Positions 1 through 37,916 of a stretch of 37,916 nt of DNA are shown one piece after another (within the stretch, counting starts at the first letter, position 1; each line of letters starts with the position of its first letter). The DNA is from a virus. The notes beneath the pieces are model-generated. The model made no database searches and was not told the origin of the DNA. It saw only the letters and a list, made by a program, of their open reading frames with translations. The stretch covers positions 1 through 37,916 of IMG/VR virus record IMGVR_UViG_3300021960_000208, one strand, 5' to 3'. The position numbers and the translations under genes were made by a program.

Positions 1-14
1 TGTTGCCGTTGAAA

Positions 15-54
15 CATTCCCATTATACTTGGAATTGCGGCAACATTGTGACAA
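15..54 (-). promoter_or_regulatory. possible leftward promoter with overlapping operator
   Basis: On the minus strand a perfect TATAAT lies at 27-22, five bases before an ATG at 17-15. A TTGTCA lies at 54-49, but the spacer is 21 bases, longer than ideal; an alternative ACAATG at 49-44 gives 16. The -35 area is covered by the perfect dyad at 43-57. If used, the transcript would be almost leaderless and would read the small gene that crosses the window ends. The -10 match is seen directly; promoter function is inferred. Confidence 0.35.
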
Positions 55-57
55 TGT
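40..57. promoter_or_regulatory. operator-like dyad ACATTGT-G-ACAATGT
   Basis: Bases 43-57 form a perfect 15-bp palindrome with one central base. Bases 40-52 (GCAACATTGTGAC) match the 13-mer repeated in phase at 423-536. The site is therefore an outlying member of the same operator family, placed on the possible leftward promoter. A DNA-binding protein that controls both directions is the simplest reading. Confidence 0.5.
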
Positions 58-128
58 GTGCCTGTTTTTGCATACCTGCCATGCGCTTGTGTCTATTGAC
101 ACGGCAAATATGCATAGCTCAGGGGTCC

Positions 129-151
129 AGCCATGCGCTCAGTGCATGGCT
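129..151. repeat. inverted repeat, 8-bp arms
   Basis: AGCCATGC at 129-136 and GCATGGCT at 144-151 are perfect inverted arms around a 7-base loop. No T-run follows, so it is not an obvious terminator. It may be a regulatory or origin structure. Confidence 0.45.
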
Positions 152-238
152 CTAGGATCGCCTGTGAGTGGCCTTGTCGATGGTCCCGGCTACCCTAGCA
201 CCTAAAAACAGAGTTGGCCGCCTAGGGTGCCTTCTAGG

Positions 239-250
239 CCGTTTAAACGG
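239..250. repeat. 12-bp perfect palindrome CCGTTTAAACGG
   Basis: A gapless 12-bp palindrome. It is flanked on the left by the inverted pair ACCCTAG (192-198) and CTAGGGT (222-228). ACCCTAG recurs at 711-717 just before the terminase small subunit gene. Function unknown. Confidence 0.4.
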
Positions 251-272
251 TATCCGTGTTTTTTGCTGTTCA

Positions 273-350
273 ATCAACAATTGGATAAAAAACAGTTACG
301 GAACCGAAACAATTGCATTGCCCAATTGTTTACAAATCAACAATTTGATA
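273..350. repeat. 15-bp direct repeat pair flanking a 9-bp-arm dyad
   Basis: ATCAACAATTGGATA (273-287) and ATCAACAATTTGATA (336-350) are direct repeats with one mismatch. Between them, AAACAATTG (307-315) and CAATTGTTT (323-331) are perfect inverted arms with a 7-base loop. The nested arrangement resembles an operator or replication-origin element; this is inference. Confidence 0.45.
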
Positions 351-374
351 TCCAACCAACACACACTCTCACAC

Positions 375-391
375 TTTAGAATTTTTCTAAA
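375..391. repeat. inverted repeat TTTAGAA/TTCTAAA
   Basis: Perfect 7-bp arms (375-381 and 385-391) with a 3-base loop lie immediately left of the phased 13-mer array. No downstream T-run suggests termination. Confidence 0.35.
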
Positions 392-404
392 CTGTCACAC
401 CATT

Positions 405-536
405 GCCCAACGTTGCATCTCCGCAACATTGTTGCAATTCTGTAACAGCGTGACGCCTGGGCAACAGTGTTACAATTTTGCAACACTCCAAGTGTGGCTG
501 GTGTGCAACAGTGTGACAACTTTGTTACACTTTGAA
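405..536. repeat. phased operator/iteron array of 13-mers
   Basis: A 13-mer close to GYAACANTGTKRC recurs at 423, 442, 461 and 505, with weaker copies at 405, 480 and 524. The starts 423, 442, 461 and 480 are exactly 19 bases apart, and 505 to 524 is again 19. Each strong unit is an imperfect dyad (GYAACA/TGTTRC). Regular spacing of about two helical turns is typical of iterons bound by an initiator, or of cooperative repressor sites. No protein in the window can be assigned to it by sequence alone. Confidence 0.6.
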
Positions 537-544
537 TGTTCGAG

Positions 545-590
545 CTTTGTTCCTACTTTGTTCTCGTCTGGAACAAAACAGGAACAAAAG
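545..590. repeat. double inverted repeat CTTTGTTC / GGAACAAAA
   Basis: Two copies of CTTTGTTC (545-552 and 556-563) face two copies of GGAACAAAA (570-578 and 581-589). Several alternative hairpins are possible. The block lies between the phased array and the late promoter. Confidence 0.4.
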
Positions 591-668
591 AGGTACAGAC
601 CCCCCACGGTGTTCCCATCATTATCATGTCCACTGTGTCCATTCTGGGGGTAATTTTGAAAATCACCA

Positions 669-697
669 TTGACACACCATTGTTTTTACTATATACT
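669..697 (+). promoter_or_regulatory. sigma70-like promoter for the rightward structural operon
   Basis: TTGACA at 669-674 and TATACT at 692-697 are separated by 17 bases, an almost ideal host sigma70 promoter. The predicted start near 704 lies about 26 bases before the first gene, whose ribosome site AGGAGG (717-722) is strong. With no phage RNA polymerase in the window, this is the best candidate for driving the whole 23-kb virion and lysis block. Confidence 0.75.
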
Positions 698-729
698 AGC
701 TGTAAGAATAACCCTAGGAGGGGGACTCT

Positions 730-1182
730 ATGAAAACTCAGAAGTATGCTTCTTACGAAGAGCCAAAGACGTTAGATAAAGAGTTAACTGACAAGGAACA
801 CGAGTTCATCGTGAACCTCGTAGACAGCCACCTTGAGCCAGAAGAGGCATTCTTCAAAGCTGGTTATACAGCTGAGCGGTCAAACTCTAAGAATCGAGCA
901 AAGCGCCTACAGCGTCACCTTTGGCTCCACATTGAAAAGCGAATCAAGGAGCGAGTCGGAGAAACAGCTACGCTGGCCCTGACGGTCCTAGAGCGCCTGA
1001 TGCGCGAAGCTGAGTCCGAGAACGTCCGATTGAACGCTGCGCGAGACATCCTGAGCCGTGCGGGTTACGATGCAACGCACAAGCAAGAAACTGTGATTCG
1101 AGAAGTTTGCGAGTTGTCTGACAAAGAGCTTGACGAACAGATCGAGCGGTTGTCTAAAAACGTGGTAAAGTTACGTGGATAA
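730..1182 (+). CDS. terS: terminase small subunit
   Basis: This 150-residue protein should recognise phage DNA and hand it to the large terminase during head filling. The N-terminal half (about residues 18-75) has the helix-rich makeup of TerS DNA-binding domains, with a segment near 40-50 (EEAFFKAGY) like the helix-turn-helix of the family. The rest is predicted helical and suited to ring assembly. The start is an ATG preceded by AGGAGG with an 8-base gap. It is the first gene after the promoter at 669-697 and overlaps the large subunit by 8 bases, the standard terS-terL arrangement. Similarity to a specific family was judged by eye only, but position and length fit well. Confidence 0.8.
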   Translation: MKTQKYASYEEPKTLDKELTDKEHEFIVNLVDSHLEPEEAFFKAGYTAERSNSKNRAKRLQRHLWLHIEKRIKERVGETATLALTVLERLMREAESENVRLNAARDILSRAGYDATHKQETVIREVCELSDKELDEQIERLSKNVVKLRG

Positions 1183-2608
1183 AGTTGAGGTACTGAAGCT
1201 TCTTCAAGAAAAACAGCGCAGAATAGAAACAACCCGTATTCTGCAATATGAGCCTTATGGCTACCAGACGAAGTTTCACACCGAAGGTCAAGATTGCGCA
1301 CAGCGCATCCTGATGGCTGCTAACCGAGTAGGGAAAACTTATTGCGGTGCAGCCGAGACAGCGTACCACCTGACGGGGGACTATCCAGAATGGTGGGAGG
1401 GGAGAAAATTTAATCGTCCGGTCAGGGCTTGGGCAGCTGGTGAGTCTAACGATACGACCAGAGACATTATCCAAAAAGAACTCTTTGGCAACCCACAGGA
1501 CCCAACGCGCAAAGGCACCGGAGCAATACCGCTAAAGAACATCGTCGAAACTATTCGTAAACCCGGTGTTCCCAATGCCTACTCAGCTGCGCTCGTAAAG
1601 CACAAAGCTGGAGGAAACTCTCAGATCAGCTTCAAGGCTTACGAGCAGGGATTCGAAAAGTTCATGGGCGAGTCAGTAGATGTCATCTGGCTCGATGAGG
1701 AGCCGAAGCAGGAGATTTTCTCTCAGTGCATCACGAGAACCGCAGATACAGGTGGAATAGTCTATATGACTTTTACACCAGAGCGTGGCATGACCTCTGT
1801 GGTTTCGGCGTTTATGAACGAACTGAAACCCGGACAAAGCCTGACCACAGCCACTTGGGACGACGTAGATCACCTAGACGAAAAGACAAAGGAACAGCTG
1901 TTAGCCGTATATAGCCCAGCTGAGCGCGATATGCGCTCTCGTGGTATTCCGGTATTCGGCTCTGGTCTGGTCTTTCCGGTGGCAGAGGAGGACATAACCT
2001 GCGAGGACTTTGATCTTCCAGAGTATTTTCCTAGACTTGCTGCTGTGGACTTCGGATATGACCATCCTACAGCAATCAGCTGGGTAGCATTTGATCCGGA
2101 CGACGATGTAATCTACGTCTACGACGAGTATCGCAGAAGCAAAGAAACACCATTGACACACGCAGCTGTGCTCAATGCCAGAACACCTGGTATTCCTGTA
2201 GCATTCCCCCACGATGGACTACAGCACGATAAGGGATCAGGCATTCAGCTGGCCCAACAGTATCGAGACTTAGGTGTCTATATGCTTCCGGAGCATTTTA
2301 GCAACCCACCAGCGGAAGGCAAATTGAATGGTAATAACTCGATTGAAGCAGGGATTAGCGAAATGCTACAACGCTTCGAAACAGGTCGTCTGCAAATATT
2401 TTCAAGTTGTGTCGAAACTCTGGAAGAAATGCGCATCTATCATCGCAAAAATGGTAAGGTGGTTGCTATCAAAGACGACCTGATCTCAGCAATGCGCTAC
2501 GCTGTTCTATCGGTAGGACGCTTCGGCGAAAAGCTGAAAAACAAGACGCATTACCGCAAGTACGGTTTTGAACAGGAAATCAAATACTCTAGCTCAGGGA
2601 TAGTCTGA
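1175..2608 (+). CDS. terL: terminase large subunit (ATPase and nuclease)
   Basis: This 477-residue packaging motor pumps DNA into the prohead and cuts it. Walker A is AANRVGKT (residues 48-55) and Walker B is VDVIWLDEE (168-176). A motif III-like segment (MTFTPERG) follows near 198-205. The C-terminal RNase H-like nuclease shows acidic residues at D292 (VDFGYDHP), D347 (FPHDG) and D434/D435 (IKDD). Length and domain order are complete. The start is GTG inside the end of terS, without a strong ribosome site, so translation is probably coupled. The large subunit type cannot tell headful from cohesive-end packaging here. Confidence 0.95.
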   Translation: MDKVEVLKLLQEKQRRIETTRILQYEPYGYQTKFHTEGQDCAQRILMAANRVGKTYCGAAETAYHLTGDYPEWWEGRKFNRPVRAWAAGESNDTTRDIIQKELFGNPQDPTRKGTGAIPLKNIVETIRKPGVPNAYSAALVKHKAGGNSQISFKAYEQGFEKFMGESVDVIWLDEEPKQEIFSQCITRTADTGGIVYMTFTPERGMTSVVSAFMNELKPGQSLTTATWDDVDHLDEKTKEQLLAVYSPAERDMRSRGIPVFGSGLVFPVAEEDITCEDFDLPEYFPRLAAVDFGYDHPTAISWVAFDPDDDVIYVYDEYRRSKETPLTHAAVLNARTPGIPVAFPHDGLQHDKGSGIQLAQQYRDLGVYMLPEHFSNPPAEGKLNGNNSIEAGISEMLQRFETGRLQIFSSCVETLEEMRIYHRKNGKVVAIKDDLISAMRYAVLSVGRFGEKLKNKTHYRKYGFEQEIKYSSSGIV

Positions 2609-2739
2609 TGCCAATCCGCAAAGTCAAAGGCGGCTACAAGTGGGGCAGCAAGGGCAAAATCTACAAGACCAAGGCTGGAGCAGCTAGGCAAGCGAAAGCA
2701 GCCTATGCAAGCGGGTACAAGGAGAAGAAACGTGGCTAA
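2608..2739 (+). CDS. 43-residue basic phage protein
   Basis: The frame opens with ATG in a TGATG junction with terL and ends inside the next small gene. The product (MPIRKVKGGYKWGSKGKIY...) is rich in Lys and Arg, with no acidic residue until near the C-terminus. Short proteins of this make-up (a KGGYKWG start and a YASGYK end) are known beside terL or portal genes in aquatic phages, without an assigned role. Binding to DNA or to the head is possible from the charge, but this is inference. Coupled overlaps on both sides and the clear family likeness support it as real. Confidence 0.7.
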   Translation: MPIRKVKGGYKWGSKGKIYKTKAGAARQAKAAYASGYKEKKRG

Positions 2740-2869
2740 ACAAGGACTCTATGCGAACATCAATGCTCGCAAGAAAAAGGGCATCTCGCGTCCTAAGAGC
2801 AAGAGCACCATCTCCGACAAAGCTTACGCAGCGATGAAAGCCGGGTTTCCCAAGAAGAAGAAATCCTAA
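2732..2869 (+). CDS. 45-residue basic phage protein
   Basis: A GTG start at 2732 lies 8 bases before the end of the preceding gene, with AAGGAGAAG upstream as ribosome site. The product begins MAKQGLYANINARKKKG and ends in a Lys-rich tail (PKKKKS). Similar short MAKQGLYANI-type proteins occur in many marine podophages next to the portal gene; their function is unknown. The stop overlaps the portal ATG (TAATG), so the two tiny genes form a coupled bridge between terL and portal. Confidence 0.7.
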   Translation: MAKQGLYANINARKKKGISRPKSKSTISDKAYAAMKAGFPKKKKS

Positions 2870-4887
2870 TGGCCCATAATATGACAGACGACGAGATCAT
2901 TGGTCTTGTAGAAAGCGAGATCAACGGGTCCAGTGACTACATGGACTCCGAGATCAGCCAGCAGCGCGAGAAGGCCATCGAGTATTTCTACGGCGAACCC
3001 TTCGGCAACGAAGAGGATGGTCGCAGTCAGGTCGTAGTCACCGATGTCCAAGATACCCTGATGTGGATGATGCCCAGCTTGATGCGTATCTTCACAGCTG
3101 GAGACCGTGTTGTCAAATTTGTCCCCGAAGGTCCGGAAGACGAGGACATCGCAGAACAGGCAACCAAGTACGTGAATCACGTGTTCTACAAGCAGAACAA
3201 CGGATTCATGGTGCTTTACAATCTTTTCCTAGACGCACTAATGCAGAAGGTCGGCGTCGTAAAACACTACTGGGAAGAGATCCAAAAGACAACTACCGAG
3301 CCCTACGAAAACCTGACGGAGCAGGAATTTTCGATTCTGATGCAGGATGACGAGCTAGAGCTTGTCTCCGATGAAGAGATCACCGAGATCACTCAGCAGC
3401 AGGACCCGTTCACCGGGGACATGATTCAGATTGAACAGGTCTACCACAACGCAACCTTCGCCAGAACGACGATGAGCGGCAAGGTCACGATTGAAAACGT
3501 ACCGCCGGAAGAGTTTCTGATCAATCGTGGTGCCAAGACACTAGAGGATGCTCGGTTCATCTGCCATCGCTCGCACAAGAGCAAAAGCGATCTGATCAAG
3601 ATGGGCTACGATCCGGAGATTGTCGATAGCCTTCCGGGTTATGTAGGCGGGGCGGACGATATCACCACGAGCCAAGAGTATATGGCTCGCCACGCTTACG
3701 ACTCGACGGATGTCTATCCTAATCAGGCAGCTGCCGACTCAGAGATGGTGGTCCAAGTCTACGAGTCCTACCTGAAGTTTGATATGGACGGCAGCGGAAT
3801 CAGTGTACTGCACAAGGTACTCCACGCTGGTTCAGAATTGCTCGACGTAGAACCTATCGATTATATTCCGTTCAGCACCGTCTGTCCTATTCCGATTCCG
3901 CACAAGTTCTATGGACTGAGCGTAGCGGAGACTATTCAGGATGTTCAGCTGATTCGTTCGACGCTGACTCGAAACCTTCTTGACAATATGTACCTTTCGA
4001 ACAACGGAAGGTTCCAAGTTGTCGAAGGTCAGGTGAACATCGATGACCTTCTGACAAACCGTCCCGGTGGTATCGTCAGAACCAGAAGCCCGAATGCCCT
4101 ACAGCCGATTCAGACTCCTGCTCTTCAGAACTATAGTTTTGAGATGCTGAAATACTGGGAGGAGTTGAAGACAGGTCGCACAGGTGTTAACCCGCAGACG
4201 CAGGGCCTCTCGGCTGACGTACTGAAGACTCATGTAACTAGCGGAGCTATCACAGCTGCTCTCACAAATGCCCAAGGTCGGCTTGAACTGATCGCCCGTG
4301 TCTTTGCTGACACTGGTGTTCGGAATATGTTCAAGCAGATATACAATCTGATTCAGCGTTACGAGGATCGCAAGCGGATCGTCCGACTGAATAACACCTA
4401 CTTCCAGATTGATCCCAGCAGCTGGCGAGAAGACCTTGACGTTGATATCGAGGTCGGTATCGGCTACGGGGATCAGGATATTCGACTTCAGAACCTCAGC
4501 AACTACGCAGCCCTTGTTGAAAAGGTCGGACAGCAGACTCAGGGAATCATTCAGCCCGATAACATCTATAATCTTATGCGTGAGATTGCAGACGAAATGG
4601 GCATCAAGAATGTAGACAAGTTCATCTCAACGCCTCCGACAGAGCCTCCGCCGCCGAGTGCTCAGGAGCAGCTGGCACAGGCTCAAGCACAAGCGATGAT
4701 GACGCAAGCTCAGGCTACGCAGCTTGAAGCACAGGTCAAAGCGAAAGAACTTGAAATCAAAGCAGCCAAGCTGGAACTTGAGCGAGTCGAAATTGAACAC
4801 GATATGGCAGTAAAACGGGAAGAACTCAAGCTCAAGGGCATCGAGCTAGGCTTTGAAATGAACTCTGACAAAAACATAAAGGCATAA
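2869..4887 (+). CDS. portal protein
   Basis: This 672-residue protein forms the dodecameric portal through which DNA enters and leaves the head. The N-terminal region (residues about 1-130: TDDEIIGLVESEI, MPSLMRIFTAGDRVVKF, ALMQKVGVVKHYW) matches P22/SU10-type portals that I recognise from short-tailed phages with this gene order. The middle holds the wing and clip regions (EFLINRGAKTLEDARF near 210-225). Residues about 590-660 are a long Gln/Ala/Glu-rich coiled coil, consistent with a barrel-like extension. It follows terL and starts at a TAATG junction. Length is typical of the larger portal class rather than the T7 type of about 535 residues. Confidence 0.88.
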   Translation: MAHNMTDDEIIGLVESEINGSSDYMDSEISQQREKAIEYFYGEPFGNEEDGRSQVVVTDVQDTLMWMMPSLMRIFTAGDRVVKFVPEGPEDEDIAEQATKYVNHVFYKQNNGFMVLYNLFLDALMQKVGVVKHYWEEIQKTTTEPYENLTEQEFSILMQDDELELVSDEEITEITQQQDPFTGDMIQIEQVYHNATFARTTMSGKVTIENVPPEEFLINRGAKTLEDARFICHRSHKSKSDLIKMGYDPEIVDSLPGYVGGADDITTSQEYMARHAYDSTDVYPNQAAADSEMVVQVYESYLKFDMDGSGISVLHKVLHAGSELLDVEPIDYIPFSTVCPIPIPHKFYGLSVAETIQDVQLIRSTLTRNLLDNMYLSNNGRFQVVEGQVNIDDLLTNRPGGIVRTRSPNALQPIQTPALQNYSFEMLKYWEELKTGRTGVNPQTQGLSADVLKTHVTSGAITAALTNAQGRLELIARVFADTGVRNMFKQIYNLIQRYEDRKRIVRLNNTYFQIDPSSWREDLDVDIEVGIGYGDQDIRLQNLSNYAALVEKVGQQTQGIIQPDNIYNLMREIADEMGIKNVDKFISTPPTEPPPPSAQEQLAQAQAQAMMTQAQATQLEAQVKAKELEIKAAKLELERVEIEHDMAVKREELKLKGIELGFEMNSDKNIKA

Positions 4888-4889
4888 TC

Positions 4890-5192
4890 ATGGCTCATCA
4901 GAACAACATCGCTTCGCGCATTATCAGCAGCGAAAACATCTCCAGCAGCGGCACCAGTGCCCAGAGCGGTCGTGCTCCCTTCGGCTGCACCATTGCTCGC
5001 ATCGCAACCACTGCGAACGTCAACATCGTTATCGGCGCTAATCCCACGGCCACCGCTGCGAGCACTCTGGTAGAACCCGCTGCTCCCGGCTACTTTGTTA
5101 TCATGGGTGACACGAGCAGCGGAGCGACGGACGGAGAGAAGATCGCGAGCATCGGTACGGCCACAGTCAACATCACGTGGCTGGAGGGCTAA
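4890..5192 (+). CDS. putative structural protein, paralogue of the next gene
   Basis: A 100-residue, Ser/Thr/Ala/Gly-rich protein with few charged residues and alternating hydrophobic positions, suggesting a beta-sandwich. It shares with the next gene the start MAxQ, the segment TSAQSG..PFG (about residues 22-31) and the end DGEKIA.I..A.....W.E. The pair lies between portal and tail fibre, so a decoration, head-fibre or connector accessory role is plausible, but no known domain was recognised. It starts two bases after the portal stop. Confidence 0.65.
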   Translation: MAHQNNIASRIISSENISSSGTSAQSGRAPFGCTIARIATTANVNIVIGANPTATAASTLVEPAAPGYFVIMGDTSSGATDGEKIASIGTATVNITWLEG

Positions 5193-5525
5193 ATGGCTCG
5201 CCAGCATCCATTTGCTCATCGAATTGTAAAAAGCGAAAGAGTATCTATAACTACAACATCTGCACAGTCTGGTACTTGTCCTTTTGGGGCTAGTTTTGCA
5301 CAGATTCGCTCTCATGGAACTACCGGAGCACCTTTGAATTTTTTCAAAGTGGGTAATGATCCTGTAGCCACAACAGATGGAAGTTCTTCTTTTATCCACA
5401 ACGGAGACGCAGAACACGTTATAGTTCGCCCTGATTCTTCCCCCGGTGCTGGCGATGGTGAGAAAATAGCTGCTATAGCGGATGCAGGTACAGCTTTTTT
5501 GTTCATTGATTGGATGGAAAGTTAA
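5193..5525 (+). CDS. putative structural protein, paralogue of the previous gene
   Basis: A 110-residue relative of the preceding protein, slightly longer in the middle (about residues 40-75). The shared blocks are TSAQSG..PFG near residue 22 and GDGEKIAAI near 90. The gene is visibly richer in A and T than its neighbour, with T-runs and different codon choice. The copy may therefore have come by recombination from a related phage rather than by recent local duplication. Its ATG directly abuts the upstream stop. Function unknown; a virion surface or tail accessory role is inferred from position. Confidence 0.65.
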   Translation: MARQHPFAHRIVKSERVSITTTSAQSGTCPFGASFAQIRSHGTTGAPLNFFKVGNDPVATTDGSSSFIHNGDAEHVIVRPDSSPGAGDGEKIAAIADAGTAFLFIDWMES

Positions 5526-6566
5526 ATGGCTACTAACAGAAAAATCACAGAACTGACAGAACTGGCAGAGGTTGATCTGTCGGATGATGACGTTCTTCCA
5601 ATCGTAGACGTAAGCACCGGGACAACGAACAAGGTTCGTAAATCCACTTTGGCCTCTGCGCTCGCTGGTGTCGCCAGCCTAGCCGGAACGTCTCCGATCA
5701 GCGTAGACACTCCCACCGGAGCAGTCACCGTCAGCTTGGACACAGTGCCTATCAACAAAGGCGGTACCGGTGAAACCACTGCCAACGCTGCTCTAGCGGC
5801 TCTGGGCGGTATCTCCGATCCGACCAGCGTTCGCGGCGACTTGATCGTGCGCGGCGCTTCTGCTCTAGGCAAACTGGGCATTGGCGCATCGACCTATGTT
5901 CTCAAGTCTGACGGCACCGATCCGGCGTGGGGCCAGGTGGCTGCTTCGGAAATCACCGGCAGCGTCGATCTCGCCTCTCAGGTCACCGGCACTCTACCGC
6001 TGGCCAACGGAGGCACCAGCGCGACCACTGCCAGCGGAGCAAGGACCAGCCTTGGCCTTGGCAGCATAGCAACGCAGGACTCCAGTAGTGTAACGATCAC
6101 TGGCGGCTCAATCACCGGCATCACCGACCTAGCGGTTGCTGACGGCGGCACGGGTGCCAGCGATGCGGCGACCGCACGCACGAACCTTGGCGTAGCTATC
6201 GGCTCTGATGTTCAGGCTTACGATGCCGATAACGCTGTCACCGATGCAGCACAGACGTTCACCGTGAGCCAGCGTGGAACTATCACGACTGACAATGACT
6301 TGTCATTTGATATTGGCGACACCGGAACCAATAACTTCAAGTGTACCCCCACCGGCACCGGCACCCTGACGTTCACCAATCACACCGCTGGGCAGTCCGG
6401 CAATATCCTCCTGATTAACACCGGCGGTCACGCGATCTCTCTGGCAGCCACGACCAAGGGCGATGCCAATTTGGCGACGACGATCAGCACCGCTGGCACC
6501 TACTGGCTCTCGTATTACGATGACGGCACGAACGCCTATGTCGTCACCAGCGCGGTGTTTGCGTAA
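5526..6566 (+). CDS. tail fibre-like protein
   Basis: A 346-residue protein beginning with a short N-terminal segment ([19 protein letters not shown]) seen on fibres that attach to the virion. It continues with repeated GGTG/GGTS..TTA.ART.LG units near residues 78-95, 161-177 and 205-220, the classic fibre-shaft repeat of tailed phages. The C-terminal part (about 240-346) is Thr/Gly-rich beta structure ending in an aromatic strand. It probably trimerises and contributes to host attachment. Its stop overlaps the ATG of the adhesin gene (TAATG), so the two are likely made together. The exact partner on the tail is not visible. Confidence 0.8.
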
Positions 6567-8809
6567 TGTCGATCATTCAAGGCACGTCTAAGGCTGCTGG
6601 CGGTTTTTATACCATCGACCAGTCGACCCGGTTTAATGACGATGACTCAGCGTATCTGACTCGTACTCCGGGCAGTGCGAGCAGTCATACTACGTTTACG
6701 TTTTCGATGTGGATTAAACGATGTCAAACAGGGAACATGCGTTTATTCTCGACAGCCTTTGGCGTGTCGAACAAAGAAGATGAAATTTACTTTGAAAACC
6801 TCGACCGGCTGCAATGGCAAAGTTTTAACGGCGGTTCTTACGGATTTCGCCTACTTTCCAAAGCCGTGTACCGGGACTTTTCGGCGTGGATGCACATTGT
6901 AGCGGTACTCGACAGCACCAACGGAACAGCAGCAGACAGGCAGCGGCTTTATGTGAACGGTGAGCGTATCACCGCGTTTGATGCAGAGGTTCAGGCATCT
7001 GCCAGCTACGCCTCTTCGATTAACAACACACAAGCCCACTATATCAGCCGCTATTACGCCTCTGCTGTAGCCCTGTATGACGGCTACATGGCCGAGTTTT
7101 ATTTCATCGACGGCCAAGCACTAGACCCTTCCAGCTTTGGCGAAGTTAACAGCATCACTGGGCAGTGGGTGCCGATTGAATACACAGGCAGCTACGGCAC
7201 CAATGGTTTTTACATCACAGGCGAAGACTCCGCTGACCTTGGCGCTGATTACTCTGGCAACGGGAATGATTTCACGTCGTCAGGGCTGGCGACGAACGAT
7301 CAAGTCACCGACACGCCAACAAACAATCATTGTGTCATGCAACCCGTGTGGCTTTATGGCTCGACGGTTTCAAACGGCAACCTGAAAGTCATCACCGCCA
7401 ACAATGGCAACCCGTCTAACGCCTTTGGCACGGTAGGCATGTCGTCGGGTAAGTGGTACTGGGAGTACACACAGGACGTGGGTGCAACAACGATGTTGGG
7501 CATCGTCGCGGAGGAGTGGAACGCCAATAACTATCTTCACAACCTTACTCAAGCGTACCTCTACTACGCTGTTGACGGCAACAAGTATAACAACGGCTCC
7601 GGCGCTGCCTACGGGGCGTCTTATACGGTGGGCGATATAATCGGCGTTGCCTTCGATGCCGACACAGGCTCGTTGACGTTCTACAAGAACGGCGTGTCGC
7701 AGGGGGAAGCATACTCTGGCATCCCAGCTAGTACTTATTTCCCGTGCCACGACAGCAACTCCACAGCGGGGCATGGAGGCACCTTCAACTTTGGTCAACT
7801 AGGCTTCACCTACACCCCGCCCACCGACTTCATTGCACTATCCACCGCCAATCTAGACGACCCGACCATTGCGCTGCCCACCAACTATTTCCAGACTGTG
7901 CTGGACACTGGCGCGAATATCAAGACGACGGCAGAGGCGCTGTACACCGATCAGTTTGAGTGGATTAAAGATCGTGACAACATCAATAACCACCAGTTAA
8001 TCGACAGCGTGCGTGGCACTTCTGCTGTACTTCAGTCGAATACTACAGCGGCAGAAACTACCTATTCTGCTCCGAGTGGGAACAGTGTTGGTTGGGTTTG
8101 GAAAGCCAACGGTACAGGTAGCAGCAACACTGACGGCACTATCACATCAACGGTGTCAGCCAATCCAGCAGGGTTCAGCATTGTTAGCTATACAGGTAGT
8201 GGCACGGATGCCACAGTTGGGCATGGTCTTGGTATTACACCTAAGTTTTTCTTTGGGCGTAACCGCACAGGTCGTGCGGCTTGGAGTGACTGGTACACTT
8301 ATCATACTGGAATCGGGCAAGGCGGTTACATTTTCCTGAACACATCAGGTGTACAACAAACATCAACTGGCGTTTGGAATAACACGGCACCAACTTCTTC
8401 TGTATTTTCGTTAGGGGCAGGGTCTGGCCTAAATTATCCTGGTGATGCACATATTATGTACTGCTTCGCAGAGGTGGAAAACTTCAGCAAATTCGGCAGC
8501 TACACGGGCAATGGATCAGCTAATGGTCCGATGGTCAACTGCGGGTTCCTTCCCGCGTTCGTTATGGTGAAGGCATTATCTACGGCCAACGGCTGGAGCA
8601 TTGTGGACACCAAACGTGACATCTACAACCCAGTTAAAGCACAACTCGCGGCGAACGGCGCTGACGCAGAAGCGTCGGGGGTGGCTATGGACTTCCTATC
8701 CTCCGGGTTCAAAATCCGAGACACGTCCGCCGGATTTAATACCAACACCAACTCATACATCTACATGGCCTTCGCCGAATCACCTTTCAAAACTGCAAAC
8801 GCCCGATAG
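6566..8809 (+). CDS. LamG/SPRY adhesin, likely receptor-binding tail protein
   Basis: A 747-residue protein with three recognisable blocks. Residues about 15-200 look like a LamG/concanavalin-type lectin domain (FTFSMWIKR, RLYVNGERI, AEFYFIDGQAL). Residues about 255-420 resemble a B30.2/SPRY domain (GKWYWEY, GDIIGVAFDADTGSLTFYKNG). Residues about 425-745 match the large C-terminal domain called DUF7483 in phage adhesins (VGHGLGITPKFFF, ITSTVSANPAGFSIV, IYMAFAESPF). Such proteins bind cell-surface sugars or proteins. It follows the fibre gene and precedes a fibre-assembly chaperone. Domain calls were made by eye; the first two are fairly confident, the last moderately. Confidence 0.8.
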   Translation: MSIIQGTSKAAGGFYTIDQSTRFNDDDSAYLTRTPGSASSHTTFTFSMWIKRCQTGNMRLFSTAFGVSNKEDEIYFENLDRLQWQSFNGGSYGFRLLSKAVYRDFSAWMHIVAVLDSTNGTAADRQRLYVNGERITAFDAEVQASASYASSINNTQAHYISRYYASAVALYDGYMAEFYFIDGQALDPSSFGEVNSITGQWVPIEYTGSYGTNGFYITGEDSADLGADYSGNGNDFTSSGLATNDQVTDTPTNNHCVMQPVWLYGSTVSNGNLKVITANNGNPSNAFGTVGMSSGKWYWEYTQDVGATTMLGIVAEEWNANNYLHNLTQAYLYYAVDGNKYNNGSGAAYGASYTVGDIIGVAFDADTGSLTFYKNGVSQGEAYSGIPASTYFPCHDSNSTAGHGGTFNFGQLGFTYTPPTDFIALSTANLDDPTIALPTNYFQTVLDTGANIKTTAEALYTDQFEWIKDRDNINNHQLIDSVRGTSAVLQSNTTAAETTYSAPSGNSVGWVWKANGTGSSNTDGTITSTVSANPAGFSIVSYTGSGTDATVGHGLGITPKFFFGRNRTGRAAWSDWYTYHTGIGQGGYIFLNTSGVQQTSTGVWNNTAPTSSVFSLGAGSGLNYPGDAHIMYCFAEVENFSKFGSYTGNGSANGPMVNCGFLPAFVMVKALSTANGWSIVDTKRDIYNPVKAQLAANGADAEASGVAMDFLSSGFKIRDTSAGFNTNTNSYIYMAFAESPFKTANAR

Positions 8810-8818
8810 GAGGCACAC

Positions 8819-9403
8819 ATGACGACCATCTACAAATGTTGCCACGGGAAGACCATCCGACCGGGCAAGGCTTGGACCGATCAGACCGGCGTCACGCATC
8901 CGGCAAGCTGGTACGCATACAGCGCCGCGCAGAAAGCCGCGCTCGGCATCACCGAGATCGTGCAGCAGCCGCATCCAGACAGCCGGTTGTACACGTGGTC
9001 TTACAACGAGGACGGCACAGTAAACTCCACTCCTAAGCCTCTGGACGATATCAACGAGGTCGATGAAAACGGTGATCCGCTGCTTGACGAAAAAGGACAG
9101 CAGGTCGTCACGCTCGGCGTGAAATCTACGCTGATCGCCGAGGTCAAGGCGCAGCAGGGGTCGCTTCTCGCCAGCACCGACTGGGCCGTGATCCGCAAGG
9201 CCGACGCTGGCACAGATGTCCCTGCGAACATCGCAACGTGGCGTGCAGCGATCCGCAGCAAGGCGACCGAAATGGAAACGGCCATCTCCGGTTCAGCTGA
9301 CACAAATGCCATCGCTGCTCTCTTTGTCAATTATGTGCAGGATGATGTTGGGTCTATTATTAAGTCTGGTATCCTGTATGATTGGCCTGAGCTAGATGAA
9401 TAA
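8819..9403 (+). CDS. tail fibre assembly chaperone-like protein
   Basis: A 194-residue protein whose C-terminal half carries the typical fibre-assembly signature: a Leu-rich lead, ASTDWAVIRKADAGTDVP (about residues 119-136) and a WRAAIRSKA helix. This TDW...P...W..R pattern is that of the phage tail assembly chaperone family. The N-terminal half (HPASWYAYSAAQKAALGI) resembles the lead domain found on several such proteins. It probably helps fold or attach the fibre or adhesin just upstream. A clear AGGAGG precedes the ATG. Confidence 0.7.
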   Translation: MTTIYKCCHGKTIRPGKAWTDQTGVTHPASWYAYSAAQKAALGITEIVQQPHPDSRLYTWSYNEDGTVNSTPKPLDDINEVDENGDPLLDEKGQQVVTLGVKSTLIAEVKAQQGSLLASTDWAVIRKADAGTDVPANIATWRAAIRSKATEMETAISGSADTNAIAALFVNYVQDDVGSIIKSGILYDWPELDE

Positions 9404-9704
9404 GCTCCTAATCGCTCTATTGTTATTAGTTCCGACTAGCGTGTCAGGAATGAATATCACGTGCTACGATATAGATGCGGCCAGGAAAACACTTACAGAA
9501 GAAATAGGGTTTAAGGTTCAAGGTTACGGTATAAATATCAAAGGTGGATTGGTAACATTGTTCAAAACACCGGATGGAACTTTTATAATATCCGTAACTC
9601 CAGCTGAGTATCCTGACAAAATCTGTCCTATCATCGAAGGCACCAACTGGACTAACGTATTGACAAACTTGTTTAATGATGCTAAAATAGGCAAAAGGAA
9701 CTAA
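9396..9704 (+). CDS. small secreted protein, function unknown
   Basis: A 102-residue protein starting inside the previous gene by 8 bases. Residues 1-18 form a clear signal peptide (Lys at 3, then an Ile/Ala/Leu core, ending SVSG), so the mature part of about 84 residues should be exported. It contains two Cys residues (about 23 and 72) that could form a disulphide in the periplasm. The gene is AT-rich compared with its neighbours. Placed between fibre-assembly and collar genes, it could act in superinfection exclusion or lysis, but nothing in the sequence decides this. Confidence 0.6.
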   Translation: MNKLLIALLLLVPTSVSGMNITCYDIDAARKTLTEEIGFKVQGYGINIKGGLVTLFKTPDGTFIISVTPAEYPDKICPIIEGTNWTNVLTNLFNDAKIGKRN

Positions 9705-9707
9705 GAG

Positions 9708-10196
9708 ATGACTGTTGAATCCGCAACATATATCAGCCAGCTGAACTCGGCGCAGCCGACTGCGAGCGATAACATCTCAGAAGGCGATGATCATCTCCGA
9801 CTAATCAAGAGTGTTCTCAAGGCGCAGTTCCCTAACCTAGCGACCACTGCCGTAAATCCCACCTCTGCACAGCTGAACAAACTTGGATTCGAAACGGGCG
9901 CTGTTATGATGTATGCGTCTAATACGATTCCGACGACGCAGACGATCAGCGGCATCAACGACTGGCTCCTTTGCGACGGCACTGATTATTCGACAGTCAC
10001 CTACTCTGCTCTCTATAACATCATCGGGACCACCTTTGGAACATCCGGTTCTAACTTCAAGGTTCCGGATTATCGAACCTACTTTCCTGTAGGCGTCGGT
10101 TCAGGGTTTGTTCTAGGCACAGCTGGCACAGCGAGTGCAGCCACTGGCACCGATGTCCTGAAGTACCAGCCCATCAACTTTATCATAAAGACATGA
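9708..10196 (+). CDS. tail collar domain protein
   Basis: A 162-residue protein with an N-terminal segment (ASDNISEGDDHLRLIKSVLKAQFP) common on phage fibres and tip proteins. A collar-like domain follows at about residues 65-140 (GAVMMYASNTIP, WLLCDGTDYS, LYNIIGTTFG, FKVPDYRTYFPVGVG). This W..CDG...L...IG..FG..FKVPD.R pattern is diagnostic of the phage tail collar family. It probably sits at the tail tip or fibre base. The TGA overlaps the next ATG (ATGA). Confidence 0.8.
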   Translation: MTVESATYISQLNSAQPTASDNISEGDDHLRLIKSVLKAQFPNLATTAVNPTSAQLNKLGFETGAVMMYASNTIPTTQTISGINDWLLCDGTDYSTVTYSALYNIIGTTFGTSGSNFKVPDYRTYFPVGVGSGFVLGTAGTASAATGTDVLKYQPINFIIKT

Positions 10197-10444
10197 CGAT
10201 AAACTATAGAGGGGAGCGGTTCTCAGGATACAATTCTCCGAAGAGGACCCCCGGTAAGTCTAAGAAGTTTGCAGTTCTGGCAAAACAAGGCGACAAAGTA
10301 CGTCTTATTAGGTTTGGCGATCCTAATATGTCCATTAAAAAAGATCAGCCGAATCGTCGCAAGAGCTTTCGAGCAAGGCACAAATGCGACACCAACCCCC
10401 CCGGAAAACTAACAGCAAGATATTGGTCTTGCAAAAAATGGTAA
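10193..10444 (+). CDS. conserved small basic phage protein (DUF6321-like)
   Basis: An 83-residue basic protein with the order SGYNSPKRTPGKSKKFAVLA, a KVRLIRFGD strand, RR.SFRARHKC and TARYWSCKKW. This pattern (PKRTP, then VL.K.GDKVKLIRFG, then R.SFRARH, then YWS..VKW) matches a small family, DUF6321, found in many marine phages near capsid genes. Function unknown; a DNA or capsid-binding role is only suggested by charge. Translation is coupled to the collar gene through an ATGA overlap. Confidence 0.7.
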   Translation: MTINYRGERFSGYNSPKRTPGKSKKFAVLAKQGDKVRLIRFGDPNMSIKKDQPNRRKSFRARHKCDTNPPGKLTARYWSCKKW

Positions 10445-10454
10445 GGAGATAACG

Positions 10455-10571
10455 ATGGTTGCTAAATACAGCGGCAAGATGTCTGGCAAGATGGGTAATC
10501 GCAAGGTTCCCGGCCCCGGCGGAAACAAGATGCACAGCAAAGGTGCTGGTAATCGTTTCGGTAAGAAATGA
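10455..10571 (+). CDS. 38-residue basic glycine-rich phage protein
   Basis: Short frame MVAKYSGKMSGKMGNRK...NRFGKK with an AAGGAGAT ribosome site 6 bases before the ATG. It is rich in Gly, Lys and Asn and has no acidic residue. The final TGA overlaps the next ATG (AAATGA). I do not recognise a function. Coding is supported by the ribosome site, the coupled end and the composition, which matches the other small basic proteins of the structural block. Confidence 0.6.
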   Translation: MVAKYSGKMSGKMGNRKVPGPGGNKMHSKGAGNRFGKK

Positions 10572-10783
10572 ACTATAAAGAAAAAGCGAATCAAGCAGCG
10601 ATAATCTTAGAGAACCCAGTTTTCAAAGAAACGCTTGAACGACTCAGCAATGACTTGATCTCTCAATGGGGCATAGCTGAAACTACAGAAGAGAGAGAAC
10701 TTTGTTGGATGAAACTTAACGCCCTGCGTTCCATTAAGGAAGACCTAGAGGCAACCATCCATAACGCTAAAATAGAAGGGTAA
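10568..10783 (+). CDS. small helical phage protein upstream of scaffold
   Basis: A 71-residue, probably all-helical protein (AAIILENPVFKETLERLSNDLISQW, then a LCWMKLNALRSIKEDLEATI helix). Proteins with this ENP.F...L..L...L...W......EER...W..L.AL..I pattern occur in other phages just upstream of scaffold and capsid genes; their role is not established. It starts in an ATGA overlap and ends 4 bases before the scaffold gene. Confidence 0.65.
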   Translation: MNYKEKANQAAIILENPVFKETLERLSNDLISQWGIAETTEERELCWMKLNALRSIKEDLEATIHNAKIEG

Positions 10784-10787
10784 ACCA

Positions 10788-11750
10788 ATGAGTGAGGCAC
10801 CGACCAATCCCGAAGGGGAAGTCACTGAGCCAAAGCTTTCGATGTTCGATGTCATGTTTGGAAGTGAGGAGACCACTAATCCAGAACAAGCAGTCGAAGA
10901 ACCTGTCGATTCCGACGAGGAGTATGAAGCCCAAGATTATGACGAGGCGGAAGAGACAGAAGAAGTAGAGGTATACGACGACGAAGTTGAGACAGAAACC
11001 TCTCCAGCCTACACTGTCAAAGTTGACGGTGAAGAGTTTGAGGTTACTCTTGATGAACTGAGGAGCGGATACCAGCGGCAAGCAGACTATACTCGTAAGT
11101 CGCAGTCACTAGCGGAGCAGAGGAAAGCCTACGAAGCTAACCTTCAAGCTGTTCAGCAGGAGCGTAATCAGTACGCTCAGCTTCTTGAAAATATGTCGAT
11201 GAACCAGAACGCTGAACTCCAGCGTTTCGAAAAGATCGACTGGAAAGAACTCAAAGACACTGATCCTATGGAATACATGGAAAAGCGTCTTGAGTATCAG
11301 GAAGCGAAGGAGAAAGTAACTGAGTTGCAGAACGAGCGTTGGCGAGTTCAGCAGCAGAACGAAGCAGAATTGGCCAGTGTGCTACAGGAAAAAATCCAGA
11401 AAGAAGCGGAACTCCTCGCACAGAACTTGCCTGAGTATGCTGACCCTGGGTCAAACTTGAAAACTCGTTTGCGGGATTATAGTTTAGGTCTAGGGTTCTC
11501 TCCTCAAGACATTGACGGGATAACCGATCACCGCGTCGTAATGGTTCTGTATAAAGCTATGATGCAGGATCAGGGCGCTACGGCTCCTGTCAAGAAAGCT
11601 AAACAAGCTGCTCCTAAAGTTGTGAAGGCCGGAACGCCAGCTTCAAAAGCACAACGCTCGAAGCGAGACGCTCAGGCTAAGCGTGAAAGACTTGCAAAAA
11701 CGGGTAACCCTCGGGACGCCGCAAGTGTTTTTCTGGACTTAATCTCTTAA
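10788..11750 (+). CDS. capsid scaffolding protein
   Basis: A 320-residue, highly charged protein directly before the major capsid gene. Residues about 30-70 are very acidic. The YTVKVDGEEFEVTLDEL segment (about 72-88) is the conserved strand-turn unit of scaffold-like phage proteins. A long Gln/Glu-rich coiled coil spans about 95-220. The C-terminus is Lys/Ala-rich and basic (about 265-310), as expected for a scaffold that docks onto acidic capsid surfaces. It should guide prohead assembly and then leave. No protease signature is seen. Confidence 0.85.
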   Translation: MSEAPTNPEGEVTEPKLSMFDVMFGSEETTNPEQAVEEPVDSDEEYEAQDYDEAEETEEVEVYDDEVETETSPAYTVKVDGEEFEVTLDELRSGYQRQADYTRKSQSLAEQRKAYEANLQAVQQERNQYAQLLENMSMNQNAELQRFEKIDWKELKDTDPMEYMEKRLEYQEAKEKVTELQNERWRVQQQNEAELASVLQEKIQKEAELLAQNLPEYADPGSNLKTRLRDYSLGLGFSPQDIDGITDHRVVMVLYKAMMQDQGATAPVKKAKQAAPKVVKAGTPASKAQRSKRDAQAKRERLAKTGNPRDAASVFLDLIS

Positions 11751-11764
11751 AATAGGAGCTAAAC

Positions 11765-12718
11765 ATGGCACAGCCTACTGGTGTGTATGTTACGTTCTCC
11801 TCAGCTGGTCTTCGCGAAGACTTGGAGAACGTGATCTACGACATTTCCCCGACTGATACCCCGTTCATGTCTATGGGCGGTCGTATGGACGCGATTGCGG
11901 TAAACCACGAGTGGCAGACGGATGCCCTCGCTGCCGCTGTCGGTACGAACTACAACGAAGAAGGCGCGACTCTCACGGCGGCTGAACCGGCTGCTACGAC
12001 TCGCGAAGGCAACATCTGCCAGATCAGCCTCAAGACGACCCTCGTTTCCGGCACGCTTGATGCGGTGTCGAAGGCAGGTCGTCGCGAAGAACTGGCCTAT
12101 CAGATGTCCAAGCGTGCGAAGGAACTAAAGCGCGACATGGAGACGACGCTGGTCGGTACGAACCAGTCGAAGACTGCGATGTCGGCGGATAGCACCGTTC
12201 GTAAGCTTGGCTCGCTTCCGGCGTGGGTCGAGACCAATATCTCGCAGGGCGCGTCAGCGTCTACGCCGGGTAATGGTACGGCTCGTACCGATGGTACTCA
12301 GCGTACCTTCACCGAGACCCTTCTCAAAGCTTCGATTCTGTCGGCTTACGACGAAGGCGCTGACATCAAGTATCTGATGATGGCTCCGTCGAAGAAGCAG
12401 ACGTTCTCCAGCTTTGTTGGTGTCGGTGGCTCGGCGGGTGTGTCGAACTTCAACGATGTATCCGACCAGCGCATCATTGGCGGCATGGATGTGTACGTCA
12501 GTGACTTTGGTGAGATGGCCGTTGTCCCGAACCGCTTCCAGCGTGCTCGTGACGTTTGGCTGCTCGATCCGGAGTACTACGGCATCGCGTACCTGCGTCC
12601 GTTCTTCCAGAAGGAAGTGGCGTCTACGTCTGATGGTGAGCAGCGTGCGATCATCACCGAGTACACCCTTGTCGTTAAAAACGAGAAGGCGCTCGGTGCG
12701 GTCTACGACCTTACCTAA
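11765..12718 (+). CDS. major capsid protein, SU10/DUF5309 type
   Basis: A 317-residue HK97-fold capsid protein of the DUF5309 (SU10 major capsid) family as I recognise it: an N-terminal DISPTDTPFMSMGG.....NHEWQTD block at about 28-58, a central KAGRREELAYQMSKRAKELKRDME segment, and a C-terminal VVPNRF....WLLDPEYY.....PF block. It forms the icosahedral shell. AATAGGAGC gives a good ribosome site, codon use is GC-rich and even, as for a highly expressed gene, and a strong hairpin follows at 12726-12750. It lies directly after scaffold. Confidence 0.9.
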   Translation: MAQPTGVYVTFSSAGLREDLENVIYDISPTDTPFMSMGGRMDAIAVNHEWQTDALAAAVGTNYNEEGATLTAAEPAATTREGNICQISLKTTLVSGTLDAVSKAGRREELAYQMSKRAKELKRDMETTLVGTNQSKTAMSADSTVRKLGSLPAWVETNISQGASASTPGNGTARTDGTQRTFTETLLKASILSAYDEGADIKYLMMAPSKKQTFSSFVGVGGSAGVSNFNDVSDQRIIGGMDVYVSDFGEMAVVPNRFQRARDVWLLDPEYYGIAYLRPFFQKEVASTSDGEQRAIITEYTLVVKNEKALGAVYDLT

Positions 12719-12725
12719 GCCTAAA

Positions 12726-12750
12726 GGGGAGGGGCCTAGTGCCTCTCCCC
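12726..12750 (+). terminator. hairpin after the capsid gene
   Basis: Left arm 12726-12735 (GGGGAGGGGC) pairs with 12741-12750 (GCCTCTCCCC) through ten pairs including one G-U, with a 5-base loop CTAGT. Only a short ACCACTTT follows, so termination is probably partial. Leaky terminators after the major capsid gene are common in short-tailed phages and raise capsid over downstream products. The stem is seen; efficiency is inferred. Confidence 0.65.
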
Positions 12751-12771
12751 ACCACTTTGCAAGAGATAGTT

Positions 12772-13077
12772 ATGAGTGATCCAGTCAAGACAAAATTTAA
12801 TTACGACCACGAGACGGATAACGTCATTCTCCACAGTACCCAAGATGTCCAGCCGCTGCTAGAACTGAACAAAAAAGAACTTAACGGCGACTCGATGTAC
12901 GGCGGTGTTGCTAATTCCGGAATGCGCAAAGTTGCCAGCATCCCGTTGATCATCATCGAAAAGTGGAAGCGTGAGCTTGGTATTGATATCTATAACAAGA
13001 ACGACTGGTCCAAAGTCAAGCAACTGTTGAACGACCCCGAGAACAAGTTTCTCAGAACACATGAGAGCAAACTCTAA
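12772..13077 (+). CDS. conserved phage protein downstream of capsid
   Basis: The open frame begins at 12739 inside the terminator hairpin, so I place the start at the ATG 12772 (MSDPVKTKFNYDH). This gives 101 residues. The core IPLIIIEKWKRELGIDIYNKNDW....LLNDPENKFLRT (about 57-95) is a pattern I know from a conserved small protein next to capsid or adaptor genes in other short-tailed phages. Its function is unknown. It might be a capsid or head-completion accessory. The TAATG junction couples it to the adaptor gene. Confidence 0.7.
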   Translation: MSDPVKTKFNYDHETDNVILHSTQDVQPLLELNKKELNGDSMYGGVANSGMRKVASIPLIIIEKWKRELGIDIYNKNDWSKVKQLLNDPENKFLRTHESKL

Positions 13078-13727
13078 TGAGCCTTTCAACGTACTCAGAA
13101 CTGAAGACCAGCATAGCAAACTACCTGAACAGGAGTGACCTCACTGATGTCATTCCTGATTTCATTACGCTGACTGAAAACCGTCTGAACCGTGAGCTTC
13201 GCGTCAGGGCGAACATGGTCCGGGCGACGACGACAACGACTTCTGGTACGGCTTTTTATGATCTTCCCAGCGATCTGATCGAGCTACGGAACATCACATA
13301 TGACACTTCGTCCTCCAGCTATGCTCTTACTTATCTGTCTCCTGAGTCGTCAAGTCGAGAGTATGGCTCTACGGGTAACGGGTTTCCGAGGGCATACACA
13401 AATCTTGGAAAGAACATAAAGCTCGCTCCTACTCCGGATGGAGCTTATACGATCAATATCAATTACTTTCAGAAGCTGAACTCGTTGTCGGACAGCGTTA
13501 CGTCCAACGATGTTCTCACTGAGTTTCCTGATCTGTACCTCTTTGGCTCTTGCATGGAAGGGGCTATTTATCTGAACGATACAGAGCAGACTCAGAGGTT
13601 CGCCTCTATTTTCCAAGCTACTCTCGATGAGGTTAAGCGGTCGGAAGAAGCTGCGCGATACAGCGGTACAGTTATGACGATGACTGTTCAAGGCGACCCC
13701 GGTTCTCTGGTTCGTAGGGGTGCCTGA
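13077..13727 (+). CDS. head-tail adaptor protein, SU10 type
   Basis: A 216-residue protein with the start LSTYSELKTSIANYLNRSDL and then IPDFITLTENRLNRELRVR (about 26-44), the hallmark of the SU10-type adaptor family. A beta-rich middle and the FPDLYLFGSCMEGAIYL helix (about 150-166) follow. Adaptors bind the portal crown and connect it to the tail nozzle. The SU10-like assignment agrees with the capsid and portal types. It is coupled to both neighbours by TAATG and TGATG overlaps. Confidence 0.8.
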   Translation: MSLSTYSELKTSIANYLNRSDLTDVIPDFITLTENRLNRELRVRANMVRATTTTTSGTAFYDLPSDLIELRNITYDTSSSSYALTYLSPESSSREYGSTGNGFPRAYTNLGKNIKLAPTPDGAYTININYFQKLNSLSDSVTSNDVLTEFPDLYLFGSCMEGAIYLNDTEQTQRFASIFQATLDEVKRSEEAARYSGTVMTMTVQGDPGSLVRRGA

Positions 13728-13870
13728 TGCCTACCAATTGGGTAAACGACGAGTTTGATCTGATACAGGAGTCTGGCGGAAATCTCCTGTACGAAGATGC
13801 AGACTATATAGCTCTTCAAGAGTGGAACTCAACTGTTTGGACAGAGGACACGACGACGGGCAATGGCTAA
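13727..13870 (+). CDS. 47-residue phage protein between adaptor and nozzle
   Basis: Short acidic frame MPTNWVNDEFDLIQESGGNL, with Trp at 5, 33 and 38, ending TTTGNG. It fills the gap between adaptor and nozzle, with an ATG overlapping the upstream TGA and a stop 8 bases inside the next gene. Small proteins with an LI.E.GG.LL.E....L pattern occur at this position in related phages, without known function. The tight overlap on both sides argues for a real gene. Confidence 0.65.
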   Translation: MPTNWVNDEFDLIQESGGNLLYEDADYIALQEWNSTVWTEDTTTGNG

Positions 13871-15434
13871 GCAACTCTTCGATATCTCGTCTTCGGCGCA
13901 GGGCAGGTTCTCTTTGAACAAGGACCTGTCGCCTTATGATATGCCGCCGTCTTTGTTCAATGATGTCCAGAATGTCCGGTTCATCGATGGCAAGGCTGGC
14001 AAGATACTCGGACATACGTCGGTCCTAGGTACTCCTACCGCTCCTCCCTATTGGGCTGTCAGCTGGCTACAGGGCAGTACGAACCTCTGGATTTACGGGG
14101 GTCTCACTGATCTTTATAAGATCGATGGGACGACTCATAGCTCTGTGACGCGAGCCTCTGGTGCCTATACGACCCTGAGCGGTACGACGAACAACTGGCA
14201 GGGCGGTGTCCTAGGTGGCGTGTTGGTATGCACCAATGGCCTCGATGTTCCTCAAAGTTTTACCCAAGCTGGCTCACAGTTCACCGATTTGTCCGACTGG
14301 CCAGCTACGCTGAGGTGCAAGGCGATTGTCCCGTTCAGAAACCATCTGGTCGCTCTGAACCTGACGGACAGCGGCACAGCTAAGCCGTTTACGATCCGCT
14401 GGAGTGACGCTATTCCTGCTGGCGCATCTACCAATGGTGCCGACACTTGGAACACTGCGAGCACAGCGTCTGAATCAGCAGAGACCTCGCTCACTGGTAC
14501 TAAGGGCCATGTGCTCAATGCGCTTCAGCTTGGTAACGAACTTGTTGTCTATAAAGAGGATAGTGTGTACGCACTGAACTATGTTGGTGGTGCGTTTACC
14601 TTCAATGTCCGAGAGAAGTTCAAGGATACTGGCCTATTCGCCAGAAACGCTGTGATCGACCTAGGCGACGGTCGTCATGTGATGATGTCTACTAATGATG
14701 TTGTTATTCATAACGGCAATACTCTAAACAGCGTCATTGACGATAAGGTCAAGACATTTCTGTTCTCTGAGATCGACTCAACGTACTACTATAAGACCTT
14801 CTTGGCTCATAACAAGATTCGAAACGAGGTCTGGATTTGCTTCCCCTCGACAGGTGCTACTAACGGGTTCCCGGACACAGCATTGATCTGGAACTATCGA
14901 GATGAAACGTGGTCTACCCGTGACCTTCCGAATATCAACTTTGCTGCCAAGGGTCTTGTAAACCCTGCACTGACGAACACTTGGACCGCAGCGACCGGGC
15001 AGTGGGAGACCAATGCTCTGGTCTGGGGCCAACAGGAATATAACCCGGCGATTGATTCGCTTCTGATGTGCGGCACCAATGATACAAAGATGTACCTAGC
15101 TGACTCCGGTACGACCTTCGACGGTACATCGTTCAATACAATCCTGGAGCGCGTCGGACTGAACGCCGGTCGAACGGATGCAGTCAAGTCGATTACCCGT
15201 GTCTATCCGAGGATCGAGGGAACCGGGACAGTCAACATCAGCATCGGCGCTGAGCTAGAACCGTATGCCGGTGTCTTTTATAATGATCCCGTTGCCTTTA
15301 CCATCGGCACCGACTCGAAGGTAGATTGCCGAGTTCGTGGTCGTTATATGGCGATCAAGATCGAGAGCGCAGCGGATACACAATTCAGGCTTTCCGGGTA
15401 TTCTGTTGAATCAGAGATTGTGTCTGATCGATGA
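13863..15434 (+). CDS. tail nozzle / beta-propeller protein
   Basis: A 523-residue, beta-rich protein. The N-terminal block (GRFSLNKDLSPYDMPPSLFNDVQNVRFIDGKAGKILG, in part residues 13-49) and repeated Trp/Tyr-containing blades (WLQGSTNLWIYGG, ALQLGNELVVYKEDSVYAL, HVMMSTNDVVIHNG, EVWICFPS) are those of the propeller-type tail tube or nozzle proteins. It should form the distal conduit and the binding site for fibres. It follows the adaptor, as in SU10 and other short-tailed phages. Confidence 0.8.
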   Translation: MAKQLFDISSSAQGRFSLNKDLSPYDMPPSLFNDVQNVRFIDGKAGKILGHTSVLGTPTAPPYWAVSWLQGSTNLWIYGGLTDLYKIDGTTHSSVTRASGAYTTLSGTTNNWQGGVLGGVLVCTNGLDVPQSFTQAGSQFTDLSDWPATLRCKAIVPFRNHLVALNLTDSGTAKPFTIRWSDAIPAGASTNGADTWNTASTASESAETSLTGTKGHVLNALQLGNELVVYKEDSVYALNYVGGAFTFNVREKFKDTGLFARNAVIDLGDGRHVMMSTNDVVIHNGNTLNSVIDDKVKTFLFSEIDSTYYYKTFLAHNKIRNEVWICFPSTGATNGFPDTALIWNYRDETWSTRDLPNINFAAKGLVNPALTNTWTAATGQWETNALVWGQQEYNPAIDSLLMCGTNDTKMYLADSGTTFDGTSFNTILERVGLNAGRTDAVKSITRVYPRIEGTGTVNISIGAELEPYAGVFYNDPVAFTIGTDSKVDCRVRGRYMAIKIESAADTQFRLSGYSVESEIVSDR

Positions 15435-15691
15435 GCCGGGAGTTTCTCAGATTTGATCCATCGCTGTGTCCTGCGACCACCGAGGATATTCCTAGGTTCA
15501 TAGACCAGATGTTCCTAGAGATCAGAACAGTTCTGGACTTGGTGCGCGACGGACACTTGGATGTCGTCTACGCTGCACCGGAAAAACCACAGCAGGGAGA
15601 TATACGGTATGCCGATGGCTCTAGTTGGGACCCCGGATCAGGAGAGGGAATATATTTTTACAACTCCGGTGGAAGCTGGGTTAAGCTATAA
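15431..15691 (+). CDS. conserved small structural-module protein
   Basis: An 86-residue protein with an N-terminal helical segment (ATTEDIPRFIDQMFLEIRTVLDLV) and a C-terminal beta part (PEKPQQGDIRYADGSSWDPGSGEG, YFYNSGGSWVKL). The second half resembles the G.IR.ADG..W.PG.G.G.Y.Y..G.W..L ending found on short phage proteins close to nozzle genes. It may be a tail accessory. It starts in an ATGA overlap with the nozzle gene. Confidence 0.65.
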   Translation: MSREFLRFDPSLCPATTEDIPRFIDQMFLEIRTVLDLVRDGHLDVVYAAPEKPQQGDIRYADGSSWDPGSGEGIYFYNSGGSWVKL

Positions 15692-16097
15692 GCTAGTCAG
15701 CCTTAATGATCCGATGCTTCGCAACAAGATGGCCCAGTGCTATCCGTTCTTCGAGAAGGCGATACTAAGGAGTAAATGCGAAGACATCTATAACGCTGCT
15801 GATCTGTACCACCGTGTTCTCTCTGGGACCAGCGACCTCTGGGTATCAACGGATGAGAACAACGTGATCCAAGGCTGCTTTGTCATTGGCTTCGGAGAGT
15901 ACCCGCAAAGCCGTGGCATCTGCGCAGAGGCTATCGGCGGCGTGTTCGACTTTACAGTAGGGACCCCGGTTGTGGAAAAATACTATAAGAAACTAGGATA
16001 TGAGTTTTTCGAGATGACTGGCCGCAAGGGCTGGGAAAAGGTGATGGAGCCGATGGGCTACGAGTTCAAAACCATAACGATACGAAAGAGGCTATAA
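15609..16097 (+). CDS. GNAT-like acyltransferase-related protein
   Basis: Residues from YKLVSLNDPMLRNKMAQCYPFFEKAIL onward look like a small GNAT-type fold: N-terminal strand and helix, central WVSTDENNVIQGCFVIGFGEYPQ, then GVFDFTVGTPVVEKYYKKLGYEFFEMTGRKGWEKVMEPMGYE in pieces. The last repeats the G...FE..GR.GW.....P.G motif of phage GNAT proteins. Substrate is unknown; modification of a virion or host protein is a guess. Start uncertain: ATG 15609 has GGGAG nine bases upstream but overlaps the previous gene by 83 bases; GTG 15669 or ATG 15711 are alternatives that keep the recognised domain partly or fully. Confidence 0.65.
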   Translation: MPMALVGTPDQEREYIFTTPVEAGLSYKLVSLNDPMLRNKMAQCYPFFEKAILRSKCEDIYNAADLYHRVLSGTSDLWVSTDENNVIQGCFVIGFGEYPQSRGICAEAIGGVFDFTVGTPVVEKYYKKLGYEFFEMTGRKGWEKVMEPMGYEFKTITIRKRL

Positions 16098-16098
16098 A

Positions 16099-17166
16099 AT
16101 GAGTGGTATGTTTTCGTCCCCTCCTCCGGTGGTTGTCCAAGCTCCACAACAGATGTCAACTTCCGGGTCAACTGAGATCAAGCCGTATGCTCCTGTGGTT
16201 CCGTATATCGGAAGTGTTTTGCCGCAGATTGAGCAAGTCTTCGGCGAGGCACCTGCTCTCTATACTGGCTCACTGGTGCCGCAGGAGTCGGCGCAGACGC
16301 TGGCAGCTAGAGACATCTATGGTCAGGTTGGACAGACGGCAGCTGGTCTGGCACCGGCCTACCAAAATTTGTTCGCAGCTGATCTAGCACGGGCCACAGC
16401 TGATCCTACGGTGGACCCGATCTATCAGGCGCAGCTGGGGACGATTGCTCAGCGTGCTCGCGAGATGACCGAAGCGGACAAGATGACGGCGCAGCAACAG
16501 GCGATTCAAGCTGGTCAGTTTGGTCTTGGGTCTACTGCTCTCGGCGAACTACAGGCGATGCAGCAGCAGAAGCGGGAAGAGCTTGCGCAGCGTCAGATGT
16601 CAGCCGCTCTACAGGAAGCAGAAGCTCGCAGAATCGCTGCGCAGGGCCGTACTCCTGAGTTGGCTCAGGCCATGCTACAGGCACAGATGACCCCTGCGTC
16701 TCTTCAAGAAGCAATCGGCCAGCAGGTCGAAACCCGCCAGCAAGCTCAGTTGTCCGATGCTGCTCGCTTGGCACAACAGGATCAGGAAGCTCGCAGGGCG
16801 CAGCTTATCACGATGGCGAACCTGTACGGTGGTCTTGCTGGTCTCGGTAGCAGCACTCAGATGCAGCAGACGAGTCAGGGCTATACCAGCAGTGTCATGC
16901 CCGGTGGTCCTAGTCCGTTTATGCAGATTGCCAGTGCGGCTAGCTCAGCGGCTCCGTTCTTCAGGTCAGACAAACGCTTGAAGACCAAGATCAAGTTTGT
17001 CCGTCAGAGTGACAATGGTATTCGCTGGTACACTTGGGAATGGAAAGACAAGGATATCAAGCAGCCTAGCTACGGCGTGATTGCTCAAGAGGTACAGAAG
17101 ATCAAACCCAAGGCTGTCATCACTGGACCTGATGGATTCCTGATGGTCAATTATGGAGCGTTGTGA
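16099..17166 (+). CDS. Gln/Ala-rich virion protein with C-terminal S74 chaperone
   Basis: A 355-residue protein. Residues about 100-260 are Ala/Gln-rich and helical, typical of internal or ejection proteins. Residues 290-355 are an intramolecular-chaperone domain of the peptidase S74 type: SDKRLK at 290-295 holds the Ser290/Lys295 dyad that in the family self-cleaves, followed by WYTWEWKD and YGVIAQEVQKIKPKAV. S74 domains help trimeric fibres or spikes fold and are then cut off. Here the domain is carried by a helical protein just before the ejection genes, so it may chaperone an assembled needle or internal complex. Confidence 0.75.
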   Translation: MSGMFSSPPPVVVQAPQQMSTSGSTEIKPYAPVVPYIGSVLPQIEQVFGEAPALYTGSLVPQESAQTLAARDIYGQVGQTAAGLAPAYQNLFAADLARATADPTVDPIYQAQLGTIAQRAREMTEADKMTAQQQAIQAGQFGLGSTALGELQAMQQQKREELAQRQMSAALQEAEARRIAAQGRTPELAQAMLQAQMTPASLQEAIGQQVETRQQAQLSDAARLAQQDQEARRAQLITMANLYGGLAGLGSSTQMQQTSQGYTSSVMPGGPSPFMQIASAASSAAPFFRSDKRLKTKIKFVRQSDNGIRWYTWEWKDKDIKQPSYGVIAQEVQKIKPKAVITGPDGFLMVNYGAL

Positions 17167-17582
17167 TGGGCTTTATATTTGGAGGAAGCTCTTCTAAGCC
17201 TTACGGGGAACAGCCGCCAAGCGATTCTTATAGATGGGACGCGGAGTACGACCCGGAGACCGGCGAGCCTGTAAACGAGGCGGCTGTAAAAGCCGAAGCG
17301 GAGTACGACAAGTGGGCTGAGTCTCAGGATTACAATATACTTGACGCAGCTGAAAAGCTTGGCTCTCTTGGTGAACAGCCGGGAGCACTTGCTCAATCTG
17401 GTAGGCTTTCTAGCCCAAGTATGCCGGGAGGCAGGGGAGGGTCTTACTCGGCGATGCAGTCCCCATATCAATCTCCGACTTATCTAGCAAGCTCTGTAGA
17501 TTATAACAAGATGATCAACCAGTTGGTCACCGGATTGCTGAAGCAGAATGTCCGCAGAACTAAACTTTCAACTCTGGTGTGA
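17166..17582 (+). CDS. putative virion protein, unknown
   Basis: A 138-residue protein. I place the start at ATG 17166, which overlaps the upstream TGA; an in-frame GTG at 17163 adds one residue. The sequence is Gly/Ser/Pro-rich, with a YDPETGEPV...AAVKAEAEYDKWAE helix in the middle and a low-complexity Ser/Gly segment near 75-105. No domain was recognised. Its place between the S74 protein and the two larger ejection-like proteins suggests a small internal virion component. Confidence 0.55.
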   Translation: MGFIFGGSSSKPYGEQPPSDSYRWDAEYDPETGEPVNEAAVKAEAEYDKWAESQDYNILDAAEKLGSLGEQPGALAQSGRLSSPSMPGGRGGSYSAMQSPYQSPTYLASSVDYNKMINQLVTGLLKQNVRRTKLSTLV

Positions 17583-17590
17583 GATAGAAC

Positions 17591-18733
17591 ATGGCCACAA
17601 GAATAACTCCTTTACCCCCACCTCCGGAAGATCCGGCAGGTCGTCCCACCGGTCAGCTTCGCGTCCCCCCCGCTGCCGGGGGTGCTACGCCAGAAGAAAC
17701 GGCGAGGTTTACGCAAGCTGTCCGGGAAGCTGAGCAGCGCAGATATTATGGTGATACAAGCTATGGGTCCCCTCTGAATCAAGCGATAGCTGAGCAGCGG
17801 AAAATAGCGACGGGCGGGTTTACTCCGAGGACCCCCGCAGAACTAGCTGCTTACAATCTTGCAGTGCGGCAGCAGCCGACTTTTGGCTCTCCCGCTCAGG
17901 CATATATGCTTCAGCGCAGCTTGGAGCGTGGCCTTCTCGATCAAGCTCGTCCAGCGCAAGCGACCCCACGAGATTCTGTTGGTGCTGGGCTAGACGCAGG
18001 ACAGCAGTCTGCGCTCGAACAGAACCAAGAAATGTCGCTCAGTGGCCTCTTGGGTAATGTAGACTGGCAGGGCCTTCTCCGGGTCCTCGCTCGCCCTGAG
18101 TTTCTTCAGCCGGGGGTCTCCCCTGCTCAGGCGTTTGTCGGCGCATCGTTTGCTCAGCGTCAGGCTGATGCAGCGTCTCGCGCAGCTGCTCAGGCACAGC
18201 AGCTTGAGTACGACAAGCTCCAAGCTGATCTCGTTAAGGAACAGCTTAAAGCCACTCCCCAGCCGCCAAAACCTTCGGCTGAAATAACGCAGCTTTATAC
18301 CAAAATTGCCTCTGGTCAAGAAAGTCTTAAAGCACTTAACAAAATGCAGGGAATTATGTCTGGGGGCATTACCACTGGTGGTGCTGCTCTTGGAATAGAC
18401 TTTCTTACAAACTTGGCAGCGGCTTTTAATATCAACATCGGGGAGACCGACAAAACTAACCTGAATAGGCAGGTGGATAAAGTTAGAGCGGCTCTGATAG
18501 CCAGTCGTGCTTTTGGACGAGAAGCCAATAAGCAGGAGCAGAAGCTTATTGAGAACCTTCTTCCCAAGGGCGCAACATTTACTAACGTAGACGAACTTCG
18601 AAACGCCTATAGGGATTTCCAAGAGTACATTGAAAACGATCTAAGGGTAACTTCCGGCATTCTGCAAAACGTGTATCAACTGCCTTCATTTAGTCAGGTA
18701 GTTCCACCTGCTTTTAAAAGAGGTAACCGATAA
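17591..18733 (+). CDS. putative internal (ejection) virion protein
   Basis: A 380-residue protein with a Pro-rich N-terminus, Ala/Gln/Arg-rich helices (residues about 180-220) and a C-terminal helical domain (LIASRAFGREANKQEQKLIENLLP) ending in a basic tail. Such composition is common for proteins ejected with DNA by short-tailed phages. No enzyme motif was found. The stop TAA overlaps the ATG of the giant next gene (TAATG), so both are likely made in fixed ratio. Confidence 0.6.
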   Translation: MATRITPLPPPPEDPAGRPTGQLRVPPAAGGATPEETARFTQAVREAEQRRYYGDTSYGSPLNQAIAEQRKIATGGFTPRTPAELAAYNLAVRQQPTFGSPAQAYMLQRSLERGLLDQARPAQATPRDSVGAGLDAGQQSALEQNQEMSLSGLLGNVDWQGLLRVLARPEFLQPGVSPAQAFVGASFAQRQADAASRAAAQAQQLEYDKLQADLVKEQLKATPQPPKPSAEITQLYTKIASGQESLKALNKMQGIMSGGITTGGAALGIDFLTNLAAAFNINIGETDKTNLNRQVDKVRAALIASRAFGREANKQEQKLIENLLPKGATFTNVDELRNAYRDFQEYIENDLRVTSGILQNVYQLPSFSQVVPPAFKRGNR

Positions 18734-21700
18734 TGGCAGAGACCATAACTCTTTGGGACGGCACGCCTGTAAATGTCCCCGAAGGTTTAACAGATGGGGA
18801 GATAACAAACTATCTCGCTAAGGCAATGCCGAATAAAATGATCGAGCGTGGCATCGCCGTAGACATCGAGCGGGAGTTTGATTTGCAGAGCGGCGTTGGA
18901 GACTTCGGTGCTCGCTTTGGTAATGCCCTTTCCAGCGGTAATCCAGACGAGATCAAGGCAGAGTTCGACGGCATATTCGGAAAAGGTAATTGGGGAATCG
19001 CTGACTTCAGCGGTCAGCCGTTTGTCACACCCGATGGTCTCAGGGCTGTGGGCATAGAGCCTAAAGATGACCGAAAAGTTATGCTCGACGGTACTAATAC
19101 GACCGTCTATGATCTGGTAGACATCATTCCGGAAGCTGTCGTCGGCGCTGGGGCGCTGGCTGCTGAGATTGCTGTCCCGTTTGCTCCGGGTACTGGCGCA
19201 GTTGGTGGCACTGCTGCGCGTGGGTTGTTGTCTGCTATCACTGGGCGTGGACTGGTTGCCAGATCAGCACGTGCCGGGTTTGGTGACGCTGTGGCCAATG
19301 TTGGACTCGAAGGTGTTCAGAAACTTCGTGGTACTCAGCGTGAATCACTTGGTGAAGTTCTGCAAGACGCTGGCACCGAAGGGTTGATAGTTGGCCTGGG
19401 CAGCATAGTTCTAGGTGCTCCTTTTGCAGCGGTGGGCAGCGTGGGCAACCGGGTCAAAGCTGCGTCTAAGGATATGGCTCCCGGAACTCAAGGCGTCCGA
19501 CCGCTGCAATTTGAAGAGATGCTTGACGCCCAGAACAGGAATATAGAAAGGTTTACACAGGCAAACATTGCTAATGGGCTTTCCAGAAAGGCAGCTGAAC
19601 AAGCTGCTCGCCAAGATGCAATGCTTCTCAGCCTTCGAACTCTTGTGGGTGAAGAGGGGACAGTTGCTGGTAACATCTTGACCAAGATTGAAGGTTTGGG
19701 TACAAAGCAGCTTGGAGACTCGTTTGCGAAACGGACAATGGACTTTATGAATAAGTTCCGTTCCGTTGCCTTGGAGTCTAAACGCCTTGGTGACGTTGAC
19801 GCTACGACTGTTGCCAAGCTGAAAGCAAACTTGAGCAAAAGTGAGCTAGAGTTTGCTGACAAAATTATGAAGCAGCTTACTGATTTTAACAAGACACCTC
19901 TTGGCGTAACCAGCGCAGCTGCTGGCACTCTTCGCGGGTTCAAAGAGCTTGCGGAGGACAAACTCCTCGCCCAGTACCGTCGCAGCATGGGGGCTTTTGA
20001 TGGCGAAGATTTCTATGGGCAGTTTAAGAATGTGGGCGGGGAGCTTACTCCTCGACGTTTAGCTAATTTTCTTACACGTGTTTCAGACGAGTCTGGACTA
20101 AGTGTTGACGAAGTAGTTAATGCTTTCGGTCCAGACAGTCCTCTTCATCGCCGTATCACGTCTAGGATAAATATCAAAGATGACGGTACAATTGTTCCTG
20201 TTAAGCCCAAACTTAACAAGAAAAAGGAACCGACTAACTATACCGGAAGCAGCATAACGGTTCAAGACCTTATGGATGCTGATAAACAAATTCGCAAGCA
20301 GAGCTACGCAAAAAGAGCAAACCTTGCGGCTGTACGTAAAAATCTAGAATTGTCTGCCGCAGCTCAAAACCAAATTTCCAGACTTCCAGAGGTTCCTTCG
20401 TCTTTTCAAAACCGATTGAAGGCGGTAAATAAGAAGTATGCCGAGTTTGCCAACATTTACCGTGGAAAGAACGGTCTATTTGAGCAGGTAGCCAAACGGA
20501 GTACAGATGATTCACAGCTGTTTCTCACGCAGTTTGTAAATGGTAAAGAGGGCGCAGAGTTTGCTACACTTCTTGATAAGTTGGAACGCGCATTTGGCAA
20601 GGGTGCAGTCGGCGGCAGCATTGGCTTGGAGACAAAAGAACAAATTCTAGGCGCACTCGGCGTCAACTTTATCAGAGAGAACAAGTTGGATGTCTTAGCA
20701 GCTGCCGGGATGTCTAGGGAAGCCGGTGCCAAGAAAGCTGCCGATGCGCTCAAGAAAATAAACACTCTTGAGGCAACCATGGTCAAACGTGTCGGAGATG
20801 CTAAGGCAAAACAGGCGATGAAGCAGCTGTTCCAGCAGGACTCGATGAAAGAGTACAAGGCGCTTCTCAACCAGATTGCCAAAGGTAGCCCGGAGAGTGC
20901 CGCGCGTGCTCAGCAGAAGCTTGGTCTGGTAATGGGTTTCAAAGAGGCAGAGGAGTTTGTAGGAAGAACCGCTGACGTTGGGGCAAATCTGGCAAAGGCC
21001 GATCTTGATACCGTCGTTGCCCAGCTACGATCCTTAGACGCCCTAGACAAGCGCAGCGGTGAGTTCTACAGAGACCTGATGTTTAGCGAGAATTGGGGCC
21101 GTGTGGTCAATGCTATGGCGGAGGACAGCGCTGGCAAAAAGAATGCGGCTATCAAGGCATGGGCAGACGATTGGATTGCTGCTAGGAGTGGTACAAACGG
21201 CGTAGAGAACATGACAGAACTGTTTGGCAAGGAAATCTATGAAGGTATGGATGATCTGGCGCTGAACATACGTGGTGCATTGAACATTGATCCGAACGCT
21301 GGAGCGTTGTCTGTCGCAGAACAGCCTGTGAGCATCTGGAGAAAGCTTCTTCAGCTAGATTTCAAGGGTGCTATAAAGCCGCTATCCTTTATGTACGGGT
21401 CCAAACAGATCGCTCCCGGAACTACGGCATGGACAGATGTAAATATGATGCTACAAGCTGGCAAGACTCCCAGCGATATTTTGAAAAATAAAGCAGGGAT
21501 GGCGAGCGGCATCCTTGGAAACGCTCAGAAAGCTGCTAACGGCGCGATGGCTGGCAGGAACGGGCTGATGGCAGCGTCTGTGTCTTCTTATATGAACGAG
21601 GCGGATCAGATTTATCCGACAGATGACGACGTGCCGGTGATCGAGCCGAGGAAAGCGCAAGAAGCACCTCCGGAGCAACCTATGCAGCAAAGCATGATTC

Positions 21701-21816
21701 CGGCAGGCACCGGCATCGCTGCAATACAGCAGATCGCCAGTATGCTTCAGCCCATACAGGGGGTCGGAACCTCTGGCCTTGAAGAAGGCGCAGCTATAGC
21801 TAGGAGTGCGGCCTGA
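18733..21816 (+). CDS. large internal virion protein, ejection candidate
   Basis: The longest protein of the window (1027 residues). It begins ITLWDGTPVNVPEGLTDGEI, resembling the short N-terminal unit of phage internal proteins. It has a Gly/Ala-rich hydrophobic stretch near 135-175 and 225-240 and then long alternating helices (about 280-900) rich in Lys, Ala, Leu and Glu. The hydrophobic stretches could insert into membrane during DNA entry, as proposed for T7 gp15/gp16-like proteins. No lytic transglycosylase motif was seen. Its size and position before lysis genes fit an ejection protein. Confidence 0.65.
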   Translation: MAETITLWDGTPVNVPEGLTDGEITNYLAKAMPNKMIERGIAVDIEREFDLQSGVGDFGARFGNALSSGNPDEIKAEFDGIFGKGNWGIADFSGQPFVTPDGLRAVGIEPKDDRKVMLDGTNTTVYDLVDIIPEAVVGAGALAAEIAVPFAPGTGAVGGTAARGLLSAITGRGLVARSARAGFGDAVANVGLEGVQKLRGTQRESLGEVLQDAGTEGLIVGLGSIVLGAPFAAVGSVGNRVKAASKDMAPGTQGVRPLQFEEMLDAQNRNIERFTQANIANGLSRKAAEQAARQDAMLLSLRTLVGEEGTVAGNILTKIEGLGTKQLGDSFAKRTMDFMNKFRSVALESKRLGDVDATTVAKLKANLSKSELEFADKIMKQLTDFNKTPLGVTSAAAGTLRGFKELAEDKLLAQYRRSMGAFDGEDFYGQFKNVGGELTPRRLANFLTRVSDESGLSVDEVVNAFGPDSPLHRRITSRINIKDDGTIVPVKPKLNKKKEPTNYTGSSITVQDLMDADKQIRKQSYAKRANLAAVRKNLELSAAAQNQISRLPEVPSSFQNRLKAVNKKYAEFANIYRGKNGLFEQVAKRSTDDSQLFLTQFVNGKEGAEFATLLDKLERAFGKGAVGGSIGLETKEQILGALGVNFIRENKLDVLAAAGMSREAGAKKAADALKKINTLEATMVKRVGDAKAKQAMKQLFQQDSMKEYKALLNQIAKGSPESAARAQQKLGLVMGFKEAEEFVGRTADVGANLAKADLDTVVAQLRSLDALDKRSGEFYRDLMFSENWGRVVNAMAEDSAGKKNAAIKAWADDWIAARSGTNGVENMTELFGKEIYEGMDDLALNIRGALNIDPNAGALSVAEQPVSIWRKLLQLDFKGAIKPLSFMYGSKQIAPGTTAWTDVNMMLQAGKTPSDILKNKAGMASGILGNAQKAANGAMAGRNGLMAASVSSYMNEADQIYPTDDDVPVIEPRKAQEAPPEQPMQQSMIPAGTGIAAIQQIASMLQPIQGVGTSGLEEGAAIARSAA

Positions 21817-22400
21817 TGCCTAACATCTTTGATCAAATTGAATCAGCGGCTGAGCAAGCAGGGGCAAGCCAAGTTGTAGATTACGCCAAGAAACAGGCGA
21901 TCAGGGGGGCTGCTGGCTTGGCTGGCGCAGGGATAGCTGAGGCATTTGGCTACTCTCCTGAAGCCGCCATGGAACGGGTTGGGCAGGAGAGCAGGGCAAT
22001 CGATGACGCCTACATCGAGCCTATGAAGGAAGCAGTTGCTCCTTATTTGCCACCCGGCGTCTCCGTTGGCATGGACCCAAGATTGAACCTCGGTGAATCA
22101 ACGGTGACCCCTCGCTTCGATTTGTCGGTACTAGACCCCAATCTACAGGGACAGGCATACGGACAATTTGGACAAGGTGGTCTACAGGATTACGGTGTCG
22201 GTGCCTCATATCAGGTTGCTCCGGGTCTTCTGGCACAAGGCAGTTATCAGGCAGGAGGAGCGCCGAGGGTAGGGATGTCTTATGAACAGCCGATGCTGGG
22301 TGGGCTACTTCAGGCTAATGTTGGTACTGATCTTACTAGCGATGTGCGGGATACCATTCGTAACATCCAAGCCAGTCTCCGATTTACCGGGAGGTTTTAA
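21816..22400 (+). CDS. putative virion protein with membrane-interacting segment
   Basis: A 194-residue protein starting in a TGATG overlap. Residues about 28-45 (IRGAAGLAGAGIAEAFGYS) form a small-residue amphipathic or membrane-active helix. The C-terminal part has a repeating Gly/Tyr/Gln beta pattern (LQGQAYGQFGQGGLQDYGVGA in parts) like a small beta-barrel or amyloid-like repeat. Unknown function; likely another ejected or internal protein because of its place between the giant protein and the endolysin. Confidence 0.55.
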   Translation: MPNIFDQIESAAEQAGASQVVDYAKKQAIRGAAGLAGAGIAEAFGYSPEAAMERVGQESRAIDDAYIEPMKEAVAPYLPPGVSVGMDPRLNLGESTVTPRFDLSVLDPNLQGQAYGQFGQGGLQDYGVGASYQVAPGLLAQGSYQAGGAPRVGMSYEQPMLGGLLQANVGTDLTSDVRDTIRNIQASLRFTGRF

Positions 22401-22401
22401 G

Positions 22402-22995
22402 ATGCCAGGGCTTTTAGACCAAGTGACGGCGGGCCTTCTGAATGTTCTAGGGAAGCCTCCTGTTGGTGTGTCTTCAGAACAAACGTCCTCTCCCGACCCG
22501 TTGCAATCAATTATAAACAGGACTCTACAGGAAGAGGGTGGATTTCAAAATAGAAAAGATGACAGGGGTAATTTTATAAATGGTCGTCTTGTCGGAACTA
22601 AATACGGAATAACCCCTAAGGCATGGGCCGAATATACAGGACTGTCTGCTAAAGACATAACGAAAGATACAATCAAAAACTTAAATTTAGACCAAGCACA
22701 GGAGTTTTATAAAAGTAAAGCTACAAAAGAGTTTAAGTTAGATAGATATCCTGAAAACCTTCGACCCCAGATTTTTGACATTATGACTAATTTTGGCTAT
22801 ACCGGCGGAATGAAAGTTTTACAAAAAGCCGCTGGAGTAGAAAGGGACGGCAGGTATGGTCCTAAAACAGCGGAGGCCATTAAGAATTTGTCTAACACTA
22901 AACTTGCACAAGCTAGATGGAACAGTTATTCAAAAGAACTAAAGAAAAAAAATCCGGGGTGGAAGACAAGAACATTTAGTTTTGCGGTAGACTGA
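22402..22995 (+). CDS. endolysin, GH108 muramidase
   Basis: A 197-residue peptidoglycan hydrolase. The longer open frame starts at 22282, but the ATG 22402 has GGGAGG seven bases upstream and opens with a sensible protein. Residues about 34-130 match GH108: EEGGF (44-48) with E45 as likely acid catalyst, then NGRLVGTKYGITPKAWAEY (about 60-78). A short peptidoglycan-binding-like C-terminal part follows (VERDGRYGPKTAEAI). No signal peptide is present, so it needs the holin just downstream. The gene is clearly AT-rich compared with its neighbours, a sign of separate origin. Confidence 0.85.
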   Translation: MPGLLDQVTAGLLNVLGKPPVGVSSEQTSSPDPLQSIINRTLQEEGGFQNRKDDRGNFINGRLVGTKYGITPKAWAEYTGLSAKDITKDTIKNLNLDQAQEFYKSKATKEFKLDRYPENLRPQIFDIMTNFGYTGGMKVLQKAAGVERDGRYGPKTAEAIKNLSNTKLAQARWNSYSKELKKKNPGWKTRTFSFAVD

Positions 22996-22996
22996 A

Positions 22997-23158
22997 GTGA
23001 ACGATAAAACCCCCATTGATATCACAGCTGGGTTCATAGCTGTCGGTACGATTGTCGAAATACTACCGGCGATAGCTAGTGTCTTGACGATTATCTGGAT
23101 GGTGATCCGCATCATCGAAACTGATACAGTTCAGAAACTGTTGAGGCGAAAGAAGTGA
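22997..23158 (+). CDS. holin, class II (T7 gp17.5-like)
   Basis: A 53-residue membrane protein with GTG start two bases after the endolysin stop. It has two hydrophobic stretches (about 8-24 and 25-40), with the second reading PAIASVLTIIWMVIRIIET, very close to the LP.IAALLTIIWTLIRIYET pattern of class II holins. A basic tail (LLRRKK) faces the cytoplasm. It should open the inner membrane to release the endolysin. It was too short for ordinary ORF calling. The TGA overlaps the next GTG (GTGA). Confidence 0.8.
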   Translation: MNDKTPIDITAGFIAVGTIVEILPAIASVLTIIWMVIRIIETDTVQKLLRRKK

Positions 23159-23418
23159 AGCTGAATATCCAATCTGTTCTAACAGCGTTGGCCCCTATCT
23201 TGTTCGCGGCGGTTGGCTACTTAATTACAGCGTTGAACGAGACAGATAGCCGTCTTCAAAAAGCAGAAGGGTATCTGATGCTGCTTGTGACGCCCCAAGG
23301 CGAGATCATCGCTAGTCCCGCGAACAGCATAGCGAGGCAGAAGATGCGCGAAGAATTTATGAACATAATCCACGATTTGCAAGTTCGCATTAGACTACTA
23401 GAAGCTGGTAAAAAATAA
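23155..23418 (+). CDS. membrane-anchored coiled-coil protein, spanin candidate
   Basis: An 87-residue protein with GTG start coupled to the holin. Residues about 8-27 (LTALAPILFAAVGYLITAL) form one transmembrane helix; residues 30-87 are helical with heptad-like Leu/Ile spacing (MREEFMNIIHDLQVRIRLL). The layout, one N-terminal anchor and a periplasmic coiled coil within the lysis cassette, fits an inner-membrane spanin or a holin-associated protein. No outer-membrane lipoprotein partner was found overlapping it, so the call is tentative. Confidence 0.5.
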   Translation: MKLNIQSVLTALAPILFAAVGYLITALNETDSRLQKAEGYLMLLVTPQGEIIASPANSIARQKMREEFMNIIHDLQVRIRLLEAGKK

Positions 23419-23858
23419 TGGGCATACCCCTAGAACTCATAACGATGCTAGGCTCTGGTCTCCTCTCCGGAGTGTTGACACTGTGGGGACAAAGCCAGAA
23501 AGCAAAGCAGGACGCTTTTCAACGAGCCATTGACGGCATGGCCGCTCAGTCTCAGGCAACTGACTTGGCACGGCGCTATGAGAACAAGGGCTTCCAGATA
23601 ACTCGCAGGATCATCGCCTTGGCCGCTGTCGGCGCTGTGATCGTCTGGCCTAAGGTGATCGCTGTGTTCTGGCCCGAGATACCGGTGACTGTCGGGTACA
23701 CAGAGTGGAAACCCGGCTTCCTGTTCCTGACGGAGGGAGTCGATCAGGTAAAATGGCAAGCTCTTAAAGGGCTGGTCTTGACACCATTGGACACACATTT
23801 GCTTAGTGCGATCATCGGACTGTACTTCGGTGCGTCAATGGTGAAAAACGCGAGGTAG
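23418..23858 (+). CDS. membrane protein of the lysis cassette
   Basis: A 146-residue protein with hydrophobic helices at about 7-24 (LITMLGSGLLSGVLTLWG), 62-86 (ITRRIIALAAVGAVIVWPKVIAVFW in parts) and 125-142 (LLSAIIGLYFGASMV), separated by a charged helix (KAKQDAFQRAIDGM). Phage proteins of this layout commonly follow endolysin and holin genes and are annotated only as membrane proteins. It may be a second holin or anti-holin. It starts in a TAATG overlap. Confidence 0.6.
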   Translation: MGIPLELITMLGSGLLSGVLTLWGQSQKAKQDAFQRAIDGMAAQSQATDLARRYENKGFQITRRIIALAAVGAVIVWPKVIAVFWPEIPVTVGYTEWKPGFLFLTEGVDQVKWQALKGLVLTPLDTHLLSAIIGLYFGASMVKNAR

Positions 23859-23860
23859 TC

Positions 23861-24241
23861 ATGGCAACTGTAGCACAGATGATTTCACCACAGTATGGTC
23901 TTTTGGACCAGCAGCCTATGATAGATCCAAGGGTTCTCTATGGTCTCTTGGCTCAGCAGCAGCCTGAGCAAGTTCAGATGGGGCAACAGCCTATAACAGC
24001 TATGAACATGGGGCAGACAGAAGTAGACCCGTTTTATACGACGATGCAAGAGAGGATAGAACCAGTAATATCTAGGCTGCCCCCAATTTTTGGAATTATC
24101 GGCTTGCTTGCGAGGAATGACCCAAATTATACAAAACCCATTCCTATAGACAGGACGCAGCCGATTCCGGATTTTGTACCGGAAGGTTACCGACGCAATG
24201 TTATGGAAGCGTACCAGCAGTACGAAAAAGAGGGGGCTTAA
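23861..24241 (+). CDS. last gene of the rightward operon, unknown
   Basis: A 126-residue protein rich in Gln, Met, Pro and Tyr (GLLDQQPMIDPRVLYGLLAQQQPEQ in pieces), with a short hydrophobic stretch near 72-85 (PPIFGIIGLLA). No family recognised. Its stop codon lies in the loop of the terminator at 24230-24257, so transcription ends with it. A tail or virion role is possible but unsupported. Confidence 0.6.
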   Translation: MATVAQMISPQYGLLDQQPMIDPRVLYGLLAQQQPEQVQMGQQPITAMNMGQTEVDPFYTTMQERIEPVISRLPPIFGIIGLLARNDPNYTKPIPIDRTQPIPDFVPEGYRRNVMEAYQQYEKEGA

Positions 24242-24257
24242 TTGCCCCCTCAGTTTT
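24230..24257. terminator. bidirectional terminator between convergent operons
   Basis: Perfect 8-bp GC-rich arms (GAGGGGGC at 24230-24237, GCCCCCTC at 24244-24251) enclose a TTAATT loop. On the plus strand AGTTTTG follows; on the minus strand CTTTTTCG-type T5 follows. It ends the rightward operon (whose stop codon is in the loop) and the leftward operon (last stop at 24260). Confidence 0.9.
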
Positions 24258-24259
24258 GT

Positions 24260-24682
24260 CTAGCTAAGTTCAATCTGCTTAGCTTTCTTTTCTTCCGGAA
24301 TATCCCGTCTGAGCCGAATGCTTAAAATGCCATCTTCGAGCTTTGCTTCGACAACATTAACGTGCTCGCCCAGAAGAAACATTTTCTTGAACGGGCGAAA
24401 CGCTATGCCAGCGTAGATCACATTGGCAATATTGTCGTCCTTTTTAACACCGTTAGAGACGACAGACAGAACGTCCTCCTTCACCTCAACGGCGATGTCC
24501 TCTTTGCCAAACCCAGCGACAGCCATCTTAATTTCGAAGCTGTCTTCCCCCAGCTTGATCAAACTATGCGGAGGAAAGTTCTGGTTGGCAGACATCACTT
24601 CTGCCACTTTTTGCATATTGTCAAAAAGGCGCTCGAATCCAAGGGCGGAATCGGACAGAGTAGGAAACATCGAAAGAGTCAT
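24260..24682 (-). CDS. small heat shock protein (Hsp20/IbpA-like)
   Basis: A 140-residue chaperone. The frame is open upstream to 24721, but the ATG 24682 has AGGGGAGA four bases before it and opens like IbpA (SALGFERLFDNMQ). The alpha-crystallin domain spans about 37-128 (FEIKMAVAGFGKEDIAVEVKE in pieces, AYA-like AGIAFRPFKKMFLL, and GILSIRLRRDIPEE). A C-terminal I-x-L-type tail (KQIEL) is kept. Hsp20 proteins hold unfolding clients and are known in some marine phages, where capsid folding help has been proposed. It is the last gene of the leftward operon and has its own likely promoter and a folded leader. Confidence 0.9.
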   Translation of the reverse strand: MTLSMFPTLSDSALGFERLFDNMQKVAEVMSANQNFPPHSLIKLGEDSFEIKMAVAGFGKEDIAVEVKEDVLSVVSNGVKKDDNIANVIYAGIAFRPFKKMFLLGEHVNVVEAKLEDGILSIRLRRDIPEEKKAKQIELS

Positions 24683-24730
24683 GGTTCTCCCCTTTGGGCA
24701 AGAAGTTATGAGGTCCGACATGGCACCTCA
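24683..24730 (-). promoter_or_regulatory. hsp20 leader with two hairpins, RNA-thermometer candidate
   Basis: On the minus strand, TGAGGT (24730-24725) pairs with ACCTCA (24714-24709). A second hairpin then buries the ribosome site: CUUGCCC (24702-24696) faces GGGGAG (24692-24687) across an AAA loop, giving three C-G pairs, a G.G opposition, U-A and U.G. Alternatively UUCU (24704-24701) pairs AGAA (24688-24685). A ribosome site held by a UUGC element with a G.G mismatch in front of an hsp20 gene is the layout of ROSE thermometers. Folding is by eye. Confidence 0.45.
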
Positions 24731-24735
24731 AAATA

Positions 24736-24764
24736 AGTTTACCACATAACTACGCTACTGTCTA
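24736..24764 (-). promoter_or_regulatory. possible promoter of hsp20
   Basis: TAGACA (24764-24759) and TAAACT (24741-24736) on the minus strand are 17 bases apart, with TGG directly before the -10 hexamer as in extended -10 promoters. The -35 overlaps the stop codon of the oxygenase gene. Transcription would start near 24729, exactly before the first leader hairpin. Confidence 0.5.
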
Positions 24765-25310
24765 GCGGAAAGGAGGGCCGACTGCCCAACCGGTGAGGCT
24801 ATACCGGGTCCCGCTAGTAACCTCCGTAACTCGGTGGTAGTAGTACGAAGGAAACACAATGAAGCAACCGGGGGTCTCGAAGGCAGTTTCCTTGATAACC
24901 CGCTTGCGATAAGGGGCCGAGGGACTGCCCCAACTAAACTGAAACTCCCCTCCTTCGAAGTCCTGATTCAGAACCAGATTGAACGTCAGCTTGCGCATCG
25001 GATCACCGGGCAGCATATCTATATGCCATCCGTACTTCTGACCGGGACCATACTTCGACAGCTGTAGGTTCTCGATCCCTGAGATGTCGAAATTCCAATC
25101 CTTATTTGCTACCCGCATCATATAGAGAACAACCTCTTTGAACTCAGGGTCATCCACAGCGAAGACAGCGTTGTTCCGGACGCTGCGGTCTTCCCCTCCG
25201 AGGACTTTCCCCTGTTGTTCGTCCAAGCTGTCGCACAACGAGATTATCGCTGTGCAAAACTCAGGGACAAAGTGCTGGCCCTCTGACGACTTCCAGACGT
25301 TACCGTACAT
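24762..25310 (-). CDS. 2OG-Fe(II) oxygenase (prolyl hydroxylase/PKHD-like)
   Basis: A 182-residue enzyme that should use 2-oxoglutarate, O2 and Fe(II) to hydroxylate an unknown target. Iron ligands are H96 and D98 (WHIDM) and H159 (YYHRV); R169 (GTRYSLTGW) binds 2-oxoglutarate. The segments KLTFNLVLN, FEGGEF and IVFPSYYYHRV.EV..G.R are those of the P4H/PKHD family. I set the start at ATG 25310 in a TGATG overlap with nrdB; the open frame runs 24 bases further. Such genes are common in marine phages; targets proposed include proteins and nucleobases. Coupling to nrdB suggests expression in the nucleotide and replication phase. Confidence 0.85.
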   Translation of the reverse strand: MYGNVWKSSEGQHFVPEFCTAIISLCDSLDEQQGKVLGGEDRSVRNNAVFAVDDPEFKEVVLYMMRVANKDWNFDISGIENLQLSKYGPGQKYGWHIDMLPGDPMRKLTFNLVLNQDFEGGEFQFSWGSPSAPYRKRVIKETAFETPGCFIVFPSYYYHRVTEVTSGTRYSLTGWAVGPPFR

Positions 25311-26278
25311 CAAGCGGCCCAGACATCGGACCAATCACCACTAAGAGCCCCTTTAGCGTAGTCTGTGGCACGGTTCTCAAAGAAGTTTGTGTGCGTCGGG
25401 GCGTTAATCATCGTCTCTACCCAAGGCAGAGGGTTCGTCTTTACTCCATAAATACCCTTCATCCCCATTGCAATCAATCTGCGGTCAGCGATATATCGGA
25501 TATACTCCTTCACTTCGTAGTCTCGTAGTCCTTCAATCTTGCCCATCTTGAACGCAAGATCAATGAACTTGTCTTCCAGTTCGACCATCGCCTCGGCTGT
25601 AGAGTAGATTTCTGATTTGGTTTTGTCGTTCCAAATGTTCAGGTTCTCCTCGACGTAAGTGCGGAATAGCTTGATCATTCCCTCAGCGTGCTGGGTCTCA
25701 TCTACGATAGACCAAGTTACAATCTGCCCCATCCCCTTCATCTTACCGTGGCGAGGGAAGTTGAGCAGCATAATGAACGAACTGAACAGCGCCAATCCTT
25801 CTGTGAACGCACTGATCGCTGCGATCTTCAGGGGGATGGAGGCGTCCCCTGATACCTTGTCGATGAAATAATCATGCTTATCGCGCATAACTTCGTACTG
25901 TAGGAACTCGTTATAAGTAGACTCAGGCATCCCCAGAGATTCGATTAGATGGGAGTACGCTGCGACGTGCAGTGCCTCACGTGCAGCAAAGCTGCTCAGC
26001 ATCATGCGTACTTCAGGCTGTGGAAAATGTGGTAGATAGTTGTCTACATAACCACCAGCCACATCAATGTCCGACTGTGTGAAGAAGCGAAAGATGTTAG
26101 TAAGAAAGTACTTCTCTTCTGTAGAGAGGTTAGTCTTCCAATCCTTTACATCCTCTAGCATAGGAACTTCAGTGTGCAGCCAGTGCGATTGTTCGTGCTT
26201 CAACCATGCGTCATATGCCCACGGATAGTGGAAAGGCTTGAAGTAATTCCGTTGATCTTGAAGTTTAAGCTTTGTCAT
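25310..26278 (-). CDS. nrdB: class Ia ribonucleotide reductase, beta subunit
   Basis: A 322-residue radical-generating subunit. The di-iron ligands are visible as E37 (HTEVPM), E101 and H104 (REALHVAAY), E160 (FTEGL), E194 and H197 (VDETQHAEG). The radical tyrosine is Y108, in the expected E-x2-H-x3-Y spacing. The C-terminal part (FFENRATDYAKGALSGDW and following) is the tail that docks on the alpha subunit. It begins directly after the nrdA stop. With nrdA it makes deoxynucleotides for phage DNA synthesis. All key residues are present, so it should be active. Confidence 0.95.
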   Translation of the reverse strand: MTKLKLQDQRNYFKPFHYPWAYDAWLKHEQSHWLHTEVPMLEDVKDWKTNLSTEEKYFLTNIFRFFTQSDIDVAGGYVDNYLPHFPQPEVRMMLSSFAAREALHVAAYSHLIESLGMPESTYNEFLQYEVMRDKHDYFIDKVSGDASIPLKIAAISAFTEGLALFSSFIMLLNFPRHGKMKGMGQIVTWSIVDETQHAEGMIKLFRTYVEENLNIWNDKTKSEIYSTAEAMVELEDKFIDLAFKMGKIEGLRDYEVKEYIRYIADRRLIAMGMKGIYGVKTNPLPWVETMINAPTHTNFFENRATDYAKGALSGDWSDVWAA

Positions 26279-28066
26279 TTATCCCTCACAAGCTAGGCAT
26301 TCTTCACCAGAGGCTAGTGCCTCCATATCAAGTTCCTGAATGATCTGTCGCTCAATCTTGCGAGAGACGCGATCAGCTTTACCGATCTTCTCTGACCGGC
26401 AGTAATACATCGTCTTCAGCCCCTTCTTCCAAGCCATAAAGTGTACAGCATGTAGGTAACTGATGTCAACGTCTGGTCGAAAGAAAACATTCAGCGACTG
26501 CGCTTGGTCGATATACTGTTGCCTGTCAGCTGCGTGCTCAATGATCCACCGTTGGTCTATCTCCATAGAGGTTTTATAAATGTCCTTCTCGACCTGAGTC
26601 AGACAACGGAGATGCTGCACCGATCCATCGTTGGCTATGACAGACGCCCATACCTTTTCATAATTGAGATTGTCGTCCTCTTGGCACTTTTGTTTCAGAA
26701 GAGCATCAAGATGCTTATTCTTGTTCAGAAAAGCACCACTAAGCGTATCCTGTCGGTATGCGTTCGCTCGATACGGTTCGATAGAAGGACTGGTATTGCC
26801 CATAATAATTGAACTTGAAGCGTTGGGCGCAACTGCCATAACGTGACTACAGCGTAGCCCTGTTCCTCTCGTATCGGGAGCCTCGCCTCTGGTTTCTCCC
26901 AGCTTTCGGTTTGCGGCGTCAAGTTCTGTCCGGATATGTCTAAATATCCTGATATTAAGTGACTTGGCAACCGCAGATTCAAACGGCACTCCTCTGGCTT
27001 GCAGATAGGCGTGGAACCCCAAAGCTCCGACGCCAACTGATCGCTCGCTCTCAGCTGAGTGCTTAGCGCGAGAGATAGTGCCAGGAGCATTGTTAATAAA
27101 AACTTGGAGTACATTGTCCAGCATCTCCAGAACATCGTGGAGGAACTGTTTGTCCTTCGCCCAGTCATCAAAGTATTCTAAGTTGACAGAGGACAGACAG
27201 CACACAGCTGTCCGCTCCTCGTTGGTCGGAAGAATAATCTCACAGCACAGATTGGACTGACGCACCCGAAGGCCTTTCTGCTTCAGCCAAGCTGGTAGGT
27301 TGTCGTTAGAACGGTCGATGAAGTGCAAGTATGGCTCGCCCGTCTGCATCCGCATCTCAAGGATGCGTTGCCATAACTCGCGAGCACTGACAACTTCCAT
27401 CACTCTCTTGGTGTGCGGATCGACAAGCTCCCAGCTATCGTCTGCATGTGGATCAGTCATGCAGTTCTCGATGACCCGCATAAAGTCATCGCTGATATTG
27501 ATCCCGTGGTGCATGTTCAGGCAACGGAAGTTCTGATCTCCCGTTGGCTTTCTCATCTCAAGGAAAAGTACAATGTCAGGATGGTTAATATCAAGATATG
27601 CTGCGTAAGACCCACGACGAGTTCGCCCTTGGCGGTACGCCAAGCTGGATGCGTCATACATTTTAAGGTGAGGCATAACCCCAGTAGACTTGTCGTCGCT
27701 AGACCGTATTCCAAAACCGATACCAACTCCACCCCCAAGCATCGACAGCCAGTTTGTCTCAGACAGGTTATCGACTAGACCCTCCGAACTGTCGGCGATA
27801 TAATTCAGATAGCAGGATATCGGCAGACCCTTACGGGATCGCCCGTAAGACAGGATAGGTGTCGAGTATGACAACCAATGCTTACTCGCGTAATCATATA
27901 GCCGCTGCGCGTGGTCTGGGTTAGACGAGAACGCTTTGGACACATGCGCGAACCGATCCTGTGGGGAAATCTCGTTGTCCATCATATACGACTCCTTCAA
28001 CCGAGCTATCCCTAGCTGGTCAAACAGGTCGTCCCTCTCAGGGTTGGTTTTAATATTAAAAGTCAT
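26279..28066 (-). CDS. nrdA: class I ribonucleotide reductase, alpha subunit
   Basis: A 595-residue catalytic subunit, shorter than the E. coli enzyme because the N-terminal ATP-cone is missing; the protein starts almost directly with the helical domain. Redox and catalytic residues are C85 (ISCYLNY), N272/C274/E276 (NLCCEI) and C289 or C290 (VCCLSSVN). Y554/Y555 (MYYCRSEK) form the radical path, and the end carries C590/C593 (CLAC). Lack of the cone implies loss of dATP overall-activity inhibition, useful for a phage. It lies downstream of a short acidic gene and directly upstream of nrdB. Confidence 0.95.
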   Translation of the reverse strand: MTFNIKTNPERDDLFDQLGIARLKESYMMDNEISPQDRFAHVSKAFSSNPDHAQRLYDYASKHWLSYSTPILSYGRSRKGLPISCYLNYIADSSEGLVDNLSETNWLSMLGGGVGIGFGIRSSDDKSTGVMPHLKMYDASSLAYRQGRTRRGSYAAYLDINHPDIVLFLEMRKPTGDQNFRCLNMHHGINISDDFMRVIENCMTDPHADDSWELVDPHTKRVMEVVSARELWQRILEMRMQTGEPYLHFIDRSNDNLPAWLKQKGLRVRQSNLCCEIILPTNEERTAVCCLSSVNLEYFDDWAKDKQFLHDVLEMLDNVLQVFINNAPGTISRAKHSAESERSVGVGALGFHAYLQARGVPFESAVAKSLNIRIFRHIRTELDAANRKLGETRGEAPDTRGTGLRCSHVMAVAPNASSSIIMGNTSPSIEPYRANAYRQDTLSGAFLNKNKHLDALLKQKCQEDDNLNYEKVWASVIANDGSVQHLRCLTQVEKDIYKTSMEIDQRWIIEHAADRQQYIDQAQSLNVFFRPDVDISYLHAVHFMAWKKGLKTMYYCRSEKIGKADRVSRKIERQIIQELDMEALASGEECLACEG

Positions 28067-28229
28067 TGCAGTCCACCGGCCTCAAGTTAAGTTTGTGTAA
28101 ATTATCTTCCAGCTTTTCTCGAAGAAGATCGAGAAGATCAAGAGTATCTATCTCAAGAATCTCGATCAGCTCCTCTATCGTATAGGCTTCAGCCAAGTCT
28201 GTCAACTGCTCATCAGAAAGTTGGGGCAT
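28056..28229 (-). CDS. 57-residue acidic protein overlapping nrdA and the nuclease gene
   Basis: A hidden frame MPQLSDEQLTDLAEAYTIEE continuing with Leu/Asp-rich helices (LIEILEIDTLDLLDLLREKL) and ending PVDCNDF. It starts 17 bases inside the nuclease gene and ends 11 bases inside nrdA, filling the only gap between them. Short acidic proteins with an EL.E.L.....DLL..F/L...E pattern are frequent in phage replication operons; their function is unknown. No strong ribosome site is seen. Coding is likely from gap filling and composition. Confidence 0.65.
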   Translation of the reverse strand: MPQLSDEQLTDLAEAYTIEELIEILEIDTLDLLDLLREKLEDNLHKLNLRPVDCNDF

Positions 28230-29034
28230 CTTCTTCTCCGACGAAAAAGATCGGACGACCTGAGCGAACCTTGGTATGGAGCCCCTCCGAGGCCCAGCAG
28301 GTCATCTTGTGAGAACAGTAAGAACAGTTGATCCCCAGCTTGTCCTTACCGGTGGTGCGGTCCTTCTCAGTTTCAAAGTGGCGCTTCGGAGGCTCAGGAA
28401 GTTCTACGTCCTTCTTGATTTGCTCGATCTTCATCTCAGTGTTCTCAAGTTGAGAGTGGGTATAGATAGCCAGCTCTCCGCTCGACTTGTCGAAGGCCAG
28501 AAAGGTGCCACGATCCTTGCCCAAGGCCTTACCGTAACCGCTGATCTGGCTGATATATCCGAAGGGGTCATCGTCAGGCAGCGTACCATTCTTGAACTTG
28601 CGCATACTATAAGACGATGCAGACTTGATATCGACCAACTCATCGTCTATGAAACAGTCGATATGTCCCTTGATTCCATCGACCTCGACCTCTGCCTGTT
28701 GGTTCGAGACATGGTGCCCAGCCTCCTTAGCCAGATAGATCAACAGTGCTTCAACGATGTCTCCGATCATAAACTTCAGGCGCGTCTGCGGGCTGAATCC
28801 CTCAGCTTGGTCATCACCATTGATATCGTACCAAAGGGACCGAGAGCACGGCTTACCGATGTTAGACATCCGAAGACGGGGCGCTGTCTCTGACGTTCCC
28901 ATCCACAGCTGACGGCGCACAGCGTCCATCACTGTGCTCCCCAGAGAGAACAACGCCTCTTGGTCTGGCTTCTTGGTCCCTTGGTCTACTAGCTGATAGA
29001 TATCCTCTACCAGTGTGTCAATTGTCTTGGTCAT
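28213..29034 (-). CDS. PD-(D/E)XK nuclease with Cas4/AddB-like Fe-S cysteines
   Basis: A 273-residue RecB-family nuclease. Catalytic candidates are E95 (GDIVEALL), D126 (KGHIDCFID), D135-I-K137 (LVDIKSAS, with Asp in place of the usual Glu) and Q163 with Y167 (ISQISGYGKAL). Four cysteines, C63 (GKPCSRSLWY) and C237, C240 and C246 (NCSYCSHKMTC), follow the one-plus-three spacing that binds a 4Fe-4S cluster in Cas4 and AddB. In a phage replication block it likely resects DNA ends for recombination or degrades host DNA. No CRISPR array is present, so a Cas4 adaptation role is not indicated. Confidence 0.85.
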   Translation of the reverse strand: MTKTIDTLVEDIYQLVDQGTKKPDQEALFSLGSTVMDAVRRQLWMGTSETAPRLRMSNIGKPCSRSLWYDINGDDQAEGFSPQTRLKFMIGDIVEALLIYLAKEAGHHVSNQQAEVEVDGIKGHIDCFIDDELVDIKSASSYSMRKFKNGTLPDDDPFGYISQISGYGKALGKDRGTFLAFDKSSGELAIYTHSQLENTEMKIEQIKKDVELPEPPKRHFETEKDRTTGKDKLGINCSYCSHKMTCWASEGLHTKVRSGRPIFFVGEEDAPTF

Positions 29035-29635
29035 ATTCCACCTTTATGATGTTCTTGTGCCGTTTCATCTTTCCATTGGATACTTTGCAGAGAGCAGATT
29101 GATCGTAGCCGTGTACCTCAGCGAACTCCCTAAGAGACAAGTCATCGATTCTATGCTGGACCTTGTTCTGATAGGTGACTGTGAAAGCTCCACGGTACTT
29201 GTGATTGTTGACCCCTCTGATCTTCTCTCTGAAATCTTCTCCGTAGCTTCTGACCGGACGAAAGAACCTCCTGCCCCCGATGTTCAGATTGTAGAACATA
29301 TCGCTCTCCAGAACATTCAGGTCAACCTGTAATCGCATTTCGTTATAATACAGGTCTCGCTTATTCTGGCAGAGCATCAGGATAACAAAGGTGAATGCTT
29401 CCTTGCCCAGTTCTTGGATATGTGGTTTTAACTCCCTTGAACTAGAACAGTAAATTTTCCAATCACTTTCTCCTATGCGCTTTGTCTTTCTATACCGGAA
29501 CAGATGCTTGCATCCGATATAGCTTTTCCCGGACTCGGTATGGGTAATCTGGTAGACGAATCCAAAATGGTCTCCCGGATTGAACTCGCCTACCAGACCC
29601 GTGTCCCAGTGCCCGTACTTAGAACGGTACGTCAT
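29018..29635 (-). CDS. GIY-YIG homing endonuclease
   Basis: A 205-residue protein with GFVY (25-28) and YIG (39-41), the paired strands of the GIY-YIG nuclease. Further conserved positions are a helix around DWKIYCSSS (58-66), a catalytic-type Glu at E99 (LYYNEMRLQ) and YNLN near 115. Residues about 136-150 (FREKIRGVNNHKYRG) resemble the NUMOD3 DNA-binding motif, and 165-200 form a helix-turn-helix-like end (SLREFAEVHGYDQSALCKV). It sits between ssb and the nuclease gene, overlapping both by 17 bases. It is a free-standing mobile endonuclease, probably cutting related phages at this locus. Confidence 0.8.
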   Translation of the reverse strand: MTYRSKYGHWDTGLVGEFNPGDHFGFVYQITHTESGKSYIGCKHLFRYRKTKRIGESDWKIYCSSSRELKPHIQELGKEAFTFVILMLCQNKRDLYYNEMRLQVDLNVLESDMFYNLNIGGRRFFRPVRSYGEDFREKIRGVNNHKYRGAFTVTYQNKVQHRIDDLSLREFAEVHGYDQSALCKVSNGKMKRHKNIIKVEYDQDN

Positions 29636-30047
29636 CGTTCAGAGCATCGAAGGCTTTCGTAGCCTTAGCGCCTTCGGATACATACTCGATGGGATCAGTG
29701 ATCCTGACCGCATTCATATACGTGGTGATGCCCTTTCCAAACTTGTTATCGTAAGGCTTCTGAGAAATCCGGACCTCAGCCTTCGACCCGTTCTGTAGCA
29801 TCGTAGGGCCGTCGTACTCTTTACCATCTGCGCCAAAGAGCACCGGTTTATAGTTGCTCTTCAGCTGCACATACGGCATTCCGTCCATCTTGTCGTCATC
29901 CTGCTTCACCTTTAGGCCAAGGTTCTTTGCGTGCTTGACCTGATCACCTTCGAGGCCCAGCGCAACCGAGTACCGGTCGAACTTGTCGGTGGCTTCGAAG
30001 ATAAAGGGGAAGAACATGACGCCTTCGATGTATGAGTTGTTAGCCAT
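29619..30047 (-). CDS. single-stranded DNA-binding protein, T7 gp2.5-like
   Basis: A 142-residue OB-fold-like protein. I place the start at ATG 30047 in a TAATG overlap with the polymerase stop; the open frame extends further upstream in error. The beginning (IEGVMFFPFIFEATDKFD) and the middle (KVKQDDDKMDGMPYVQLKSN in pieces, GKGITTYMNAVRI) fit gp2.5-type proteins. The end is acidic with a terminal Phe (NDDVPF), the tail by which such proteins touch polymerase and primase-helicase. It lies next to those genes. Confidence 0.8.
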   Translation of the reverse strand: MANNSYIEGVMFFPFIFEATDKFDRYSVALGLEGDQVKHAKNLGLKVKQDDDKMDGMPYVQLKSNYKPVLFGADGKEYDGPTMLQNGSKAEVRISQKPYDNKFGKGITTYMNAVRITDPIEYVSEGAKATKAFDALNDDVPF

Positions 30048-31693
30048 TAGTGTATCTCGCTCCAATTGTTTCCAACTTGTACGTCGCAGTCTAATTCGCA
30101 CCTGAGATTGTAGGCTTTGTTGACCTGACGTATAGATAGTATAACACAGTCTTTCGCAGGATCAACATCTTTCTCAGAACTTTCTAAAACTAATTCATCG
30201 TGGACCATCGCTACTATGCTGGCATCTAGGTTCCTCCTTCTCAGATGATGATCAACATACATAAACCACTTCTTCATCAGGACAGCCGAGGACCCTTGGA
30301 TCAGAGTGTTCAGGCTGGCGTGGGCAGAGCGGACCCGAAGAATCCGACCATCCAGTGCCTTGAGTTTCCCTGCTGACTCTCCTTTGCGGATCACCGCCTC
30401 GCTCAGCCGTTTGTAGGCTGGCATATTTGCCATGAACCTAGCCCTCAGCTGCGCCCCGTCTGATGCAGAACCGTTTACCACCGCACCAATCTTCGCATCC
30501 CCTGCGCCATAGAGGAGCGCATAGATGAAAGTCTTAGCTTGGTCTCTAGTTTCCAGACCAGCCATCTGCTGATTAGCAGTATGTACGTCACCCTCAAGTA
30601 TCTCACGTGTGAACCTCTCGTCGTCCATATAATGCGCCAGTACTCGTAGCTCTAGGCCAGCTGCGTCGGTGTCTAGCAGAATCTTCCCCGGCTCAGCGCC
30701 CCAGACCTCCCGGCATTCTTTTCCGTACTCTACGCGAACAGCCGGGACCTGCTGTAGGTTAGGCTCGACACAACTCATGCGGTTAGTGATAGCACCTAGA
30801 GTACGATAACGACAATGGACCCTAGAGTCCGAAGAGCATCGTTTGAGCCAAGACTTGATCTGACTGGTGCGTTTCTGTAACAAAAAGTATTTAGCCAGTT
30901 TCTTGGCCACATCGAGATCGCATTCGCCCAGCGTTCTTTCATCTACCTTCGCCTGTCCTGTTTCTGTGAATACCCTAGGCTTCCATCCAAGCTCCATCAA
31001 TCTCTCGGCTATCTGTTGACGGCTCGACGGATTGAACTCTGTGACCTTATCCTTGAGCCGCTTTCCGGTCTTCTCAGAGTACCTCTCTTCGATCCTCGGC
31101 GGAAACAACGACGCGCAATCGACAGCGATCTGGTCTTGCTCCTGCATCAATCGGTTATAGAGTGCCGTTGTCTTCTCTCGGTCCAATCGGAACCCGGTGC
31201 GGCTAACCCGATCAGCTACGATCTTCATTCTGTGCTCGTCTCTGATCGACTGTTCGCTGAAGTCCTGCATCGCATCGACCAGATACTTGTACAGCTTCGC
31301 CGCTACGCGAACATCTTGGGCACAATAGTCAACCATCTCGTCGCTCAGCTGGTCGAAGCCTCCTTCGTATTCAGTTTTGTGCAAGGCCAACCGCTGACCC
31401 CATACCTTCAGGCTATGACCCTTCTCTATCGCAGGGTTAAACAGCATCGACATCACATAGGTATCAACGATCTGGTCGAAGTTAAGGTGCAACCCCCAGA
31501 GCCTAGCGAGCACAGGGAAGTCGAATCCGATTCCATTGTGGGCGACGACTTTGTCGAACTTCTTGATATAGTCCGAAGCTGAATTGTCGAAGAAAGTCTT
31601 CTCCTCTCCAGTGTCGAGGTCCAAGCTGCATAAACAATGGATCATCGTTGCGTCGATGGCGTCGGTCTCGATGTCGATGACGACAGTGGTCAC
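30047..31693 (-). CDS. DNA polymerase, family A (T7-like)
   Basis: A 548-residue replicative polymerase. I choose the GTG at 31693 (GTGA overlap with thyX, ribosome site GGAG six bases upstream) over the upstream ATG 31729. The 3'-5' exonuclease shows D7/E9 (VIDIET), N53/D58 (HNGIGFDFP) and Y123/D127 (YCAQDV). Polymerase motif A is DAAGLELR with D343; motif B is R383, K387, Y391 and YGAG; motif C is H498-D499-E500. Y391 is the position equivalent to E. coli F762 and T7 Y526. No 5'-3' exonuclease domain or DnaJ insert is present. Confidence 0.95.
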   Translation of the reverse strand: MTTVVIDIETDAIDATMIHCLCSLDLDTGEEKTFFDNSASDYIKKFDKVVAHNGIGFDFPVLARLWGLHLNFDQIVDTYVMSMLFNPAIEKGHSLKVWGQRLALHKTEYEGGFDQLSDEMVDYCAQDVRVAAKLYKYLVDAMQDFSEQSIRDEHRMKIVADRVSRTGFRLDREKTTALYNRLMQEQDQIAVDCASLFPPRIEERYSEKTGKRLKDKVTEFNPSSRQQIAERLMELGWKPRVFTETGQAKVDERTLGECDLDVAKKLAKYFLLQKRTSQIKSWLKRCSSDSRVHCRYRTLGAITNRMSCVEPNLQQVPAVRVEYGKECREVWGAEPGKILLDTDAAGLELRVLAHYMDDERFTREILEGDVHTANQQMAGLETRDQAKTFIYALLYGAGDAKIGAVVNGSASDGAQLRARFMANMPAYKRLSEAVIRKGESAGKLKALDGRILRVRSAHASLNTLIQGSSAVLMKKWFMYVDHHLRRRNLDASIVAMVHDELVLESSEKDVDPAKDCVILSIRQVNKAYNLRCELDCDVQVGNNWSEIH

Positions 31694-32313
31694 AGGTATC
31701 TCCAGCTGATTGGAAACTCTTCGTTGCAACGGTCTGCGATCTTCTTGGCTATCACTCGGGTCTCGAACTGTGCATCCTCAGCGAGCCGAAGCTTACAGAC
31801 CCGGCTGAAGGCGTACAAGGAGCCGGTCCAGTACCATTCAGTATATGCGGACAATGGCAGCACGGCCCTCGCTTGCTCCGGACAGACGCCTAGCTCGACC
31901 ATTCTCTTGTATGCGTCGAGAGCATGGCGCGTGGCGTCTCGATATATATGAGAGACCACTCTATTGCTCTTAACCTCAGTCATCTTCGAGCCTTGCTTCT
32001 TGTCTTCCGCTGCCTCTCTCCACAAGTCCGGGTCCCATATGTCAGGGTCCTCGCTCACATACCTGCGGCTCACTTCGTTCCATACCAGACCCACCTGATG
32101 CTTCGCCAGCTGTCGGGCTACGAAGATCGGTGCCCTGATATGAAACTGTAAGCTGGTGTGGGCAAAGGGGGACCAGTGTTGGTGCTCCGCTAGATACTTA
32201 ATCAGCTTCTCGTCGTTCTCCTCGAAGTAGATATGAACCTTGCTGAAGCTCACGCGAGCAGCGTTGACCACAGTCAAATCGCTGCCCATGTGGTCGATCA
32301 ATGCAACTGACAT
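31690..32313 (-). CDS. thyX: flavin-dependent thymidylate synthase
   Basis: A 207-residue ThyX, making dTMP from dUMP with FAD and NADPH. The lead HWSPFAHTSLQFHIRAPIF (46-64) and RQLAKHQVGLVWNEVSRRY (67-85) are the ThyX signature, here in the variant KHQ form (phage-type) of the RHR-x-S motif. The C-terminal part has QARAVLPLSAYTEWYWTGSL (about 146-165) and RVCKLRLAEDAQFE. It starts in a TGATG overlap with a tiny basic gene. With NrdAB it completes the phage dNTP supply. Confidence 0.95.
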   Translation of the reverse strand: MSVALIDHMGSDLTVVNAARVSFSKVHIYFEENDEKLIKYLAEHQHWSPFAHTSLQFHIRAPIFVARQLAKHQVGLVWNEVSRRYVSEDPDIWDPDLWREAAEDKKQGSKMTEVKSNRVVSHIYRDATRHALDAYKRMVELGVCPEQARAVLPLSAYTEWYWTGSLYAFSRVCKLRLAEDAQFETRVIAKKIADRCNEEFPISWRYL

Positions 32314-32456
32314 CAGCCTTGTCCTCTCTTCTTTTTTTTCATACCGAAAAACGGAGATCGTTTTGATAAATTTTTTGTATGATTAAATGGTCTCGGCTTT
32401 CGGCGGCGCTTTGCCTTTGTGCTGTGCTCAAACCTCTCTTCCTTATTGCGTGCCAT
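32313..32456 (-). CDS. 47-residue highly basic protein
   Basis: A hidden frame between primase-helicase and thyX. The ATG at 32456 overlaps the primase stop (TAATG), is preceded by GAGGAGGAG five bases upstream, and its TGA overlaps the thyX ATG (TGATG). The product (MARNKEERFEHSTKAKRRRK, then PFNHTKNLSKRSPFFG and a MKKKKRGQG tail) has nearly half basic residues. It may bind nucleic acid. The perfect junctions on both sides and strong ribosome site make it a convincing gene although no family was recognised. Confidence 0.75.
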   Translation of the reverse strand: MARNKEERFEHSTKAKRRRKPRPFNHTKNLSKRSPFFGMKKKKRGQG

Positions 32457-34063
32457 TAAAACTCCTCCTCCAGTGCACTCAATCGTCCAGTTGACTTATC
32501 ATAGAACAGCCGGTCAGCTACTCCAACGTCTCCGGTATAGCGACACTTGAGAACCCGGAGAGTCGTCGTATTGCACTCTATCGGATCGTCGCTCTGCGTG
32601 TTCCGCTCCATGCTGACCACGGTGTCGCTGATCTGGGCGATGCCATGTGATCCACGGAGATGCCCTAGATTGACCTCAACGCCCTCCTCGTGAGAACGGT
32701 CGCTACCAAGGCGGCGCAGATGGGTGACAAGATGGATAGCACAGCCGGTCTCTTCAGTTAATTGTCGCAGAAGTGTCATCGTCCTGTCAATAGCTTTCCG
32801 CTCGTCGCTGACATCCAGACCACTGACCAGAATACTCAGATGATCTATGAAGATCGTTTTGCACTCCAGACCAAGGACCATATACCGCACTCGATCCAGT
32901 AGGTCGTCCATCTCAAGGCTACCAAAATGGTCATAGATATAGACCCGTCCGGTGGCCAAGGTGTTGTCGAAGTATTCCTGAATCTGTTCTTTCGAATACT
33001 TACTGAATACTTCGTTCAGGTGCAGTCGATCATTTGCTTCGACCGCCAGGATACCACGGCGAGTTCTATCGACCGACTCTTCGAGGGCAATGATCCCGAT
33101 GTTCTGGTCTGTTGTCTTCAGGTAATAATGCTGCAACTCCCTGAGAAGACTAGACTTTCCGACACCAGTGCCAGCTGCCCACGTTACGATCTCTCGGCTG
33201 CGAGTGCCGAGTGTCTTAGACTGAAGACCAGCGAACGGAAAGTTCATGCTCGCGAGGTTCTGCTCGGACCAGAGGCCATCGAAGTCAGAGGCTGCGTTCT
33301 TGATACCAGAGGGAGTATAGCACGTTGCGTTCTTTAAGCACGCCCGGAACATACTATCACGACGAGCCGCTGTGTATTCGCACGCATCCTTCAGGTCTAG
33401 GCTGACGATGAACGCCTTGCCGGGTTTCAGTAGCTTGGCGCAGCGCACAGCTGAATCTTGTGCCTGTGGCTCGTTGTCGAAGCAGATATAAATCTTGTCG
33501 AATTTCTCCAGCAGTTCGAGATTGTTCTTGAAGTCCCGCTCTGCGCTCGCCTGTCCGCTCTTGATCGACAGGGCATAGACCACAGGGGCAGGACGATTAG
33601 CGATGCTCTCGGCCTCGTGAGAGATTGCGTTGGCCATCTGAAACGCAGCGAGCGCGTCCGCTTCTCCCTCGGTTACGATCAGAGTCGAGGACTTCTCCCC
33701 GATTGTCTTGCTCAGTGTGTGCGTCCCAAATAGCGTACAATTTTTGAAGTCTCCATTGGTGCTGAATACCTTACCGACTGAGCGAACCTTGGCAGCTTGC
33801 CGCAGACCATCGCTGTCGTAATACGGAAAACTGACAGCGGAATCGGTGACGATAACATCGTAGAACCTAGTGACCGCCTTACTGATCCCACGGTCAGACC
33901 AATTCTTATCATCTGGTCGGTAGTTGTCTATATGTTCCACGGTGTTTTCCATGTTATATGCTTGACAGCTGAAGCAGTATGTGTGCCCGTCGTCGTACTC
34001 ACTCATAGCATCGCTGGACCCGCAATCGGGGCAGGGCTGGTGTATTTTGACTGGCTCGCTCAA
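32456..34063 (-). CDS. primase-helicase, T7 gp4-like
   Basis: A 535-residue replication protein. I place the start at TTG 34063, in an ATTGA overlap with the upstream stop and ten bases after GGAGG; the open frame further upstream reads non-homologous sequence. A zinc-binding primase domain has C11, C14, C30 and C33 (CPDC, CFSC). A TOPRIM part follows with E132 (VTEGEADAL) and D196 (ICFDNEPQ). The helicase has Walker A GTGVGKS (298-304), Walker B with D407 (TIFIDHLSIL), and HLRGSHGIAQISD near 480-492. It unwinds and primes DNA for the family A polymerase. Confidence 0.92.
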   Translation of the reverse strand: MSEPVKIHQPCPDCGSSDAMSEYDDGHTYCFSCQAYNMENTVEHIDNYRPDDKNWSDRGISKAVTRFYDVIVTDSAVSFPYYDSDGLRQAAKVRSVGKVFSTNGDFKNCTLFGTHTLSKTIGEKSSTLIVTEGEADALAAFQMANAISHEAESIANRPAPVVYALSIKSGQASAERDFKNNLELLEKFDKIYICFDNEPQAQDSAVRCAKLLKPGKAFIVSLDLKDACEYTAARRDSMFRACLKNATCYTPSGIKNAASDFDGLWSEQNLASMNFPFAGLQSKTLGTRSREIVTWAAGTGVGKSSLLRELQHYYLKTTDQNIGIIALEESVDRTRRGILAVEANDRLHLNEVFSKYSKEQIQEYFDNTLATGRVYIYDHFGSLEMDDLLDRVRYMVLGLECKTIFIDHLSILVSGLDVSDERKAIDRTMTLLRQLTEETGCAIHLVTHLRRLGSDRSHEEGVEVNLGHLRGSHGIAQISDTVVSMERNTQSDDPIECNTTTLRVLKCRYTGDVGVADRLFYDKSTGRLSALEEEF

Positions 34064-34281
34064 TGTACCGATGCCTCCTCTTCGTCTTCCAACTCGACAA
34101 GAAAACTGGGGTCTTGGTCCAGCGAGATGCGAAACTCCTGCATCGCAGCGATTACAAAGTAGGACAAAGTGCGATGGTTGATCTCGGCCATCTCCTTGAA
34201 CCACTCGATGGTGTCTTCTCCAATGCCTTCATTGATCAAGATATCCATATAAAATTGTTCTATGTGTTCTTCCAACGTCAT
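34060..34281 (-). CDS. small acidic protein upstream of primase-helicase
   Basis: A 73-residue acidic protein (MTLEEHIEQFYMDILINEGI, then a helix ending AAMQEFRISL and an EDEEE tail). A TTG at 34287 with GGAG six bases upstream would add two residues; ATG 34281 is the usual choice. No domain recognised. It is coupled to primase-helicase by an ATTGA overlap. Confidence 0.6.
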   Translation of the reverse strand: MTLEEHIEQFYMDILINEGIGEDTIEWFKEMAEINHRTLSYFVIAAMQEFRISLDQDPSFLVELEDEEEASVH

Positions 34282-34289
34282 GCCCAACG

Positions 34290-34364
34290 CTATCTCCGTA
34301 AGTTAGGTATTAGCATCACCGCAGCAAAAAAGACTAGCAAAAGAATTTCCAGGTCACTAATCAT
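34290..34364 (-). CDS. possible 24-residue single-pass membrane peptide
   Basis: The frame MISDLEILLLVFFAAVMLIP ending NLRR has an acidic start, a 15-residue hydrophobic core and a basic end, a correct inner-membrane topology. Its ATG lies 8 bases inside the end of the DUF6378 gene, and its stop is 8 bases before the next ATG. This fills an otherwise empty gap. No good ribosome site is visible, so it would depend on coupling. Short, so chance cannot be excluded. Confidence 0.4.
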   Translation of the reverse strand: MISDLEILLLVFFAAVMLIPNLRR

Positions 34365-34632
34365 TTTGAGACATCTCTGCTGCTAGAGCGGCGTATCCAC
34401 AAATGTCAACGTAGCTGTCGTCCTTGTGCTGGTTCATAACTCTCGCGATCTTAAGCAGCATCATCATAACAGCCACATCTGTCGGGGACAACTCTATAGC
34501 CGCTGACCGGGACAGATAGATGGTCCATAGGTCTGCGATCCGCAGGTGGTTTAAGTAGGCGTCTCCGTAATCGCTTTTGCGATCTCCGTTGATTAACTGC
34601 TGCGCCTGTTCTAAACATTTGTCTCTATTCAT
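34357..34632 (-). CDS. DUF6378-like phage protein
   Basis: A 91-residue helical protein. The open frame continues upstream through the 18-bp repeats in a meaningless frame, so I start at ATG 34632 (MNRDKCLEQAQQLINGDRK). The pattern NGDR..DYGDAY.NH.RIADLW..YL......PTDVA.MM.L.KIAR......DDSYVDICGYAALA is that of DUF6378, a family seen in many phages, with all-helical makeup. The function is not established; the acidic and helical layout recalls small nucleotide-handling proteins, but this is a guess. Confidence 0.8.
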   Translation of the reverse strand: MNRDKCLEQAQQLINGDRKSDYGDAYLNHLRIADLWTIYLSRSAAIELSPTDVAVMMMLLKIARVMNQHKDDSYVDICGYAALAAEMSQND

Positions 34633-35086
34633 CTTTCTGTTTCTCCCTGTCATTCTCGGCCCTGATCTCGTCTGCAAGAGCATCGCCATAGACCCGAGCG
34701 GTGCCAGAGACCCGAGCATTGCCAAAGACCCTAGCATTGTCAAAGACCTGAGCATTGTCAAAGACCTGAGCATTGTCAAAGACCCAAGCATTGCCAGAGA
34801 CTAGAGCATTGCCAAAGACCAGAGCAGTGTCAGAGACCCGGCTTCGGCTGCCAATGAATGGGATCAAGTCGGCCTGACGCATTTCCATCTGATCCATGCG
34901 AAACTTAATTGCTTCGACCGGATCAGGTAGGTCGATTGGAAATGCAGTCTTCTCATAAATTTCAGCTAGCGTAGCCAGCACTTCCAATTCATCAGCTTCG
35001 GGCGTCCCCTCCTCGGCATCTATAAGTTCATCAATGCGAGCAAGCGTCTCCTGATAATCTCTTTCGGATTTGATAAGTTTAACCAT
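34625..35086 (-). CDS. HigA antitoxin N-domain fused to hexapeptide beta-helix repeats
   Basis: A 153-residue chimera. Residues 1-85 follow HigA-type antitoxins: SERDYQETLARIDELID, EGTPEADELEVLATLAE, PIDLPDPVEAIKFRM, then the first HTH helices DLIPFIGSRSRVS. Where HigA would continue with VLN.KR (recognition helix and rest), it switches at 84 into nine hexapeptides: VSDTAL, VFGNAL, VSGNAW, VFDNAQ twice, VFDNAR, VFGNAR, VSGTAR and VYGDAL. A charged tail (NDREKQKDE) ends it. DNA binding is likely lost, while the repeat should form a left-handed helix or solenoid. It follows the HigB-like gene in TGATG overlap. Confidence 0.75.
   Translation of the reverse strand: MVKLIKSERDYQETLARIDELIDAEEGTPEADELEVLATLAEIYEKTAFPIDLPDPVEAIKFRMDQMEMRQADLIPFIGSRSRVSDTALVFGNALVSGNAWVFDNAQVFDNAQVFDNARVFGNARVSGTARVYGDALADEIRAENDREKQKDE
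34680..34841. repeat. nine 18-bp tandem repeats coding for hexapeptides
   Basis: Nine imperfect 18-bp units start at 34680, 34698, 34716, 34734, 34752, 34770, 34788, 34806 and 34824, each near GCATTGYCAAAGACCYGA on the plus strand. The units starting at 34734 and 34752 are identical, a sign of recent duplication. They lie wholly inside the HigA-like gene and each codes for one hexapeptide. They are not a CRISPR: there are no spacers. Confidence 0.9.
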
Positions 35087-35283
35087 CATACTGTCTCCGC
35101 ATTGATCTTGTCGTATTCGGCGTGGGTTCCGACCCAACGGATTCGGATAATCCCGGCTGCATAATTCACCTGTGTAACCAGGCGGTAGTCGTTCCCTTTA
35201 ATGTTAAACACCACCCTTCCTGTCTTCAGAATGCTGGCCGTCGCATACCTGGCTTTGATGTCCGGCGGCTCCCCAAGGGCCAT
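35086..35283 (-). CDS. HigB-type toxin, N-terminally shortened
   Basis: A 65-residue protein with the C-terminal two thirds of a HigB (RelE-fold mRNA interferase) toxin: PPDIKARYATASILKTGRVV, FNIKGNDYRLVTQVNYAAGI and IRIRWVGTHAEYDKINAET. The family normally has about 95-100 residues, starting with two helices (a KAW...V..A.W....D pattern) that are absent here. A stop lies 18 bases before the ATG in frame. No good ribosome site precedes the ATG. Toxin-first order and overlap with the antitoxin gene are as in higBA. It may be inactive, or may be a reduced partner of the unusual antitoxin. Confidence 0.75.
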   Translation of the reverse strand: MALGEPPDIKARYATASILKTGRVVFNIKGNDYRLVTQVNYAAGIIRIRWVGTHAEYDKINAETV

Positions 35284-35298
35284 AGACAGAGATCGTGA

Positions 35299-35496
35299 TC
35301 ACCCTTTTTCTCCTATCTCGTTGACTAAATTCTGAAGTCGGTTTGCTGCTTCGGAGAGCTTCGAGAAGTCAGACATAAACATATCGCCCTCCATCTCCCA
35401 CAGATTGGTGACTGGTCCTCTGATCATTGGTGCTATGCGTTTGATAAACTCCTCTAAAGTTACGTTCTCGCGGTAATCCCATCGGTAGGTGGTCAT
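35299..35496 (-). CDS. small phage protein, unknown
   Basis: A 65-residue protein (MTTYRWDYRENVTLEEFIKR, WEMEGDMFMSDFSKLSEAAN, helix LQNLVNEIGEKG). No family recognised. The ATG overlaps the stop of the upstream gene (ATGA), and the gene ends 15 bases before the shortened HigB. The end might have replaced the missing HigB N-terminus during rearrangement, but no similarity to it is visible. Confidence 0.55.
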   Translation of the reverse strand: MTTYRWDYRENVTLEEFIKRIAPMIRGPVTNLWEMEGDMFMSDFSKLSEAANRLQNLVNEIGEKG

Positions 35497-36002
35497 GCTG
35501 TTTCCCTTTCCTCAGCTGCTAGACCAATCTTGTACCAAATTGGTACATAGGTGTTCTTCCATCGTGCCATATACGATTTCTCTCTGATATAATAGTTTCT
35601 ATAGCCTATCACAGCATCGACCTCTTTGCAATAGTCAGGCATACATTGCGGCGGGTCGAAGAAGTCACCCGAAGGCAGTTCATAGGGAGGATGGCTAAGA
35701 CCACGCACAATGCCACACTCCTCTGTCTTGTGGATCTTGCCGTATCGGAACGTGTACTCTGAACATAGGTCTTTAAGAAGCAGGTATAACCAATTGTAAT
35801 TGCTGCGATTTGCCCTAGCCCAGATAGCTGACGGATGGTTTCGGTGCGTCGGTTTATAGCACTCGATACTAGGCTCCCCGTCGATCTCATGGTGGGCGGT
35901 AGACAACAACTGCGCATACTCCAAGATCATTTTGACAACGTGTTTGTCGCAGTGCATCTCAGCGCATCGCTTGGGGTCGCTGTCGAGATAGAATATGTTC
36001 AT
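35493..36002 (-). CDS. conserved phage protein, unknown function
   Basis: A 169-residue protein starting at ATG 36002 (GAGG seven bases upstream; overlap with the previous stop). MNIFYLDSDPKRCAEMHCDK, then HVVKMILEYAQLLSTAHH, YKPTHRNHPSAIWARAN, NYNWLYLLLKDLCSEYTFRY, PPQCMPDYCK and AYRNYYI-like GYRNYYIREKSYMARW follow. This is a widespread phage family that I recognise by its order of His, Cys and Trp motifs, with no proven activity. Conserved His and Cys residues (HCDKHVVK) suggest an enzyme or metal site. Confidence 0.8.
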   Translation of the reverse strand: MNIFYLDSDPKRCAEMHCDKHVVKMILEYAQLLSTAHHEIDGEPSIECYKPTHRNHPSAIWARANRSNYNWLYLLLKDLCSEYTFRYGKIHKTEECGIVRGLSHPPYELPSGDFFDPPQCMPDYCKEVDAVIGYRNYYIREKSYMARWKNTYVPIWYKIGLAAEERETA

Positions 36003-36181
36003 TTGTCGTCCTCTATGATTTCGTCGTAGTATCCCATGGGCTTTAACCCGTCTGTTTCCCAGTCGTTGTCGATGACTTCCTTGGCGTTCCAATACGGTAC
36101 TCGACGACGTTTATCAGACACAACCCGTTGCCGGTATTTGTTGTCCTGTAACGCCTTGGCAAATTCATTTATTTTGGGCAT
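35999..36181 (-). CDS. small basic/acidic phage protein
   Basis: A 60-residue protein with a basic first half (KALQDNKYRQRVVSDKRRRV) and an acidic end (YYDEIIEDDK). The L.....YRQRVV.DK..R pattern resembles short phage proteins of unknown role. It overlaps the next gene by 4 bases and the preceding micro-gene by 17. Confidence 0.6.
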   Translation of the reverse strand: MPKINEFAKALQDNKYRQRVVSDKRRRVPYWNAKEVIDNDWETDGLKPMGYYDEIIEDDK

Positions 36182-36263
36182 CGTCTAATCTCCGTTTTAT
36201 GTCCTGCTCTAACAATATAGCACGCCCGAGTAATAATGCAAGCAATTGTGATAATATGCTCAT
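36165..36263 (-). CDS. possible 32-residue amphipathic peptide
   Basis: The frame MSILSQLLALLLGRAILLEQ ending DIKRRLDDAQNK has a hydrophobic first half and a charged second half. Its ATG overlaps the stop of the zinc-ribbon gene (ATGA), right after CTGGAGAAC (GGAG six bases upstream). It ends 17 bases inside the next gene, filling a gap of about 80 bases. No family known. Good start context supports it, but length is short. Confidence 0.5.
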   Translation of the reverse strand: MSILSQLLALLLGRAILLEQDIKRRLDDAQNK

Positions 36264-36409
36264 GTGTTCTCCAGTTCCTCTAGGGTCACGAGGTTCTCAG
36301 TGTCATAATTGGCAAAAACCCGGCGGACCTCTTGGCGGCAGACAGCGCACAGGTCTTCACTTAGTGGCTGGGTGGGTGGCAGTAGCGAATCACAAATAGC
36401 ACAGTGCAT
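36260..36409 (-). CDS. 49-residue zinc-ribbon protein
   Basis: The frame MHCAICDSLLPPTQPLSEDL then CAVCRQEVRRVF has two CxxC pairs (residues 3/6 and 21/24), a small zinc ribbon, followed by an acidic tail (DTENLVTLEELENT). The ATG overlaps the upstream TGA (TGATG) with GAGGAAG upstream; the stop overlaps the next ATG. Small zinc ribbons are common in phage early operons as regulators or protein adaptors. Role not known. Confidence 0.7.
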   Translation of the reverse strand: MHCAICDSLLPPTQPLSEDLCAVCRQEVRRVFANYDTENLVTLEELENT

Positions 36410-36603
36410 CAGTCTTCCTCCACGTAGACAGGACGCTCGCCCAGTTGGTTAAGACGGCCAATCATGTTCGAGTGGTCCATCAATAGGTTTCTCAATTGAT
36501 CTCGTTTGATCTGAATCTGTTTCCCTCTGCCCTTATCTGCGGACAAGTGGGCATCTCGAAACTCTTCGTCAGTTGTATAAAGCTTGAATTCTCCGGGCTT
36601 CAA
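36409..36603 (-). CDS. small phage protein with TTG start
   Basis: A 64-residue protein (KPGEFKLYTTDEEFRDAHLS, QIKRDQLRNLLMDHSNMIGR, then PVYVEED). No ATG exists upstream before a stop, so TTG 36603 with AAGGA upstream is taken as start. It is the first gene after the dyad-rich leader at 36604-36728. No family recognised. Confidence 0.6.
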   Translation of the reverse strand: MKPGEFKLYTTDEEFRDAHLSADKGRGKQIQIKRDQLRNLLMDHSNMIGRLNQLGERPVYVEED

Positions 36604-36700
36604 TATTGTCTTCCTTAGTTTACCCTTAGTCCTACATAGAGTATAAATACTCTATTGAGGGACTAAGGGTTACTCTTAGGATACAAAGTGTATCCTATAT
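36604..36700. repeat. compound dyads in the leader of the leftward operon
   Basis: ACCCTTAGTCC (36622-36632) and GGACTAAGGGT (36660-36670) are perfect 11-bp arms. Nested within them are ATAGAGTAT (36636-36644) and ATACTCTAT (36647-36655), perfect 9-bp arms around AA. A further dyad, TAGGATACA/TGTATCCTA (36677-36685, 36689-36697), lies beside it. None has a T-run, so operators or RNA switches are more likely than terminators. Confidence 0.6.
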
Positions 36701-36732
36701 AGTATATATAGGGATGACTTTTCAGATTTCAA
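36701..36732 (-). promoter_or_regulatory. possible leftward promoter
   Basis: On the minus strand TTGAAA (36732-36727) and TATATA (36710-36705) are 16 bases apart. The -10 region is itself in a dyad, CCTATATA (36694-36701) / TATATAGG (36705-36712). It would drive the gene at 36603 and onward, with the dyads at 36622-36697 directly downstream, where a repressor would block it. Confidence 0.5.
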
Positions 36733-36902
36733 GGGGTCTCCAAATATTTTTTTTTGTACTCCTCGGCGCACCGCTGAGCCATGATCTGTATGATCCGCTG
36801 TCGCTTATAGTTTGCCCACAGATTTTCAAGCGAGCCAATGGGGTGCAATTTGATCTGCCGATTGGCACGCAATAGGGCGCACGTTAATTGATGGTCTGTC
36901 AT
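36729..36902 (-). CDS. 57-residue basic protein
   Basis: The frame MTDHQLTCALLRANRQIKLH continues through SLENLWANYKRQRIIQIMAQ and ends CAEEYKKKYLETP. It starts in an ATGA overlap with the DnaJ-like zinc-finger gene. Probably helical and basic; no family recognised. It fills an otherwise empty 170-base gap, and overlap plus a sensible composition support it. Confidence 0.6.
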   Translation of the reverse strand: MTDHQLTCALLRANRQIKLHPIGSLENLWANYKRQRIIQIMAQRCAEEYKKKYLETP

Positions 36903-37066
36903 TGGTCTACTTCCTTAGCTATTTCTCCGTATCCTCCGCACGTTTGACAAGTTTGTATCGATTGCACGGGGCCATGGGGCGTTGTTTCGTCATAGTCCAC
37001 TACTCCATCGCCTTGGCATTCGGGGCATTCGTGCCAAGCGATGTTCTCTGATTTGTATCTTTGCAT
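36899..37066 (-). CDS. 55-residue protein with DnaJ-type zinc-finger motifs
   Basis: The frame MQRYKSENIAWHECPECQGD contains CPECQGDG (residues 14-21) and later CQTCGGYG (40-47), two CxxCxGxG units, the exact building block of the DnaJ central zinc domain. One pair of units could hold one zinc ion. AAAGGAAAG lies shortly before the ATG. The stop overlaps the next ATG. It has no J-domain, so it is not a DnaJ; it may be an adaptor or redox protein. Confidence 0.7.
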   Translation of the reverse strand: MQRYKSENIAWHECPECQGDGVVDYDETTPHGPVQSIQTCQTCGGYGEIAKEVDQ

Positions 37067-37075
37067 TGTCTTTCC

Positions 37076-37705
37076 TTAGTGTTTCGGGTAGCTGATAAAC
37101 GGAACCGCCGGGTCCCAACACGCGCGACATGAGCCACAATTGTTGCCTTGTGATCTAGCAGGGCAAACGTAGCCTTTCGGCTCAGCGGTGAACACTTGTG
37201 ATCCGTTGATGCCATGGGGCTTGTCGCCATTGAGCTTGGAAGCTGAAACTCGGACGTTTAGATTGTCTGGCATCGTGTTGCCAGCTGCTAGCCAGTCAGC
37301 GACCATGCGGCGTTCTTGTGTCGGCAGCCAATAGCGGATTTTCGGGGTCAATCGTGCGACCTCAGCGATAGCGTCGAGCATGTCGATAGACTGTAAGTCG
37401 CCGCTATCGAACCAGCGATGATAACCGTCAACGTTATATCGTTCAATCTGGAACACCATGCTGGCGACCCATTGATCCCTAGGCGTCGATTTCCAGCGGG
37501 CTAGGTTGTCTCGCCAGCCTTGATCGACACTAGGGCGCAGCTTTTGAAGCTTGCGAGCGTAGCAACTGGCGCACGGCGTTCCGGCAATCTTGGCCAATTT
37601 TGATCCCGTGATACAAGCGAATGCGTCGATTGCGAATGTTGTGCCGGGCATCTTAGTGTTGCCAGTGCTAACTTTTCCGGCAAGTTTTGCGTCCTTGACT
37701 TTCAT
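37076..37705 (-). CDS. Gp88-like Cys-rich phage protein
   Basis: A 209-residue protein; I take ATG 37705 (GGAAGAG seven bases upstream) rather than the open upstream extension to 37735. It reads KVSTGNTKMPGTTFAIDAFA, then C..............CASCYARK (near 45-51), RWFDSGDLQSIDMLDAIAEV, RYWLPTQERR, VRVSASKLNG and an end with CPARSQGNNCGSCRACWDP. The order matches the phage Gp88-type family: a CYA motif, FR/WFDSGDL and a Cys-rich end. Its function is unknown; the seven or so Cys could bind Fe-S or zinc. It is preceded by a terminator-like hairpin. Confidence 0.75.
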   Translation of the reverse strand: MKVKDAKLAGKVSTGNTKMPGTTFAIDAFACITGSKLAKIAGTPCASCYARKLQKLRPSVDQGWRDNLARWKSTPRDQWVASMVFQIERYNVDGYHRWFDSGDLQSIDMLDAIAEVARLTPKIRYWLPTQERRMVADWLAAGNTMPDNLNVRVSASKLNGDKPHGINGSQVFTAEPKGYVCPARSQGNNCGSCRACWDPAVPFISYPKH

Positions 37706-37737
37706 AGCGTTACTCTTCCTTTCCGATTGACACAATA

Positions 37738-37764
37738 GAGCGGGCGAGAATACCCCGCCCGCTC
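37738..37764 (-). terminator. terminator hairpin after the edge gene
   Basis: Perfect 9-bp GC-rich arms (GAGCGGGCG and CGCCCGCTC) enclose a 9-base loop. On the minus strand TATTGTG follows. It lies 7 bases after the stop of the gene cut by the window edge and 33 bases before the Gp88-like gene, so it separates two leftward units. Confidence 0.75.
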
Positions 37765-37775
37765 CGTTCTATCAA
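37747..37775 (-). promoter_or_regulatory. possible promoter inside the terminator
   Basis: TTGATA (37775-37770) and TATTCT (37752-37747) on the minus strand have an ideal 17-base gap. The -10 hexamer falls in the loop of the hairpin at 37738-37764. It would restart transcription for the Gp88-like gene just after the upstream unit ends. Confidence 0.4.
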
Positions 37776-37916
37776 CCGGCGAAATTCCATAGCATTTTGA
37801 CCGGCGATTTCCGTTCTATGTAGACAGAACGCAATCCGGCGTGCACCGCAAAGAACGTATTCCCGGTTTTCATCCCGTAGCGTTTCTTCGCGGCCCGTTT
37901 CCGGGTTAGGCCCCAC
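37772..37916 (-). CDS. small basic protein, cut by the right window edge
   Basis: Within the window, 47 codons (WGLTRKRAAKKRYGMKTGNT, then FFAVHAGLRSVYIERKSPVK, ending MLWNFAG) run to a TGA at 37774-37772. A terminator follows directly. If position 37916 is joined to position 1, the frame continues without a stop to an ATG at 17-15, giving a 53-residue protein. An internal ATG (residue 15 of the visible part) is an alternative start. The protein is basic with no recognised family. Another frame, 37916-37710, runs through the terminator and is rejected. Confidence 0.6.
   Translation of the reverse strand, partial: WGLTRKRAAKKRYGMKTGNTFFAVHAGLRSVYIERKSPVKMLWNFAG

Follow-up and report, generated by a model that had tools for sequence, protein, structure and literature searches.

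The ROSE class of leader elements has been described in alpha- and gammaproteobacteria, and a single ROSE-like example is known from Anabaena. The ibpA gene of Pseudomonas has a two-hairpin ROSE element that represses in the cold and whose hairpin II opens on heating; hairpin II alone suffices, hairpin I being dispensable for the heat response (PMC3669281). E. coli IbpA also binds its own ROSE 5′ untranslated region (5′UTR) and represses translation, for which it needs an arginine at position 93, where no substitute works, and an aromatic residue at position 34, and for which it also uses K98 (PMC10474464). The phage thermometers named in reviews and in a pipeline paper are limited to cIII, blyA and the fourU leader of a sigma70 gene. 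Keyword searches of open-licence papers returned none that reports a phage ROSE element, and the cyanophage Hsp20 papers of that literature mention neither thermometers nor ROSE. One comparison of 16 T4-like cyanophages found the hsp20 gene itself in all of them (PMC3037559). Here we describe a leader on the hsp20 gene of a marine phage that is real, conserved and ROSE-like, and that occurs in phages far beyond the stretch of DNA in which it was noticed.

Results

The window, that is, the whole 37.9-kb stretch of DNA analysed, is a phage contig from IMG/VR that encodes an SU10-type portal, a ribonucleotide reductase, a family A DNA polymerase and a DnaB-like helicase, the polymerase being nearest to those of the Pelagibacter phages HTVC103P/104P/115P (~40–41% identity). 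Its hsp20 gene (24260–24682, minus strand; start codon ATG 24682–24680) encodes a small heat shock protein of 140 amino acids, and the longer open reading frame (ORF) 24260–24721 is assigned to Hsp20 by its match to PF00011 (E 2.2e-15). The gene upstream (24762–25334, minus strand) encodes a 2OG-Fe(II) oxygenase (PF13640, E 1.6e-15); such a gene also adjoins hsp20 in HTVC008M, there on the downstream side (L229, 1269–1823).

The original prediction of a promoter, a 46-base leader and two hairpins was confirmed in every part and position on the minus strand. The promoter is sigma70-like, TAGACA-17-TGGTAAACT: the −35-like TAGACA (24764–24759, minus strand) is unchanged across the 16 sequences aligned and shares bases with the TAG stop codon of the gene upstream, and the extended −10 (24744–24736, minus strand) follows 17 nt later; in relatives it reads TGNTATAAT or TGNTATACT, always with the same spacing. 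If transcription starts ~7 nt past the −10, the leader is 46 nt long. It is predicted to fold into hairpin I, UGAGGU[G]CC-AUGUC-GG-ACCUCA (24730–24709, minus strand), with a bulged G at 24724, and hairpin II, UUCUUGCCCAAAGGGGAGAA (24704–24685, minus strand), in which UUGCC pairs with the Shine-Dalgarno (SD) sequence and the G at 24699 either stays unpaired or faces another G. The SD, GGGGAG (24692–24687, minus strand), is purine-rich in all relatives and stands 4 nt before the hsp20 ATG. In the minimum free energy (MFE) form of hairpin II (−7.0 kcal/mol), G opposes G in a 1x1 mismatch, UUCUU.CC....GG.GAGAA, as against −3.2 kcal/mol for the single-bulge form. The G.G opposition proposed originally is thus found in the window MFE (−7.0 kcal/mol) but not as the conserved form, which is the bulged G, because most clade members have only three Gs.

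Scanning viral contigs gave 31 relatives, 15 of which (53–100% identical) keep TAGACA, the 17-nt spacer, the extended −10, both hairpins, the SD and the start codon, with the same hairpin II core in 15/15. Since alignment A1 was out of register at hairpin II, covariation within this clade was counted with anchors, an approach that forces the inner pairs to pair, so that the pair types alone are informative. Hairpin I shows compensatory changes from G-C to A-U at pair 3 and from U-A to A-U at pair 6; hairpin II varies only from U.G to C-G, as its 3′ arm is the SD. A motif scan of viral contigs with the clade hairpin II pattern gave 93 matches, mostly chance, and the 15 at hsp20 all belong to the window clade. 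No bacterial source was found in a scan of genome contigs.

Comparison carries the claim, since folding energy alone was unremarkable: the single-sequence folding energy of the window leader did not stand out from that of its dinucleotide shuffles (z −1.0 to +0.3). Thermodynamic folding, one of the checks suggested with the original prediction, thus returned both hairpins but not an energy that set them apart. Predicted SD accessibility stayed at 0.17 throughout 10 to 50 °C in the nearest-neighbour model, a range over which the known thermometers of P. aeruginosa and E. coli likewise open very little, and the computed stability of hairpin II at 37 °C (−7.4 kcal/mol) is near those of its P. aeruginosa (−5.3) and E. 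coli (−4.8) counterparts. Nearest-neighbour melting does not discriminate even for proven bacterial thermometers; as it predicts little opening for these and the phage element alike, the heat response is something that we infer.

Hairpins that take in the SD and leave a G unpaired beside C(C/U) were found on hsp20 in cyanophages (P-SSM4, S-PM2, Syn1, S-CREM1, S-B68, S-TIM5), pelagiphages (HTVC008M, 103P, 115P, Mosig), the methylophage Melnitz, C48C1 and the jumbo phages Phosso and SCTP-2. A ROSE-core rule (at least 3 bp, a bulged G, CY/RG and a 3′ arm on the SD) was passed by 46/47 phage hsp20 leaders, SCTP-2 failing with 2 bp only, and by 76 of 77 further IMG/VR hsp20 leaders, the one failure having a doubtful start. 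The controls gave 0/119 for the annotated genes of S-PM2 and HTVC008M (57 with an SD) and 7/195 for ORFs that have an SD in loci retrieved through their hsp20 homology. These counts are descriptive, because the rule was written after the first leaders had been seen and because the sequences are related and include near-duplicates. Overall, about 97% of the phage hsp20 leaders examined have a ROSE-type hairpin on the SD, and the feature is not confined to this phage. Elsewhere in the window, the leader of a 1027-aa ORF at 18733 (plus strand) also passes the rule (ACCUGCUUUUAAAAGAGGU, SD in the 3′ arm), which is probably chance at a background rate of 3–4%.

Upstream of the SD hairpin, a hairpin I with a bulged G was present in 76 of 78 non-redundant leaders (two being bacterial ibpA controls), or ~97%, as against 11.3 expected in shuffles and 9–18 for other bulged bases. 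In 87/120 leaders, compared with 16 in shuffles, a −10-like or T4-late-like box preceded hairpin I by no more than 22 nt; it was mostly 4–7 nt away, so hairpin I usually stands at the 5′ end of the mRNA, irrespective of promoter type. Nearly all T4-like cyanophage, pelagiphage and methylophage hsp20 leaders (L239, L240, L242, L229, L231, L232, L245–L324) have the two-hairpin, bulged-G arrangement closely after a TATAAAT- or TATAAT-like box. The anti-SD of most other phage hsp20 leaders is YGCU, with ACGCU in several; in a cyanophage subgroup (L264, L266, L272 and similar), AGACGCU pairs with AGGUCU, the SD register is shifted and the pyrimidine before the usual UY context of the bulged G is absent. 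Two unverified records, L227 (Pseudomonas phage Y7, OQ572409) and L234 (Campylobacter phage A11a, MG065691; E. coli-like ibpA and ibpB genes), contain bacterial-type ibpA with ROSE leaders, which is likely host DNA in the records.

In a MAFFT alignment of 21 leaders that was not fitted to structure, 32 two-sided covariation cells were counted against 11.9 in shuffles (score 0.369 against 0.182), and slid registers gave no more than 15 such cells. A model-fitted alignment of 58 leaders, a procedure that favours structure, gave 117 cells against 31.9. The covariance model R2 was built from 58 matches in hsp20 loci of other phages, the window clade being excluded; its best match in the 37.9-kb window was the leader (24734–24677, 18.9 bits, E 0.011; next E 1.4), and under default filters it reported neither this site nor its clade. 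R1, a narrower model of 21 leaders, ranked the window leader second in the window (E 0.58); E-values of these covariance models are rough. A second, weaker R1 match (18.6 bits) lies in L256 at 764–825, ~110 nt upstream of the hsp20 leader.

Among 4227 Rfam families, the top match of the 65-base leader stretch was ROSE_3, over its full length (19.8 bits, E 0.014), below the gathering cut-off of 43 bits; an Rfam scan of 801 bases gave no match. The related phage hsp20 leader L053 scored 33.2 bits against ROSE_3 (E 1.2e-5). When whole records were scanned with RF02523, the window site was missed at the seed step and chance matches scored 8–14 bits, the exception being the L053 record at 33.2. The window leader has the ROSE hallmarks of a 5′UTR of a small heat shock gene, two hairpins with the SD in the second, and an unpaired or G-opposed G in the SD helix. 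Its anti-SD, UUGCC (U(U/C)GCC in the clade), agrees with the ROSE motif U(U/C)GCU at four of five positions. As the window clade departs from this motif and falls below the Rfam cut-off, we do not claim strict ROSE membership. The original proposal of a ROSE-like leader that sequesters the SD of a phage hsp20 is nonetheless well supported by clade conservation, the R2 match and ROSE_3 as top Rfam match.

Discussion

Our results make it fairly probable that this leader is a two-hairpin, ROSE-like translational switch of phage hsp20. The host-type sigma70 promoter would yield an mRNA beginning at hairpin I, and in hairpin II the anti-SD UUGCC would pair with the SD and hold translation down. We infer that hairpin II lowers hsp20 translation, and heat would likely open it and relieve the repression: because a mismatch or bulge at the conserved G would keep the hairpin weak, warming could open it and release the SD. 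Possibly jointly with heat, Hsp20 may bind its own leader and hold it closed until aggregates take up the protein. Against such a switch stand an anti-SD (UUGCC/UCGCC) that is not the textbook U(U/C)GCU, the ROSE_3 score below cut-off, a folding z of about 0 and flat SD accessibility from 10 to 50 °C. That a marine phage meets small temperature changes also counts against a heat switch.

Capsid maturation is a suggested role for the phage small heat shock protein. The best-surviving alternative, which we think somewhat improbable, is autoregulation without a thermometer, the leader being mainly a receptor on whose bulged-G hairpins phage Hsp20 (or host IbpA) would sit, with repression lasting until unfolded or aggregated proteins titrate Hsp20 during capsid production. 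E. coli IbpA is the precedent (PMC10474464). Of the 113 different phage Hsp20s compared, all 113 carry an aromatic residue (Y/F) at IbpA position 34, and Arg occupies position 93 in 112; the window protein, with R and F there, has the residues expected for self-repression, while IbpB, which does not repress, has Gln at position 93. This conservation makes feedback release by aggregates a serious alternative or addition to heat. Hairpin I, dispensable for the heat response in Pseudomonas (PMC3669281), moreover keeps its bulged G in 76/78 leaders. On the other hand, R93 could be kept for another reason, and K98, also needed in IbpA, is M in the window protein, which has K at 97 and so lacks Lys/Arg at 97 and 98 together. 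Most work on IbpA is in gammaproteobacteria, and RNA binding by phage Hsp20 is putative. For a phage, a putative feedback that is lifted when virion proteins aggregate would be more fitting than a response to heat, and it would also provide a role for hairpin I. The original idea that infection warms the cell we judge not plausible, and protein aggregation acting through Hsp20 feedback would be a better-founded second trigger. For the phage hsp20 class as a whole, we put forward tentatively, as rather unlikely, a two-hairpin ROSE-type riboregulator whose main input in infection would be folding load rather than heat, with Hsp20 repressing itself by binding the pair of bulged-G hairpins, virion aggregates releasing it and a thermometer built in.

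The near-constant predicted occlusion from 10 to 50 °C would also suit an ordinary leader, in which a constitutive weak hairpin merely tunes hsp20 translation and responds to no signal, and some other genes of the window have equally hidden SDs. Yet the bulged-G architecture is kept on hsp20 across very different phages and promoters and is nearly absent from control genes, which makes such passive tuning distinctly unlikely. Hardly credible is the start that the original prediction had itself set against its reading, the in-frame ATG in the hairpin I loop (24719–24721, minus strand), which has a GAGG 4 nt before it in hairpin I as SD, would open the longer ORF and would place hairpin II inside the gene: this ATG is shared only with the near-identical L001 and is missing in L002–L015, Hsp20 family proteins align from the start at 24682 or slightly within it, the relatives (54–100% identical) begin at the equivalent of ATG 24682 or at the ATG of Met 5 further downstream, without need of the upstream ATG in any of them, and the stretch varies in the manner of structured RNA. 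We therefore rejected it.

The ROSE-like switch that we favour has consequences beyond this phage. A conserved leader on essentially all phage hsp20 genes implies that the protein must be made on demand only, and it names temperature or protein aggregation as possible signals. If the reading is true, ROSE-type control extends from bacteria to many abundant marine phages. The question is directly testable with small reporters.

Among described systems, lambda cIII, SP-beta blyA (fourU) and the fourU of a Caudoviricetes sigma70 gene (PMC11182007, PMC4166951) are temperature-linked structures in phage mRNA leaders, as ours would be, but none is ROSE-like or on a chaperone gene, and cIII works in the opposite direction. 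The Synechocystis hsp17 thermometer (PMC4477652) is similar in its very short leader on an hsp20-family gene; unlike ours, it is a single hairpin with a 1x3 internal loop and is not ROSE. The E. coli ibpA element (PMC10474464) likewise has an SD hairpin with an unpaired G, and the RNA-binding Arg93 and the aromatic residue 34 of its protein are conserved in phage Hsp20; however, enterobacterial elements are longer, Lys98 is not conserved in phages and phage self-repression is putative. Closest is the Pseudomonas ibpA element (RF02523 ROSE_3, PMC3669281). The window leader differs from it in serving a phage gene, in its sigma70-like rather than sigma32 promoter, in its length (~46 nt against 61–62), in UUGCC for UUGCU and in scoring below the Rfam cut-off of the family. 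Yet both have two hairpins only, an hsp20-family gene, an unpaired AUG, the SD in hairpin II, an unpaired G in the anti-SD and a bulged G before CC/GG in hairpin I, and the window leader aligns with the Pseudomonas element over its full length.

Follow-up and report, generated by a model that had tools for sequence, protein, structure and literature searches.

Genes and features at the locus

The window (the whole stretch of DNA analysed, from an aquatic phage, 37,916 nucleotides, IMG/VR record IMGVR_UViG_3300021960_000208) carries two overlapping or adjacent frames at positions 34625-35283 on the minus strand, encoding products of 65 aa and 153 aa. The upstream frame is a truncated HigB toxin gene, higB', and the downstream frame is a chimeric gene whose product starts as a HigA antitoxin and continues as hexapeptide repeats. 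The features of the site are listed below from upstream to downstream.

35299..35496, minus strand: up65, a resident phage gene of 65 aa upstream of the site, whose stop adjoins the putatively acquired segment; assigned by 88% aa identity in sister phages L011 and L013 and by its place beside the same slot in most relatives
35086..35283, minus strand: higB', HigB toxin without about 36 first residues, 65 aa; assigned by PF09907 and alignment with full-length HigB
35261..35269, minus strand: 5' edge, the 9-bp word GCCGCCGGA, matching L011 1081-1089 in the leader of the sister hexapeptide gene
34625..35086, minus strand: higA'-hexapeptide chimeric gene, 153 aa; an alternative ATG at 35089 overlaps the higB' stop
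34832..35086, minus strand: HigA residues 1-85, comprising three N-terminal helices, the first helix of the helix-turn-helix (HTH) and the start of the recognition helix
34829..34839, minus strand: 3' join, GGGTCTCTGAC, the same in L011 1413-1423 within the sister hexapeptide gene; RVS(D/E) codons in HigA
34678..34840, minus strand: repeat array of nine 18-bp/hexapeptide repeats, YdcK-type beta-solenoid
34625..34677, minus strand: resident C-terminal tail ALADEIRAENDREKQKDE, common to the stand-alone hexapeptide protein of the sister phages
34357..34632, minus strand: resident downstream DUF6378 gene, 91 aa (PF19905, 2.4e-29), whose start overlaps the stop of the chimera

A purine-rich GGAG lies a few bases 5' of the higA start, and higB' has no good site of this kind. 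In both the window and L011, DUF6378 begins before the hexapeptide gene has ended, within its final codons. Elsewhere in the same phage, the product of 24260-24721 (minus strand) resembles by eye the small heat-shock protein Hsp20, and Pelagibacter phage HTVC103P also has an Hsp20 gene near its polymerase.

The two halves of the chimera and the truncated toxin

The chimeric frame is open across the join, with no internal stop. Its residues 1-86 matched the HigA-type phage families phrog_1373 ('transcriptional regulator', 3.8e-12) and phrog_11202 (4e-18), the N-terminal residues shared 49-60% identity with annotated plasmid HigA antitoxins, and the family profile of this part connects to E. coli/Shigella HigA (5ifg, 5ycl). 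The original prediction that the N-terminal 85 residues of HigA are kept was thus borne out by the profile search proposed as its check. The similarity ends at RVS, inside the recognition helix as had been predicted, and Glu86 and the later helices are absent. The position after RVS is Glu in 110 of 110 close homologues and Asp in the chimera, so that the junction carries the residue of a hexapeptide unit instead of the invariant Glu of HigA. Of 21 HigA positions that are strongly conserved, the chimera retains 19, and one of the two exceptions is the junction itself; continued selection also fits this count, and the two known copies of the chimera are identical over the HigA' part. A complete HTH DNA-binding domain was not found in the chimera. 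A HigA that lacks its last helices and the distal half of the recognition helix should be unable to bind its operator. Since these elements are missing here, the chimera most likely does not bind operator DNA.

Residues 87-136 form the nine in-frame hexapeptides that had been predicted, with the unit consensus V-x-[GD]-[ND]-A-x, and matched Pfam B_solenoid_ydck (PF18836, 4.9e-10) at 39 bits, above the cut-off of 30. At the DNA level this half is an 18-bp tandem repeat of 9.1 copies. Hexapeptide genes of the same kind in the Vibrio breoganii phages MG592418, MG592510, MG592511 and MG592579 bear 'CRISPR_spacer' features, labels that were probably triggered falsely by the 18-bp repeats.

Directly upstream, higB' matched PF09907 (5e-23), which agrees with the predicted toxin-antitoxin gene order. 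The match spans profile positions 19-74 of 74, and alignment with six full-length plasmid HigB proteins showed that about 36 N-terminal residues are gone, a truncation that the original prediction did not mention. An in-frame stop belonging to the preceding gene lies five codons 5' of the higB' ATG, so no longer higB' can be read. A full-length RelE-like domain was not found in higB', and the locus holds neither an intact toxin gene nor an intact antitoxin gene, each having lost its outer end. A HigB without a third of its length should no longer be toxic, and this one is probably inactive.

The locus resembles HigBA type II modules with a C-terminal HTH in HigA (E. coli/Shigella type: 5ifg, 6kml, 5ycl) in the N-terminal helical domain and first HTH helix, in having the toxin gene first and the antitoxin gene overlapping it or close behind, and in the C-terminal part of HigB. 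It differs from them in the missing start of HigB and in the hexapeptides that replace the remaining recognition helix and last helices of HigA. With the YdcK-type left-handed beta-helix proteins of phages (PF18836; PDB 2f9c/2pig for YdcK) the chimera shares nine units encoded by 18-bp repeats, and its tail is that of the YdcK-type protein of the sister phages, whereas the MTTFDFGYGPVPAHKHSNGGGW... module and about half of the repeats of the resident protein are replaced by HigA residues. HigA proteins with a C-terminal HELAH metallopeptidase-like domain (L062-L065, L082, L084) likewise combine a HigA N-terminal part with a C-terminal addition, but their addition comes after an intact HTH, while the join in the chimera breaks the HTH. 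The HELAH-motif domain, of about 280 aa, follows a complete HTH in the closest HigA relatives (L062, L063, L064, L065, L082, L084, L144 and L145) and resembles by eye an ImmA/IrrE metallopeptidase.

Sister phages, a second contig and the origin of the join

A second IMG/VR contig, L001 (4819 bp), comes from the same virus (99.8% identical, about 0.2% substitutions) and has both the 5' and the 3' join at identical bases. Its repeat array (1165-1451) is 126 bp, or seven units, longer than that of the window (34678-34840), so the repeat number varies between strains, as one would expect for an 18-bp tandem repeat. Repeats are classic points of misassembly, and several hexapeptide contigs end in or at the array (L248, L275 and L276), which would suit an assembly chimera of two unrelated reads joined at a repeat. 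Nevertheless, the 5' join lies outside any repeat, and the non-identical contig L001 reproduces both joins in spite of its substitutions and its other array length, which makes an assembly error unlikely. It would have had to happen twice over, at identical positions and in one instance away from a repeat, which is highly improbable, and we consider this explanation close to negligible.

The neighbouring primase, DUF6378 and hexapeptide genes led to four sister contigs (L011, L013, L225 and L248) whose DNA is about 91% identical to the window, the primase being 95% identical in L011 and L013. In all four, the corresponding site beside the same flanking gene is taken up by a hexapeptide gene that stands alone, and none shows a trace of higBA there. 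The encoded protein has its own N-terminus (MTTFDFGYGPVPAHKHSNGGGW...) and is 156 aa long where the contig is complete; the C-terminal tail of the chimera is also present in L011, L013 and L225, and L248 stops inside the array. DNA homology between window and sisters breaks off at 35298 and returns at 34840. In more distant relatives the slot is empty or filled by unrelated small genes, and higBA was found at this site in no relative examined. The sister-type N-terminus MTTFDFGYGPVPAH.HS recurs in other phages, some of them unrelated at their flanks, so the sister form is the older and the window form the derived one. This does not agree with the original picture of a toxin-antitoxin pair rebuilt by an added solenoid: with sisters lacking higBA, the solenoid gene is the resident and the higBA piece the newcomer.

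Several further observations concern the slot and its hexapeptide gene. The slot, which lies between two conserved small genes (34632 and 35299 in the window), varies in content: across the phages compared, including the relatives L015-L054, it is empty or holds the chimera, the hexapeptide gene, a zinc-ribbon-like ORF or a small ORF with a signal-like N-terminus. The leader of the sister hexapeptide gene (L011 1042-1108) can be read as a short hydrophobic peptide with a GTG start (VIKTIAVVAAVTAAAGGHYDYF), perhaps a remnant of the small secreted ORF of L027 and L031-L033. Two unrelated viral contigs, L275 and L276, have about 90% DNA identity to the start of the sister hexapeptide gene and stop at the repeats, a likeness that, judged from the sequences, points to this gene having spread recently among phages.

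The higBA piece has lost its two outer ends, namely the first 36 or so codons of higB and the last 30 or so of higA, of which the first two thirds remain; this fits the capture of one operon fragment of about 430 bp. Both edges of the fragment lie on short matches (9-11 bp) to sister sequence. At the 5' edge, the match of GCCGCCGGA to the sister leader sits exactly where HigB homology starts, and a shared word of this length occurred in 0.65% of shuffles. At the 3' join, GGGTCTCTGAC encodes RVS and the first bases of Asp/Glu and is identical in the sister array, in accordance with the predicted short homology; in 131 HigA genes, the RVSE codons ranked 5th of 100 positions in similarity to the sister array, which is only suggestive. 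Joining at short matches is the likely route, given the matches at both edges. The donor higBA was not found in IMG/VR, in phages and plasmids, or among the best 80 of 582 candidate loci from genomes, where the best HigA had 66% aa identity, and the precise limits of the captured fragment are therefore putative. Among the loci compared, the nearest HigA relatives come from delta-proteobacterial/Proteobacteria MAGs (61-66%), with unsupported tree placement. The GC content gave no signal for a foreign piece (50.1% against 50.7% for the genome).

Based on these comparisons, we regard it as highly probable that a higB'-higA' fragment was captured in frame into the resident hexapeptide gene by recombination at short matches. 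A bacterial higBA fragment of about 430 bp would have entered the variable phage slot by illegitimate recombination at these matches and displaced the leader and the 5' half of the resident gene, and the in-frame join would have given HigA(1-85), nine hexapeptides and the resident tail. Translation probably begins at the higA start and continues into the overlapping DUF6378 start. The result would be a shortened hexapeptide protein with a helical N-terminus, possibly self-associating and HigB-binding. We infer the joining mechanism, the translation and the loss of toxin and DNA-binding activity. Because of the overlap with DUF6378, coupled translation may require a frame that is open to its end; such a need would favour in-frame joins and offers a simple reason, which we infer, for the survival of this one.

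Gene order and frame would also fit if a complete higBA followed by a hexapeptide gene had once stood at the site and internal deletions had fused higA and cut higB, and either join could be a deletion scar. However, this course of events needs two separate deletions, one removing the 5' end of higB and the other the 3' end of higA together with the 5' half of the hexapeptide gene; moreover, HigB homology starts right beside the upstream gene, and higBA stands here in no relative. We therefore consider it improbable in comparison with capture of a single fragment.

Predicted structure, possible function and significance

AlphaFold predicted the helical half of the chimera with high confidence and the repeats with low confidence (pLDDT 41-48 and 55-66 for the hexapeptide part in two predictions). 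The top Foldseek matches in the PDB were HigA structures, with E-values that are weak because half of the model is unreliable, and Foldseek returned no solenoid matches for a model whose repeat half is of low confidence; a search of a viral structure library with the model was uninformative. The structure prediction called for originally thus upheld the HigA half, and left the repeat half at low confidence. Dimerisation of E. coli HigA involves helices a1-a4, and its toxin contacts are made by a3-a6 (PMC7340258); the chimera keeps counterparts of these helices, which makes binding of a host HigB by the remaining HigA helices conceivable and possible in principle.

On this basis the chimera might be a functional phage antitoxin, in which the helices neutralise host HigB and the solenoid takes the place of DNA binding and gives stability or multimerisation. 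The counterparts of a1-a4 and a3-a6 (PMC7340258), the retained conserved HigA positions and the confidently predicted helical part speak for such a role. On the other hand, the neighbouring toxin is truncated, so that there is no cognate pair for the chimera to act in, the gene is known from just two near-identical copies and has been kept by no relative, and an accident at short homology accounts for the junction. We judge this role improbable, and still slightly less probable its specific form, a non-repressing, solenoid-stabilised antitoxin against host HigB-family toxins during infection. The new mode of dimerisation, DNA mimicry or host-toxin neutralisation proposed originally is speculation; none of the results points to selection for such a function, and a role as a new antitoxin is not supported. 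Rather than a novel type of antitoxin, the chimera most likely represents a chance product of gene mosaicism.

The form is rare. This HigA region occurs in 169 loci of the comparison; in 165 of them the gene goes on as usual, and the other four are the window and records of L001. In the phage and plasmid collections, in IMG/VR and among the 80 best of 582 genome candidates, the search for both halves in one chain found L001 alone and no other HigA-hexapeptide fusion. Literature searches for HigA with hexapeptides or antitoxins with a left-handed beta-helix found nothing relevant, consistent with the original statement that no such HigA had been described. The chimera is thus real and rare, and most likely produced by a known process, phage gene mosaicism. 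It provides a well-resolved case of new-gene formation by in-frame capture, documented by a sister site lacking the fragment, an empty site, short matches at both edges and a second strain, and it suggests that phage hexapeptide arrays, whose 18-bp repeats keep the frame and vary in length, can easily accept in-frame joins.
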